Source: Thiobacillus sp.
GTDB lineage: Bacteria > Pseudomonadota > Gammaproteobacteria > Burkholderiales > Thiobacillaceae
Reading direction: 5' to 3'
DNA: 43,349 nt
Assembly (NCBI GenBank): GCA_030680405.1
Contig: JAUXVT010000023.1
Coordinates: forward strand, 1-43,349
Part shown: positions 1 to 43,349 of the stretch, one piece after another
How the letters are laid out: each line of letters opens with the position of its first letter
How positions within the stretch are numbered: position 1 is the stretch's first letter
Notes under the pieces: model-generated
The model's database searches: none
Told to the model about the DNA's origin: nothing
Seen by the model: the letters and a program-made list of their open reading frames with translations, nothing else
Made by a program: the position numbers and the translations under genes

Positions 1-80
1 GCTGGCGAAGTGGCGGGCGTCCCGACAGCTAGCTGGAAAACGGACTTGGCAAGGTCAACGGCTACGGTAGTAGACTTCAT
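1..80 (-). mobile_element. IS110-family recombinase, N-terminal fragment (runs off window)
   Basis: Reading leftward from the ATG at position 80, the peptide begins MKSTTVAVDLAKSVFQLAVG. That matches the N-terminus of IS110-family DEDD recombinases, where the aspartate of VAVDLAK is the first catalytic acid of the RuvC-like domain. A strong ribosome binding site (AAAGGAG, about 6 bases upstream) supports the start. Only about 26 codons lie in the window, so I cannot say whether the gene is intact. The non-coding end of the element should lie to the right of position 80. In this family that end can encode the guide (bridge) RNA. Confidence 0.8.
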
Positions 81-405
81 CTCGGACTCCTTTCGTTGAA
101 GACATCTGATCCCCATCCCCATGAAGACCAGTGACGCCAACTATGGCAACAAAAAGACGGGGGAGTCCATCCCATCACTCAAGGGGTCGGGGGCAGACTC
201 CCTGCATGCAGGGGATGCAACCGGGGATCGTCTACGAGCGCAGCCGCGCGCAAGTGCAGGCCGATATCGACCGCGCCAATCCGGCATTGCGGCAAGCCAG
301 GCGGTGGCAGCGGAATACGCTTGAGCACAGCAAGCCGGCCTCGCAGGAATCGCACACACCACACGCATTTGATGGCTTGCAACTCGAATAAGAGGTGACA
401 GAAAG
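81..405. other. IS110 non-coding end and a possible small ORF remnant
   Basis: This gap holds the 5' non-coding side of the IS110 recombinase and no clear gene. A perfect 14-base palindrome, CCCTGCATGCAGGG, lies at 200-213 and may mark structure at or near the element end. From an ATG at 215, a 58-codon reading frame runs to a stop at 389-391, 14 bases before the next gene. Its peptide (starting MQPGIVYERSRAQ) is charged and helical and could be the truncated tail of a gene disrupted by the insertion. I do not recognise its family. The true boundary of the IS is not determined. Confidence 0.35.
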
Positions 406-755
406 ATGAGCAGATCCATGACCGTTGTGGTTTTATCCGCCCTCGTATTGCCCGGCGCCGGCCATCTCTTCCTAAACACGCTCGACGCGGCGTCGCATTG
501 ATCATGATTAGCCTGGCTTGCCTGTGGATCATCGTTGACAGGGCGATGCTGCAAGCTTCGACCGTCCTCGAGAGATTGGAGTCTGAAGGGGGCGCTCTCG
601 ATGCAGGCCAGCTCTCGGACTTGGTCACCCAGACGTCAAGCAGTTCGGGAAGTACCGTCACCACGGTTGCCACGCTTGTACTGGCCGGCTGTTGGCTGGT
701 CGGAATAGCCGATGTTTACCGGCTCGGCAAGAAGAAGGACGGGCAAACTTCGTAA
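406..755 (+). pseudogene. Small membrane protein, single-base frameshift
   Basis: Two overlapping frames together make one protein. The first, from ATG 406 behind GAGGTGACAG, reads MSRSMTVVVLSALVLPGAGH and then LFLNTLDAASH-stop at about 501. The second reads on as IMISLACLWIIVDRAML... to a stop at 753-755. Adding one A to the AAA run at 474-476 joins them as GHLFLKHARRGVALIMISLA, a natural join between a PGAGH motif and a membrane helix. A second helix (about residues 85-105 of the joined product, ATLVLAGCWLVGIADVYRL) and a charged tail follow. The repaired length is about 116 residues. Function is unknown. The break is either a real inactivating deletion or a homopolymer error in the sequence. 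Confidence 0.65.
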
Positions 756-872
756 GGGCATTTGTGGTGTGGAAGATGGCCTGGTCCGCACCTGCAACGG
801 CCAGGGCTATGCGGTCTCGGTCAGCTTCGGATTGTTTTTTCGAAGAAATCGGTTTCCGTAAATAAATAAAAA

Positions 873-1292
873 ATGGCGAACAGAAAATCGAAGCTGAGCT
901 TTTTGATCCTGCACGCAGCACTGCTCGCGACGGTCCTGTTCGCATCGCTGGCCGATGCGGCCACCCTGTCGCTTGCCGCCAAAAATGAGATCGAGTCATT
1001 GCTGTCGAGGCTTGAGGCATCTGGTTGCCAGTTCTATCGAAATGGGTCCTGGCATTCTTCCGGGGAGGCTCAGTCGCACCTTGTCCGGAAACTGGATTAC
1101 CTGGTGGGCAAGCGTGCTGTCGCAAGTGCTGAACAGTTCATCGAACGGGCAGCAACAAAGAGCAGCATTACTGGCCGGGCTTACCTGGTCAAGTGCGGCA
1201 GCAGCCCGCCTGTGCAAAGCGGCACGTGGTTTTTCTCCCAGTTGCAGGCCATGCGCGCCACTTCCCCTGCGCCGGCATCATCGCCCAAGTGA
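873..1292 (+). CDS. DUF5329 family secreted protein
   Basis: The 139-residue protein has a signal peptide (basic N-terminus, hydrophobic residues about 9-24, cleavage near ADA). A short domain with the pattern EIESLLSRLEASGCQFYRNG and a later KLDYLVGK / IERAATKSS stretch fits DUF5329. Two cysteines (in SGCQF and VKCGS) could form a disulfide in the periplasm. The ribosome binding site is poor because the sequence just upstream is AT-rich. The product is expected in the periplasm and its role is unknown. It stands alone: the neighbouring reading frames on both sides are separated by more than 100 bases. Confidence 0.7.
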   Translation: MANRKSKLSFLILHAALLATVLFASLADAATLSLAAKNEIESLLSRLEASGCQFYRNGSWHSSGEAQSHLVRKLDYLVGKRAVASAEQFIERAATKSSITGRAYLVKCGSSPPVQSGTWFFSQLQAMRATSPAPASSPK

Positions 1293-1430
1293 GTCGACTC
1301 CTCTTCCTTTCTGCCGCCTCGCCGAGAAACAAACTACCAAGGGGATAGATCAAGCCGACCCCTTTATCTTGTTCAGGATTTGAAGTATGCCATGACGAGT
1401 ATCATGGCCATTCAACGACTGGGGTTCTTC

Positions 1431-1802
1431 ATGCGGATAAAGATCATCGTTTCTGCCGCGCTGCTTTCACTGGGGTTCGTCCTCCCGGCTGGGGCCAGTC
1501 CTCGCACCCTGCCTGTGTCGCCTGCTCTGGAGATGGCAACACCCCCCATGAATGAACCCCGGCAAAAGCCGGTCATGCCTCTGGTGTCGCCACGCGGCCA
1601 ACTGCTTTACGAGAACCACTGCATGTCCTGCCACGAGAGCGTCGTTCACATCCGTACCGGGCGGCACACCCAGTCGCTGCCGGAATTGCGGGCTCGAGTG
1701 TTGCACTGGGCTGAGTATTTGCAGCTGCACTGGGGCAAGGAAGAGGTCGAGGATGTCGCAAACCACCTCAACAGCCAGTACTACAAGTTCGAATCCCGCT
1801 AG
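1431..1802 (+). CDS. Exported one-heme cytochrome c-like protein
   Basis: I chose ATG 1431 because it gives a clean signal peptide (MRIKIIVSAALLSLGFVLPA, cleavage near AGA-SP); an upstream in-frame ATG at 1380 would add 17 unlikely residues. The 123-residue product has one heme-binding CMSCH motif at residues 64-68. The 55 residues after it contain no methionine, so the usual Met axial ligand is missing. Histidines at about 73, 79, 92, 100 and 112 are alternatives. It is predicted to be a small periplasmic or membrane-anchored c-type heme protein, perhaps an electron carrier or heme-based sensor. No oxidase or dehydrogenase subunit lies beside it. Confidence 0.7.
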   Translation: MRIKIIVSAALLSLGFVLPAGASPRTLPVSPALEMATPPMNEPRQKPVMPLVSPRGQLLYENHCMSCHESVVHIRTGRHTQSLPELRARVLHWAEYLQLHWGKEEVEDVANHLNSQYYKFESR

Positions 1803-1874
1803 AGGATGATCGAACCAAGCCCCCGCCACGGGATCCTGGTTCGAGGGGCAGTAAATGGAATCAGGCGCTTGGCA

Positions 1875-2309
1875 TCATTCCTCTGTGGCGCGGCGCCATG
1901 CGTGCGCGTAAAACCCGGTGTCGATTTCGTAGTCGAAATAGTGGGCTCCATCCGGAGCGCGAAATACGGCGAAACAGCCTTCCTGATACCCCTTTTTCTC
2001 AATGAAAGCATTGCAGTAGGCATTGTTCTTCTCGTCAAAACGCCATGTGCCCGTTCCTTCTTTGGCACGGAAACCTGTTCTATAGACAGAGCCATCGGGT
2101 TTAAAGATTTTCATGTGTTTCCCCGTAACCCCCTTTGAATCTATTTTGCCTGGCAAGAATTCCTTAAGCTCTGCTGTGCTCATACGGTAAAGTCCTTGCG
2201 TCTCAGCGTCCTTTTGTTTAGGGGGCGCTGTCGGAAATTCGGCTGCATAGGCAATGGTTGCCGAAGCCACAAACATGGAAAACAATAGGTCAAATCGAAA
2301 AGGCAACAT
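1875..2309 (-). CDS. Secreted protein of unknown function
   Basis: The 144-residue protein starts at the ATG at 2309 behind AACAGGAGAAAG, a good ribosome binding site. A signal peptide covers about residues 1-22 (ending TIAYA-AEF). The mature part has MSTAELKEFLPGK followed by alternating strands with GTGTWRFDEKNNAYC and a second cysteine in EGCFAVF, which suggests a small beta-rich domain closed by a disulfide. I do not recognise the family with certainty. The gene and its upstream region are visibly richer in A+T than most of the window, which may indicate acquisition from elsewhere. It is transcribed toward the cytochrome-like gene. Confidence 0.6.
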   Translation of the reverse strand: MLPFRFDLLFSMFVASATIAYAAEFPTAPPKQKDAETQGLYRMSTAELKEFLPGKIDSKGVTGKHMKIFKPDGSVYRTGFRAKEGTGTWRFDEKNNAYCNAFIEKKGYQEGCFAVFRAPDGAHYFDYEIDTGFYAHAWRRATEE

Positions 2310-2431
2310 TAAGCTTTCTCCTGTTAATAGAAGATATTGAAGCCGCTAATTCTTCAAACATAGTCGATGGGAGTTAAACGGGCTAGGCTCAAAATATTCC
2401 TCCAACCCATAACCAATCTGAGGTATTCATA

Positions 2432-3016
2432 ATGCGTATCCACAAAACCGCTTCTCTCCTGATTGCCGGACTGGTGACTGCCCTTCTCGTGCCACCCGTT
2501 GTCCTTGCCGCCGACAAGCCGATGCGCAAATCCGGGCTATGGGAAATCAGGGTGGAAAACACCATCGACGGCCAGAAGATGCCCGATCTTATGACCGTGC
2601 AAATGTGCGTCGATCAGAGCAAGGATGACCTCACTGCAGAGCCCAGGGACATGAAGAAGGGAGACGTGCGCAAACAGTGCTCGAAGATGGACATGAAGCG
2701 CACGGGGAGCGGGATGGTGGTCGACTCGGTCTGTACTGTTGGCAAGCACACAGCCACCGGGCGCACCGTAATTACCGGTAACTTCAACAGTGAATACCGC
2801 ATGGAAAACGCCACGCGCTTTACCCCACCCATGCAGGGCATGCAGACCACGTCGTCGGTCACGACCGGGAAATGGCTCGGCCCCTGCAAGCCGGGCCAGA
2901 AACACGGTTCGATGACGGTATCCGGCATGCCCGGCATGGGCCCCGGCGGCGAGTACAAGATGGATCCGGAAATGATGAAACGCATGCAGCAGATGCAGCA
3001 GAAGTACAGTCGCTAG
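2432..3016 (+). CDS. DUF3617 family periplasmic protein
   Basis: The 194-residue protein starts with a signal peptide (hydrophobic residues about 8-25, ending VVLAADK). The mature part begins RKSGLWEIRVEN, the GLWE pattern characteristic of DUF3617. Paired cysteines follow in VQMCVDQ, KQCSKM, SVCTVG and LGPCKPG. The C-terminal 40 residues are rich in methionine and glycine (SGMPGMGPGG, MMKRMQQMQQK). Function is not established. The methionine-rich tail could bind a soft metal, but that is speculation. It is expected to be periplasmic and appears to be a single-gene unit. Confidence 0.75.
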   Translation: MRIHKTASLLIAGLVTALLVPPVVLAADKPMRKSGLWEIRVENTIDGQKMPDLMTVQMCVDQSKDDLTAEPRDMKKGDVRKQCSKMDMKRTGSGMVVDSVCTVGKHTATGRTVITGNFNSEYRMENATRFTPPMQGMQTTSSVTTGKWLGPCKPGQKHGSMTVSGMPGMGPGGEYKMDPEMMKRMQQMQQKYSR

Positions 3017-3091
3017 TGTTGGATGCATGAGTGGGGGGTGCCCTCCATTGATTTACACATACCAGACCGATTACCCAAGGGGAAAAAAACG

Positions 3092-4003
3092 ATGGCCACA
3101 CCAGACACTCACAACTTTGCCGTGTTTTGCGATTTTGAAAACGTGGCCATCGGGTTGAAAGAAGGCAACTATCCGGATTTCAAGATTCGCCCTGTTCTTG
3201 AACGGCTGCTGCTCAAGGGCAGCATTGTGGTGAAGAAGGCTTACTGCGACTGGGACCGCTACAAGGAATACAAGCGGGACATGCATGAGGCGGCGTTCGA
3301 GCTGATCGAGATTCCGCATGTGCGGCAGTCGGGCAAGAATTCGGCGGATATCCGCATGGTGGTGGATGCGCTCGACCTCTGCTACACCAAGACGCATATC
3401 GATGCCTTTGTGATCATCAGCGGGGATTCGGATTTTTCGCCGCTGATCTCCAAGCTCAAGGAAAACGGCAAGAGCGTGATCGGAATCGGCGTGCGCGGCT
3501 CGGCGTCGTCGCTGCTGATCGCCAACTGCGATGAATTCATTTTTTATGAAGACCTGGTGCAGATAAAAGCGCCGCAAAAAGCCCCCGCCAAAAAACCGGC
3601 CGCGGCTGAACAACCCGTGAAAGAAACGGCCGGCGGTACGGCCAAGACGGTGAGCCCGACCCGGCGGAGAGCCCGGCCGGCGACGGAAAAATCAGCGGCA
3701 GCGGACGAAGGCCGGGCCGCGGTCAAGGCTGAACCGAGCGCCGAGGAAAAGAAGAACCGCGCGATTGAAATCGTGGTGAGCACGCTGGAGCAGCTGGTTG
3801 CGGAGCGCGGCGGCGAGGGCTACATTTCGGCGTCGCTGATCAAGAGCACCATCAAGCGAGTCCATCCGGGTTTCAGCGAATCGCAATACGGCTACAGCGC
3901 GTTTGGCAAGATCCTGGACGATGCGCATAAAAAAGGCGCGCTGGTGGTGGAAAGAAAAGAGGGCGGCGCAGTCATTGTCAGTCTGCCCCCCTCCAGGACC
4001 TGA
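3092..4003 (+). CDS. NYN domain / OST-HTH (LOTUS) domain protein
   Basis: The ATG at 3092 follows AAGGGGAAAAAAACG, so I prefer it to an in-frame start 69 bases upstream. The 303-residue protein has a PIN-like NYN nuclease fold at about residues 8-155: CDFENVA with D14, SADIRM with D86 and SGDSDF at about 110-115 supply the conserved acidic cluster. A low-complexity Ala/Lys/Pro linker (about 160-215) leads to an OST-HTH/LOTUS domain at about 225-300 (GYISASLIKSTIKRVHPGF). By family it is a probable RNA-binding or RNA-cleaving protein acting in the cytoplasm. Its substrate is unknown. The NYN plus OST-HTH layout is common in proteobacteria. Confidence 0.85.
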   Translation: MATPDTHNFAVFCDFENVAIGLKEGNYPDFKIRPVLERLLLKGSIVVKKAYCDWDRYKEYKRDMHEAAFELIEIPHVRQSGKNSADIRMVVDALDLCYTKTHIDAFVIISGDSDFSPLISKLKENGKSVIGIGVRGSASSLLIANCDEFIFYEDLVQIKAPQKAPAKKPAAAEQPVKETAGGTAKTVSPTRRRARPATEKSAAADEGRAAVKAEPSAEEKKNRAIEIVVSTLEQLVAERGGEGYISASLIKSTIKRVHPGFSESQYGYSAFGKILDDAHKKGALVVERKEGGAVIVSLPPSRT

Positions 4004-4116
4004 AGCAGGCCGTGAGCGCCAAGGAGCCGGCCTCGAGTAATTTTCCCCGGCGGCGATGCGGTTCTGGGCTTCACGCGCATCGCTAACGCGGCCAACTCCT
4101 TGCCACCGTTTTTCGG

Positions 4117-4554
4117 CTAGTGAATCTCCAGCTTCTTGGCCATGCTGGATGCTTTCTTGGGCAGGGTTAGATGCAGCAGGCCATCGGCATAGGTGGCGTC
4201 TGCGTTCTGCTCCTCGATTTCCAGCGGTAGCTGTATGGTGCGGCTGAACTTGCCGTACCAGCGTTCGCTGCACCACTCCTTGGCGCCAGAGGCCATTTTT
4301 TCCTGCTTGGATTCGGCGTTGACGGTGACCTGATTGCCGGTAATGCTGATGTCGATATCTTCCTTCTTCACGCCAGGAAGTTCCGCCGTCACCAGATAGG
4401 CGTTATCCATTTCCTGAACCTCTATTGCGATGGTCGGTTCGCTCATAGGCCGCAACATGGACCGAGTCGTTGTCGGCATGAGGTCGCGCACCATACTTTC
4501 GAAGGGATCCATCCGCGTCAAATGGAATGGATCGAAACGAGCAAGATTTGCCAT
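4117..4554 (-). CDS. Small heat shock protein, Hsp20/alpha-crystallin family
   Basis: This 145-residue ATP-independent holdase chaperone binds unfolding proteins in the cytoplasm. The alpha-crystallin domain spans about residues 40-140, with the conserved ELPGVKKEDIDISITGNQVT stretch and the ADGLLHLTLPKK stretch containing the A-x-x-x-G-x-L signature. The short N-terminal arm (FDPFHLTRMDPFESMVRDLM) is typical of bacterial class A proteins. The start is supported by TGGAGA ahead of the ATG at 4554. A candidate heat-shock promoter and a 5' stem-loop lie just upstream at 4591-4643, and the gene is otherwise monocistronic. Confidence 0.9.
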   Translation of the reverse strand: MANLARFDPFHLTRMDPFESMVRDLMPTTTRSMLRPMSEPTIAIEVQEMDNAYLVTAELPGVKKEDIDISITGNQVTVNAESKQEKMASGAKEWCSERWYGKFSRTIQLPLEIEEQNADATYADGLLHLTLPKKASSMAKKLEIH

Positions 4555-4590
4555 GATGATTTCTCCAGATGAGGGAATAAAACAACGGGC

Positions 4591-4643
4591 GTAGGCAGGA
4601 CGCCTACAACAACTAGTATGGTTCTGGGCGCGAAATTTTCAAG
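4591..4643 (-). promoter_or_regulatory. Candidate sigma-32 promoter and 5' stem-loop for hsp20
   Basis: On the minus strand, CTTGAAA (4637-4643) is followed after 13 bases by AACCATACTA (4614-4623). The CTTGAAA half matches the RpoH -35 consensus and CCAT matches the core of the -10 consensus CCCCAT. Transcription from it would start near 4607, which puts the hairpin GTAGGC / GCCTAC (4591-4607) at the very 5' end of the message. A 5'-terminal stem-loop can stabilise RNA; I see no clear pairing with the ribosome binding site that would make it a thermometer. Confidence 0.6.
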
Positions 4644-4746
4644 GAGAGAATGGCGGCCCAAGCAATCAGGGGGCACGACGATATCCATCCACTGCCCACT
4701 TCCTATAATTAGAGTTGCTTGGGTTGAGTGTGCGGAGGGATTGGAC

Positions 4747-5328
4747 ATGGCCAAGTGGATCTTCGAACCAGGACACACCGCAGCAGGGTTTGCGGTACGT
4801 CACATGATGGTCTCGCACATGCGCGGCCTGTTCAAGAACGTGCACGGCAGCATCGTGTTCGACCCGGATACCCCTACGGACACCGCCGCTGTCGAGGCGA
4901 CGATCAATGCGGCGGCGATCTGGACGGGTGACGACGAGCGCGATGCGCACTTGCGTGGCCCCGACTTCCTGAACGTGGAAAACTACCCAGTCATTGCTTT
5001 CAGCAGCCGAGAGGTTCGGCGCGTGGGTGAAACCGATTTCAGGATAGCGGGCGACCTCAGCATCCGCGGCGTCACCCGCCCGGTGGAGCTGGAAGCCCGC
5101 TATCTGGGCCGCTGGCAGTGTCCCTACTGGGAGGGCGGCAAAGACCTGGGGCCGGTGAGTCGCATCGGCTTCACTGCGACCACAACGATCAACCGCCATG
5201 ACTTCGGGGTGAACTGGAACGCGCCCATGGAAAAAGGCGGGGTGGTCGTGGGGGCGGAGGTTGCGATCACGCTGGATGTCGAGGCGATCCTCGAATCCGA
5301 TATGAAGCGGGTGGCCCAGCCGGCCTGA
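4747..5328 (+). CDS. YceI family protein (cytoplasmic type)
   Basis: The ATG at 4747 follows GCGGAGGGATTGGAC, a good ribosome binding site. The 193-residue protein has the YceI lipocalin-like fold: WIFEPGHTAAGFAVRHMMVS at the start, then LRGPDFLNVENYPVIAFSS, then GDLSIRGVTRPVELEARYLG and the closing RIGFTATTTINRHDFGVNWN. These are the family's hallmark blocks. YceI proteins bind long isoprenoid or amphiphilic lipids. Many are periplasmic, but this one lacks a signal peptide and so should act in the cytoplasm. It reads in the same direction as the downstream transporter, 85 bases away. Confidence 0.88.
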   Translation: MAKWIFEPGHTAAGFAVRHMMVSHMRGLFKNVHGSIVFDPDTPTDTAAVEATINAAAIWTGDDERDAHLRGPDFLNVENYPVIAFSSREVRRVGETDFRIAGDLSIRGVTRPVELEARYLGRWQCPYWEGGKDLGPVSRIGFTATTTINRHDFGVNWNAPMEKGGVVVGAEVAITLDVEAILESDMKRVAQPA

Positions 5329-5413
5329 TCCACATCAGGAACCAAGGGGCAGTCCCGATGATGCTCGGTCTCGATGATCTGCAGTGTTTACCGCAACGGA
5401 CGCCGTTTCGCCC

Positions 5414-6637
5414 ATGAGTGCGCCGTCGAATAAGCAGCCGCCTCCCCGCACCACGCTGCCGGCATGGCGGACCTTGCCCGCGGGCATCTGGGCATTGGGA
5501 GTCGGCTCACTGTTCATGGACACCTCCTCGGAGCTGATTCACAGCCTGCTTCCGGTTTTCATGGTCAGCGTCCTGGGGGCATCCATGGTCACCGTCGGCA
5601 TTATCGAGGGGGTGGCCGAAGCCACCGCCGCCATGGTTAAGGTCTTCTCGGGCGCACTCAGCGATTACCTCGGCCGCCGCAAGTTCCTGATGATTCTCGG
5701 CTATGCGCTCGCCGCGTTCACCAAACCGATTTTCCCACTGGCCCATTCGATCGCCTGGGTGTTCGCGGCGCGTTTCGTCGATCGCATTGGCAAAGGCATT
5801 CGCGGGGCGCCGCGCGACGCGCTGGTAGCCGACATCACGCCGCCGCAATTGCGCGGTTCCGCCTACGGGCTGCGCCAGGCGCTCGATTCGGTGGGTGCGC
5901 TGCTCGGGCCGCTGCTGGCGGTGGTGTTCATGATCGGGTTCGCCAACGATATCCGGGCGGTGATGTGGGTTGCGGTGGTGCCGGCCTTCATCGCGGTGGC
6001 CTTGCTGATGATCTATGTGCGCGAGCCCGAGCGCACGCAGGCGGACGGCGCGGTCCGGGCGCCGCTTACCCTCGCCGATGCCAGGCGCATGCCGTGGCGT
6101 TACTGGTTTATCGTGCTGCTTGGCGCGGTCTTCACGCTGGCGCGCTTCAGCGACGCTTTTTTGGTGCTGCGCGCGCAGGACGTCGGGCTCGACCTCGGCT
6201 ACGTGCCGCTGGTGATGATCGTGATGAACATCTTCTATGCAGGAGCCGCCTATCCGGCCGGCGCCGCCGCCGACCACATGAGCCAGCGCACCCTGTTGTT
6301 CCTCGGGTTGGCCCTGTTGATCGCGGCGGACCTGGTGCTGGCTTTCTCCGCATCGCCGCTGATGGCCTTCGCCGGCGCCGCGTTGTGGGGCCTGCATATG
6401 GCCTTCACGCAGGGCCTGCTGTCGAAACTGGTCGCGGACACTGCGCCCGCTGAACTGCGCGGCACGGCCTTCGGGATATTCAATCTGGTCAGCGGCGGCG
6501 CGCTGCTGCTGGCGAGCGTAATTGCAGGCGCACTATGGAGCGCTTTTGGCGCATCAGCCACGTTTCTGGCCGGCGCGGCCTTCGCCGCCATGGCGACTGT
6601 TGGCCTGCTCGTCCGCAGGCCGCGAACCGCGACCTGA
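5414..6637 (+). CDS. MFS transporter, 12 TM
   Basis: The ATG at 5414 is the likely start, giving 407 residues; a GTG at 5384 is an alternative, and neither has a clear ribosome binding site. About 12 membrane helices are visible. The loop after helix 2 carries GALSDYLGRRKF, the MFS signature, and RFVDRIGKGIRGAPRDALVA follows helix 4. The second half repeats the pattern with GAAADHMSQRTL. The RIGKGIRGAPRDAL block is found in a subgroup of MFS proteins of unassigned substrate. It should lie in the inner membrane and use the proton gradient. A strong hairpin terminator lies 141 bases downstream. Confidence 0.85.
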   Translation: MSAPSNKQPPPRTTLPAWRTLPAGIWALGVGSLFMDTSSELIHSLLPVFMVSVLGASMVTVGIIEGVAEATAAMVKVFSGALSDYLGRRKFLMILGYALAAFTKPIFPLAHSIAWVFAARFVDRIGKGIRGAPRDALVADITPPQLRGSAYGLRQALDSVGALLGPLLAVVFMIGFANDIRAVMWVAVVPAFIAVALLMIYVREPERTQADGAVRAPLTLADARRMPWRYWFIVLLGAVFTLARFSDAFLVLRAQDVGLDLGYVPLVMIVMNIFYAGAAYPAGAAADHMSQRTLLFLGLALLIAADLVLAFSASPLMAFAGAALWGLHMAFTQGLLSKLVADTAPAELRGTAFGIFNLVSGGALLLASVIAGALWSAFGASATFLAGAAFAAMATVGLLVRRPRTAT

Positions 6638-6639
6638 AC

Positions 6640-6674
6640 GTTCGGGGGCGCGACATTTTCAAGGGAGGAATGCC
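6640..6674 (-). repeat. Second copy of the hsp20 promoter block
   Basis: On the minus strand this stretch reads CCTTGAAAATGTCGCGCCC and GAAC, and matches the hsp20 upstream region at 4621-4653 at about 28 of 33 positions, including the flanks outside CTTGAAA. Here the -10 part is not recognisable. The site points left into the end of the MFS gene with no gene to drive. It may be the leftover of a duplicated heat-shock gene or a conserved short repeat. Confidence 0.5.
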
Positions 6675-6778
6675 GAGCGGATCGCCTGATGGTGCAGCGC
6701 CAGCGTTCGGCGATCCAATGGATTCGCGTCTGGATGGGCGCCATCCTGGGCCTGCCGCGAACACGCTGACGCACTCGC

Positions 6779-6804
6779 GGGGCGGCCTGGGGCCACCCCG
6801 TTTT
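6779..6804 (+). terminator. Rho-independent terminator after the MFS gene
   Basis: GGGG-c-GGCC-tgg-GGCC-a-CCCC forms an 8-bp GC stem with one internal mismatch and a 3-base loop, followed by GTTTTCCTTT. The stem and T-rich tail suit termination of rightward transcripts. It also lies just beyond the stop of the convergent DUF1059 gene. Confidence 0.65.
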
Positions 6805-6833
6805 CCTTTCCGGTTGCCACGCCCGTGTGAAGC

Positions 6834-7034
6834 TTAGGCCGCCTTGGCCATGGGCATTTCCTTCATCAACTTGCGCAACTCGTTGCGTAGTTCAGGCGTG
6901 TCTCGCTCGTTATGCACTGAGACCGCATGCTGAACGGCGGCTTCAAGAAGCTCGGCTTCGCTGTCTGCGGAAATCATGACCGTGCAGTTCATCTCGCTCG
7001 GATACTCTCTGCAATCGATGTATTTGCGTTCCAT
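6834..7034 (-). CDS. DUF1059 domain small protein
   Basis: The 66-residue protein reads RKYIDCREYPSEMNCTVMIS and ELLEAAVQHAVSVHNERDTP, which is the DUF1059 pattern. The two conserved cysteines (in IDCREYP and MNCTV) and the HAV..H block are present. The ribosome binding site GAAAGGAGGTTTCC before the ATG at 7034 is near perfect, which suggests strong expression. The protein is cytoplasmic and of unknown function; its dimeric alpha-beta fold resembles stress-associated small proteins. It is a single-gene unit. Confidence 0.85.
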   Translation of the reverse strand: MERKYIDCREYPSEMNCTVMISADSEAELLEAAVQHAVSVHNERDTPELRNELRKLMKEMPMAKAA

Positions 7035-7126
7035 GGAAACCTCCTTTCATTCACCCGAATTGACCCTGATCCAACTCGACCAGAAATCGTAAAAGGCGAA
7101 TCAATTATTTATAGCCCAGCAATCCA

Positions 7127-7154
7127 ACGGAGTCAGCTTCGAATAACTTTTCGG
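7127..7154 (+). repeat. Dispersed GTCAGCTTCGA motif, copy at 7.1 kb
   Basis: GGAGTCAGCTTCGAATAAC followed by TTTTCG resembles the stretch at 19384-19412 (GGGGTCAGCTTCGAGTCAT then TTTTTCG), and more weakly the minus strand near 1348-1370. All three copies are intergenic. The motif looks like an end of a short repeat or a REP-type element; the family is not identified. Confidence 0.35.
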
Positions 7155-7267
7155 AGTGGTCGGATTCCGCAAAGAAAGCGCAGTATGGCGAAAATAAAAG
7201 TGAAGTGGTCTCCTTTTCTTGCCGCCGAAGGCCACCACGGCGCAGGGTGCCGCCATCCGGGCGGGTG

Positions 7268-7839
7268 ATGCCAGGCGGGCTGGCAGGGGTAATCGAACTG
7301 TCGGACATTTCATATGCATACGCTGTGCCATGGTCGCTCCGGTATGAGATCGGGTTGTATACAGGCAAGGGCGACAGGATTGACGGCTGGACTATCACGA
7401 CGCCACTGCCGCTTTGGGATATCAAGGAGAGCAGCCTGTCATCATTGATGCAAACCGTCGGCAGCGAGCTTGCCTACGCCATCCGGGATGTCACCGCGCG
7501 GTTCATGGTCCATTTCGCAGACCGTCCGGCGGTGAGGGCTGGCTTGCAGGCGAGGGCATTTCGGCAGCGGCAGTGCGTCCCGTTTTCAATGGCGACGGCG
7601 CTGCGCCGCCGGCCGCTCCCCGGGTCTTGCTGGTTCCCAATATTCACACCTGGCCCCACACTGACGCCTCGCGCGCGATGGCATGTGTGGGTCGCAGGCT
7701 TGCGCAGGCCAGCCCCCAGTTCGATGTGGTCCCGGACAGACCGGATGCGGCTGGAATTCTTCCCCTGGCTGGGCCGCCTGACCACACATACTTGATTCAA
7801 ATATTCAGATTCTGCTCTGGCTGCTGGCTGCACTCTTGA
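7268..7839 (+). pseudogene. Frameshifted gene of unknown function
   Basis: From ATG 7268, the frame reads SDISYAYAVPWSLRYEIGLY and GDRIDGWTITTPLPLWDIKE down to FADRPAVRA. The next frame then carries a coherent continuation, WLAGEGISAAAVRP and PRVLLVPNIHTWPHTDASRA, to a stop at 7837-7839. One base lost near 7537-7542 (GTG AGG GCn TGG) joins them as RPAVRAWLAGEG. The 5' end is also unclear: ATG 7185 starts MAKIKVKWSPFLAA, which looks like a signal peptide but lies in a third frame, so a second shift near 7225-7268 is possible. I do not recognise the family. The coding-like pattern and the matched join make a degraded gene likelier than chance ORFs. Confidence 0.55.
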
Positions 7840-8285
7840 TCGTGCTCGGCTTTTCCGGCCTGATCCTGCCGGCTGTCCCCGGCATTCCCCTGGTCTTTGC
7901 CGGGCTGGTGTTGCTGGCGTGGGCGGAGAATTTTGCCTACGTCGGCTGGATCACGCTCACGCTGCTGGGGGTGCTGGCGCTACTGAGCTATGGCATCGAC
8001 TTTCTGGCCGCGGCGCTGGGCGCGAAGAAGTTTGGCGCTTCGCCCCGAGCGATAACCGGTGCGGCGCTAGGCGCTCTGGTCGGGCTGTATTTCGGGTTGC
8101 CCGGCATGGTTCTGGGGCCGTTTGTTGTCGGGGCCGTCATCGGCGAGTTCAGCCGCCAGGCTTCGACGAAGGCGGCAACACAGGCGGGTGTGGGAGGAAC
8201 GCTGGACCTGCTGTTCGGCGCCTTGCTGAAAATTGCCCTGGCTTTCACCATGGTGGGCGTGTTCGTGCAGGACCGTCTGCTTTAG
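7836..8285 (+). CDS. DUF456 family membrane protein
   Basis: The 149-residue product is a small inner membrane protein: GLILPAVPGIPLVFAGLVLL opens it, GIDFLAAALGAKKFGASPRA follows, then a glycine-rich LPGMVLGPFVVGAVIGEF block and a last helix near the C-terminus. These are the blocks of DUF456. The start is uncertain. TTG 7836 is the first start-like codon, but the same frame upstream (SNIQILLWLLAAL from 7797) completes the first helix and has no ATG or GTG. The true start codon may have been lost, as in the frameshifted genes on either side. A truncated second copy of this gene lies at 19570-19719. Confidence 0.75.
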   Translation: MIVLGFSGLILPAVPGIPLVFAGLVLLAWAENFAYVGWITLTLLGVLALLSYGIDFLAAALGAKKFGASPRAITGAALGALVGLYFGLPGMVLGPFVVGAVIGEFSRQASTKAATQAGVGGTLDLLFGALLKIALAFTMVGVFVQDRLL

Positions 8286-8306
8286 GCAGGCCACCCGCCA
8301 GGCGAC

Positions 8307-8334
8307 GAAGCGGCCGAATAGTTCGACCGGCTTC
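8307..8334 (+). terminator. Hairpin after DUF456 gene
   Basis: GAAGCGGCCGAA, a 3-base loop and TTCGACCGGCTTC form an imperfect stem 22 bases after the DUF456 stop. The following sequence (GCTTTCC) has only a weak T tract, so termination is plausible but not certain. The rest of the gap up to 8583 holds no gene that I can support; it becomes AT-richer toward the DUF883 start. Confidence 0.4.
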
Positions 8335-8583
8335 GCTTTCCACTTCGGGGCGGTCTTGGGGTGGAAAAGGGCGCGCAGGTCTTGTGGATCGCGCTGGCGA
8401 TAAGTTGAGCCATTCCATCAGCCGGCAGGCAATTAATTTGCAATGGGTTTAAGAGTGTCTAAGGTTGTAGTAAGAGAGAATTGTTATGAAAAGGGGGTGT
8501 GGAATGCCCTTTGTTTGAGTTCAAGCGTGCTATCGGAAATTTGGGCTTTTTTTTTACACCATTAACAAAAGGGGGGAATATCC

Positions 8584-8916
8584 ATGAACGCTAATTATTC
8601 TGTCGATACAGATTCATCTGACGTGACGAAAGAGCAGTTGATCAATGATTTTAAGGTGGTGGTCGCCGATGCGGAAGCCCTGCTGAAGGCCACGGCCGGC
8701 CAGGGCGGCGAGGCGATGGCCGCAGCGCGCGCCAAGGCGGAAGCATCCCTCGCGGCTGCAAAAGCAAAAATGGCCGATGCCCAGGCAGCGCTGCTGGTCA
8801 AGACCAAGGCCGCAGCCAGGGCGACAGATGAGTATGTCCACACGCATCCGTGGTACGCCATTGGCGTTGCTGCTGGTGCTGGCTTGGTGGTTGGCCTGCT
8901 GATTGGTCGGCGCTAA
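8584..8916 (+). CDS. DUF883 (ElaB/YqjD-like) ribosome/membrane-associated protein
   Basis: The 110-residue protein has a long Ala/Lys-rich amphipathic helix (about residues 45-80) and ends with HPWYAIGVAAGAGLVVGLLI then GRR, the DUF883 tail anchor. The E. coli relatives ElaB and YqjD are inner-membrane, C-tail-anchored proteins that bind ribosomes in stationary phase. The ribosome binding site is AGGGGGGAAT before ATG 8584. Downstream are yqjE-like and yqjK-like genes, so the yqjD-yqjE-yqjK order of enterobacteria is kept. A run of nine T's at 8549-8557 and the AT-rich stretch upstream probably hold its promoter. Confidence 0.88.
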   Translation: MNANYSVDTDSSDVTKEQLINDFKVVVADAEALLKATAGQGGEAMAAARAKAEASLAAAKAKMADAQAALLVKTKAAARATDEYVHTHPWYAIGVAAGAGLVVGLLIGRR

Positions 8917-8923
8917 ACTCGCG

Positions 8924-9316
8924 ATGGCTGAGGAATCGCATGCTGCGGTGGGGGGATTGTTTGAATCCCTGAAAACGCTGTCAGTGAGTCTGATCAGCAT
9001 TGTTCATACCCGTCTCGAACTTTTGTCCACGGACATTGCTGAAGAGCGGGAGCACTTCACCACACTCTTGGTGTTGGTACTGGTTGCACTGTTTAGCCTT
9101 GGCTTTGGCGCAGTGCTGCTGGCGATGCTGATTGTGGCTGCCTTCTGGGAGTCACACCGGCTCGTGGCACTGGGTGGGTTGACCGGGTTTTTTCTGATCG
9201 CCGGCGCCGGGGTGGGGTGGCTCGCCATGCACAAGGTTCGAACCAGGCCGAAGCTGTTCGCAGCGAGCCTGGCGGAACTGTCCAAAGACCGGCAGCAACT
9301 CACCTCTGGATCATGA
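8924..9316 (+). CDS. yqjE: YqjE / phage-holin-like membrane protein
   Basis: ATG 8924 lies 7 bases after the DUF883 stop. The 130-residue product has an N-terminal amphipathic segment (GGLFESLKTLSVSLISIVHT, then RLELLSTDIAEERE) and two membrane helices at about residues 46-70 and 78-100. This is the YqjE / phage holin family 3 layout (RLEL motif before the helices). It is expected in the inner membrane next to the DUF883 protein; function is unknown. Its stop overlaps the next start by 4 bases (ATGA), which indicates translational coupling. Confidence 0.85.
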   Translation: MAEESHAAVGGLFESLKTLSVSLISIVHTRLELLSTDIAEEREHFTTLLVLVLVALFSLGFGAVLLAMLIVAAFWESHRLVALGGLTGFFLIAGAGVGWLAMHKVRTRPKLFAASLAELSKDRQQLTSGS

Positions 9317-9602
9317 ACAAAAAACTGGCCCACCTGGCCGAACGCCGCAGCCAGCTGGTGGCGCAATCTGCGGCCCAGCGAACAGTGCTGGCGCACAACT
9401 TGGAGCCGTGGCGTGCGCGCTTGGCGCTGGCCCCGACCAGGGGGTGGCCGTGCTTCGTTTTATTGGGTGCCACCCTGCCTTGATGGCGGGTGCCGCGCTC
9501 CTGGTTGCAGCATTGCTCCCACGACGCGTTGGTAACGTGGGTAAATGGCTACGGCCTGGCTGGGCGGTATGGAAGATCGGGCGCAGGCTGCGCAGAGGCT
9601 GA
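9313..9602 (+). pseudogene. yqjK-like gene, single-base frameshift
   Basis: The frame from ATG 9313 reads MNKKLAHLAERRSQLVAQSA and NLEPWRARLALAP, then runs out of frame to a stop at 9481-9483. The frame one base back continues with DQGVAVLRFIGCHPALMAGA and LPRRVGNVGKWLRPGWAVWK to a stop at 9600-9602. One extra C in the run CCCC at 9431-9434 restores a 96-residue protein with a basic helix followed by one membrane segment, the shape of YqjK-like proteins. Position (third after DUF883 and yqjE) supports the identity. The lesion is a homopolymer loss, real or from sequencing. Confidence 0.7.
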
Positions 9603-9684
9603 GTATCCGGATGATCCTGAAGCGCTAATGACGGTAATCAAGCGCTGATACGGGCTGATTCGCTGACCCCGCCAGGCGGCCTTG

Positions 9685-10341
9685 TCAGGCCGCATACCAG
9701 AGCACGGCGAAGTAATGGCAGGCAGTACCCGCCATGACAAACAGATGCCAGATGAAATGGCCGTATCGCAGGCGCGAGTCGAGCGCGAAGAAAATCACCC
9801 CCAGCGTGTAAGCCAGGCCGCCGGAGACCAGCCATAGCAGGCCGGATGCGGGTACGCGGGCAGACAAGGGATGGGCTGCGATCACAATGAGCCAGCCCAT
9901 GAGCAGATACAGGCTGGTGGTGAGGACGGGATGGGTCATCCGGTTCAATGCCTTCAGCGCCACCCCGGCCACGGCAAGGCCCCAGGCGAGCCCGAGCAGT
10001 GTCCAGCCCCATGCGCCACGCAGTACACCCAGGGTGAACGGGGTGTACGTCCCCGCGATGAGAAAAAAGATCGCGGAGTGCTCGATGACCCGAAACACAC
10101 GCTTGGCGCGGCCGATCGGCAGGGCGTGATAAAGGGTGGAGGCAAGGTACAACAACACCATGGTCGCGGCGAAGATGCCCGCGCCGACAATGAACCCTGC
10201 ATCGCCATGCCGTACCGCATGCAGGATAAGGAACGGGGTTGCCACGAATGCCGCGATCAGCCCTAATCCATGGCTGATGCTGTTCGCGATTTCTTCCTTT
10301 CGCGACTGCACACGTTTGGTTGCTGCAAGCGACAGATTCAC
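9685..10341 (-). CDS. Hemolysin III / TrhA family membrane protein
   Basis: The 218-residue protein starts with GTG at 10341 and has seven membrane helices. The conserved residues of the PAQR/hemolysin-III superfamily are present: EEIANSISHGLGL near residue 20, ASTLYHALP near residue 70, and the C-terminal HFIWHLFVMAGTACHYFAVL, whose histidines bind zinc in related structures. E. coli TrhA (YqfA) takes part in membrane-energy homeostasis; hemolysis is not the general role. It is transcribed toward the yqjDEK-like cluster and its end is 82 bases from the yqjK-like stop. Confidence 0.9.
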   Translation of the reverse strand: MNLSLAATKRVQSRKEEIANSISHGLGLIAAFVATPFLILHAVRHGDAGFIVGAGIFAATMVLLYLASTLYHALPIGRAKRVFRVIEHSAIFFLIAGTYTPFTLGVLRGAWGWTLLGLAWGLAVAGVALKALNRMTHPVLTTSLYLLMGWLIVIAAHPLSARVPASGLLWLVSGGLAYTLGVIFFALDSRLRYGHFIWHLFVMAGTACHYFAVLWYAA

Positions 10342-10486
10342 GACATTTTATCCAACAGCCCAAGGTTCATGCCCTGCAGGACCGCATCGGGATCGGCGCT
10401 TGCATCACACATCCTCACACGGCCAAAGGGGGCTGCCAGAGGGGCAGGCTCCACTTGCTCTTTCCACACGCGTCATGGTTTCGCGA

Positions 10487-11055
10487 TTATTTCTTGTCCA
10501 GTTTGGTGAACTTCGAGCCTTCCAGCGTGAGGTTGTACATCAGGCCTTTCTGGCCAAAGATAAAGCCGATCACCGGGTCCTTGATGTTGGTGGTGTCGAC
10601 CCCCTTGCCGACGCCGATGTCCACCAGGGCAACCGAACCGTCGACCCCGACTTTCCAGCCTTCGCTTTCACGGAATTTCTTGAGGGTGGATTCCTCCGTG
10701 AACAGATGACAATGCTCTTGGCTTGCGCGCCCAACTGGAAACCAAAGGACGCTGCGGCGGTGCTGTAGTAATCGACGGTTTTTCCGCCTACCCGCAGTGC
10801 CCCTTCGCCGTATTCGCCGCCCACGCCGATACCGGCTTTGTAGACCTTGGGAAACACCAGAACCCCTTTTGCGATCCCGAGAAAGGATTTTGTCCCGTGG
10901 ATTTTCCGGAACGCTTCCAGGGCTTGATCGACCTCCTGGTCAATTTCGGCAGCGCTGGCTGCGTGCGCCAGGGCCGCAGTCAGGAACAGGGCGATCAGGG
11001 CCGTGAATAACAGAGCAGGAACAAAGAGGCGTTGTGTCGAAACAATGAAAGACAT
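10487..11055 (-). pseudogene. SYLF (YSC84) lipid-binding domain protein, single-base frameshift
   Basis: ATG 11055 (GAGAG about 6 bases upstream) gives a signal peptide (VPALLFTALIALFLTAALAH) and a SYLF domain: FRKIHGTKSFLGIAKGVLVF, PKVYKAGIGVGGEYGEGALR and AASFGFQLGAQAKSIVIC. After that the frame is lost. The continuation is in the neighbouring frame: FTEESTLKKFRESEGWKVGV, VGKGVDTTNIKDPVIGFIFG, MYNLTLEGSKFTKLDKK, stop at 10487-10489. One extra T (AA to AAA on the plus strand near 10701) joins them as SIVICFTEES. The repaired protein has about 190 residues and a normal SYLF length. SYLF proteins bind phosphoinositides or other lipids; bacterial ones are exported and of unclear role. Confidence 0.75.
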
Positions 11056-11369
11056 GCATTCTCTCATTGGATGGAAACTAGCGCTTTTGAATATAGTGCA
11101 GGCCGTGCGGGTTGGCTTTGAGTGCAATTACGGCGCCGCCCAAGTGCTCGCCCATCAGGCAGGATCGGCGGCCAGCAATCCGGGCCATGGGGCTCATGAG
11201 GCAGACCAGGAAGGTGGCCTTTGGCCTTGTCCAGTTTGTACCGCCGTCTCTGGTCTGGTCTGGCGCTGCCCCAAACAGGTTTGGCGAAGTTGCCGGACGT
11301 GTCAACCCGTTCGAATGGCTATGATGGAGAAATCGGGAAGAACATCCATTCCGCACGAGGAGTCTGGCC
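11056..11369. other. Intergenic gap between divergent SYLF and flavoprotein genes
   Basis: This 314-base gap must hold both promoters. I see no strong -35/-10 pair. A minus-strand reading frame ending at 11078 (tail MGEHLGGAVIALKANPHGLH) is open but has no recognisable family or good start. I would leave it unannotated. Confidence 0.3.
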
Positions 11370-12035
11370 ATGAACCACGCCGTCAACCTGCTAATGAGTC
11401 AGTTCGTCACCCACGACGTGAAGCGCTTTATCGTCAGCAAGCCGGAGGGGTTTTCCATCGTTCCCGGCCAGGGCGTGGAGTTGGCGATCAATCTGCCCGG
11501 ACTGAGCGAACAGGGGCGGCCCTTCACGCCCACAGGTCTGGCTGCCGACAGGGTGCTTGAATTCACCATCAAGGCCTATCCAGCCCACGCTGGCGTGACC
11601 CAGGCGCTCCATCAACTGGAGGCTGGTGCCGAATTGCTGATGTCCGAGCCTTTTGGCACCATCAGCTACCAGGGGCCCGGTGTTTTCATTGCCGGGGGGG
11701 CCGGCGTCACGCCTTTTCTGGCCATCCTGCGCGGGTTGGCACACAGGGAAGAACTGGGCAACCAAACTTTGATCTTTTCCAACAAGACCCCGCGTGACGT
11801 GATCTGCGAAAAGGAACTGCGCCATTTGCTGGGCGAGCGCTGCATTCTAACCTGTACCGGCGCCGATGCGCCAGGATATGAGCACCGGCGTGTCGACCGC
11901 GCTTTCCTGGAAGAAAAGATCAATGACTTCAAGCAGCGATTTTACGTCTGCGGCCCGCCCCCCTTCATGGAGGCGGTCAACGGCGCGTTGACGGATATGG
12001 GCGCCAGCGCAGAAAGTGTGGTGTTTGAACGGTGA
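11370..12035 (+). CDS. Ferredoxin-NAD(P)H reductase-like flavoprotein
   Basis: The 221-residue protein follows the FNR fold in order. An FAD-binding beta barrel (about residues 1-95) carries GRPFTPTGL, the equivalent of the R-x-Y-S/T flavin-binding motif. A nucleotide-binding half begins with GVFIAGGAGVTPFLAILRGL and ends with FYVCGPPPFMEAVN, the C-G-P-P motif near the nicotinamide site. No iron-sulfur or extra domain is present. It should pass electrons between NAD(P)H and a separate carrier in the cytoplasm. CACGAGGAGTCTGGCC gives the ribosome binding site before ATG 11370. No partner ferredoxin is adjacent. Confidence 0.87.
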   Translation: MNHAVNLLMSQFVTHDVKRFIVSKPEGFSIVPGQGVELAINLPGLSEQGRPFTPTGLAADRVLEFTIKAYPAHAGVTQALHQLEAGAELLMSEPFGTISYQGPGVFIAGGAGVTPFLAILRGLAHREELGNQTLIFSNKTPRDVICEKELRHLLGERCILTCTGADAPGYEHRRVDRAFLEEKINDFKQRFYVCGPPPFMEAVNGALTDMGASAESVVFER

Positions 12036-12090
12036 GCGGGGTGAGGTCGGTGCGGGGGCACCTTGCGCCTCCTGCATCATGGTTATTTAA

Positions 12091-12188
12091 CCTGGCAGCC
12101 TGTCTGGCTTGAAGAATCGTAGCGAAAATTCGGCTGGTCGAGGGTAGGTATTGCCGCCGCTTTCCTTCAAGTCCGACAGGCTGCCAGG
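12091..12188. repeat. Long imperfect inverted repeat (98 bp)
   Basis: The arm CCTGGCAGCCTGTCTGGCTT plus GAAGAA (12091-12116) pairs with the reverse complement of TTCCTTCAAGTCCGACAGGC plus TGCCAGG (12162-12188), with about three differences across 26 bases and a 45-base centre. It begins 55 bases after the flavoprotein stop. It could be a small non-autonomous element or a large hairpin in the 3' UTR. No coding frame is convincing. The rest of the gap to 12370 contains the TetR promoter. Confidence 0.6.
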
Positions 12189-12308
12189 CGCTGCTTTTCT
12201 CGTCCAGAAACCTTCAATGATTCGTCTCGGATAAAAGAAACGGGGGCGCCACGAAGGGCCTCAACCGGGCGTCAGGGAGGGCAGGATGCTCGTGTAATCG
12301 GAGGTGGC

Positions 12309-12352
12309 TTGCATTCGAAGTGCGTACCCGATATAGTGAGTCAACTAACTAT
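12309..12352 (+). promoter_or_regulatory. tetR promoter with overlapping palindromic operator
   Basis: TTGCAT (12309-12314) and TATAGT (12332-12337) are 17 bases apart, a good sigma-70 promoter. A 20-base palindrome, ATAGTGAGTCAACTAACTAT (12333-12352; one mismatched pair), covers the -10 box and the expected start point. Its size and the AGT..ACT core are those of TetR-family operators, so the regulator downstream probably represses itself. The arrangement also shows that translation cannot start at the GTG at 12320. Confidence 0.65.
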
Positions 12353-12370
12353 CTCTTTCCAGATAAACCC

Positions 12371-12934
12371 GTGAAAAACGCGCCGGATAAAAGGGAACGT
12401 TTGACTGATGCCGCAGCCGTGTTGATACACCGGCAAGGCTTCGCCCACACCACGCTGGCCGATATTGCGGTTGCCTCCAACGTGGCGCTGGGCAGTGTCT
12501 ATTACTACTTCAAGACCAAGGACGACGTGGCGAAGGCGATCCTGAATCGCCGACAGTCCGAAATCAGCCAGACACTTGAGGAGATCGATCAGTTGCCCGA
12601 CTCGCGCAAGCGCCTGGAGGCTCTGGTCAATATCTGGGTGAGCGACCGCGACATCGATGCCCGCTACGGCTGCCCGATCGGCAGTCTGTGCTACGAACTG
12701 GCCAAAGGGAGGGGGCCGCTGAGCAGCGAGGCTTCGGAGCCATTCAGGACGCTGTTGGCCTGGTGCGAAAAACAGTTCCGGCTGTTGGGGAAATCGAAGC
12801 AGAAGGCGGCAGCGTTTGCCCTTCACATGGTGGCTTCGCTGCAGGGAATCAGCTTGATTGCCAACGCCCTCGGCGAGCCGGACACGATCCTGTCGGAAGC
12901 AAAATTTCTGTCAGATTGGCTGCGCAATGTTTGA
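12371..12934 (+). CDS. TetR/AcrR family transcriptional regulator
   Basis: I place the start at GTG 12371, downstream of the promoter, giving 187 residues. The N-terminal HTH reads ERLTDAAAVLIHRQGFAHTT, LADIAVASNVALGSVYYYFK, TKDDVAKAIL, the classic TetR DNA-binding domain ending in the YYYFKTKDDL-like motif. The C-terminal ligand domain (about residues 65-187) has a cysteine pair (YGCPIGSLCYELA), reminiscent of TetR proteins with C-terminal domains that sense thiol or electrophile stress. The ligand is unknown. The next genes, two exported DsrE-like proteins, read in the same direction and start 149 bases later, so they are candidate targets. Confidence 0.88.
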   Translation: MKNAPDKRERLTDAAAVLIHRQGFAHTTLADIAVASNVALGSVYYYFKTKDDVAKAILNRRQSEISQTLEEIDQLPDSRKRLEALVNIWVSDRDIDARYGCPIGSLCYELAKGRGPLSSEASEPFRTLLAWCEKQFRLLGKSKQKAAAFALHMVASLQGISLIANALGEPDTILSEAKFLSDWLRNV

Positions 12935-13083
12935 AGCGGCCTGCACGCGACCGGAACCGGATCGCCATTCCGGATCATTTGAATACAACCGCTATTGCAT
13001 CGGATTGCTGTAACGAAGTCCGGCCATTGTGCGCGGCCGGGCGGGGTTTTGTGCGCACCTGATACTAATGAGGAGACAGAAAC

Positions 13084-13608
13084 ATGAATGCCAAATTGAC
13101 GGGGATTGCGGTCGCGACCGCTTTTGCAATGATGCCGATTCACCAGGCGCTTGCGGATGAGTTTTCACCCTATGGCACGGCCAAGGTCGACATGCACGCG
13201 ATGCCGGTGACCGATACGGTTTTCGACGTCAACTACGAAGACCCGCAGATGCTGAACACGCTGTACAACTTTGTCAAAAATACCAGAAAGGTGACCGGCG
13301 GCAAGGTCGTGGTCGTCACCCACGGTCCCGAACTGCGTGCCTTTGCCAAGGAGAATTACCTTAAATACCAGAGCGCCATGGACAAGATGGCCGAGTTGTC
13401 GAAGGAGGGCGTCGAATTCAAGATGTGCTTCAATGCCATGAAGGCGGCGGGCTACAACGCCGAGGACTTGCATGGTTTCGTCACCGTGGTACCGGCGGGC
13501 TTCCCGGAGGTGGCTTACTGGCAGGGCAAGGGCTACAAGTACATCAACCCGCTGCCGCTTCCGGTGAAGGACGTCCGCTATCTTGAACAGGCGCAACTGA
13601 AAAAATAA
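13084..13608 (+). CDS. Exported DsrE-like protein (paralog 1)
   Basis: The 174-residue protein has a signal peptide (MNAKLTGIAVATAFAMMPIH, cleavage near ALA-DE) and a DsrE/DsrF-like domain. GGKVVVVTHGPELRAFAKEN is the core strand and loop, and VEFKMCFNAMKAAGYNAEDL with HGFVTVVP carries the only cysteine of the mature protein (C115). The cysteine lies where cytoplasmic DsrE/TusD proteins carry their persulfide-forming residue. Export to the periplasm distinguishes it from them. GAGGAGACAGAAAC is the ribosome binding site. It lies between a TetR gene and a second DsrE-like gene, with a hairpin after its stop. Likely a sulfur-handling or thiol-relay protein; the substrate is not known. Confidence 0.8.
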   Translation: MNAKLTGIAVATAFAMMPIHQALADEFSPYGTAKVDMHAMPVTDTVFDVNYEDPQMLNTLYNFVKNTRKVTGGKVVVVTHGPELRAFAKENYLKYQSAMDKMAELSKEGVEFKMCFNAMKAAGYNAEDLHGFVTVVPAGFPEVAYWQGKGYKYINPLPLPVKDVRYLEQAQLKK

Positions 13609-13623
13609 TCCGTGAGCGAAAAA

Positions 13624-13648
13624 GGGGCCTGCCCGCTGGGCGGGCCCC
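13624..13648 (+). terminator. GC-rich hairpin between the two dsrE-like genes
   Basis: GGGGCCTGCCC and GGGCGGGCCCC form an 11-bp stem (one T-G pair) around a 3-base loop, 15 bases after the first dsrE-like stop. A T tract is absent, so it may act as a weak terminator or as an RNA-stabilising 3' end that lowers expression of the second gene. Confidence 0.55.
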
Positions 13649-13712
13649 TGGCATATCCACAGCAACATTCAGTTGTTCATTCACCGGCACAAACCTTGAT
13701 TGGAGCGGGCAA

Positions 13713-14195
13713 ATGAAGTGGGGATTTCTCCTGATATCGATGCTTGCGCTGTCGGCCCATGCGCGGCATGTCGATGCGAATGACCTGGCCCCTTGGGGCA
13801 GCGCAACCGAGATTCAGCAAACCTATAGCGGACAGAAAGTGGTGTTCGATACGACGTCGGAGTCGCTTGCCGGCCTGACGAGCGTGCTCGACCGGGCAAG
13901 CCTCATCAGCGTGCTGAACGGCGCCGATCCGCTGGACAACAAGATCGTGATCGTGCTGCACGGGGGCGCCATTCCGTTTTTTGCGATCAAGAACTATACA
14001 AAGCACAAGGAATTGATGCATCGGGCGCAGAGCCTTTCCGTGGGGGAGGTGGTCGAATACCGGATGTGCAGGGCGGCCGCCCACCTTCAGGGCTTCAAGC
14101 CCGAGGATATCCACGGCTTCGTCAAGATGGTCCCGATGGCCGATGCGGAAATCGTGCGGCTGCAGCAGGAAGAAGGCTTTGCCTACATGCAATAA
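13713..14195 (+). CDS. Exported DsrE-like protein (paralog 2)
   Basis: The 160-residue protein begins with a signal peptide (MKWGFLLISMLALSAHA) and has the blocks NKIVIVLHGGAIPFFAIKNY, VEYRMCRAAAHLQGFKPEDI and HGFVKMVPMADAEIVRLQQE. The single mature cysteine is C119 in RMCR. It resembles the protein at 22029-22580 far more closely than its neighbour at 13084: both read APWG near the mature N-terminus, DLN/VLNG.DP before the core strand, and MVPMADAEIVRLQQE near the end. GGAGCGGGCAA is the ribosome binding site. A periplasmic sulfur or thiol role is inferred from the fold and the conserved cysteine. Confidence 0.8.
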   Translation: MKWGFLLISMLALSAHARHVDANDLAPWGSATEIQQTYSGQKVVFDTTSESLAGLTSVLDRASLISVLNGADPLDNKIVIVLHGGAIPFFAIKNYTKHKELMHRAQSLSVGEVVEYRMCRAAAHLQGFKPEDIHGFVKMVPMADAEIVRLQQEEGFAYMQ

Positions 14196-14590
14196 CCGTT
14201 ACAAAGACGGTCGGTTGGGCAATGGCTCGGGCCATGCATGCATCAATGCTGCATAGCCTTGAACAGTCGGGAACCCTGCCACGTCACCTTTCCCGATAGT
14301 CCGTCTGTCTGATCAGGCAGGGCTTTCCCGCAGGCAGCCTGCGGCGAAATCGTTGGTTCTTTTCTGTCCACGTCGCCACGGCGCGCTTCGAGTGCCAAGT
14401 TGGCTGTAACGGGTTGTTGCGGCCCGCTTGCCCGTCCTATAAGCCGGCAGTGGCAAGGGCAGGGCAAGCGCACCGTCCCTGCCCAATAAGCATGGGCTCA
14501 AGTTAAGATGGGATACACCGATTCATCAGGTATCTGTTTCGGGTGCGCATTCACTATCAATGTGTCACGCCGTACTGTCATGGAGAGATG
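14196..14590. other. Intergenic gap with a strong hairpin
   Basis: No gene is supportable in these 395 bases. A perfect stem GGGCAGGG / CCCTGCCC (14457-14464 and 14477-14484, 12-base loop) lies about 105 bases before the HDOD gene and may end transcripts from the left. A promoter for the HDOD gene is expected in 14490-14570, but I cannot define its boxes. Confidence 0.4.
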
Positions 14591-15421
14591 ATGTCGCAGC
14601 AACCGAAAAGCCTGGCAGCCTGGCTCGCCTTTTTGGGGCAGGCTGATATCCCTGTTTTAAAGCACACGGCGCGCGAACTCGAACGTCTGAGCGCCGATGA
14701 GTCACTTCTCAATGCTCGCAGCATTGCCAATGCCGTGACCGACGATCCGCTGATGACGGTCAAGCTGCTGCGCTATATGCAGACGCACAAGCATCGCAAC
14801 CAGAAATATGAGCTGGTGGACGTGAAGGAGGCGCTGCTCATGATGGGCCTGGATGCCTTCTTCCGCGAGGTGCCGGCGACGCCGATTTCAGAAGACATGC
14901 TGCATGGCCACATCGAGGCGCTGGTGCATCTGCTGCATACGGTTCGGCGTGCGCAGCGTTCGGCGCATTACGCATTTGACTGGGCGCTGCGCCTGCACGA
15001 TCTGCATGCGGAAGAGGTGCACGTGTCTGCGCTGCTCTACCATGTCGCCGAAATGTTGATGTGGTGTTTTAACCCCGGGCAGATGCTCGAAATCCAGAAG
15101 CGGCAGGAGGCCGACACCACGCTGCGCAGCGCGGATGTGCAGAAACAGGTGCTGGGTTTTACCGGCATGGATTTGCAGCGCCAGTTGACGATTGAATGGA
15201 AATTGCCCGAATTGCTGCTGAACCTGATGGATCCGGCACAGGCGAAGACGACCCGGGTGCGCAATGTGAAGCTGGCGGCCAATCTGGCACGACATTCCGC
15301 CCAGGGCTGGGATAACGACGCCTTGCCGGATGATTACCGCGAGATCGCCGCATTGCTGCGGATGGAGCCGGACAAGGTGGCAGCGCTGGTCAAGTCAGTC
15401 CCTGCTGTCGTTCAATGCTAG
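14591..15421 (+). CDS. HDOD domain signalling protein
   Basis: The ATG at 14591 is 5 bases after GGAG, so I prefer it to the ATG at 14588. The 276-residue protein is a single HDOD domain: LAFLGQADIPVLKHTARELE starts it, SIANAVTDDPLMTVKLLRYM is the first conserved block, EALLMMGLDAFFREVPATPI the second, and VSALLYHVAEMLMWCFNPGQ the third. The HD dyad of true hydrolases is not preserved, as usual in HDOD. Such proteins act as scaffolds in c-di-GMP, stress or motility signalling. Its 3' end faces a FlhG-like ATPase and a GGDEF gene, 28 bases away, which fits a signalling neighbourhood. Confidence 0.85.
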   Translation: MSQQPKSLAAWLAFLGQADIPVLKHTARELERLSADESLLNARSIANAVTDDPLMTVKLLRYMQTHKHRNQKYELVDVKEALLMMGLDAFFREVPATPISEDMLHGHIEALVHLLHTVRRAQRSAHYAFDWALRLHDLHAEEVHVSALLYHVAEMLMWCFNPGQMLEIQKRQEADTTLRSADVQKQVLGFTGMDLQRQLTIEWKLPELLLNLMDPAQAKTTRVRNVKLAANLARHSAQGWDNDALPDDYREIAALLRMEPDKVAALVKSVPAVVQC

Positions 15422-15449
15422 GGAAGCTTGCCCCCAGGCTGCGTATGGA

Positions 15450-16286
15450 CTACGTCGGCTTGGGGATGACGCTTTCTTCCAGCTTGCGGGCGAGTTGCGA
15501 AATGGCCACGCCAGCGGGGCAGCCGGGCGTGGCCTGCATCAGCAACTGGCGGCGCATCACGGCCTGACGCACTTCGGGGTCGACGGGAATATCGCCCATG
15601 TGGACTAGGCGAATGGGGCGGTCGGGCTCGGTGACGACGAAGCGGTCGAGTACTTGTTGCAGCTGACTGGTGATGGCTTGGCCAGAACCGGGGCGGGCGG
15701 CCTGGTTGACGAGCACGCGCACGGTCTGCCGTTGTTGCTGTCCCACCAGCACTTTGATGGTGGCGTAGGCATCGGTGAGCGAGGTCGGCTCGGGGGTGGC
15801 GACCATCAGCACTTCGGACGCCAGCGAAACGGCGAACAGGACGACGTCGGAAATCCCGGCACCGGTGTCCAGCAGGACGACGTCGTAATGCGGCACCAGG
15901 CTGCTGATGATGCGCACGAATTCGTCACGCACTTCGGGCGTCAGGCGCGAATACTCGACCATGCCGGAGCCGGCCAGCAGCACGGAAAAACCGCCCGGCG
16001 CCTGAAGAATGGCGTCTTCCAGCTTGGCCTTGCCGGTGAACACGTCGTGCAGCGTGATCTTGGGGTACAGGTTGAGCACCACGTCGAGATTGGCGAGGCC
16101 GAGGTCGGCGTCGAGCACCAGCACCTTGTGGCCGCGTTTGGCCAGCGCGGCGGCGAGGTTGGCTGAGACAAAAGTCTTGCCGACGCCGCCCTTGCCGCTG
16201 GTGACGGCGATGACTTTGCCCAGCGGCTTCAAGGGAACCTTGGCCGTGCCCGGGCTTATAGCGGTGGGAGTCAGTACATCGTTCAT
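15450..16286 (-). CDS. FlhG/FleN-like MinD-family ATPase
   Basis: The 278-residue P-loop ATPase has the deviant Walker A motif [10 protein letters not shown] (about residues 30-39), the switch I region [20 protein letters not shown], and the Walker B-type block [20 protein letters not shown]. The sequence matches FlhG/FleN and the related MotR group (GLANLDV.LNL.P). FlhG counts flagella by acting on FlhF and FleQ, but neither is present here. It lacks the FleQ-interacting N-terminal motif as far as I can tell. Its start overlaps the stop of the upstream GGDEF gene by 4 bases (16283-16286), so the two are translationally coupled. Confidence 0.83.
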
Positions 16287-17080
16287 GCGTTCACTCGCGT
16301 CGTGGCGTTGCCCTGGGCATCATGGGGGGCGTCGCCCGAAATATTTTCAATCGTGACCACCTCATCCATGATGAAGCGGCCAAACAACAGCCTTTTTTCT
16401 TCTGCGCTGACCGAAAGCTCCTGTGGCTGATCCAGGCATACCTGGTTGCGGCCGCCGGATTTGGCGCGGTAAAGCTGCAGGTCGGCGCGCTCGATCCACA
16501 AGTCGGCGGTGGAGCGCACCCATTCCGGCGCGTAGGCACCACCGATGCTGATCGTGGCCTGGACGCTAAGTTGCGGTGCCACGGGTAACGAGAGCGATGC
16601 AACGGTTTGGCGAATCCGCTCGGCCACGGCATGTCCGAAAAGGGGCCGGCAGTGGGGCAGGATCACGGCGAATTCTTCGCCGCCGTAGCGGGCGACGGTG
16701 TCCATGGGGCGCACGCAGTCCGTCAGGCAGTTAGCAATCGCCTGCAGCACCTGGTCGCCGGCTAGATGGCCATGGGTGTCGTTGATGGACTTGAAGTGGT
16801 CGATGTCCAGCAACAGCAGCAGCACCGATTCGCCGGAACGTGCGACGGCTTCGATCGAGCGCTCGAGTATCGAGCGGAGATGTCGGCGGTTTCCCAGCCC
16901 CGTCAATGGATCCTTGAGCGAGATCTCGCACAGGCCATCAATCACGCGCTGCAAATAGTCGGTGGCTGATTCGCCGGCTTCCTGCTGGCTATTTTTTGCG
17001 TCGTGCTTTAGCAGGGCGCGCGCGTCATCGAGCTGCAGGGCTTGCAGCTCGATCTGGGGGAATGGGGTCAGGGGGGCCAA
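16283..17080 (-). CDS. GGDEF diguanylate cyclase
   Basis: The 265-residue protein makes cyclic di-GMP from two GTP. The GGDEF domain covers about residues 50-215: [20 protein letters not shown] opens it, [18 protein letters not shown] binds metal, and the active-site motif is GGEEF at 133-137. RPMD at 124-127 lies 5 residues before it, the exact spacing of the RxxD inhibitory site, so product inhibition is likely. There is no membrane segment or sensor domain; the N-terminal 45 residues are a short helical region, and the tail after 215 is unusual ([20 protein letters not shown]). It forms an operon with the FlhG-like gene. Confidence 0.9.
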
Positions 17081-17096
17081 AGGGGGTTTCAGTACC

Positions 17097-17260
17097 TAGT
17101 GTCGTGAATCAGAAATATCGAAACATAAAACAGCGTCTTTTTCCGCATGGCGGCGTTGCTCGTCGTTGCCATATTCCCGACTATGTCGCCTCCTCGCGCC
17201 TTGCCCTGCGAAAAAATCCATCCATTTTATTTGCCCCGCTATTTCTGATTTACGACACTA
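17097..17260. mobile_element. 164-bp MITE, IS630/Tc1-like ends
   Basis: The left end TAGTGTCGTGAATCAGAAAT (17097-17116) matches the reverse complement of 17241-17260 at 19 of 20 positions. The outermost TA on each side could be the 2-bp target duplication typical of IS630/Tc1-mariner elements, leaving 18-bp terminal repeats that start GTGTCG. The 124-base centre has no transposase. The element sits 16 bases from the start of the GGDEF gene, where it may supply or disturb the promoter. The gap from 17261 to 17534 holds no gene; it is AT-rich to about 17340. Confidence 0.75.
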
Positions 17261-17460
17261 GCGTTCAAAATTGGACAAAGGACCAAGAGAGGAAACTCAA
17301 CTACTTTTGTATTAAGTATTTTTTCGTATTAAATATGTTGGCAATTGCACCTTTGATCAAGCGCCAGTTGGAAATCAGGCGGGTTTGCGTTGCTGCCTTT
17401 GCGTTAACTGCTGCATCCATGACTTCACTGCCCGAACAGGGTGGGGTGGGGTTCCCGCAG

Positions 17461-17490
17461 ATCAAGCAGGAGGGAACTTCCCTCCTTGAT
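17461..17490 (-). terminator. Hairpin downstream of trpB2
   Basis: ATCAAGcAGGAGGGAA and TTCCCTCCTTGAT form a stem of 9 perfect pairs extended by 4-5 more across a one-base bulge. It lies about 45 bases past the trpB2 stop on its transcript. No U-rich tail follows, so termination is uncertain. Confidence 0.4.
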
Positions 17491-17534
17491 GCAGCAAGCC
17501 GTCTTGCGCTATGCATCCTGGCACAGGAGGCAAA

Positions 17535-18887
17535 TCACCCCACCTTGGGCAAGCGCTCCAGTGCGGCCTTGATCGCTTCTTCCGGGTAGGCGAAGTCTTC
17601 CAGCTTGCCGCTGAAGTAGCTGTCGTAGGCGGCCATGTCGAAGTGGCCGTGACCGGAGAGGTTAAAGAACAGTGTCTTCGCCTCGCCGCTTTCCTTGCAG
17701 CGCAGGGCCTCATCGATGCAGGCGGCGATGGCGTGGTTGGATTCGGGGGCGGGGATGATGCCTTCGGCACGGGCGAAGGTGACGCCGGCCTGGAAAGTGG
17801 CAAGCTGGGGCACGGCTACCGCCTCGAGCAGTTTTTCGTGGTAGAGCTGCGACACCAGCGCCGAGTCGCCGTGATAACGCAGGCCGCCAGCGTGGATGCC
17901 GGGCGGCATGAAGTCGTGGCCGAGGGTGTACATCAGCATCATCGGCGTCAGCTTGGCGGTGTCGCCGAAATCGTAGGCGTAGTGGCCGCGCGTCAGGGTC
18001 GGGCAGGAGGTGGGCTCCACCGCGACCAGGCGCACGTTCTTGCCAGCAGCCTTGTCAGCAAAGAAGGGGAAGGCCACGCCGCCGAAATTGGAGCCGCCGC
18101 CGCAGGGAGCGAAGATCATGTCCGGGTAGTCCCCGGCTTTTTCGAACTGTTTCTTGGCTTCCAGGCCGATCACGGTCTGGTGCAGCAGGACATGATTCAA
18201 CACCGAGCCCAGGGCGTAATTGGTATCGGGACGCGAGGCGGCATCCTCCACCGCTTCGGAAATCGCCAGCCCGAGCGAGCCCGGGTTGTCCGGGTCTTCC
18301 GCCAGCGCGGCACGGCCGGTGCTGGTTTCCATGCTCGGGCTGGCGAACACTTCCGCGCCCCAGGTCTGCATCATGGAACGGCGGTAGGGCTTCTGTCCGT
18401 AGCTGACCTTGACCATATACACCCGCACTTCCAGCCCGAACATCTGGCCTGCCAGCGCCATGGCGCAGCCCCATTGCCCGGCTCCGGTTTCTGTGGCGAT
18501 GCGCTTGATGCCGGCTTCGGCGTTGTAATAGGCCTGCGCGACCGAGGTGTTGACCTTGTGCGAGCCGGCCGGGGAGACGCCTTCGTACTTGTAGTAGATC
18601 TTCGCCGGGGTGCCGAGCGCCGCTTCCAGGCGATGGGCGCGGAACAGCGGGGAGGGGCGCCACAGCTGATAGATCTCGCGCACTTTTTCCGGGATCGGAA
18701 TCCATCTTTCTGCCGACATTTCCTGCTCGATCAGGCTCATTGGAAAGATCGCCGTCAGCGCCTCGGGTCCGATTGGCTTGCCGTCCGGACCCAGCGGCGG
18801 CGCCGGCGGATTGGGCATGTCGGCGACGACGTTGTACCAGTGGATGGGAATTTCGGATTCGTCGAGCAGGAACTTGGTTTGCGGCAT
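17535..18887 (-). CDS. Tryptophan synthase beta chain-like protein (TrpB2)
   Basis: The 450-residue PLP enzyme is longer than the TrpB at 34175. It has the TrpB2 N-terminal extension ([20 protein letters not shown]), the PLP lysine in AGSHKVNTS (K111), [20 protein letters not shown], and the phosphate-binding loop [16 protein letters not shown]. TrpB2 enzymes use free indole plus serine to make tryptophan, or act as serine deaminases, and do not pair with TrpA. The start at 18887 has the ribosome binding site AAAGGGAGACC. A possible promoter just upstream on the minus strand reads TTGTCC, 16 bases, TAATAC. It is a single gene, away from the trpFBA cluster. Confidence 0.88.
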
Positions 18888-19383
18888 GGCGGTCTCCCTT
18901 TTGTATTTTGTATTAACGATAACTGTATTGCGGACAAGCAAGCCTACTTAAATAATCATCGGCCAATCGCGATATGCCGTCAACGGACCAGACTTAGAGA
19001 TGGGTCTTACCTTTTTCCTTCAAAGGATGATGAAGTGGCTTTGATCTCTCTCAAGATCTTTGCAGGCTGAATGCCAAGCCAGAGCATAATCCTGTAGCCC
19101 AAGCGGCTGAAACCGCCGCCGCACAAGCCATGCGGGCCAGGTTCCCTGTTTCCTCATCAGGATGTGGGAACCCATGCGGATCCGGCTTATCGGTTGAGAT
19201 ATTCGACAGAAAAGAAGAACGGGTAAATCGTGAGGCCGACCATTTCCTCGAAGTTGCCTGCCACCTGTCTTGGGCTGGCGAAGCTGCTCATTTTCCTCGC
19301 CCCGGCAGTCCGGCTGGGGGGTGAACGATGCAACGATTGTTTATCCCCTTCCCCAATCCGCGGCCGCATTGCGCAAGCGTGCT

Positions 19384-19412
19384 AAAGGGGTCAGCTTCGA
19401 GTCATTTTTCGC
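19384..19412 (+). repeat. Dispersed GTCAGCTTCGA motif, copy at 19.4 kb
   Basis: AAAGGGGTCAGCTTCGAGTC then ATTTTTCGC. It shares about 20 positions with 7127-7154, and AAAGGGGTC plus GCTT with the minus strand near 1348-1370. It lies in a decayed gap, consistent with a mobile-element end or REP-type unit. Confidence 0.4.
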
Positions 19413-19569
19413 GAAGGTTATGGGCGAGCCTGCTGACTGCTGGGCGCCTGGTACTTGATCAGAAATCCAGCCCAAGACGGATGCCCTCCCGTTTGTCCTT
19501 TGCTGATCAGCGGATCATCCGTTTTGGGCGCTGTCGTGGGCGGGGCGAATTCCAGCCGCCAAGTTGCCC

Positions 19570-19719
19570 ATGCTGCTGAGCTATGGCGTGGATCTGCTGG
19601 CCGCAGCGCTCGGCGCAAAGAAGTTCGGCGCTTCGCCCAGAGCGCTGACAGGGGCGGCCACGCAGGCGGGCGTGAGGGCAACGCTTGGACTGCTGTTCTC
19701 GTCCAATAACCTTCAATAA
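19570..19719 (+). pseudogene. Truncated second copy of the DUF456 gene
   Basis: The frame reads LLSYGVDLLAAALGAKKFGA, SPRALTGAA, then directly TQAGVRATLGLLFSSNNLQ-stop. The intact gene at 7836-8285 has LLSYGIDFLAAALGAKKFGA, SPRAITGAA, then 39 further residues before TQAGVGGTLDLLFGA. So this copy lacks the N-terminal half, has a clean in-frame deletion of 39 codons, and has lost its last helix. The deletion ends sit in GCGGC, a short direct repeat that could have recombined. About 75% of shared residues match, so the duplication is old or the copy came from another strain. Confidence 0.75.
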
Positions 19720-19773
19720 TCCGCCACCTGAAAAGGAAGCAGGGCAGCCTGGGCCACCCCGTTTCAGCAAGCG

Positions 19774-20697
19774 TCAACGCGCCAGCATGACGAGTTCAGG
19801 CGCCTCACAGCACGCTGCCTGCGGCGGGAAGGGCATGCGCTTCACCTCGTTGCCCTTGTCATTGCGGTAAATCAGTTCGCGGGTGGAAAAGTCGAATTCC
19901 GGGTGGCGCGGATCGCTCCACTGGTTGAGGAAATGCACGTAGAAAGCCGAGAACAAGCCTTGCGTGGGCTTGTTCTTGCGCAGGGCGAAGACGTATTCCG
20001 GCTGGGTCTTCAGTTCGTGGCCATCCTGGCAATACTGCACCCACACGTATTCCCCGGTGACGATCAGGTTCCAGAAGGGTGGGTCCTCGTAGAACTTGAG
20101 CGTGACCTGCTTGCCGGCGGCCGCCAGGCTGGCCAGCCGCTCGATTGTGGCCGCGGTCTCCCGGCAGTAGGTCTCAAGCAGCGGGTCGGGATCGCCCAGT
20201 GATTGCACGCGCCGCATGGCGCCCGCGCCGTAAGGGTTCATCAGCATGACCCGCAATTCGTAACTGTTGTCGATCACGCGGCGCAGCTTGCGCCGTTCCG
20301 AAACGAAGGTATCGAATCCGGTAACCGACATCACCGATACGTCGCGGGTACCAGTGATCCGGTCGAGCAGCTTGCGGTCGGTCCAGCGCGAGAACCAGCT
20401 GCCTTCTTCGCGCACATGCACCAGCGAGACCAAGCGGTTCATCCGGTGACTGCGCCGACCTTGCTGTGCGTTGAGGAATAGATTGAACAGCAGCACCAGC
20501 AAGGCGGCAAAACTGATTTCGTTGATCAGCAGCATCTGCGAATCGTCTTCCACCATCGGCCACCAGGTGAACAGAATGAATTTCGCCAGCATGGGCAGGG
20601 AAAAGGCGATGCCTACAGCCAGGAGCGTGACCCCGATATGGCTGAGGATATGTCGAAGGGTGTGAAAAATACCGGGGAAATGCGGGTTGCGCTCCAT
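19774..20697 (-). CDS. Two-helix membrane protein with large cytoplasmic domain
   Basis: The ATG at 20697 follows ACAGGAGACTCGCTT, giving 307 residues. Two membrane helices (about residues 14-42, VTLLAVGIAFSLPMLAKFIL, and 58-78, ISFAALLVLLFNLFLNA) precede a soluble domain of about 220 residues. That part has DVSVMSVTGFDTFVSERRKL, YELRVMLMNPYGAGAMRRVQ, a helix with IERLASLAAAGKQVTLKFYE and a C-terminal strand region. The order resembles phospholipase D-like folds used by membrane-anchored sensors, but no HKD motif is present, so I do not assign catalysis. It is probably a single gene. Function is unknown. Confidence 0.65.
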   Translation of the reverse strand: MERNPHFPGIFHTLRHILSHIGVTLLAVGIAFSLPMLAKFILFTWWPMVEDDSQMLLINEISFAALLVLLFNLFLNAQQGRRSHRMNRLVSLVHVREEGSWFSRWTDRKLLDRITGTRDVSVMSVTGFDTFVSERRKLRRVIDNSYELRVMLMNPYGAGAMRRVQSLGDPDPLLETYCRETAATIERLASLAAAGKQVTLKFYEDPPFWNLIVTGEYVWVQYCQDGHELKTQPEYVFALRKNKPTQGLFSAFYVHFLNQWSDPRHPEFDFSTRELIYRNDKGNEVKRMPFPPQAACCEAPELVMLAR

Positions 20698-20951
20698 AAG
20701 CGAGTCTCCTGTCGCCACCATGCATCGGTTGGCTCTGACGAACGCAGATTCCGGCCCCCCAGTGGCGGGCGGGCCTGCACAAAAAAAGGTTGGAAGCGGG
20801 TTAACGCAATAGGTTCACACGGATTGCGTGCCCCCAGTCGGGCCAGGCGCCCTGTGCAGAGCGGGAACCCGCTTGAAATCACGATGGCACGCGTACCGTA
20901 GTTTCTTTTTCCTGGTCTCGACTCAGGGATGGACGCCGCTGCAATACGGGC
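20698..20951. other. Intergenic gap left of the CueR-type promoter
   Basis: This stretch lies between the divergent membrane-protein gene and the metal-type promoter. I see no gene. It must contain the membrane-protein promoter on the minus strand, which I cannot define. Confidence 0.3.
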
Positions 20952-20982
20952 TTGACCTTTCCATCATGGGAAGGTCTAAGGT
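20952..20982 (+). promoter_or_regulatory. CueR/MerR-type metal-responsive promoter
   Basis: TTGACC (20952-20957) and TAAGGT (20977-20982) are separated by 19 bases, the long spacer typical of MerR-family promoters. The spacer is a palindrome: GACCTTTCCAT, one base, ATGGGAAGGTC (20954-20976), with one mismatch in 11 pairs. The half-site ACCTTCCC matches copper-responsive CueR operators. The promoter points to the DUF4396 gene, 35 bases on. No merR-type regulator is in the window, so control must come from elsewhere. Confidence 0.8.
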
Positions 20983-21017
20983 GAAAACTCCTAGGTTCGT
21001 TTTTAAGGAGTGCAGAA

Positions 21018-21512
21018 ACGGAACACGCGCATCATACAACCCACGTCCCCGACTATACGCACCAGCGGGACAATCCCGGTTCGCTCAACCACATTGCGCT
21101 GCTGGCGACCCTGCACTGTCTGACTGGATGTGCCATTGGCGAAGTGGCGGGCATGGTCATCGGCACCGCGCTCGGGTGGGGAAATCTCGAAACCATCGTG
21201 CTGGCAGTCGCACTCGCTTTTCTTTCCGGCTATGTGCTGACGACTTTGCCGCTGCTGCGAAACGGCTACCGCCTGCAATCCGCCGTGCGCATCGCCCTGG
21301 CTGCCGACACGGCATCAATCGCCGTGATGGAGATCGTCGACAATCTGCTGATGCTGATCATTCCCGGCGCGATGGATGCCCCGCTGAACTCACTGCTGTT
21401 CTGGGGCAGTCTTTCGATTGCGCTTCTGGTGGCTGGGGTGGCGGCCTTTCCGCTCAACCGGTGACTGGTCGCGCGCGGGCTCGGCCACGCCATCGCACAT
21501 GGCCATCGCTGA
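21018..21512 (+). pseudogene. DUF4396 membrane protein with start-codon and stop-codon lesions
   Basis: The reading frame is continuous from 21018, but its first codon is ACG, placed 7 bases after a perfect AAGGAG; an ATG would give MEHAHHTTHVPDYTHQRDNP. Internal ATG 21144 starts inside the first helix. The body (LNHIALLATLHCLTGCAIGE, LETIVLAVALAFLSGYVLTT, DTASIAVMEIVDNLLMLIIP) is DUF4396, with about four helices. TGA at 21462-21464 stands where the family has the Trp of NRW. The same frame continues LVARGLGHAIAHGHR to a second TGA at 21510-21512. The histidine-rich ends and the CueR-type promoter suggest copper handling. Either the gene is decaying, or ACG is used as a weak start. Confidence 0.7.
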
Positions 21513-21528
21513 AAGGGTGGACGTGACT

Positions 21529-21559
21529 AGCGTGGCGCCGCTTCAGACGGCGCCACGCT
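21529..21559. terminator. Bidirectional hairpin between convergent genes
   Basis: AGCGTGGCGCCG and CGGCGCCACGCT form a perfect 12-bp stem around the 7-base loop CTTCAGA. It lies between the DUF4396 stop and the DsrC-like stop, so it can serve both transcripts. Neither side has a long T tract. Confidence 0.65.
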
Positions 21560-21568
21560 GCAAATGCC

Positions 21569-21940
21569 TTAAGCCACGCTGCCGAAGCCGCGGTCGGTGG
21601 CCATGAAGGGGGCCTTCAGTCCGGCCAGGCGACAACTCTGTGCGATGGGGCCGCCCGGAAACAGGGTATACAGGAATTTCAGTCCACCTTTCTGGTGGAA
21701 GCATTCGTCCAGGGCGTCGTGCAGATCGCGCAGGTTGATGACGGTTTCGTCTTCGTGCTGGGTGTAATAATTTTGCAGCGCGCGAATGACTTCCCAATGG
21801 TCTTCCTTGAGTTCAAGTCCTTCCTCACGCGCGATTCTGATCGCGTGGTCCCGCGTCCAGTCTAGCGGTGCATGGGGGAAATTGGGGTCGGTCACTGGCT
21901 CCTGAATCAGTTGGTTAATGTCGGTTGAAACATGCGGCAT
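21569..21940 (-). CDS. DsrC/TusE/RspA family protein lacking the terminal cysteine
   Basis: I use ATG 21940 (GAAGGAG, 6 bases upstream of it), giving 123 residues. The DsrC fold is clear: NFPHAPLDWTRDHAIRIARE, LELKEDHWEVIRALQNYYTQ and GGLKFLYTLFPGGPIAQSCR. DsrC carries two C-terminal cysteines, and the penultimate one takes the persulfide; TusE keeps that one. Here the arm reads SCRLAGLKAPFMATDRGFGS-VA: the upstream cysteine (C103) is kept and the penultimate one is replaced by an extended tail. This matches the RspA-like subgroup, thought to be regulatory rather than a sulfur carrier. It follows a DsrE-like gene by 88 bases on the same strand. Confidence 0.8.
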   Translation of the reverse strand: MPHVSTDINQLIQEPVTDPNFPHAPLDWTRDHAIRIAREEGLELKEDHWEVIRALQNYYTQHEDETVINLRDLHDALDECFHQKGGLKFLYTLFPGGPIAQSCRLAGLKAPFMATDRGFGSVA

Positions 21941-22028
21941 GGTCATCTCCTTCAGTGCTTCCATTAACCCTTTAAAAATAGGCCAGGCCTCCCCCGGATA
22001 CAAGGATCGTTTCCCGGTGCGGCAACCC

Positions 22029-22580
22029 TCAGCGCATGTAGGCATAGCCTTCCTGCTGCAGCCGCACGATCTCGGCATCCGCCATCGGCACCAGGGTGAC
22101 GAAACCATGAATAGCCTCGGGTTCGAACCCGTGCGACTCCGCCGCCAGACGGCACATGCGGAATTCGATGACGCCGGATTGCGTGGCACTCTGCGCACGC
22201 TGCATCAGTTCGTGGTACTTCGCATAATTCCTGATCGCGAAGAAGAGGATTTCATTGCCGTGCAGCACGATCACGACCTTGCTGTCGAACGGATCGGAGC
22301 CGTTGAGGTCGGCCAGCAGCATGGCGCGGCTGACCACCGAGCGCATCGCGGAATCGCTGCCGACGGTGACGTCGTACACGACTTTCTGCTTGGCGTAGGT
22401 CTGTTTCACCGCCTGGGCGTGGCCCCAGGGCGCTTCCGGCGTTGCCGCCGCCAGGCCCAGCAGCAGCGCAACAGCGAGCGCCAGGCTTGCAAGCATGCGG
22501 AACCCGGCCCGGCCATGCCGCGTGGTGCCGCTGCCGACACGCTTGCGATCGGGCGCGGCGTTGAATGGGGACATGCGCAT
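22029..22580 (-). CDS. Exported DsrE-like protein (paralog 3)
   Basis: ATG 22580 has the ribosome binding site CAGGAGACACCC and gives 183 residues. A basic leader of about 28 residues precedes a hydrophobic segment (MLASLALAVALLLGLAAA), which is either a long signal peptide or an anchor. The mature part has PWGHAQAVKQTYAKQKVVYD, KVVIVLHGNEILFFAIRNYA, IEFRMCRLAAESHGFEPEAI and HGFVTLVPMADAEIVRLQQE. C143 is the only cysteine. It is a close relative of the protein at 13713-14195. It probably forms a transcription unit with the DsrC-like gene, although the two proteins would be on opposite sides of the membrane. Confidence 0.8.
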   Translation of the reverse strand: MRMSPFNAAPDRKRVGSGTTRHGRAGFRMLASLALAVALLLGLAAATPEAPWGHAQAVKQTYAKQKVVYDVTVGSDSAMRSVVSRAMLLADLNGSDPFDSKVVIVLHGNEILFFAIRNYAKYHELMQRAQSATQSGVIEFRMCRLAAESHGFEPEAIHGFVTLVPMADAEIVRLQQEGYAYMR

Positions 22581-22810
22581 GGGTGTCTCCTGTTGAGCGG
22601 GAGCAGGGTGGACACGGCGGGACGCGCCTTGGTTCGGCCTGCCGAAAGCGGACAGGCTGACGGAGGCGCTGAAGGATGACTGGCGGGCATGGCGGACGCA
22701 GAGCCGCAATAAAAAGACCGAGCGGGTTCCAGAAGGTGACAGTCTATGACAGGTACGCCCGGAGCCGACTATGCTGGAAGTGTCCGTGATCCTGTTAAAG
22801 AGGTGCCGGC

Positions 22811-23347
22811 ATGGCGAAACGTGCGTTTCCCCTGGCCAAAGTCTATGGACTGCTTGAACCGGGGCCGGTGGTGCTGGTGGCGACTGCCCGCAAGGGCCAG
22901 GCCAACATCATGACGATGTCGTGGCACACCATGATGGAATTCGAGCCGCCACTCGTGGGCTGTGTGATCAGCGGCCGCAATGCGTCGTTCGATGCGCTGC
23001 GTGCGACGAAGGAATGCGTGATCAATATTCCGACGCTGGAACTGGCGAAGCAGGTGGTGGGCATCGGCAACTGCTCCGGGCGAACGGTCGACAAGTTCGC
23101 CAAATTCGGCCTTACGCCGGTTTCCGCCTCAGAGGTGCAGGCGCCGCTGATTGGAGAATGTTATGCCAGCCTCGAATGCCGGGTGGCCGATACGCGGCTG
23201 GTGAATCGGTACAACTTTTTCATCCTCGAGGTGGTTCAGGCGTGGGTCGATACCGCCGTCAAGAATCCACAGACACTGCACCATCGCGGCAACGGCGTAT
23301 TCGTGGTGGCCGGCGAGACGGTCAAGCTGCGCTCCAGGATGAAATAG
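22811..23347 (+). CDS. Flavin reductase family protein (FMN-binding split barrel)
   Basis: The 178-residue protein has the flavin reductase-like fold: YGLLEPGPVVLVATARKGQA and NIMTMSWHTMMEFEPPLVGC form the FMN pocket, and ISGRNASFDALRATKECVIN with the later YNFFILEVVQAWVD complete the barrel. Members bind FMN and reduce flavins or accept electrons. There is no signal peptide. AAAGAGGTGCCGGC is the ribosome binding site for ATG 22811. It diverges from the DsrE-DsrC pair, 230 bases away, so the two units may share a control region. Confidence 0.85.
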   Translation: MAKRAFPLAKVYGLLEPGPVVLVATARKGQANIMTMSWHTMMEFEPPLVGCVISGRNASFDALRATKECVINIPTLELAKQVVGIGNCSGRTVDKFAKFGLTPVSASEVQAPLIGECYASLECRVADTRLVNRYNFFILEVVQAWVDTAVKNPQTLHHRGNGVFVVAGETVKLRSRMK

Positions 23348-23455
23348 GGTCGGCAGGCGCAATTTTTTGACGCCTTGCTGATTTTGTAGTTGGATTCCCC
23401 GTGCAAGTTGATAGTCTGAAGTCTCGGGCAGTCTGTTCAATCGAAAGGGGACATC

Positions 23456-23656
23456 ATGAGCGTCGCAAAAACCATCGAAGTCACGGCGAGTTCCAAAAAG
23501 GGGTTTGAGGATGCGCTCAAGCAGGGCATCGCGAAGGCGGCCGAGTCGCTGGAAAACATCACCGGCGCCTGGGTGATGGATCAGAGCGTGAAAGTGAATA
23601 AAGGAAAGATTACCGAATACACTGTCAGGATGAAGCTGACCTTTGTTCTGAAGTAA
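23456..23656 (+). CDS. Dodecin family flavin-binding protein
   Basis: The 66-residue protein reads VAKTIEVTASSKKGFEDALK, QGIAKAAESLENITGAWVMD and KITEYTVRMKLTFVLK, the complete dodecin fold (strand, helix, two strands). Dodecins form hollow dodecamers that store or buffer riboflavin, FMN or CoA. W43 of the GAWV stretch is at the position that stacks on flavin in bacterial dodecins. The ribosome binding site is AAAGGGGACATC. The neighbouring flavin reductase gene supports a flavin link. Confidence 0.9.
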   Translation: MSVAKTIEVTASSKKGFEDALKQGIAKAAESLENITGAWVMDQSVKVNKGKITEYTVRMKLTFVLK

Positions 23657-23879
23657 GCCGAAACCAAAAGGCTCGGGCACAGTTGCGTGAAGCCGTGCCT
23701 GGGCTGTTGCCGCCCACTGGATGGATGGGTTCGGTCCATGCTGTCCCCCATCCGGCTGCGCAACCTTGCAGGCCGTGTCGCACAGTGTCTGGCCGTCACG
23801 CTTGCCCGTATCCAGCGCCCGTACCGCAGCCGCATAATGCGCCCTGCGTTTTGGCCGCCACCGCGGCAAATCTGAGTTC

Positions 23880-25046
23880 ATGCCCAATCTCCCTTACTGG
23901 CGTCTGTCCGGTTTCTATTTCTTTTATTTTGCTTTCGTCGGCGCGATGTCGCCGTTCTGGGGGCTGTATCTGCAATCGCTGGCGTTCAACGCATTCCAGA
24001 TCGGCGTGCTGATGTCACTGCTGCAGGTGATGCGGATTTTCGCGCCCAACATCTGGGGGCATATTGCCGATCATACCGGCCGCCGCACGACGATTGTGCA
24101 GATTGCGGCGCTCGGCAGCGTGCTGGTGTTTGCCGGGGTATTCGTCGGCGACAGTTTCTGGTGGCTGTTCGCGGTGATGGCGGCGTTGAGCTTTTTTTGG
24201 AGCGCGTCGCTGCCGCTGGTCGAGGCGATGACGCTATCTCATTTGGGCGAGCGCACCGATACTTACGGCCGCATCCGCCTGTGGGGCTCGGTCGGTTTCA
24301 TCCTGATGGTGGTGGGGCTGGGCTATGCCTTCGATTATGTGGCGATCAGCTGGCTGCCGTGGGCGGTGCTGGCGGTGATGCTGGGTATCGTCGCGTTCGC
24401 GCGGGTGATCCCCGAGGCGGAGATCCTGCCGCATCACACCGACCAGCATTCGGTGTGGGATATCGTGAAGCGGCCGGAAGTGGCGTCCCTGCTGGCCGCC
24501 TGCCTGCTGATGGCGGTGACGCACGGGCCGTATTACACCTTCTATTCGATCTATCTGGTCGACCACGGCTACGACAAGTCCGCGGTGGGCTGGCTGTGGG
24601 CGCTTGGCGTGATCTGTGAAATCGGCATTTTCCTGATCATTCCGCGCATCTTTGCGCAGGTGACGCCGCGCCAGCTGATTCTGGCGAGCTCCGCGCTGGC
24701 GGTGCTGCGCTTCCTGCTGATCGCCTGGGGCGTGGAGTCGGCCTGGCTGGTGTGGGGGGCGCAGACGCTGCATGCGTTTACCTTCGGCACCTATCATGCG
24801 GCGGCGGTGGCGCTGATTCACCAGCATTTTCGCGGCCGCCACCAGGCGCGCGGGCAGGCGCTCTACACCAGCCTGTCCTACGGCGTCGGCGGCACCATCG
24901 GCGGTCTGGCCAGCGGCCTGACCTGGGACACGCTGGGGTCGGCGTGGACCTTCACCCTGGCAGCCGTCAGCGCGGCGCTGGCGTGGGCGGTGTACGCTGC
25001 ATGGGGCAGACAAAACCCGTGCCAGCGTCAATTTCATAATGATTAA
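23880..25046 (+). CDS. MFS transporter, HcaT/PPP-like
   Basis: The 388-residue inner membrane protein has 12 helices. It begins LPYWRLSGFYFFYFAFVGAM, with the PFWGLYLQSL block that marks the phenylpropionate-type (HcaT) and nucleoside-symporter-like MFS group, then PNIWGHIADHTGRRTTIVQI as the first signature loop and TYGRIRLWGSVGFILMVVGL after helix 4. The helix 11 loop reads GQALYTSLSYGVGGTIGGLA. Many beta- and gammaproteobacteria have this gene without any aromatic degradation genes, so the substrate stays open. It is followed after 56 bases by leuC in the same direction. Confidence 0.82.
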   Translation: MPNLPYWRLSGFYFFYFAFVGAMSPFWGLYLQSLAFNAFQIGVLMSLLQVMRIFAPNIWGHIADHTGRRTTIVQIAALGSVLVFAGVFVGDSFWWLFAVMAALSFFWSASLPLVEAMTLSHLGERTDTYGRIRLWGSVGFILMVVGLGYAFDYVAISWLPWAVLAVMLGIVAFARVIPEAEILPHHTDQHSVWDIVKRPEVASLLAACLLMAVTHGPYYTFYSIYLVDHGYDKSAVGWLWALGVICEIGIFLIIPRIFAQVTPRQLILASSALAVLRFLLIAWGVESAWLVWGAQTLHAFTFGTYHAAAVALIHQHFRGRHQARGQALYTSLSYGVGGTIGGLASGLTWDTLGSAWTFTLAAVSAALAWAVYAAWGRQNPCQRQFHND

Positions 25047-25102
25047 AACAGGCCAAGCTATGAAATAATCAACGTTTTACGCGCTGCCTCGCCTTATTCC
25101 GC

Positions 25103-26506
25103 ATGTCAGGACTCACCTTATTCCAGAAACTGTGGGACGCCCATGTCGTCCACGTCGAAGCTGACGGCACTACGCTGCTCTACATCGACCGCCATCTGGT
25201 GCACGAAGTCACCAGCCCGCAGGCATTCGAGGGGCTGAAGCTGGCCGGGCGCCGTCCGCGCCGGGCCGATGCGGCGATCGCCGTGCCCGACCACAACGTG
25301 CCGACGACCGATCGTTCGCAGGGCATCGCCGACCCCATCTCGCGCCTGCAGGTGGAAACGCTTGACGCCAACTGCGCCGAATTCGGCATCACCGAATTCA
25401 AAATGGATGACATCCGCCAGGGCATCGTCCACGTCATCGGCCCCGAAGAAGGCCTGACGCTGCCGGGCATGACGGTGGTGTGCGGCGATTCCCATACCTC
25501 CACCCATGGCGCGTTCGGCGCGCTGGCCTTCGGTATCGGCACCTCCGAGGTCGAACACGTGCTGGCCACGCAATGCCTGTGGCAGAAGCCGTCAAAGACC
25601 ATGCTGGTCAAAGTTGAAGGTCAGCTTGGAAAAGGCGTCACGGCGAAGGACATCGCCCTCGCCATCATCGGCGAGATCGGCACCGCCGGCGGCACCGGCT
25701 ATGCGCTGGAATTCGGCGGCTCGGTGATCCGCGCGCTGTCGGTGGAAGGCCGCATGACTTTGTGCAACATGGCGATCGAGGCCGGCGCGCGCGCCGGCAT
25801 GGTGGCGGTCGATGCCACCACGATCGATTACGTGAAAGGTCGCCCTTATGCGCCCAAGGGCGCGGCGTGGGACATGGCGGTGGCGTGGTGGAACACGCTG
25901 CACTCGGACGCCGACGCGGTGTTCGACCGCGTGGTCGAACTCGACGCGGCGAAGATCGAACCGCAGGTCACCTGGGGCACCTCGCCCGAGATGGTGACAA
26001 CCATCAACGGCAGTGTGCCTAACCCGGCCGATGCGCCGAGCGCGGTCAAGCAGCACGACTGGGCGCGTGCCCTGGAATACATGGGCCTGCAGGCAGGCAA
26101 GCCGATTGCCGAGATTCCGGTGGACAAGGTCTTCATCGGCTCGTGCACCAACTCGCGGATCGAGGATTTGCGCGAAGCCGCCAGCGTGGCCAGGGGCCGC
26201 AAGGTCGCACCCAACGTCAAACTGGCGATGGTGGTGCCGGGTTCCGGCCTGGTCAAGCAGCAGGCCGAGGCCGAAGGCCTGGACCGGATTTTCGTCGAGG
26301 CCGGTTTCGAATGGCGTGAGCCGGGCTGCTCGATGTGCCTGGCGATGAACGCCGACCGGCTGGAGCCGGGCGAGCGCTGCGCCTCCACCTCCAACCGCAA
26401 TTTCGAGGGGCGGCAGGGACAGGGCGGCCGCACCCATCTGGTCAGTCCGGCGATGGCGGCTGCTGCCGCGTGCGCCGGGCATTTTGTCGATGTACGACAC
26501 TTTTAA
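25103..26506 (+). CDS. leuC: 3-isopropylmalate dehydratase large subunit
   Basis: LeuC with LeuD converts 2-isopropylmalate to 3-isopropylmalate in leucine biosynthesis. The 467-residue length is standard. The [4Fe-4S] ligands are visible: [20 protein letters not shown] early, [13 protein letters not shown] and [11 protein letters not shown] later. The start [15 protein letters not shown] is typical. The gene opens a leucine operon; an entericidin gene sits 10 bases downstream, and leuD starts 150 bases after leuC ends. No ribosome binding site of note precedes ATG 25103, and I see no leader peptide in the 56 bases before it. Confidence 0.97.
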
Positions 26507-26516
26507 GGAGAACACC

Positions 26517-26651
26517 ATGAAACCGATGATCGCCGTTTTGATTGCCGCTGCTTTGACCCTGGCGGGCTGCAACACCATGGAGGGTTTTGGCCAGGATGTC
26601 CAGAAAGCGGGTACCACGATCGAAAAAGCCGGCAGCAAGGCTGGTAACTAG
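26517..26651 (+). CDS. Entericidin-like small lipoprotein
   Basis: A 44-residue gene lies between leuC and leu[21 protein letters not shown], then [20 protein letters not shown] and KAGN. The lipobox LAGC predicts cleavage and lipidation at C18. The mature part, with [13 protein letters not shown], is the entericidin A/B pattern. Entericidin B is a membrane-associated lipoprotein with a toxin-like role in E. coli, and EcnA counters it; many betaproteobacterial homologs are unstudied. The ribosome binding site is TTAAGGAGAACACC. Its place within the leucine operon is common in betaproteobacteria, though the reason is unknown. Confidence 0.88.
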
Positions 26652-26656
26652 TAAAC

Positions 26657-27295
26657 ATGCGGGCATTCACCACACTCAATGGACGGGTGGTTCCGCTCGA
26701 CCGCGCCAACGTCGACACCGACGCCATCATTCCCAAGCAGTTCCTGAAGTCGATCAAGCGCGCCGGCTTCGGTCCAAACCTGTTCGACGAATGGCGTTAT
26801 CTCGACCACGGCGAGCCGGGCATGGACCCCGCCACGCGCTCGCCGAATCCGGAGTTCGTGCTGAACTTCCCGCGCTACCAGGGTGCAAGCGTGCTGCTGG
26901 CGCGCGACAACTTCGGCTGCGGGTCGAGCCGCGAGCACGCGCCGTGGGCGCTGGAAGACTTCGGCATTCGCGCCATCATCGCGCCGTCTTACGCCGATAT
27001 CTTCTACAACAACTGCTTCAAGAACGGCATCCTGCCGATCGTGCTCGATGGCGCGGTGGTCGATCGCCTATTCCGCGAATGCGAAGCCTCCGAGGGCTAC
27101 CGCCTCAACGTTGACCTCGACAAGCAGACCGTGACCACGCCCGGCGGCGAGGTGCTGGCGTTCGAGGTTGACGGTGGGCGCAAGCACCGTTTGCTGAACG
27201 GGCTCGATGACATCGGCCTCACGCTGTTGCAGGCCGACAAGATCAAGGCGTATGAAGAGCGGCGCAAGGTTGAAGCGCCGTGGTTGTTTGCTTGA
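26657..27295 (+). CDS. leuD: 3-isopropylmalate dehydratase small subunit
   Basis: The 212-residue swivel subunit partners LeuC. It begins [20 protein letters not shown] then PKQFLKSI, and has the substrate-binding block [20 protein letters not shown] with [20 protein letters not shown]. The length is that of the bacterial enzyme. It starts 5 bases after the entericidin stop, so the three genes are probably one transcript. A REP-like palindrome fills the gap to leuB. Confidence 0.97.
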
Positions 27296-27302
27296 TTGTT
27301 TA

Positions 27303-27369
27303 TCCGCGAAGGACGCGAGGAGCGCGAATTTAAAGGCTTTTCTTCGTGTTCCTTCGCGTCCTTCGTGGA
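27303..27369. repeat. REP-like palindrome between leuD and leuB
   Basis: TCCGCGAAGGACGCGAGG at the left pairs with the reverse complement of CCTTCGCGTCCTTCGTGGA at the right, around an AT-rich centre. A nearly identical unit lies at 28451-28506 and a diverged one at 37121-37217. The hairpin could stabilise or attenuate the leu transcript. Confidence 0.75.
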
Positions 27370-27385
27370 CAAAAGGTTTTAGAAC

Positions 27386-28447
27386 ATGAAAATTGCAGTG
27401 TTGCCGGGTGACGGCATCGGTCCGGAAATCGTCGCGCAGGCGGTCAAGGTGCTGGAGGCGCTGCGTGCCGATGGCGCCAAAATCGAAATGGAAACCGCGC
27501 CGATTGGCGGCGCGGGCTACGACGCGGCGGGCGACCCGCTGCCGGAGGCGACGCTGAAGCTTGCGCGCGAGGCCGACGCGGTGCTGCTCGGCGCCGTCGG
27601 CGGCCCGCAGTACGACACGCTAGACCGTCCATTGCGCCCCGAACGCGGCCTCTTGCGCATCCGCAAGGAACTCAACCTGTTCGCCAATCTGCGCCCGGCG
27701 CTGCTGTATCCCGAACTGGCGGGGGCGTCGTCGCTGAAGCCCGACGTGGTGTCCGGACTCGACCTCATGATCGTGCGCGAGCTCACCGGCGACGTGTATT
27801 TTGGCCAGCCGCGCGGGATCGAAATCCGGAACGGCGAGCGCGTCGGCTTCAACACCATGCTGTATGCCGAATCCGAGGTGCGCCGCGTCGCGCATGTCGC
27901 ATTCGGCATCGCGATGAAGCGCGGCAAAAAGCTGTGCTCGGTCGAGAAGGCCAACGTGCTCGAATGTTCCGAACTGTGGAAGGAAGTGATGATCGAGGTG
28001 TCGAAAGATTACCCCGAGGTCGCGCTCTCCCACATGTACGTCGACAACGCGGCGATGCAGTTGATACGCGCGCCCAAGCAGTTCGATACCCTCGTCACCG
28101 GCAACCTCTTCGGCGACATCCTGTCCGACGCCGCGTCGATGCTGTCGGGTTCGATCGGCATGCTTCCGTCGGCCTCGCTCGACGAACACAACAAGGGCAT
28201 GTACGAGCCAATCCACGGCTCCGCGCCCGACATCGCCGGCAGGAACCTGGCGAACCCGCTGGCGACGATCCTGTCGGTGGCGATGATGTACCGCTACACC
28301 TTTGCCGATCTGGCGACCGCCGACCGTATCGAGAACGCGGTGAAGCAGGTGATCGCGCGGGGCATGCGCACTGGCGACATCTGGACCGAAGGCACGCAGA
28401 AAGTGTCGTGCAGCGAGATGGGCGACGTGGTGGTAAAAGTACTGTAA
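27386..28447 (+). CDS. leuB: 3-isopropylmalate dehydrogenase
   Basis: The 353-residue NAD-dependent enzyme oxidises and decarboxylates 3-isopropylmalate, the third step of leucine synthesis. It has [20 protein letters not shown] at the start, [27 protein letters not shown] as the substrate-binding region, and [20 protein letters not shown] with [20 protein letters not shown] for metal and NAD binding. All the family signatures are intact. It is 90 bases after leuD, with the palindrome between. Confidence 0.97.
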
Positions 28448-28450
28448 TTT

Positions 28451-28506
28451 TCCGCGAAGAACGCGAAGCGCGCGAATTAAAAGCTTTTCTTCGCGTCCTT
28501 CGCGGA
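28451..28506. repeat. REP-like palindrome between leuB and asd
   Basis: TCCGCGAAGAACGCGAAG and CTTCGCGTCCTTCGCGGA form a near-perfect inverted repeat with the centre CGCGCGAATTAAAAGCTTTT. It is the best-conserved copy of the unit also found at 27303-27369. Confidence 0.8.
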
Positions 28507-28528
28507 CATGGTTTTTTTGGAGACGGAA

Positions 28529-29656
28529 ATGATGAAAGTAGGACTGATCGGCTGGCGCGGGATGGTGGGCTCCGTGCTGATGGGGCGCATGCGTGAAGAG
28601 CGCGACTTCGATCACATCGAGCCGGTGTTCTTCACTACCTCCAATGTCGGCGGCAAAGGCCCCGACATCGGCCGCACGATTGATAGAGGGCAGCTGCCGC
28701 CGCTGAAAGATGCCAACAGCATCGACGACCTGAAACTGTGCGACACCATCATCACCTGCCAGGGCGGCGACTACACCAAGGAAATCTACCCAAAGCTGCG
28801 CGCGGCGGGCTGGAACGGCTACTGGATCGACGCCGCCTCGACGCTGCGGATGAAGGACGACGCCATCATCATCCTCGACCCGGTCAACAAGAACGTTATC
28901 CAGGACGGCATCGCCAATGGCGTTAAGACCTACGCCGGCGGCAACTGCACGGTGTCGCTGATGCTGATGGCGATGGGCGGGCTGTTCGATGCCGGGCTGG
29001 TGGAATGGGTGTCACCGATGACCTACCAGGCGGCCTCGGGCGCCGGTGCGCGCAACATGCGCGAGCTGATCCTGCAGATGGGCGCGGTGCACGCCGAAGT
29101 CAAGGACCTGATTGGCGACCCGGCTTCCGCCATCCTCGAAATCGACCGCAAGGTGGCCGAGTTCATCCGTTCCGACCGCTATCCGGTCGATGCCTGGCCG
29201 GTGCCGCTGGCCGGCAACCTGATTCCGTGGATCGACGTCGCGCTCGAATCCGGCCAGTCCAAGGAAGAATGGAAGGCGCAGGTCGAAGCCAACAAGATCA
29301 TGCGCCGCAGTGACAACCCGATTCCCATCGACGGCCTGTGCGTGCGCGTGGGCGCGATGCGCTGCCATTCGCAGGCGCTCACCATCAAGCTGACGAAAGA
29401 CGTGCCGCTTGCCGACATCCACGGCCTGATCGCCGCGCACAACCCGTGGGTGAAAGTGGTGCCGAACGACCGCGAGATCAGCATGCGCGAACTCACCCCG
29501 GCGGCGGTGACCGGCACGCTCACCGTGCCGATCGGCCGCATGCGCAAGCTCAACATGGGGCCGCAGTACCTGACCGCGTTCACCGTCGGCGACCAGTTGC
29601 TGTGGGGCGCGGCGGAACCGCTGCGGCGCATGCTGCGGATCCTGCTGGAAGCCTGA
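28529..29656 (+). CDS. asd: Aspartate-semialdehyde dehydrogenase
   Basis: The 375-residue NADP enzyme makes aspartate semialdehyde, the branch point to lysine, threonine, methionine and diaminopimelate. It has [20 protein letters not shown] for cofactor binding, the catalytic cysteine in [17 protein letters not shown] (C140), and [20 protein letters not shown], all standard for the Gram-negative type. TTGGAGACGGAA before ATG 28529 is the ribosome binding site; ATG 28532 is a possible second start. The leuB-asd-fimV order is conserved in betaproteobacteria. Confidence 0.97.
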
Positions 29657-29789
29657 GCAGACAAGGGCTGAAGGCAGTAAGCTCAGGGCTGGTGCGGTTT
29701 GTGCATTAAAGATTGCGCGCGCCGAGCCGTCAATAGTGGCGTCAAGGATTCAACAGCCCCGCCGCGCGGGGCGAATAGGGAGATACTGG

Positions 29790-32171
29790 ATGAAATTGAA
29801 GCGCTTCACCACCCAACTGGTGGCCGCAGGCCTGATCGCCGTGCCACTGATGGCGCATGCCGCCGGGTTGGGCAAGCTGTCGGTCACCTCGGCGCTCGGT
29901 CAGCCGCTCGCGGCGGAGATCGAGCTGTTCGCGGCAGACAAGGCCGAACTCGACAGCCTGTCGGCCAGCCTCGCTTCCGACCAGGCTTTTCGCGATGCGC
30001 GCGTCGAATTCGCCCCGGTTCTGTCCTCCCTGCGCTTTACGGTCGAGAAGAAGCCCAACGGCAAGGCGGTGTTGAAAGTCAGCTCCAGCCGCCCGGTGAA
30101 CGATCCCTTCATCGACATGCTGGTCGAACTGAACTGGGCCTCGGGACGGCTGGTGCGTGAATACACCATGCTGCTCGACCCGCCTGGCATGGGCGGCGTC
30201 CAGACGGTGGCACCCGTGGCTGTTGCACCGGCCCAAGTTATCAAGCCCGTGCCTGCGGCGGCCCCGCAAGCCCAGGCGACGCCTGCCCCGGCAGCTGCCC
30301 GCAAGCCGGCGCCCGCCCCGCAGGCCGCGGCGCCGGATCGCGTGACGGTCAAGCGGGGTGACACGCTGTCGGGTATTGCCAACCGCGTGCGTCCCGAAAG
30401 CGTAAGCCTGGAGCAGGTCCTGCTGGGGCTCTACCGCGAGAACACCCAGGCTTTCGACGGCAACATGAACCGCCTGAAAGCAGGCAAGACTCTCAACGTG
30501 CCTTCGGCTGAAAAAGTGGCCGCCATTCCGCAACAAGAAGCCGTGCGTGAGCTCAAGCTGCAGGCGGATGACTGGCGTGCCTATCGCCAGAAACTGGCCG
30601 CCGCCGTGAGCGCCGCTCCCGAGGCCAAGACCACCCCGGCTCAGGCCAGCAGCGGCAAGATCACGCCCAAGGTGGAAGACCGCGCCAAGCCGGCGCCCGC
30701 AGCGCAGCAGGATGTGCTGAAGCTGTCCAAGGTCACGCCGCCGGCGGCTGCCGCGGCGGGCAAAGCGGACGAAACCCGTGCCCTGCAGGAAAAGTTGCGC
30801 GCCCAGGAAGAAGACGCGACCGCGCGCGAAAATGCGCTGCAGGAATCGGATCAGCGTGTGGCCATGCTGGAAACACAGATTCAGGACATGCAGAAGCTGG
30901 TCGAGATGAAGGAGAAGGCGCAAGCTGAAGCATCGGTTCCCGCACCTGCCCCTGCAGCGCCTGCTCCCGCGTCGGTCGCGCCGGTCGTTGTGGCGCCGCC
31001 AGCCAGCCCCGAACCCGCCGACAATTGGTATGACCCCCTGCTCGCTAGCCCGCTTTACTGGGGCGGCGGCTTGGCCGCGCTCGGTCTCGGCGGTGTGCTG
31101 TGGTGGATGATGGTGGGGGGCGGCCGCCGCCGCAAGGCTGGCGGCACCACACTGGACGACAGCATCATGACCGGCGGCGACGTTCGTCCGAATACGGTCA
31201 TCGGTGCAGCATCGGGCGGCAGCGTCAATACCGGCGACACCTCTTTCCTGACTGACTTCAGCCAGGCGGGTCTGGGCACCATCGATACCCACGATGTCGA
31301 CCCCATCGCCGAAGCCGAGGTCTACATGGCCTATGGTCGCGATGCGCAGGCCGAGGAAATTCTCAAGGAGGCCATCAGCAAAAACCCGGACCGCCATGAA
31401 ATCCGCGTCAAGCTTCTGGAAATCTACGCCGCGCGGCGCAACACCGTGACGTTTGAAGCGGTCGCTGGTGAGCTCTATGCTGCGCTTGGCAGCAAATCTA
31501 GCCCGCTGTGGGACAAGGCCTGCGAAATGGGCCGCAGCATCGATCCGACCAACCCGCTGTATGGCGGCGTGCAGTCGAGTGCCGCCCCGGCAGCAGCGGT
31601 TGCTACGGTGGCGGCCACTGCTGCGGTTGCCGGCGGTGCCGTGACGTTTACAGACGAACCCGTGCCCAAACCCGTGGCTGACGAGCAGCCTGAAGCCCCG
31701 GTTGAAATCGAGGCTGCGCCTGAGCTCGAACCTGAGCTTGATGTCATGAAGGCCAGCGCGCCGCTGGAGTTCGAGTCCGCGGGCCATGTGCTCAGTTTCG
31801 ATACGCAGCCCGAGGCGGTCGTAGCGCCTGAGGCGGGTTACGTGGAAATGGATACCCTGGGTCTCGACTTCGACCTGCCTGATCTGGATTTGCCCGCGAC
31901 GGCGGATGACACGCTGAAACTCGATCTGGGCCTGGAAGAAGACAACGGCCCGGACAGCAAATTCGATTTCAGCGGTCTCGACCTCGACCTCGGCGAGGCC
32001 GGCGGCAACGAACTCGAGCTCGACGAAGTCGGCACCAAGCTCGACCTTGCCCGCGCCTATGTGGAAATGGGCGACAAGGAAGGCGCGCGTGAAATCCTCA
32101 ACGAAGTGCTGGCCGAAGGCAGCGACAAGCAAAAGGCCGACGCGAAAGGCATGTTGAGTTCGCTTGGTTAG
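29790..32171 (+). CDS. fimV: FimV/HubP-like polar hub protein
   Basis: The 793-residue membrane protein starts at ATG 29790 behind ATAGGGAGATACTGG. A signal peptide (about residues 1-23) leads to the FimV N-terminal domain (GKLSVTSALGQPLAAEIELF), a Pro/Ala linker, and a LysM peptidoglycan-binding domain at about 182-236 (VTVKRGDTLSGIANRVRPES). A coiled coil (about 330-375) and one membrane helix (about 420-443, YWGGGLAALGLGGVLWWMMV) follow. The acidic cytoplasmic part ends with the FimV C-terminal TPR-like motif (KLDLARAYVEMGDKEGAREI). Such proteins organise the cell pole for type IV pili and chemotaxis. A small GC hairpin (29757-29771) lies before the ribosome binding site. Confidence 0.93.
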   Translation: MKLKRFTTQLVAAGLIAVPLMAHAAGLGKLSVTSALGQPLAAEIELFAADKAELDSLSASLASDQAFRDARVEFAPVLSSLRFTVEKKPNGKAVLKVSSSRPVNDPFIDMLVELNWASGRLVREYTMLLDPPGMGGVQTVAPVAVAPAQVIKPVPAAAPQAQATPAPAAARKPAPAPQAAAPDRVTVKRGDTLSGIANRVRPESVSLEQVLLGLYRENTQAFDGNMNRLKAGKTLNVPSAEKVAAIPQQEAVRELKLQADDWRAYRQKLAAAVSAAPEAKTTPAQASSGKITPKVEDRAKPAPAAQQDVLKLSKVTPPAAAAAGKADETRALQEKLRAQEEDATARENALQESDQRVAMLETQIQDMQKLVEMKEKAQAEASVPAPAPAAPAPASVAPVVVAPPASPEPADNWYDPLLASPLYWGGGLAALGLGGVLWWMMVGGGRRRKAGGTTLDDSIMTGGDVRPNTVIGAASGGSVNTGDTSFLTDFSQAGLGTIDTHDVDPIAEAEVYMAYGRDAQAEEILKEAISKNPDRHEIRVKLLEIYAARRNTVTFEAVAGELYAALGSKSSPLWDKACEMGRSIDPTNPLYGGVQSSAAPAAAVATVAATAAVAGGAVTFTDEPVPKPVADEQPEAPVEIEAAPELEPELDVMKASAPLEFESAGHVLSFDTQPEAVVAPEAGYVEMDTLGLDFDLPDLDLPATADDTLKLDLGLEEDNGPDSKFDFSGLDLDLGEAGGNELELDEVGTKLDLARAYVEMGDKEGAREILNEVLAEGSDKQKADAKGMLSSLG

Positions 32172-32218
32172 GGCGTATTACTAGCCCTGCATGCCCCCAT
32201 CCGGCTGCCCGCATCCTG

Positions 32219-32800
32219 TTGTGGTGCGGGTGGGCAGTGGCGGTGGAACGCGCTGCGCTGTCCCCGCTGCTGATCATCCTGGCCGCCGCCATCGCGACGG
32301 CCTTTCTGTTGGCCCCTGTCCGCCATGAAGGCTGGCGCCTGCTGCGCCGCACCCGCTGGCTGATGGCGGTGCTGCTGCTCACCTATGCCTACACCCTGCC
32401 GGGAACCCTGCTGTGGCCGTCGCTAGGATGGGCCAGCCCCGGTGTCGAAGGTCTGCAGCAAGGTGCGCTGCGCGCGGGGCGGCTGGTGCTGATGCTGGCC
32501 GGGCTGGCCGTGCTGCTGGCCTACACGGCCCGCCCCCGCCTGATTTACGGTCTGTACGCGCTGGCCCATCCGCTGACCTGGCTCGGCTTTGACCGCCGCG
32601 CCTTTGCGGTGCGCCTGGGGCTGACCCTGGACTACGTCGAACACGCGCCCAAACCGGCGCGCTGGCTGGATGCGCTGCGCGCGCCGCTGCCCGACGACGC
32701 AACGCCCGCCACCTACACCCTGCACACCGAGCGCTGGCAAGGCTGCGACAGCGCCGTCATACTTGCGGGCTTGCTCCTGTTGCTCGTCGTGTCGGTATGA
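32219..32800 (+). CDS. Membrane protein, CbiQ/ECF transporter-T-like
   Basis: The 193-residue frame from TTG 32219 has four or five hydrophobic helices (LSPLLIILAAAIATAFLLAP, WLMAVLLLTYAYTLPGTLLW, AGRLVLMLAGLAVLLAYTAR) and a C-terminal one. The order, including ARPRLIYGLYALAHPLTWLG, resembles the T component of energy-coupling factor transporters (CbiQ family), but no ATPase or S component is nearby. The start is doubtful: upstream codons in frame (HPAARILLWCGWAVAVE from 32197) extend the first helix. An ATG at 32191 would feed into them if the run of five C's at 32194-32198 were one shorter. Its stop overlaps the truA start (ATGA). Confidence 0.65.
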   Translation: MWCGWAVAVERAALSPLLIILAAAIATAFLLAPVRHEGWRLLRRTRWLMAVLLLTYAYTLPGTLLWPSLGWASPGVEGLQQGALRAGRLVLMLAGLAVLLAYTARPRLIYGLYALAHPLTWLGFDRRAFAVRLGLTLDYVEHAPKPARWLDALRAPLPDDATPATYTLHTERWQGCDSAVILAGLLLLLVVSV

Positions 32801-33576
32801 GAATCGTATTGGGTTTGGAATATTGCGGCGTCGGCTTTTGCGGCTGGCAGTCGCAGACACAGGGCTGCGGCGTGCAGGATGCGCTGGCAGCCGCGGTGTC
32901 CATTATTGCCGATGAAAAAATAAGCGTAACCGCCGCCGGACGCACCGACACCGGCGTTCACGCGGCGTTTCAGGTGGTGCATTTTGATACCGCCGCGAAT
33001 CGTCCCCTGACCGCTTGGGTGCGCGGCGTCAACAGCCACCTGCCGGCGGGCGTGGCAGTGCTGTGGGCACAGCCGGTTGGCGAGGATTTCCATGCGCGTT
33101 TTGCCGCCACCCATCGTGGCTACCGCTACGTGTTGCTGAATCATCCGGTGCGCCCCGCTCTCAACCACGGGCTGATCGGCTGGTATCACCGTCCGCTCGA
33201 TGCCGCCGCGATGAACCTGGCCGCGGCGCATCTGATCGGGCAGCACGATTTTTCCGCCTTCCGCGCCGCTGCATGCCAGGCCAAATCGCCCGTCAAGGAA
33301 CTGCGGCTGGCGCACATCGAGCGACGCGGCGATTATCTTTTATGTGACTTCCGCGCCGACGGCTTCCTGCATCACATGGTACGCAACCTGATGGGTTGCC
33401 TCATCCAGGTCGGCGCCGGCGCGCAGCCGCCTGAGTGGCTGCGCGGGATCCTGATCGGCCGCGACCGCACGCTTGCTGCGCCCACCTTCGACGCCGCCGG
33501 GCTGTATCTCACCCACATCCGGTATCCTGCGCACTTTGCCTTGCCGGAAACCTCTGAACGATGGCTGTTCGCGTAA
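32797..33576 (+). CDS. truA: tRNA pseudouridine(38-40) synthase
   Basis: The 259-residue enzyme isomerises uridines 38-40 in the anticodon arm of many tRNAs. The catalytic aspartate is D51 in [40 protein letters not shown] and [20 protein letters not shown] are the other family blocks. The start overlaps the upstream stop by 4 bases and the end overlaps trpF by 16 bases, so translation is coupled. The link between truA and trpF is widely conserved in beta- and gammaproteobacteria. Confidence 0.97.
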
Positions 33577-34178
33577 AAATCTGTGGCATCACCCGACTGC
33601 AGGATCTGCATGCCGCCTGTGATACCGGGGCGGACGCGCTGGGTTTCGTGTTTTATGCAAAAAGCCCGCGCCACGTGACAATCGCGACCGCCGCCGCGCT
33701 GGTGCGCGAACTGCCGCCCTTCGTGCAATCGGTCGGCCTGTTTGTCAATGCCGAGCCCGCGTTCATCGAAGCGATCCTGCAGGCCGTTCCGCTCGACCTG
33801 CTGCAGTTTCACGGCGACGAGACGCCTGCCGACTGCGCGCGCTTCGGCCGGCCCTACATCAAGGCGGTGCGGGTGAATCGGGACACGGATTTGCTAAAAT
33901 GCGCGGCTGACTTCGATACCGCGCGCGGCCTGCTGCTCGACGCCTATGTGCCAGGCATGCCGGGCGGCACCGGAGAGCGTTTTGACTGGAGCCTGATCCC
34001 GCCTGATCTGCCCAAACCGGTCATCCTGTCGGGCGGGCTCACGCCGGACAACGTCGCCAAGGCAATACAGCGCGTGCGCCCCTGGGCGGTGGATGTGTCC
34101 TCCGGCGTCGAGGCAACAAAAGGCATCAAGGACGCGCATAAGATTGCGCAATTCATTGCGAAGGCAAAGACATCATGA
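33561..34178 (+). CDS. trpF: Phosphoribosylanthranilate isomerase
   Basis: The 205-residue TIM-barrel enzyme carries out the third step of tryptophan synthesis. It has [20 protein letters not shown] with the general base cysteine (KICGIT), [34 protein letters not shown] with the general acid aspartate, and [20 protein letters not shown] at the phosphate site. The start lies inside truA. The end overlaps trpB by 4 bases. Confidence 0.97.
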
Positions 34179-35374
34179 AGCTGACTGATCTCCCCGATTC
34201 CCGCGGCCACTTCGGCCCTTACGGCGGCATTTTTGTCGCCGAAACCCTGATGGCGGCGCTGGACGAACTGCGCGTCGAGTATGAAAAAGCGCGCCAGGAT
34301 CCCGCCTTCAAGGCCGAGTTCGAATACGAGCTGAAGCACTACGTCGGCCGCCCCAGCCCGGTGTATCACGCCAAGCGACTCTCAGAACAATACGGCGGCG
34401 CGCAGATCTTCCTCAAGCGCGAAGACCTCATCCACCCCGGCGCGCACAAGATCAACAACACCATCGGCCAGGCGCTGCTGGCGCGGCGCATGGGCAAGAA
34501 GCGCGTCATCGCCGAAACCGGCGCGGGCCAGCACGGCGTCGCCTCGGCCACTGTCGCCGCGCGCTACGGCATGGAGTGCGTTGTGTACATGGGCGCCGAG
34601 GACGTCATTCGTCAGGCGCCCAACGTCTTTCGCATGAAACTGCTCGGCGCGACCGTGGTGCCGGTGTCGTCGGGTTCCAAAACCCTGAAGGACGCGCTCA
34701 ACGAAGCGATGCGCGACTGGGTCACCAACGTCGAGTCCACCTTTTATATCCTCGGCACTGCCGCCGGCCCGCACCCCTATCCCATGCTGGTGCGCGACTT
34801 CCAGTGCGTCATCGGCCGCGAATGCATCACCCAGATGCCCGAACTGACCGGCCGCCAGCCCGATGTCGTGATCGCCTGCGTCGGTGGAGGCTCCAACGCC
34901 ATCGGCATCTTTCATCCCTACATCCCGTTTGAAGGCGTGCGCCTGATCGGGGTGGAGGCGGGCGGCTCCGGCATCGCCTCTGGTCGCCACGCCGCGCCGT
35001 TGTCAGCGGGCACCCCCGGCGTGCTGCATGGCTTCCGCAGCTATCTGATGCAGGACGAGAACGGCCAGATCATCGAAACCCACTCGGTGTCCGCCGGCCT
35101 CGACTATCCCGGCGTCGGCCCCGAGCACAGCTACCTGAAGGACGCCGGTCGCGCCGAATACGTCGCGATCAACGACGATGATGCCCTGGCCGCATTTCAT
35201 GACCTGTGCCGATACGAAGGCATCATCCCCGCGCTCGAATCCAGCCACGCCGTGGCTCATGCCAAAAAACTCGCGCCGACCCTGGGCCGCGACCAGATCA
35301 TCCTGGTCAACCTGTCCGGGCGCGGCGACAAGGATATCGACACCGTGGCGAAGCTGTCGGGGATTACGCTTTAA
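34175..35374 (+). CDS. trpB: Tryptophan synthase beta chain (TrpB1)
   Basis: The 399-residue PLP enzyme condenses indole with serine in the TrpA-TrpB complex. The PLP lysine is K92 in [40 protein letters not shown] and [16 protein letters not shown] complete the PLP phosphate site. It begins with the standard [20 protein letters not shown]. Its length and its place next to trpA mark it as the canonical TrpB1, in contrast to the TrpB2 at 17535-18887. Confidence 0.97.
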
Positions 35375-35417
35375 GCCCGCGACCACCCTTGAACCGAATT
35401 TTTCAGAAGACTGAACC

Positions 35418-36224
35418 ATGAGCCGCATCGGCCAGACCTTTATCGCGCTGAAAGCGCACAACAAGAAAGCCCTCATTCCCTTCATCACAGCCGGCGATCC
35501 CGGAAAGGGGCTGACGGTGCCGCTGATGCACGCGCTGGTGGAGGCGGGGGCCGACATTATCGAGCTGGGAGTGCCGTTTTCCGACCCGATGGCCGATGGG
35601 CCGGTGATTCAGCGCGCGTCGGAAAGAGCCTTGGCCAACAAGGTCGGGCTGCGTGACGTGCTGGCGATGACGGCGGAATTCCGCAAGATCAACACGACGA
35701 CACCAGTGGTGCTGATGGGCTATGCCAACCCGGTCGAGCACATGGGCTACGAGACCTTTGCCCAGGCGGCGAAGGAGGCCGGGGTGGATGGTGTGCTGAC
35801 GGTGGACATTCCGCCGGAGGAATCGCACGGGGTGGCGGACGTGTTCAAGGCGGCCGGCCTCGACCCGATTTTCCTGCTGTCGCCGACTACGCCGGAATCC
35901 CGTGTGGAACAGGTGGTGGCGGCCGCAGGCGGTTTCATTTATTACGTGTCGCTCAAGGGCGTGACGGGTTCGGCCAATCTCGATATGGACGAAGTGGCGC
36001 AGAAAATTGCCATGATCCGTGCGCATTGCAGCCTGCCGGTCGGCGTGGGCTTTGGCATCCGCGACGCGGCGACCGCCGAAGCGGTGGCGCGGATTGCCGA
36101 TGCCGTGGTCGTGGGTAGCCGCATCGTGAGCGAGATTGAAACTGCACCCGAGGGCGAGGTCATCAACCGCGTCAGAACGCTGGTGCAGGACTTGCGCCGC
36201 GGCGTCGACGCGGCATCGAAATAA
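35418..36224 (+). CDS. trpA: Tryptophan synthase alpha chain
   Basis: The 268-residue TIM-barrel subunit cleaves indole-3-glycerol phosphate and channels indole to TrpB. Catalytic residues are in [20 protein letters not shown] (Glu and Asp) and [33 protein letters not shown] and [20 protein letters not shown] are the phosphate-binding parts. It follows trpB by 43 bases and precedes accD by 12. Confidence 0.97.
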
Positions 36225-36236
36225 ACGGAGAACGCC

Positions 36237-37103
36237 ATGAGCTGGTTTCAGAAAATATTGCCGCCGAAAATCAAGCGCCGGGTGGAGGCACGCAAATCGA
36301 TGCCGGAAGGGCTGTGGTCGAAGTGCCCGGCGTGCAACGAGGTGCTCTACCGCGCCGACCTGGAAAGCAATCTGGAGGTGTGCCCCAAGTGCGGCCACCA
36401 TCACCGCATCGGCGCACGGCAGCGGCTGGCCATGCTGCTGGATGCCGAGGGGCAACATGAAATCGGCGCGCAGGTGACGCCGCTCGATCCGCTCAAATTC
36501 AAGGACAGCAAGAAATATCCCGACCGTCTGAAGGAGGCCCAGGCCGGCACCTCGGAAACCGACGCGCTGGTGGTGCTGGGCGGCAGCGTCAAGGCGGTGC
36601 CGGTGGTGGCGGCGGCGTTCGAGTTCAAGTTCATGGGCGGCTCGATGGGCTCGGTGGTGGGCGAGCGTTTTGTGCTGGGTGTGGAGGCTGCGATCGAGTC
36701 AAACTCGGCCTTCGTCTGCTTTTCCGCCAGCGGCGGCGCGCGCATGCAGGAGGGCCTGTTTTCGCTGATGCAGATGGCCAAGACCTCGGCTGCGTTGACG
36801 CAGTTGTCGCGCCACCGTCTGCCCTTCATTTCGGTGCTGACCGACCCCACCATGGGCGGTGTGTCGGCCAGTTTCGCCATGCTGGGCGACCTGATCGTGG
36901 CCGAGCCCAATGCGCTGATCGGCTTCGCCGGCCCGCGCGTGATCGAGCAGACCGTGCGCGAGACGCTGCCGGAAGGCTTTCAGCGTGCGGAATTTCTGGT
37001 CGACAAGGGGGCCATCGACCGCATCATCGACCGCCGCCAGATGCGCGACGAACTCGCCGCCGCGCTGGCGATAATGATGGGCCGGCCTGCGCTTGCCGCC
37101 TGA
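36237..37103 (+). CDS. accD: Acetyl-CoA carboxylase carboxyltransferase beta subunit
   Basis: The 288-residue subunit forms malonyl-CoA together with AccA in fatty acid synthesis. The N-terminal zinc ribbon is visible: [20 protein letters not shown] and [11 protein letters not shown] give four cysteines in two CxxC pairs. The crotonase-like domain has [20 protein letters not shown] and [33 protein letters not shown] is the ribosome binding site. Gene order trpA-accD-folC is typical of betaproteobacteria. Confidence 0.97.
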
Positions 37104-37120
37104 TTGCCCAGGCGAATGTA

Positions 37121-37217
37121 AGCGCGAAGGACGCCGAGGGGCGCGAAGGCGCCACACTGCGTGTCGATGTGCGATCTGCCTGATTGACCTTTGTGTCGCT
37201 TCGCGCTCTTTGCGGTG
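37121..37217. repeat. Diverged REP-like palindrome between accD and folC
   Basis: GCGCGAAGGACGCCGAGGGG at the left and TGTCGCTTCGCGCTCTTTGC at the right are related to the units near leuB, but are farther apart and less well matched. A TTG inside the right arm opens the folC frame too early, which is one reason to reject that start. Confidence 0.6.
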
Positions 37218-37225
37218 ATTTGATC

Positions 37226-38497
37226 GTGCAGCGTTTACCCTCTCTTGAAGCTTGGCTGGCGCGGCTGGAGCAGTTGCATCCCAGCGCCATTGAACTGGGT
37301 CTCGATCGGGTGCGCCGCGTCAAGGGTGCGATGGGGCTTGTTCCGGCTTTCCCGCTCATCCTCGTTGGCGGTACCAACGGCAAAGGCTCCACCTGCGCCT
37401 ATCTGGAGGCCATCCTCAGCGCCGCCGGCTACAAGACCGGCCTGTACACCTCGCCGCACCTGCTGCGCTACAACGAGCGGGTGCGGATTGCCGGCAGGGA
37501 GGCGAGCGACGCCGAACTGGTCGCTGCGTTTGAAAAAATCGATGCGGCGCGCGGCAACACCTCGCTGACCTATTTCGAATTCGGCACGCTCGGCGCGATG
37601 CAGCAGTTCATCGCCGCCGGCGTCGACGTCGCCATCCTGGAAGTCGGCCTCGGCGGCCGGCTCGACGCGGTGAACGTGTTCGACGCCGATGCCGCAATTG
37701 TCACCAGCGTCGATCTCGACCACATGGATTATCTGGGCGACACCCGCGAGAAAATTGGTTTTGAGAAGGCGGGCATTTACCGTGCCGGTCGCCCAGCCAT
37801 CTGTGCTGATCCGGCGCCGCCCGCCAGCCTGCTCGAGTACGCCCGCCGCCTCGGCGCCGACCTGCGGTGCGTGGAGCAGGACTTTTCCGCGCAGCGCGAG
37901 GAGGATCATTGGATCTATCGCGGCCCGGAGATAAGCGGGGTGGCGTTGCCGCTGCCCGCCATGGCGGGCGCGTACCAGCTGCGCAATGCAGCCGGTGCGC
38001 TGGCCGTGCTGGAGGCCTTGCGCACCCGTGTGCCGGTGAGCGATTCGGCGATACGCCAGGGGCTGGCCTTGGCACGCGTGCCGGGGCGGTTCCAGCGCAT
38101 TGCCCGTGCGCCCGATGTCATTCTCGACGTGGCGCACAACCCGGCAGCGGCGCGGGCGCTCGCCGCTACCTTGCACGAGCAGCCGGTGGCCGGGCGCACG
38201 CTGGCGGTGGTGGGCATGCTGGCCGACAAGGACGCGGCGGGCGTGTTCGCCGCATTGCGTGGCGAGATTGATGCGTGGTGGACGTGCACGCCTGATTCGC
38301 CGCGCGCGCAGGATGCCGCGGCGCTGGCGGCCCTCCTGCGCACCCAGGCGGGCAGCGCACCGATCCGCGTGCAGCCGGATGTGAACGCGGCGCTCGCGGA
38401 GGCGCAAAGCGCAGCGCATGAAGGTGATAGAATTCTCGTCTTCGGTTCGTTCTATACCGTTGCCGCCGTGCTCGACCATGCCACCACCCAGCAGTGA
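37226..38497 (+). CDS. folC: Folylpolyglutamate synthase / dihydrofolate synthase
   Basis: The 423-residue Mur-ligase-like enzyme adds glutamate to dihydropteroate and folates. It has ILVGGTNGKGSTCAYLEAIL as the ATP-binding loop, GLYTSPHLLRYNERVRIAGR, and VAILEVGLGGRLDAVNVFDA with TSVDLDHMDYLGDTREKIGF. I prefer GTG 37226 (peptide MQRLPSLEAWLARLEQLHPS) because the longer frame would start within a REP-like repeat. Its last 20 bases overlap the SPOR-protein gene. Confidence 0.95.
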   Translation: MQRLPSLEAWLARLEQLHPSAIELGLDRVRRVKGAMGLVPAFPLILVGGTNGKGSTCAYLEAILSAAGYKTGLYTSPHLLRYNERVRIAGREASDAELVAAFEKIDAARGNTSLTYFEFGTLGAMQQFIAAGVDVAILEVGLGGRLDAVNVFDADAAIVTSVDLDHMDYLGDTREKIGFEKAGIYRAGRPAICADPAPPASLLEYARRLGADLRCVEQDFSAQREEDHWIYRGPEISGVALPLPAMAGAYQLRNAAGALAVLEALRTRVPVSDSAIRQGLALARVPGRFQRIARAPDVILDVAHNPAAARALAATLHEQPVAGRTLAVVGMLADKDAAGVFAALRGEIDAWWTCTPDSPRAQDAAALAALLRTQAGSAPIRVQPDVNAALAEAQSAAHEGDRILVFGSFYTVAAVLDHATTQQ

Positions 38498-39095
38498 AAA
38501 TGACCTTAAACGCCGCGCCCGGCGCCGCCTGATCGGCGCGGTTGCGCTGACCCTGCTGGCGGTGATCGTGCTGCCGCTGCTGCTGGAAGACGAGCCGCCG
38601 CCGGCGAGTTCGCTGGCAGTGCGCATGGTGGCCGCACCGGAACCGGCACTCGATCAAGCGGCGCCGCCGGACCCGGCTGACGAACCTGTCGTGGCGGCCG
38701 CGCCGGCGCCGCCCATTCCCCGCCAGCCTGTGCCGCAGGCTGAGCCCGCCACGTCCGCACCCGAACCTGAGCCCAGGGCTGCACCGGTCAAAGCTGAAAA
38801 GGCCAAGCCGACGCCCAGGCCACAGCCTTCCAGGCCCGCTGCGACGCCTGCGTCGCCGGCCCAATCCGCTGCAGCCAGCGAGGCATTCGTGGTGCAACTG
38901 GTCGCCCTGTCCGATTCCGCCAAGGCCCAGGCACTCAAAGCGCGCGCCGCCCAGGCCGGGTTGCCGGCCTACACGGACAAGGTGGGTGCCTTGACGCGCG
39001 TGCGGGTGGGCCCCTATCCATCGCGCGAAGCCGCCGTGGCGGCCGCGGTGAAACTGGCCGAGAGCGGCATGTCCGGGCAGGTGCTCACAAAATGA
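38478..39095 (+). CDS. dedD: SPOR domain protein, DedD-like
   Basis: ATG 38478 gives 205 residues: a short cytoplasmic part, one membrane helix (about residues 15-34, LIGAVALTLLAVIVLPLLLE), a Pro/Ala-rich periplasmic linker and a SPOR domain (about 130-205, EAFVVQLVALSDSAKAQALK, LTRVRVGPYPSREAAVAAAV). SPOR domains bind glycan strands lacking stem peptides at the division septum, so a role in cell division is likely. It starts within folC and overlaps cvpA by 4 bases. Confidence 0.92.
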   Translation: MPPPSSENDLKRRARRRLIGAVALTLLAVIVLPLLLEDEPPPASSLAVRMVAAPEPALDQAAPPDPADEPVVAAAPAPPIPRQPVPQAEPATSAPEPEPRAAPVKAEKAKPTPRPQPSRPAATPASPAQSAAASEAFVVQLVALSDSAKAQALKARAAQAGLPAYTDKVGALTRVRVGPYPSREAAVAAAVKLAESGMSGQVLTK

Positions 39096-39583
39096 GCATG
39101 CTCGACCTCATCGTGTTGCTGGTGCTGATCCTCACCGTGGTGCGCGGCCTGATGCGCGGCATGGTCGACACGCTGTTTTCGCTGGTAGCCTGGGTGCTGG
39201 CGTTTGTGCTGGGCAAGTGGGGTGCATTGATGGTGGCGCCGCTGCTGCCGATCGGGATCGAAAACCCGGCGATTCGCTATTTTGCCGGCTTTGCGGTGAT
39301 TTTTCTGCTGGTGCTGATCGGCGTGCTACTGCTGGGGCATGCGCTGGCTTCGCTGGTCAAGGCAGTTGGACTGGGCAGCGCCGACAAGGTGCTGGGCGGG
39401 GTGCTGGGGCTAGCCAAGGGGTTGGTGATACTGATCGGCCTGACGCTTGCAGCCGGGCTGACCTCGCTGCCGCGCACCGACTTCTGGAAACATGCCATGC
39501 TGTCGGGCAGCCTGCAGTCGATGGCGCAGCGCGCCTTGCCGCTTGTGCCGGCAGATGTGGCGAAATACATTCGCTTTGATTAA
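39092..39583 (+). CDS. cvpA: CvpA family membrane protein
   Basis: The 163-residue inner membrane protein has four hydrophobic helices, beginning LDLIVLLVLILTVVRGLMRG with the conserved family start, and a glycine-rich central part (VLGGVLGLAKGLVILIGLTL). CvpA is needed for colicin V production and, more generally, for envelope homeostasis in enterobacteria. It lies just before purF, as in many proteobacteria, and overlaps the SPOR gene by 4 bases. Confidence 0.95.
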   Translation: MSMLDLIVLLVLILTVVRGLMRGMVDTLFSLVAWVLAFVLGKWGALMVAPLLPIGIENPAIRYFAGFAVIFLLVLIGVLLLGHALASLVKAVGLGSADKVLGGVLGLAKGLVILIGLTLAAGLTSLPRTDFWKHAMLSGSLQSMAQRALPLVPADVAKYIRFD

Positions 39584-39604
39584 TCTTATGGATGGGTGCG
39601 CAGC

Positions 39605-41125
<1,521 letters not shown>

Positions 41126-41130
41126 CGCGC

Positions 41131-42303
41131 ATGGAAGACCATTACGACCTCGAAACCCTAGCGGTGCGCGCCGGCACGGTGCGCAGCCAGTTCAACGAAC
41201 ACTCGGAGGCGCTATTCCTCACCTCCAGCTTCGTGTTCAGGAGCGCGGCCGAAGCGGCGGCGCGCTTCAAGGGCGAACAGCCCGGCCCGATCTACGCGCG
41301 CTTCACCAACCCCACCGTCAGCATGATGGAAACGCGGCTCGCCGCGCTTGAAGGCGCCGAGCGCTGCGTGGCGTTTGCGTCCGGCATGGCGTCGATCCTG
41401 GCGACCGTGATGGGGCTGATGAAGGCTGGCGAGCACGTCGTCGCGTCGCGCTCGATTTTCGGTTCCACCGTGCAGCTGTTTTCCAACATCCTCGGCCGCT
41501 TCGGCATCGAGACGACCTATGTGTCGCCCACCGACCCGGCGGAATGGCAGGCGGCGGTGAAGCCGAACACCAAGCTGTTCTTCGTCGAGTCGCCGTCCAA
41601 TCCGCTGACCGAAGTGAGCGACATTCGCGCGCTCGCCGATATCGCCCACGAAGCAGGCGCATGGCTCGCGGTCGACAACTGCTTCTGCTCGCCTGCGCTA
41701 CAACAACCGCTGAAACTCGGCGCCGACATCGTGATCCATTCCGCCACCAAATATCTCGACGGCCAGGGCAGGGTGCTCGGCGGCGCGGTGCTCGGCAGCC
41801 AAACGCTGATGGAAGGCGTCTACACTTTCCTGCGCACCGCCGGGCCAACGCTGTCGGCATTCAACGCATGGGTGATCCTGAAAGGCATGGAGACGCTCGC
41901 GCTGCGCATGGAGGCGCATTCGAAAAACGCGCTGGCGCTAGCGCAATGGCTGGAAGCGCAGCCGCAGGTTTCGCGCGTGTGGTATCCCGGCTTGCCGTCG
42001 CACCCGCAGCATCAACTGGCGATGGCGCAGCAAAAAACCGGCGGCGGCATCGTCGCGTTCGAGCTCAAGGGCGGCCAGGCTGCCGCGTGGAAGCTGATCG
42101 ATTCGACGAAAATGCTGTCGATCACCGCCAACCTGGGCGACACCAAGTCCACCATCACCCATCCGGCGACCACCACGCACAGCCGGATGACGGCGGAACA
42201 GCGCGCGGCCGCCGGTATCGGCGACGGCCTCGTGCGCATCGCGGTAGGGCTGGAGTCGGTGGCTGATATTCAGGCCGATCTGGAACGGGGGCTTTCAGCA
42301 TGA
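41131..42303 (+). CDS. metZ: O-succinylhomoserine sulfhydrylase
   Basis: The 390-residue PLP enzyme of the Cys/Met metabolism family makes homocysteine directly from sulfide and O-succinylhomoserine. It begins LETLAVRAGTVRSQFNEHSE then ALFLTSSFVF, and the PLP lysine lies in IVIHSATKYLDGQGRVLGGA. ITANLGDTKSTITHPATTTH is the substrate-carboxylate loop. The match to MetZ rather than MetB or MetC rests on the starting motif and the purF-metZ order, 5 bases apart. Use of sulfide suits a sulfur-metabolising host. Confidence 0.92.
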   Translation: MEDHYDLETLAVRAGTVRSQFNEHSEALFLTSSFVFRSAAEAAARFKGEQPGPIYARFTNPTVSMMETRLAALEGAERCVAFASGMASILATVMGLMKAGEHVVASRSIFGSTVQLFSNILGRFGIETTYVSPTDPAEWQAAVKPNTKLFFVESPSNPLTEVSDIRALADIAHEAGAWLAVDNCFCSPALQQPLKLGADIVIHSATKYLDGQGRVLGGAVLGSQTLMEGVYTFLRTAGPTLSAFNAWVILKGMETLALRMEAHSKNALALAQWLEAQPQVSRVWYPGLPSHPQHQLAMAQQKTGGGIVAFELKGGQAAAWKLIDSTKMLSITANLGDTKSTITHPATTTHSRMTAEQRAAAGIGDGLVRIAVGLESVADIQADLERGLSA

Positions 42304-42953
42304 GACGGTGGATGCTGCTGTGTGTGTTCGCCGTAGGCGCGGCCCACGGCGCCGACATGACGGCGCTACGCTATATGGATGCGGACCCGGGCGATCTCCC
42401 TTACCTGACGCGCATCCTGCTGACGCCGGACTTCATGCGGCTGGACGACGGCAACGACGACGGCGATTTCGTCCTGCTGGACCGGCGCCAGCAGAAGGTC
42501 ATCAACGTGATGCGCGGCAACCAGATGGCGATGGTGTTCAGCGCCGGCACGCTGCCGCCGAGGCCGGTCGGCTGGAAACCCGTTCTCGACGTGCAGGCAG
42601 GCGCGCCCGGCACCCAGCGTTTCAGCCTGACGGTCAAGGGTGTGGTGTGCAGCGAAGGCGTTGCGGCCGCGCGTGCGGCGCCGGATGCGGCGCGCGCAAT
42701 GGCCGAATTGAAATCCATCCTGGCGCCGATGCAGTACCGCGTGTGGCAGGATTCGCCGGCCGAAATCCAGCACGACTGCGATCTGGCGAATCAGGTGTGG
42801 GAGTCGGGCGCCACGCTGAAACTCGGCCTGCCGCTGGAGGAGCGCGAGTTAACCGGGCGCACACGGCAATTCGAAAGCGAATCGACGCAACCGCTGCGGC
42901 CGGAACTGTTTCGGGTGCCGGACGGCATGCCGCTGATTGACGCACCCTCATAA
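42300..42953 (+). CDS. Secreted protein of unknown function
   Basis: The 217-residue protein starts within the metZ stop (ATGA overlap) and has a short signal peptide (RRWMLLCVFAVGAAHGADM). The mature part has TRILLTPDFMRLDDGNDDGD and FVLLDRRQQKVINVMRGNQM, which resemble domains that present a bound cofactor or metal reporter, but I cannot name a family. Two cysteines (GVVCSEG, HDCDLAN) could form a disulfide. It overlaps the convergent lpxH stop by 6 bases. Confidence 0.7.
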   Translation: MRRWMLLCVFAVGAAHGADMTALRYMDADPGDLPYLTRILLTPDFMRLDDGNDDGDFVLLDRRQQKVINVMRGNQMAMVFSAGTLPPRPVGWKPVLDVQAGAPGTQRFSLTVKGVVCSEGVAAARAAPDAARAMAELKSILAPMQYRVWQDSPAEIQHDCDLANQVWESGATLKLGLPLEERELTGRTRQFESESTQPLRPELFRVPDGMPLIDAPS

Positions 42954-43349
42954 ATCCCCGGTTTTGAGCGAGCAGCCGGCGGCATCGCACACCACGTAGC
43001 CCCAGCGGGCGTACCAGTCCGGCAGCACCCAGCGTTCGCACGCGTGGCCGTCGACGGCATGCAGATGCTGCGCCGGCCGGTGGGTGTGCCCATGAATCAG
43101 GCGGCCGACCCGGTGTTCGCGCAGCACGCGCACCACTTCGTCGGCATTCACATCCATGATCTCCGTCGGCTTGGCAGCCTTGGCCGCTTCGCTGCCGGCG
43201 CGCGCCTGGCGCGCGAGGCGGCGGCGCAGCCCGTAGGGCAGTCGCCGCAGCATCGACAGGGTCAGCGGGTGCCGTGCGCGGCGGCGAAAGGTTTGGTAGG
43301 CCGTGTCGTCGGTGCATAGCGTGTCGCCATGCATCAGCAGCGTCGGCAC
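42948..43349 (-). CDS. lpxH: UDP-2,3-diacylglucosamine diphosphatase, C-terminal part
   Basis: Only the last 133 codons are in the window; the 5' part lies to the right. The peptide MHGDTLCTDDTAYQTFRRRA, then RRLARQARAGSEAAKAAKPT and RVGRLIHGHTHRPAQHLHAV, matches the LpxH subfamily of calcineurin-like phosphoesterases. The GHTHRP block supplies metal-binding histidines, and GDTLC is a metal-site loop. LpxH removes UMP from UDP-diacylglucosamine in lipid A synthesis on the inner face of the inner membrane. Confidence 0.92.
   Translation of the reverse strand: MPTLLMHGDTLCTDDTAYQTFRRRARHPLTLSMLRRLPYGLRRRLARQARAGSEAAKAAKPTEIMDVNADEVVRVLREHRVGRLIHGHTHRPAQHLHAVDGHACERWVLPDWYARWGYVVCDAAGCSLKTGDL

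Follow-up and report, generated by a model that had tools for sequence, protein, structure and literature searches.

Two neighbouring genes of a Thiobacillus genome, termed fam1 and fam2 here, probably encode accessory proteins of sulfur metabolism in the cell envelope. We propose that both products are inducible sulfane-sulfur carriers in the periplasm of sulfur-oxidising bacteria, and put the probability of this reading, full mechanism included, at about one half. An accessory, inducible carrier or buffer of sulfane sulfur in the envelope is the likeliest role because the proteins are predicted to be extracytoplasmic, are often encoded behind a cysteine-bearing TetR-type regulator, and occur in sulfur oxidisers. 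In the proposed mechanism, the TetR would repress itself and the DsrE genes from a palindrome, and the cysteines of its CPIGSLC motif would react with thiol-reactive sulfur (polysulfide or persulfide) and free the palindrome. The exported DsrE proteins would in turn accept the sulfur that sulfide:quinone oxidoreductase (SQR) or SoxYZ leaves behind. This sulfane sulfur would be held as a persulfide on one invariant cysteine of fam1 and fam2, and either kept there or passed to a membrane or cytoplasmic acceptor, for example through the DsrE2/TusA route.

The window (the whole stretch of DNA analysed, 43,349 nucleotides) forms contig C8 of a genome of 2.67 Mb, referred to below as the source genome, whose nearest named relatives are Thiobacillus. 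The source genome contains two dsrA matches (contigs C22 and C29) and one soxB match and is therefore that of a sulfur oxidiser; a one-contig genome of the genus, G010, has three dsrA matches. In the window, the TetR-type regulator (12371..12934, plus strand) is followed by fam1 (13084..13608, plus strand; signal at approximately residues 1–24; Cys115, codon 13426–13428) and fam2 (13713..14195, plus strand; Cys119, codon 14067–14069). A third gene, fam3 (22029..22580, minus strand; Cys143, codon 22152–22154), is a paralog of fam2 lying outside the TetR unit. The sequence-only reading, made before this analysis, had described these genes as encoding three DsrE-fold proteins with an N-terminal export signal and a single cysteine in the same motif, an observation that is confirmed here; the signals are predicted to be Sec signals.

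The Pfam family PF02635 (DsrE/DsrF-like) matches fam1 with 40.9 bits and fam3 with 24.9 bits, against a cut-off of 22.7. fam2 itself has no match to this family; 26 of the 55 rows of its alignment do. A DsrE fold is predicted, and no family other than DsrE was prominent in the lists of predicted-fold matches, which carry no proof. When 26 exported and 7 cytoplasmic rows are aligned, Cys115 of fam1 shares its column with the cysteines of TusD, TusC, YchN, DsrE2 and the DsrE of the source genome, and the column is occupied by L in TusB and by D in the DsrF of the source genome. fam1, fam2 and fam3 each place one cysteine in this position, and the residue is invariant in all 26 exported rows. Profile alignments also put Cys115 on the cysteine of MTH1491 (1l1s) and ST0148 (2pd2), uncharacterised archaeal DsrE proteins that are the closest solved relatives and whose solved chains lack the N-terminal extension. 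The available text of two studies identifies the cysteine of DsrE proteins as an experimentally tested sulfur-binding residue that carries a persulfide or a thiosulfonate (PMC13293266, PMC4175335). By its shared column, the cysteine noted in the sequence-only reading sits at the DsrE persulfide position.

This cysteine is kept in 287 of 287 close homologs among the matches listed (120/120 for fam1, 120/120 for fam2 and 47/47 further proteins). The three sets are the best 120 of 1150 matches to fam1, the best 120 of 623 to fam2, and the 47 new proteins among the best 120 of 4600 profile matches; they consist of close members, not distant ones. A candidate fam1–fam2 fusion, P0068, was discarded, as it is a decaying fam1 copy that has lost the cysteine and run into fam2. 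One pattern-limited scan of viral_contigs returned no viral copies.

Export was judged by a strict rule, distinct from SignalP, requiring a positive n-region without acidic residues, an uncharged hydrophobic core and a small-x-small cleavage site. This rule was used in place of an earlier, looser one that also passed cytoplasmic controls such as TusD and YchN. It was passed by 228 of the 287 homologs among the matches listed (98/120 for fam1, 91/120 for fam2 and 39/47 further proteins) and by the exported control FkpA, versus none of the 21 cytoplasmic controls, some of which were named by eye. Inspection by eye shows an acidic residue or a truncated start in many of the listed failures. Export signals are thus the norm among these homologs, and neither a lack of them nor a non-conserved cysteine, both named in the sequence-only reading as grounds for rejection, was observed. 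Of the seven DsrE genes of the source genome put through the rule, fam1, fam2, the two on contig C63 and the one on C9 pass, and the C66 paralog and fam3, read from its ATG, fail. Both the Sec export and the DsrE fold of fam1 and fam2 are predictions.

The regulator contains a TetR_N domain (PF00440, 45.9 bits against a cut-off of 24). A total of 28 distinct fam1 loci were compared, comprising the window, 15 named records and 12 loci from genus and class genomes after the duplicates L033, L036 and L037 were dropped. In 12 of them, fam1 is preceded on the same strand by an orthologous TetR gene at a distance of 19–157 nt, and fam2 follows fam1 in 7 of these 12. The order TetR–fam1(–fam2) recurs in Thiobacillus, Sulfuritalea, a Hyphomicrobium and two other families of the class, in flanks that mostly differ between genera, and all 12 orthologous TetRs contain GCP[IV]GSLC with both cysteines. 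The earlier description of a TetR gene ahead of two DsrE genes holds for the window. The 16 of 28 loci without an orthologous TetR count against the carrier role, as does the failure of fam3 and the C66 paralog under the strict signal rule.

The palindrome TAGTGAGTCAACTAACTA (12334..12351, no strand) is located at the TetR start and is predicted to be the TetR operator. The corresponding motif, tAGTnAGTtAACTnACTa, is present near the TetR start in 12 of 12 TetR loci with 12–14 of 14 positions matching, and 300 shuffles of each TetR-start region score at most 11 of 14. The seed was picked by eye from the same 12 regions, so independent support matters. As an independent check, the region ahead of fam1 was scored on the coding strand in 12 of the 16 loci that lack the orthologous TetR, giving 7–9. 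A matrix derived from the 12 sites was also applied to 17 more distant TetR loci, 7 of which outscore every one of 200 shuffles. The palindrome falls inside the longest TetR ORF, which begins at 12320, and GTG 12371 is therefore the more likely TetR start. Apart from the palindrome at the TetR gene, the source genome has no site with one mismatch or fewer; the sites with two mismatches are one palindromic copy between two NarK-like transporter genes (L043 1501–1516; genes named by eye), which may be due to chance, and four others. A reversed-pattern control gave more matches than the true pattern (18 and 23 vs 4 and 4). No genome-wide regulon, or any site past the local one, is therefore claimed for the palindrome. 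A scan for promoters and terminators gave counts near chance level.

A search at E<=1e-20 found relatives of the TetR in 66 of the 369 class genomes. Twenty of their loci were taken, three being fam1 units, and the remaining 17, in 15 of which the TetR was recognised, were covered to approximately 1.5 kb downstream. Pfam identified a TusA domain downstream of the TetR relative in three of the 17 (L071, L077 and L079), AhpC/TSA over the cut-off in four (L081, L083, L085 and L086) and below it in L082; L086 additionally encodes an Old-Yellow-Enzyme domain. An AhpC-like gene in L072 and an Old-Yellow-like gene in L083 were recognised by eye only. The rest of the 17 had no TusA, AhpC/TSA or Old-Yellow-Enzyme domain by Pfam over the same downstream distance. 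The TusA, AhpC/TSA and Old-Yellow-Enzyme neighbours place the regulator in a thiol and sulfur setting.

A role in peroxide or electrophile stress is also compatible with the peroxiredoxin and flavoenzyme neighbours. Electrophile sensing is known from TetR regulators adjoining Old Yellow Enzymes, NemR among them, and NemR-like thiol-sensing TetRs have a reactive cysteine switch. The TetR–DsrE unit might accordingly be read as a general envelope defence against thiol or electrophile stress, in which the cysteine would scavenge or repair thiols and would not have sulfur carriage as its function. The AhpC/TSA and Old-Yellow-Enzyme neighbours, the example of NemR and an AhpD-type gene in the L014 run favour this explanation, which we nevertheless regard as rather unlikely: the fold and cysteine position match sulfur carriers, TusA genes are found in the three TetR loci and in L014, and fam1 tracks genomes with dsrA and soxB.

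The last point comes from a survey of genomes. fam1 (>200 bits) is present in 6 of the 369 class genomes, the source genome included, which belong to six different families. All six have dsrA, versus 111 of the 363 others (Fisher 0.0009; 5/5 and 0.003 without the source genome), and five of the six have soxB, versus 146 of 363 (Fisher 0.04). Among nine further fam1 genomes, dsrA is present in six and missing in three. soxB was found in 14 of the 15 fam1 genomes tested and missing in one, and every one of the 15 has dsrA or soxB. The co-occurrence with sox and dsr genes raised in the sequence-only reading is borne out, and the fam1 genomes are those of sulfur oxidisers; fam1 is tied to sulfur lithotrophy as a whole and does not require dsr. 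Within the genus, only 11 of 36 genomes, some of them incomplete, have fam1 at the same bit threshold, indicating that it is dispensable for sulfur oxidation itself.

Other sulfur- and thiol-related contexts of fam1 were seen at one locus each. In L014 (Thiobacillus UBA6205), one strand carries, in this order, a different type of TetR that lacks the palindrome, the AhpD-type gene, TusA, DsrE2 (NF047629, over cut-off) and fam1. In L032, fam1 and an SQR-like gene are divergent; the best model of the SQR-like gene, type III SQR, scores far below its cut-off. In L019, the divergent neighbour of fam1 encodes two thioredoxin-type stretches. A dsrAB pair lies approximately 6 kb from fam1 in L027, with other genes between.

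The source genome has eight such DsrE genes, three on C8, two on C63 and one each on C9, C66 and C54. Supported branches of the tree are fam1, a group of fam2, fam3 and the C9 gene, the C63b type and the C66 type, and TusB falls next to the C54 paralog on a long branch. A possible single clade of the exported set received a p-AU of 0.198, and trees one change away from it made up 6% of the bootstrap trees. Eight divergent copies with unlike neighbours in one genome, the decayed copy in P0068 and the patchy distribution would suit ordinary, uncharacterised DsrE-family paralogs whose cysteine is structural or vestigial and which have no common role and a local TetR link. We consider this very improbable, as the cysteine is invariant both in the homologs listed and in the exported rows aligned, and the unit and its palindrome are kept across unlike genomic settings. 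The two predicted exported DsrE genes on C63 lie in a stretch (L008 6868–7377, 8660–8968 and 11098–11595, all minus strand) with genes for a small c-type cytochrome and RsgA-like, porin-like and sigma factor-like proteins nearby (names by eye), and this gene order largely recurs in L063, L064 and L065.

DsrE of DsrEFH and TusD of TusBCD are cytoplasmic sulfurtransferases. The fam proteins share 12–13% identity with them, differ in their predicted signal peptides and in having approximately 40 residues ahead of the first strand, and are encoded alongside a TetR gene instead of DsrF/DsrH or TusC/TusB genes. No dsrF–dsrH or tusC–tusB partners were found among the window neighbours, and the source genome's own dsrE and dsrF are on contig C22. 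The DsrE2 cysteine occupies the same column as that of fam1, and a DsrE2 gene precedes fam1 in L014. The groups named in the available text of PMC4175335 are DsrE and DsrE2 to DsrE5; that text contains no exported group and no mention of a signal peptide. The DsrE of cable-bacteria DsrEFH type II is likewise divergent and was shown to bear sulfur on its conserved cysteine, but DsrEFH type II is a three-gene complex working with TusA and DsrC, and the term signal peptide is absent from the available text (PMC13293266). Among the titles and abstract openings of the open-licence papers listed, we found no description of exported DsrE proteins or of a TetR–DsrE unit. The fold and chemistry are known, and the predicted compartment and the regulator are new.

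A variant of the chemistry would be the binding of thiosulfate as a Cys-S-thiosulfonate, as in DsrE3A, here serving to process tetrathionate-type intermediates in the periplasm. In the Metallosphaera DsrE3A, the corresponding cysteine takes up thiosulfate from tetrathionate, according to the available text of PMC4175335, but this protein has two cysteines in a Cys-x7-Cys pair, unlike the single cysteine of the fam1-type proteins, and we hold this alternative to be improbable. For persulfide carriage, a more elaborate version is conceivable if doubtful: a dedicated inducible relay at the periplasmic face of the inner membrane, in which the TetR would serve as persulfide sensor and the exported DsrE proteins would pass sulfur from SQR or SoxYZ to DsrE2–TusA, supplying a missing periplasmic link. 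In the text available, work on Hyphomicrobium invokes DsbA, SoxS and SoxT transporters for sulfane-sulfur import (PMC11582611). The fam DsrE proteins offer a concrete and cheaply testable candidate for the step of sulfane sulfur from periplasmic SoxYZ or SQR to the cytoplasm. The Hyphomicrobium sHdrR and SoxR are likewise local repressors with two conserved cysteines beside sulfur genes; they are of the ArsR type, as described in the available text of PMC12423496, whereas the fam1 regulator is of the TetR type and its signal a candidate only. This regulator could add a TetR class to the ArsR-type sensors of sulfane sulfur.

fam3 adjoins a gene for a DsrC-like protein (21569..21940, minus strand; Pfam DsrC, 75 bits), which keeps only the inner of the two C-terminal cysteines and thus differs from two-cysteine DsrC. 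An ortholog is present in 24 of 25 genus genomes, and the gene is apparently a core gene. By ORF calls, a DsrE gene adjoins the ortholog in two of five neighbourhoods (the window and L035, not L012, L016 or L062), and a conserved DsrE–DsrC unit was rejected on these five. Elsewhere, a predicted exported fam3-like DsrE gene lies beside TRAP-transporter-like genes (named by eye) in L056 (7806–8276, minus strand) and likewise in L058 and L059. Given this adjacency and the different neighbours in three genomes, the fam3–DsrC pair is considered local. Where a separate sulfur or thiol relay in the envelope had been suggested from the DNA alone, the cysteine position, the predicted export signals and the sulfur-oxidiser genomes are consistent with it, and DsrC as a conserved partner was not upheld. 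Beside the TetR–fam1–fam2 unit, HDOD, MinD-like and GGDEF-like genes occupy positions 14543–17080 of the window; L012, L035 and L062 keep their order and L016 that of the HDOD and MinD-like genes, whether or not TetR and fam2 are present.
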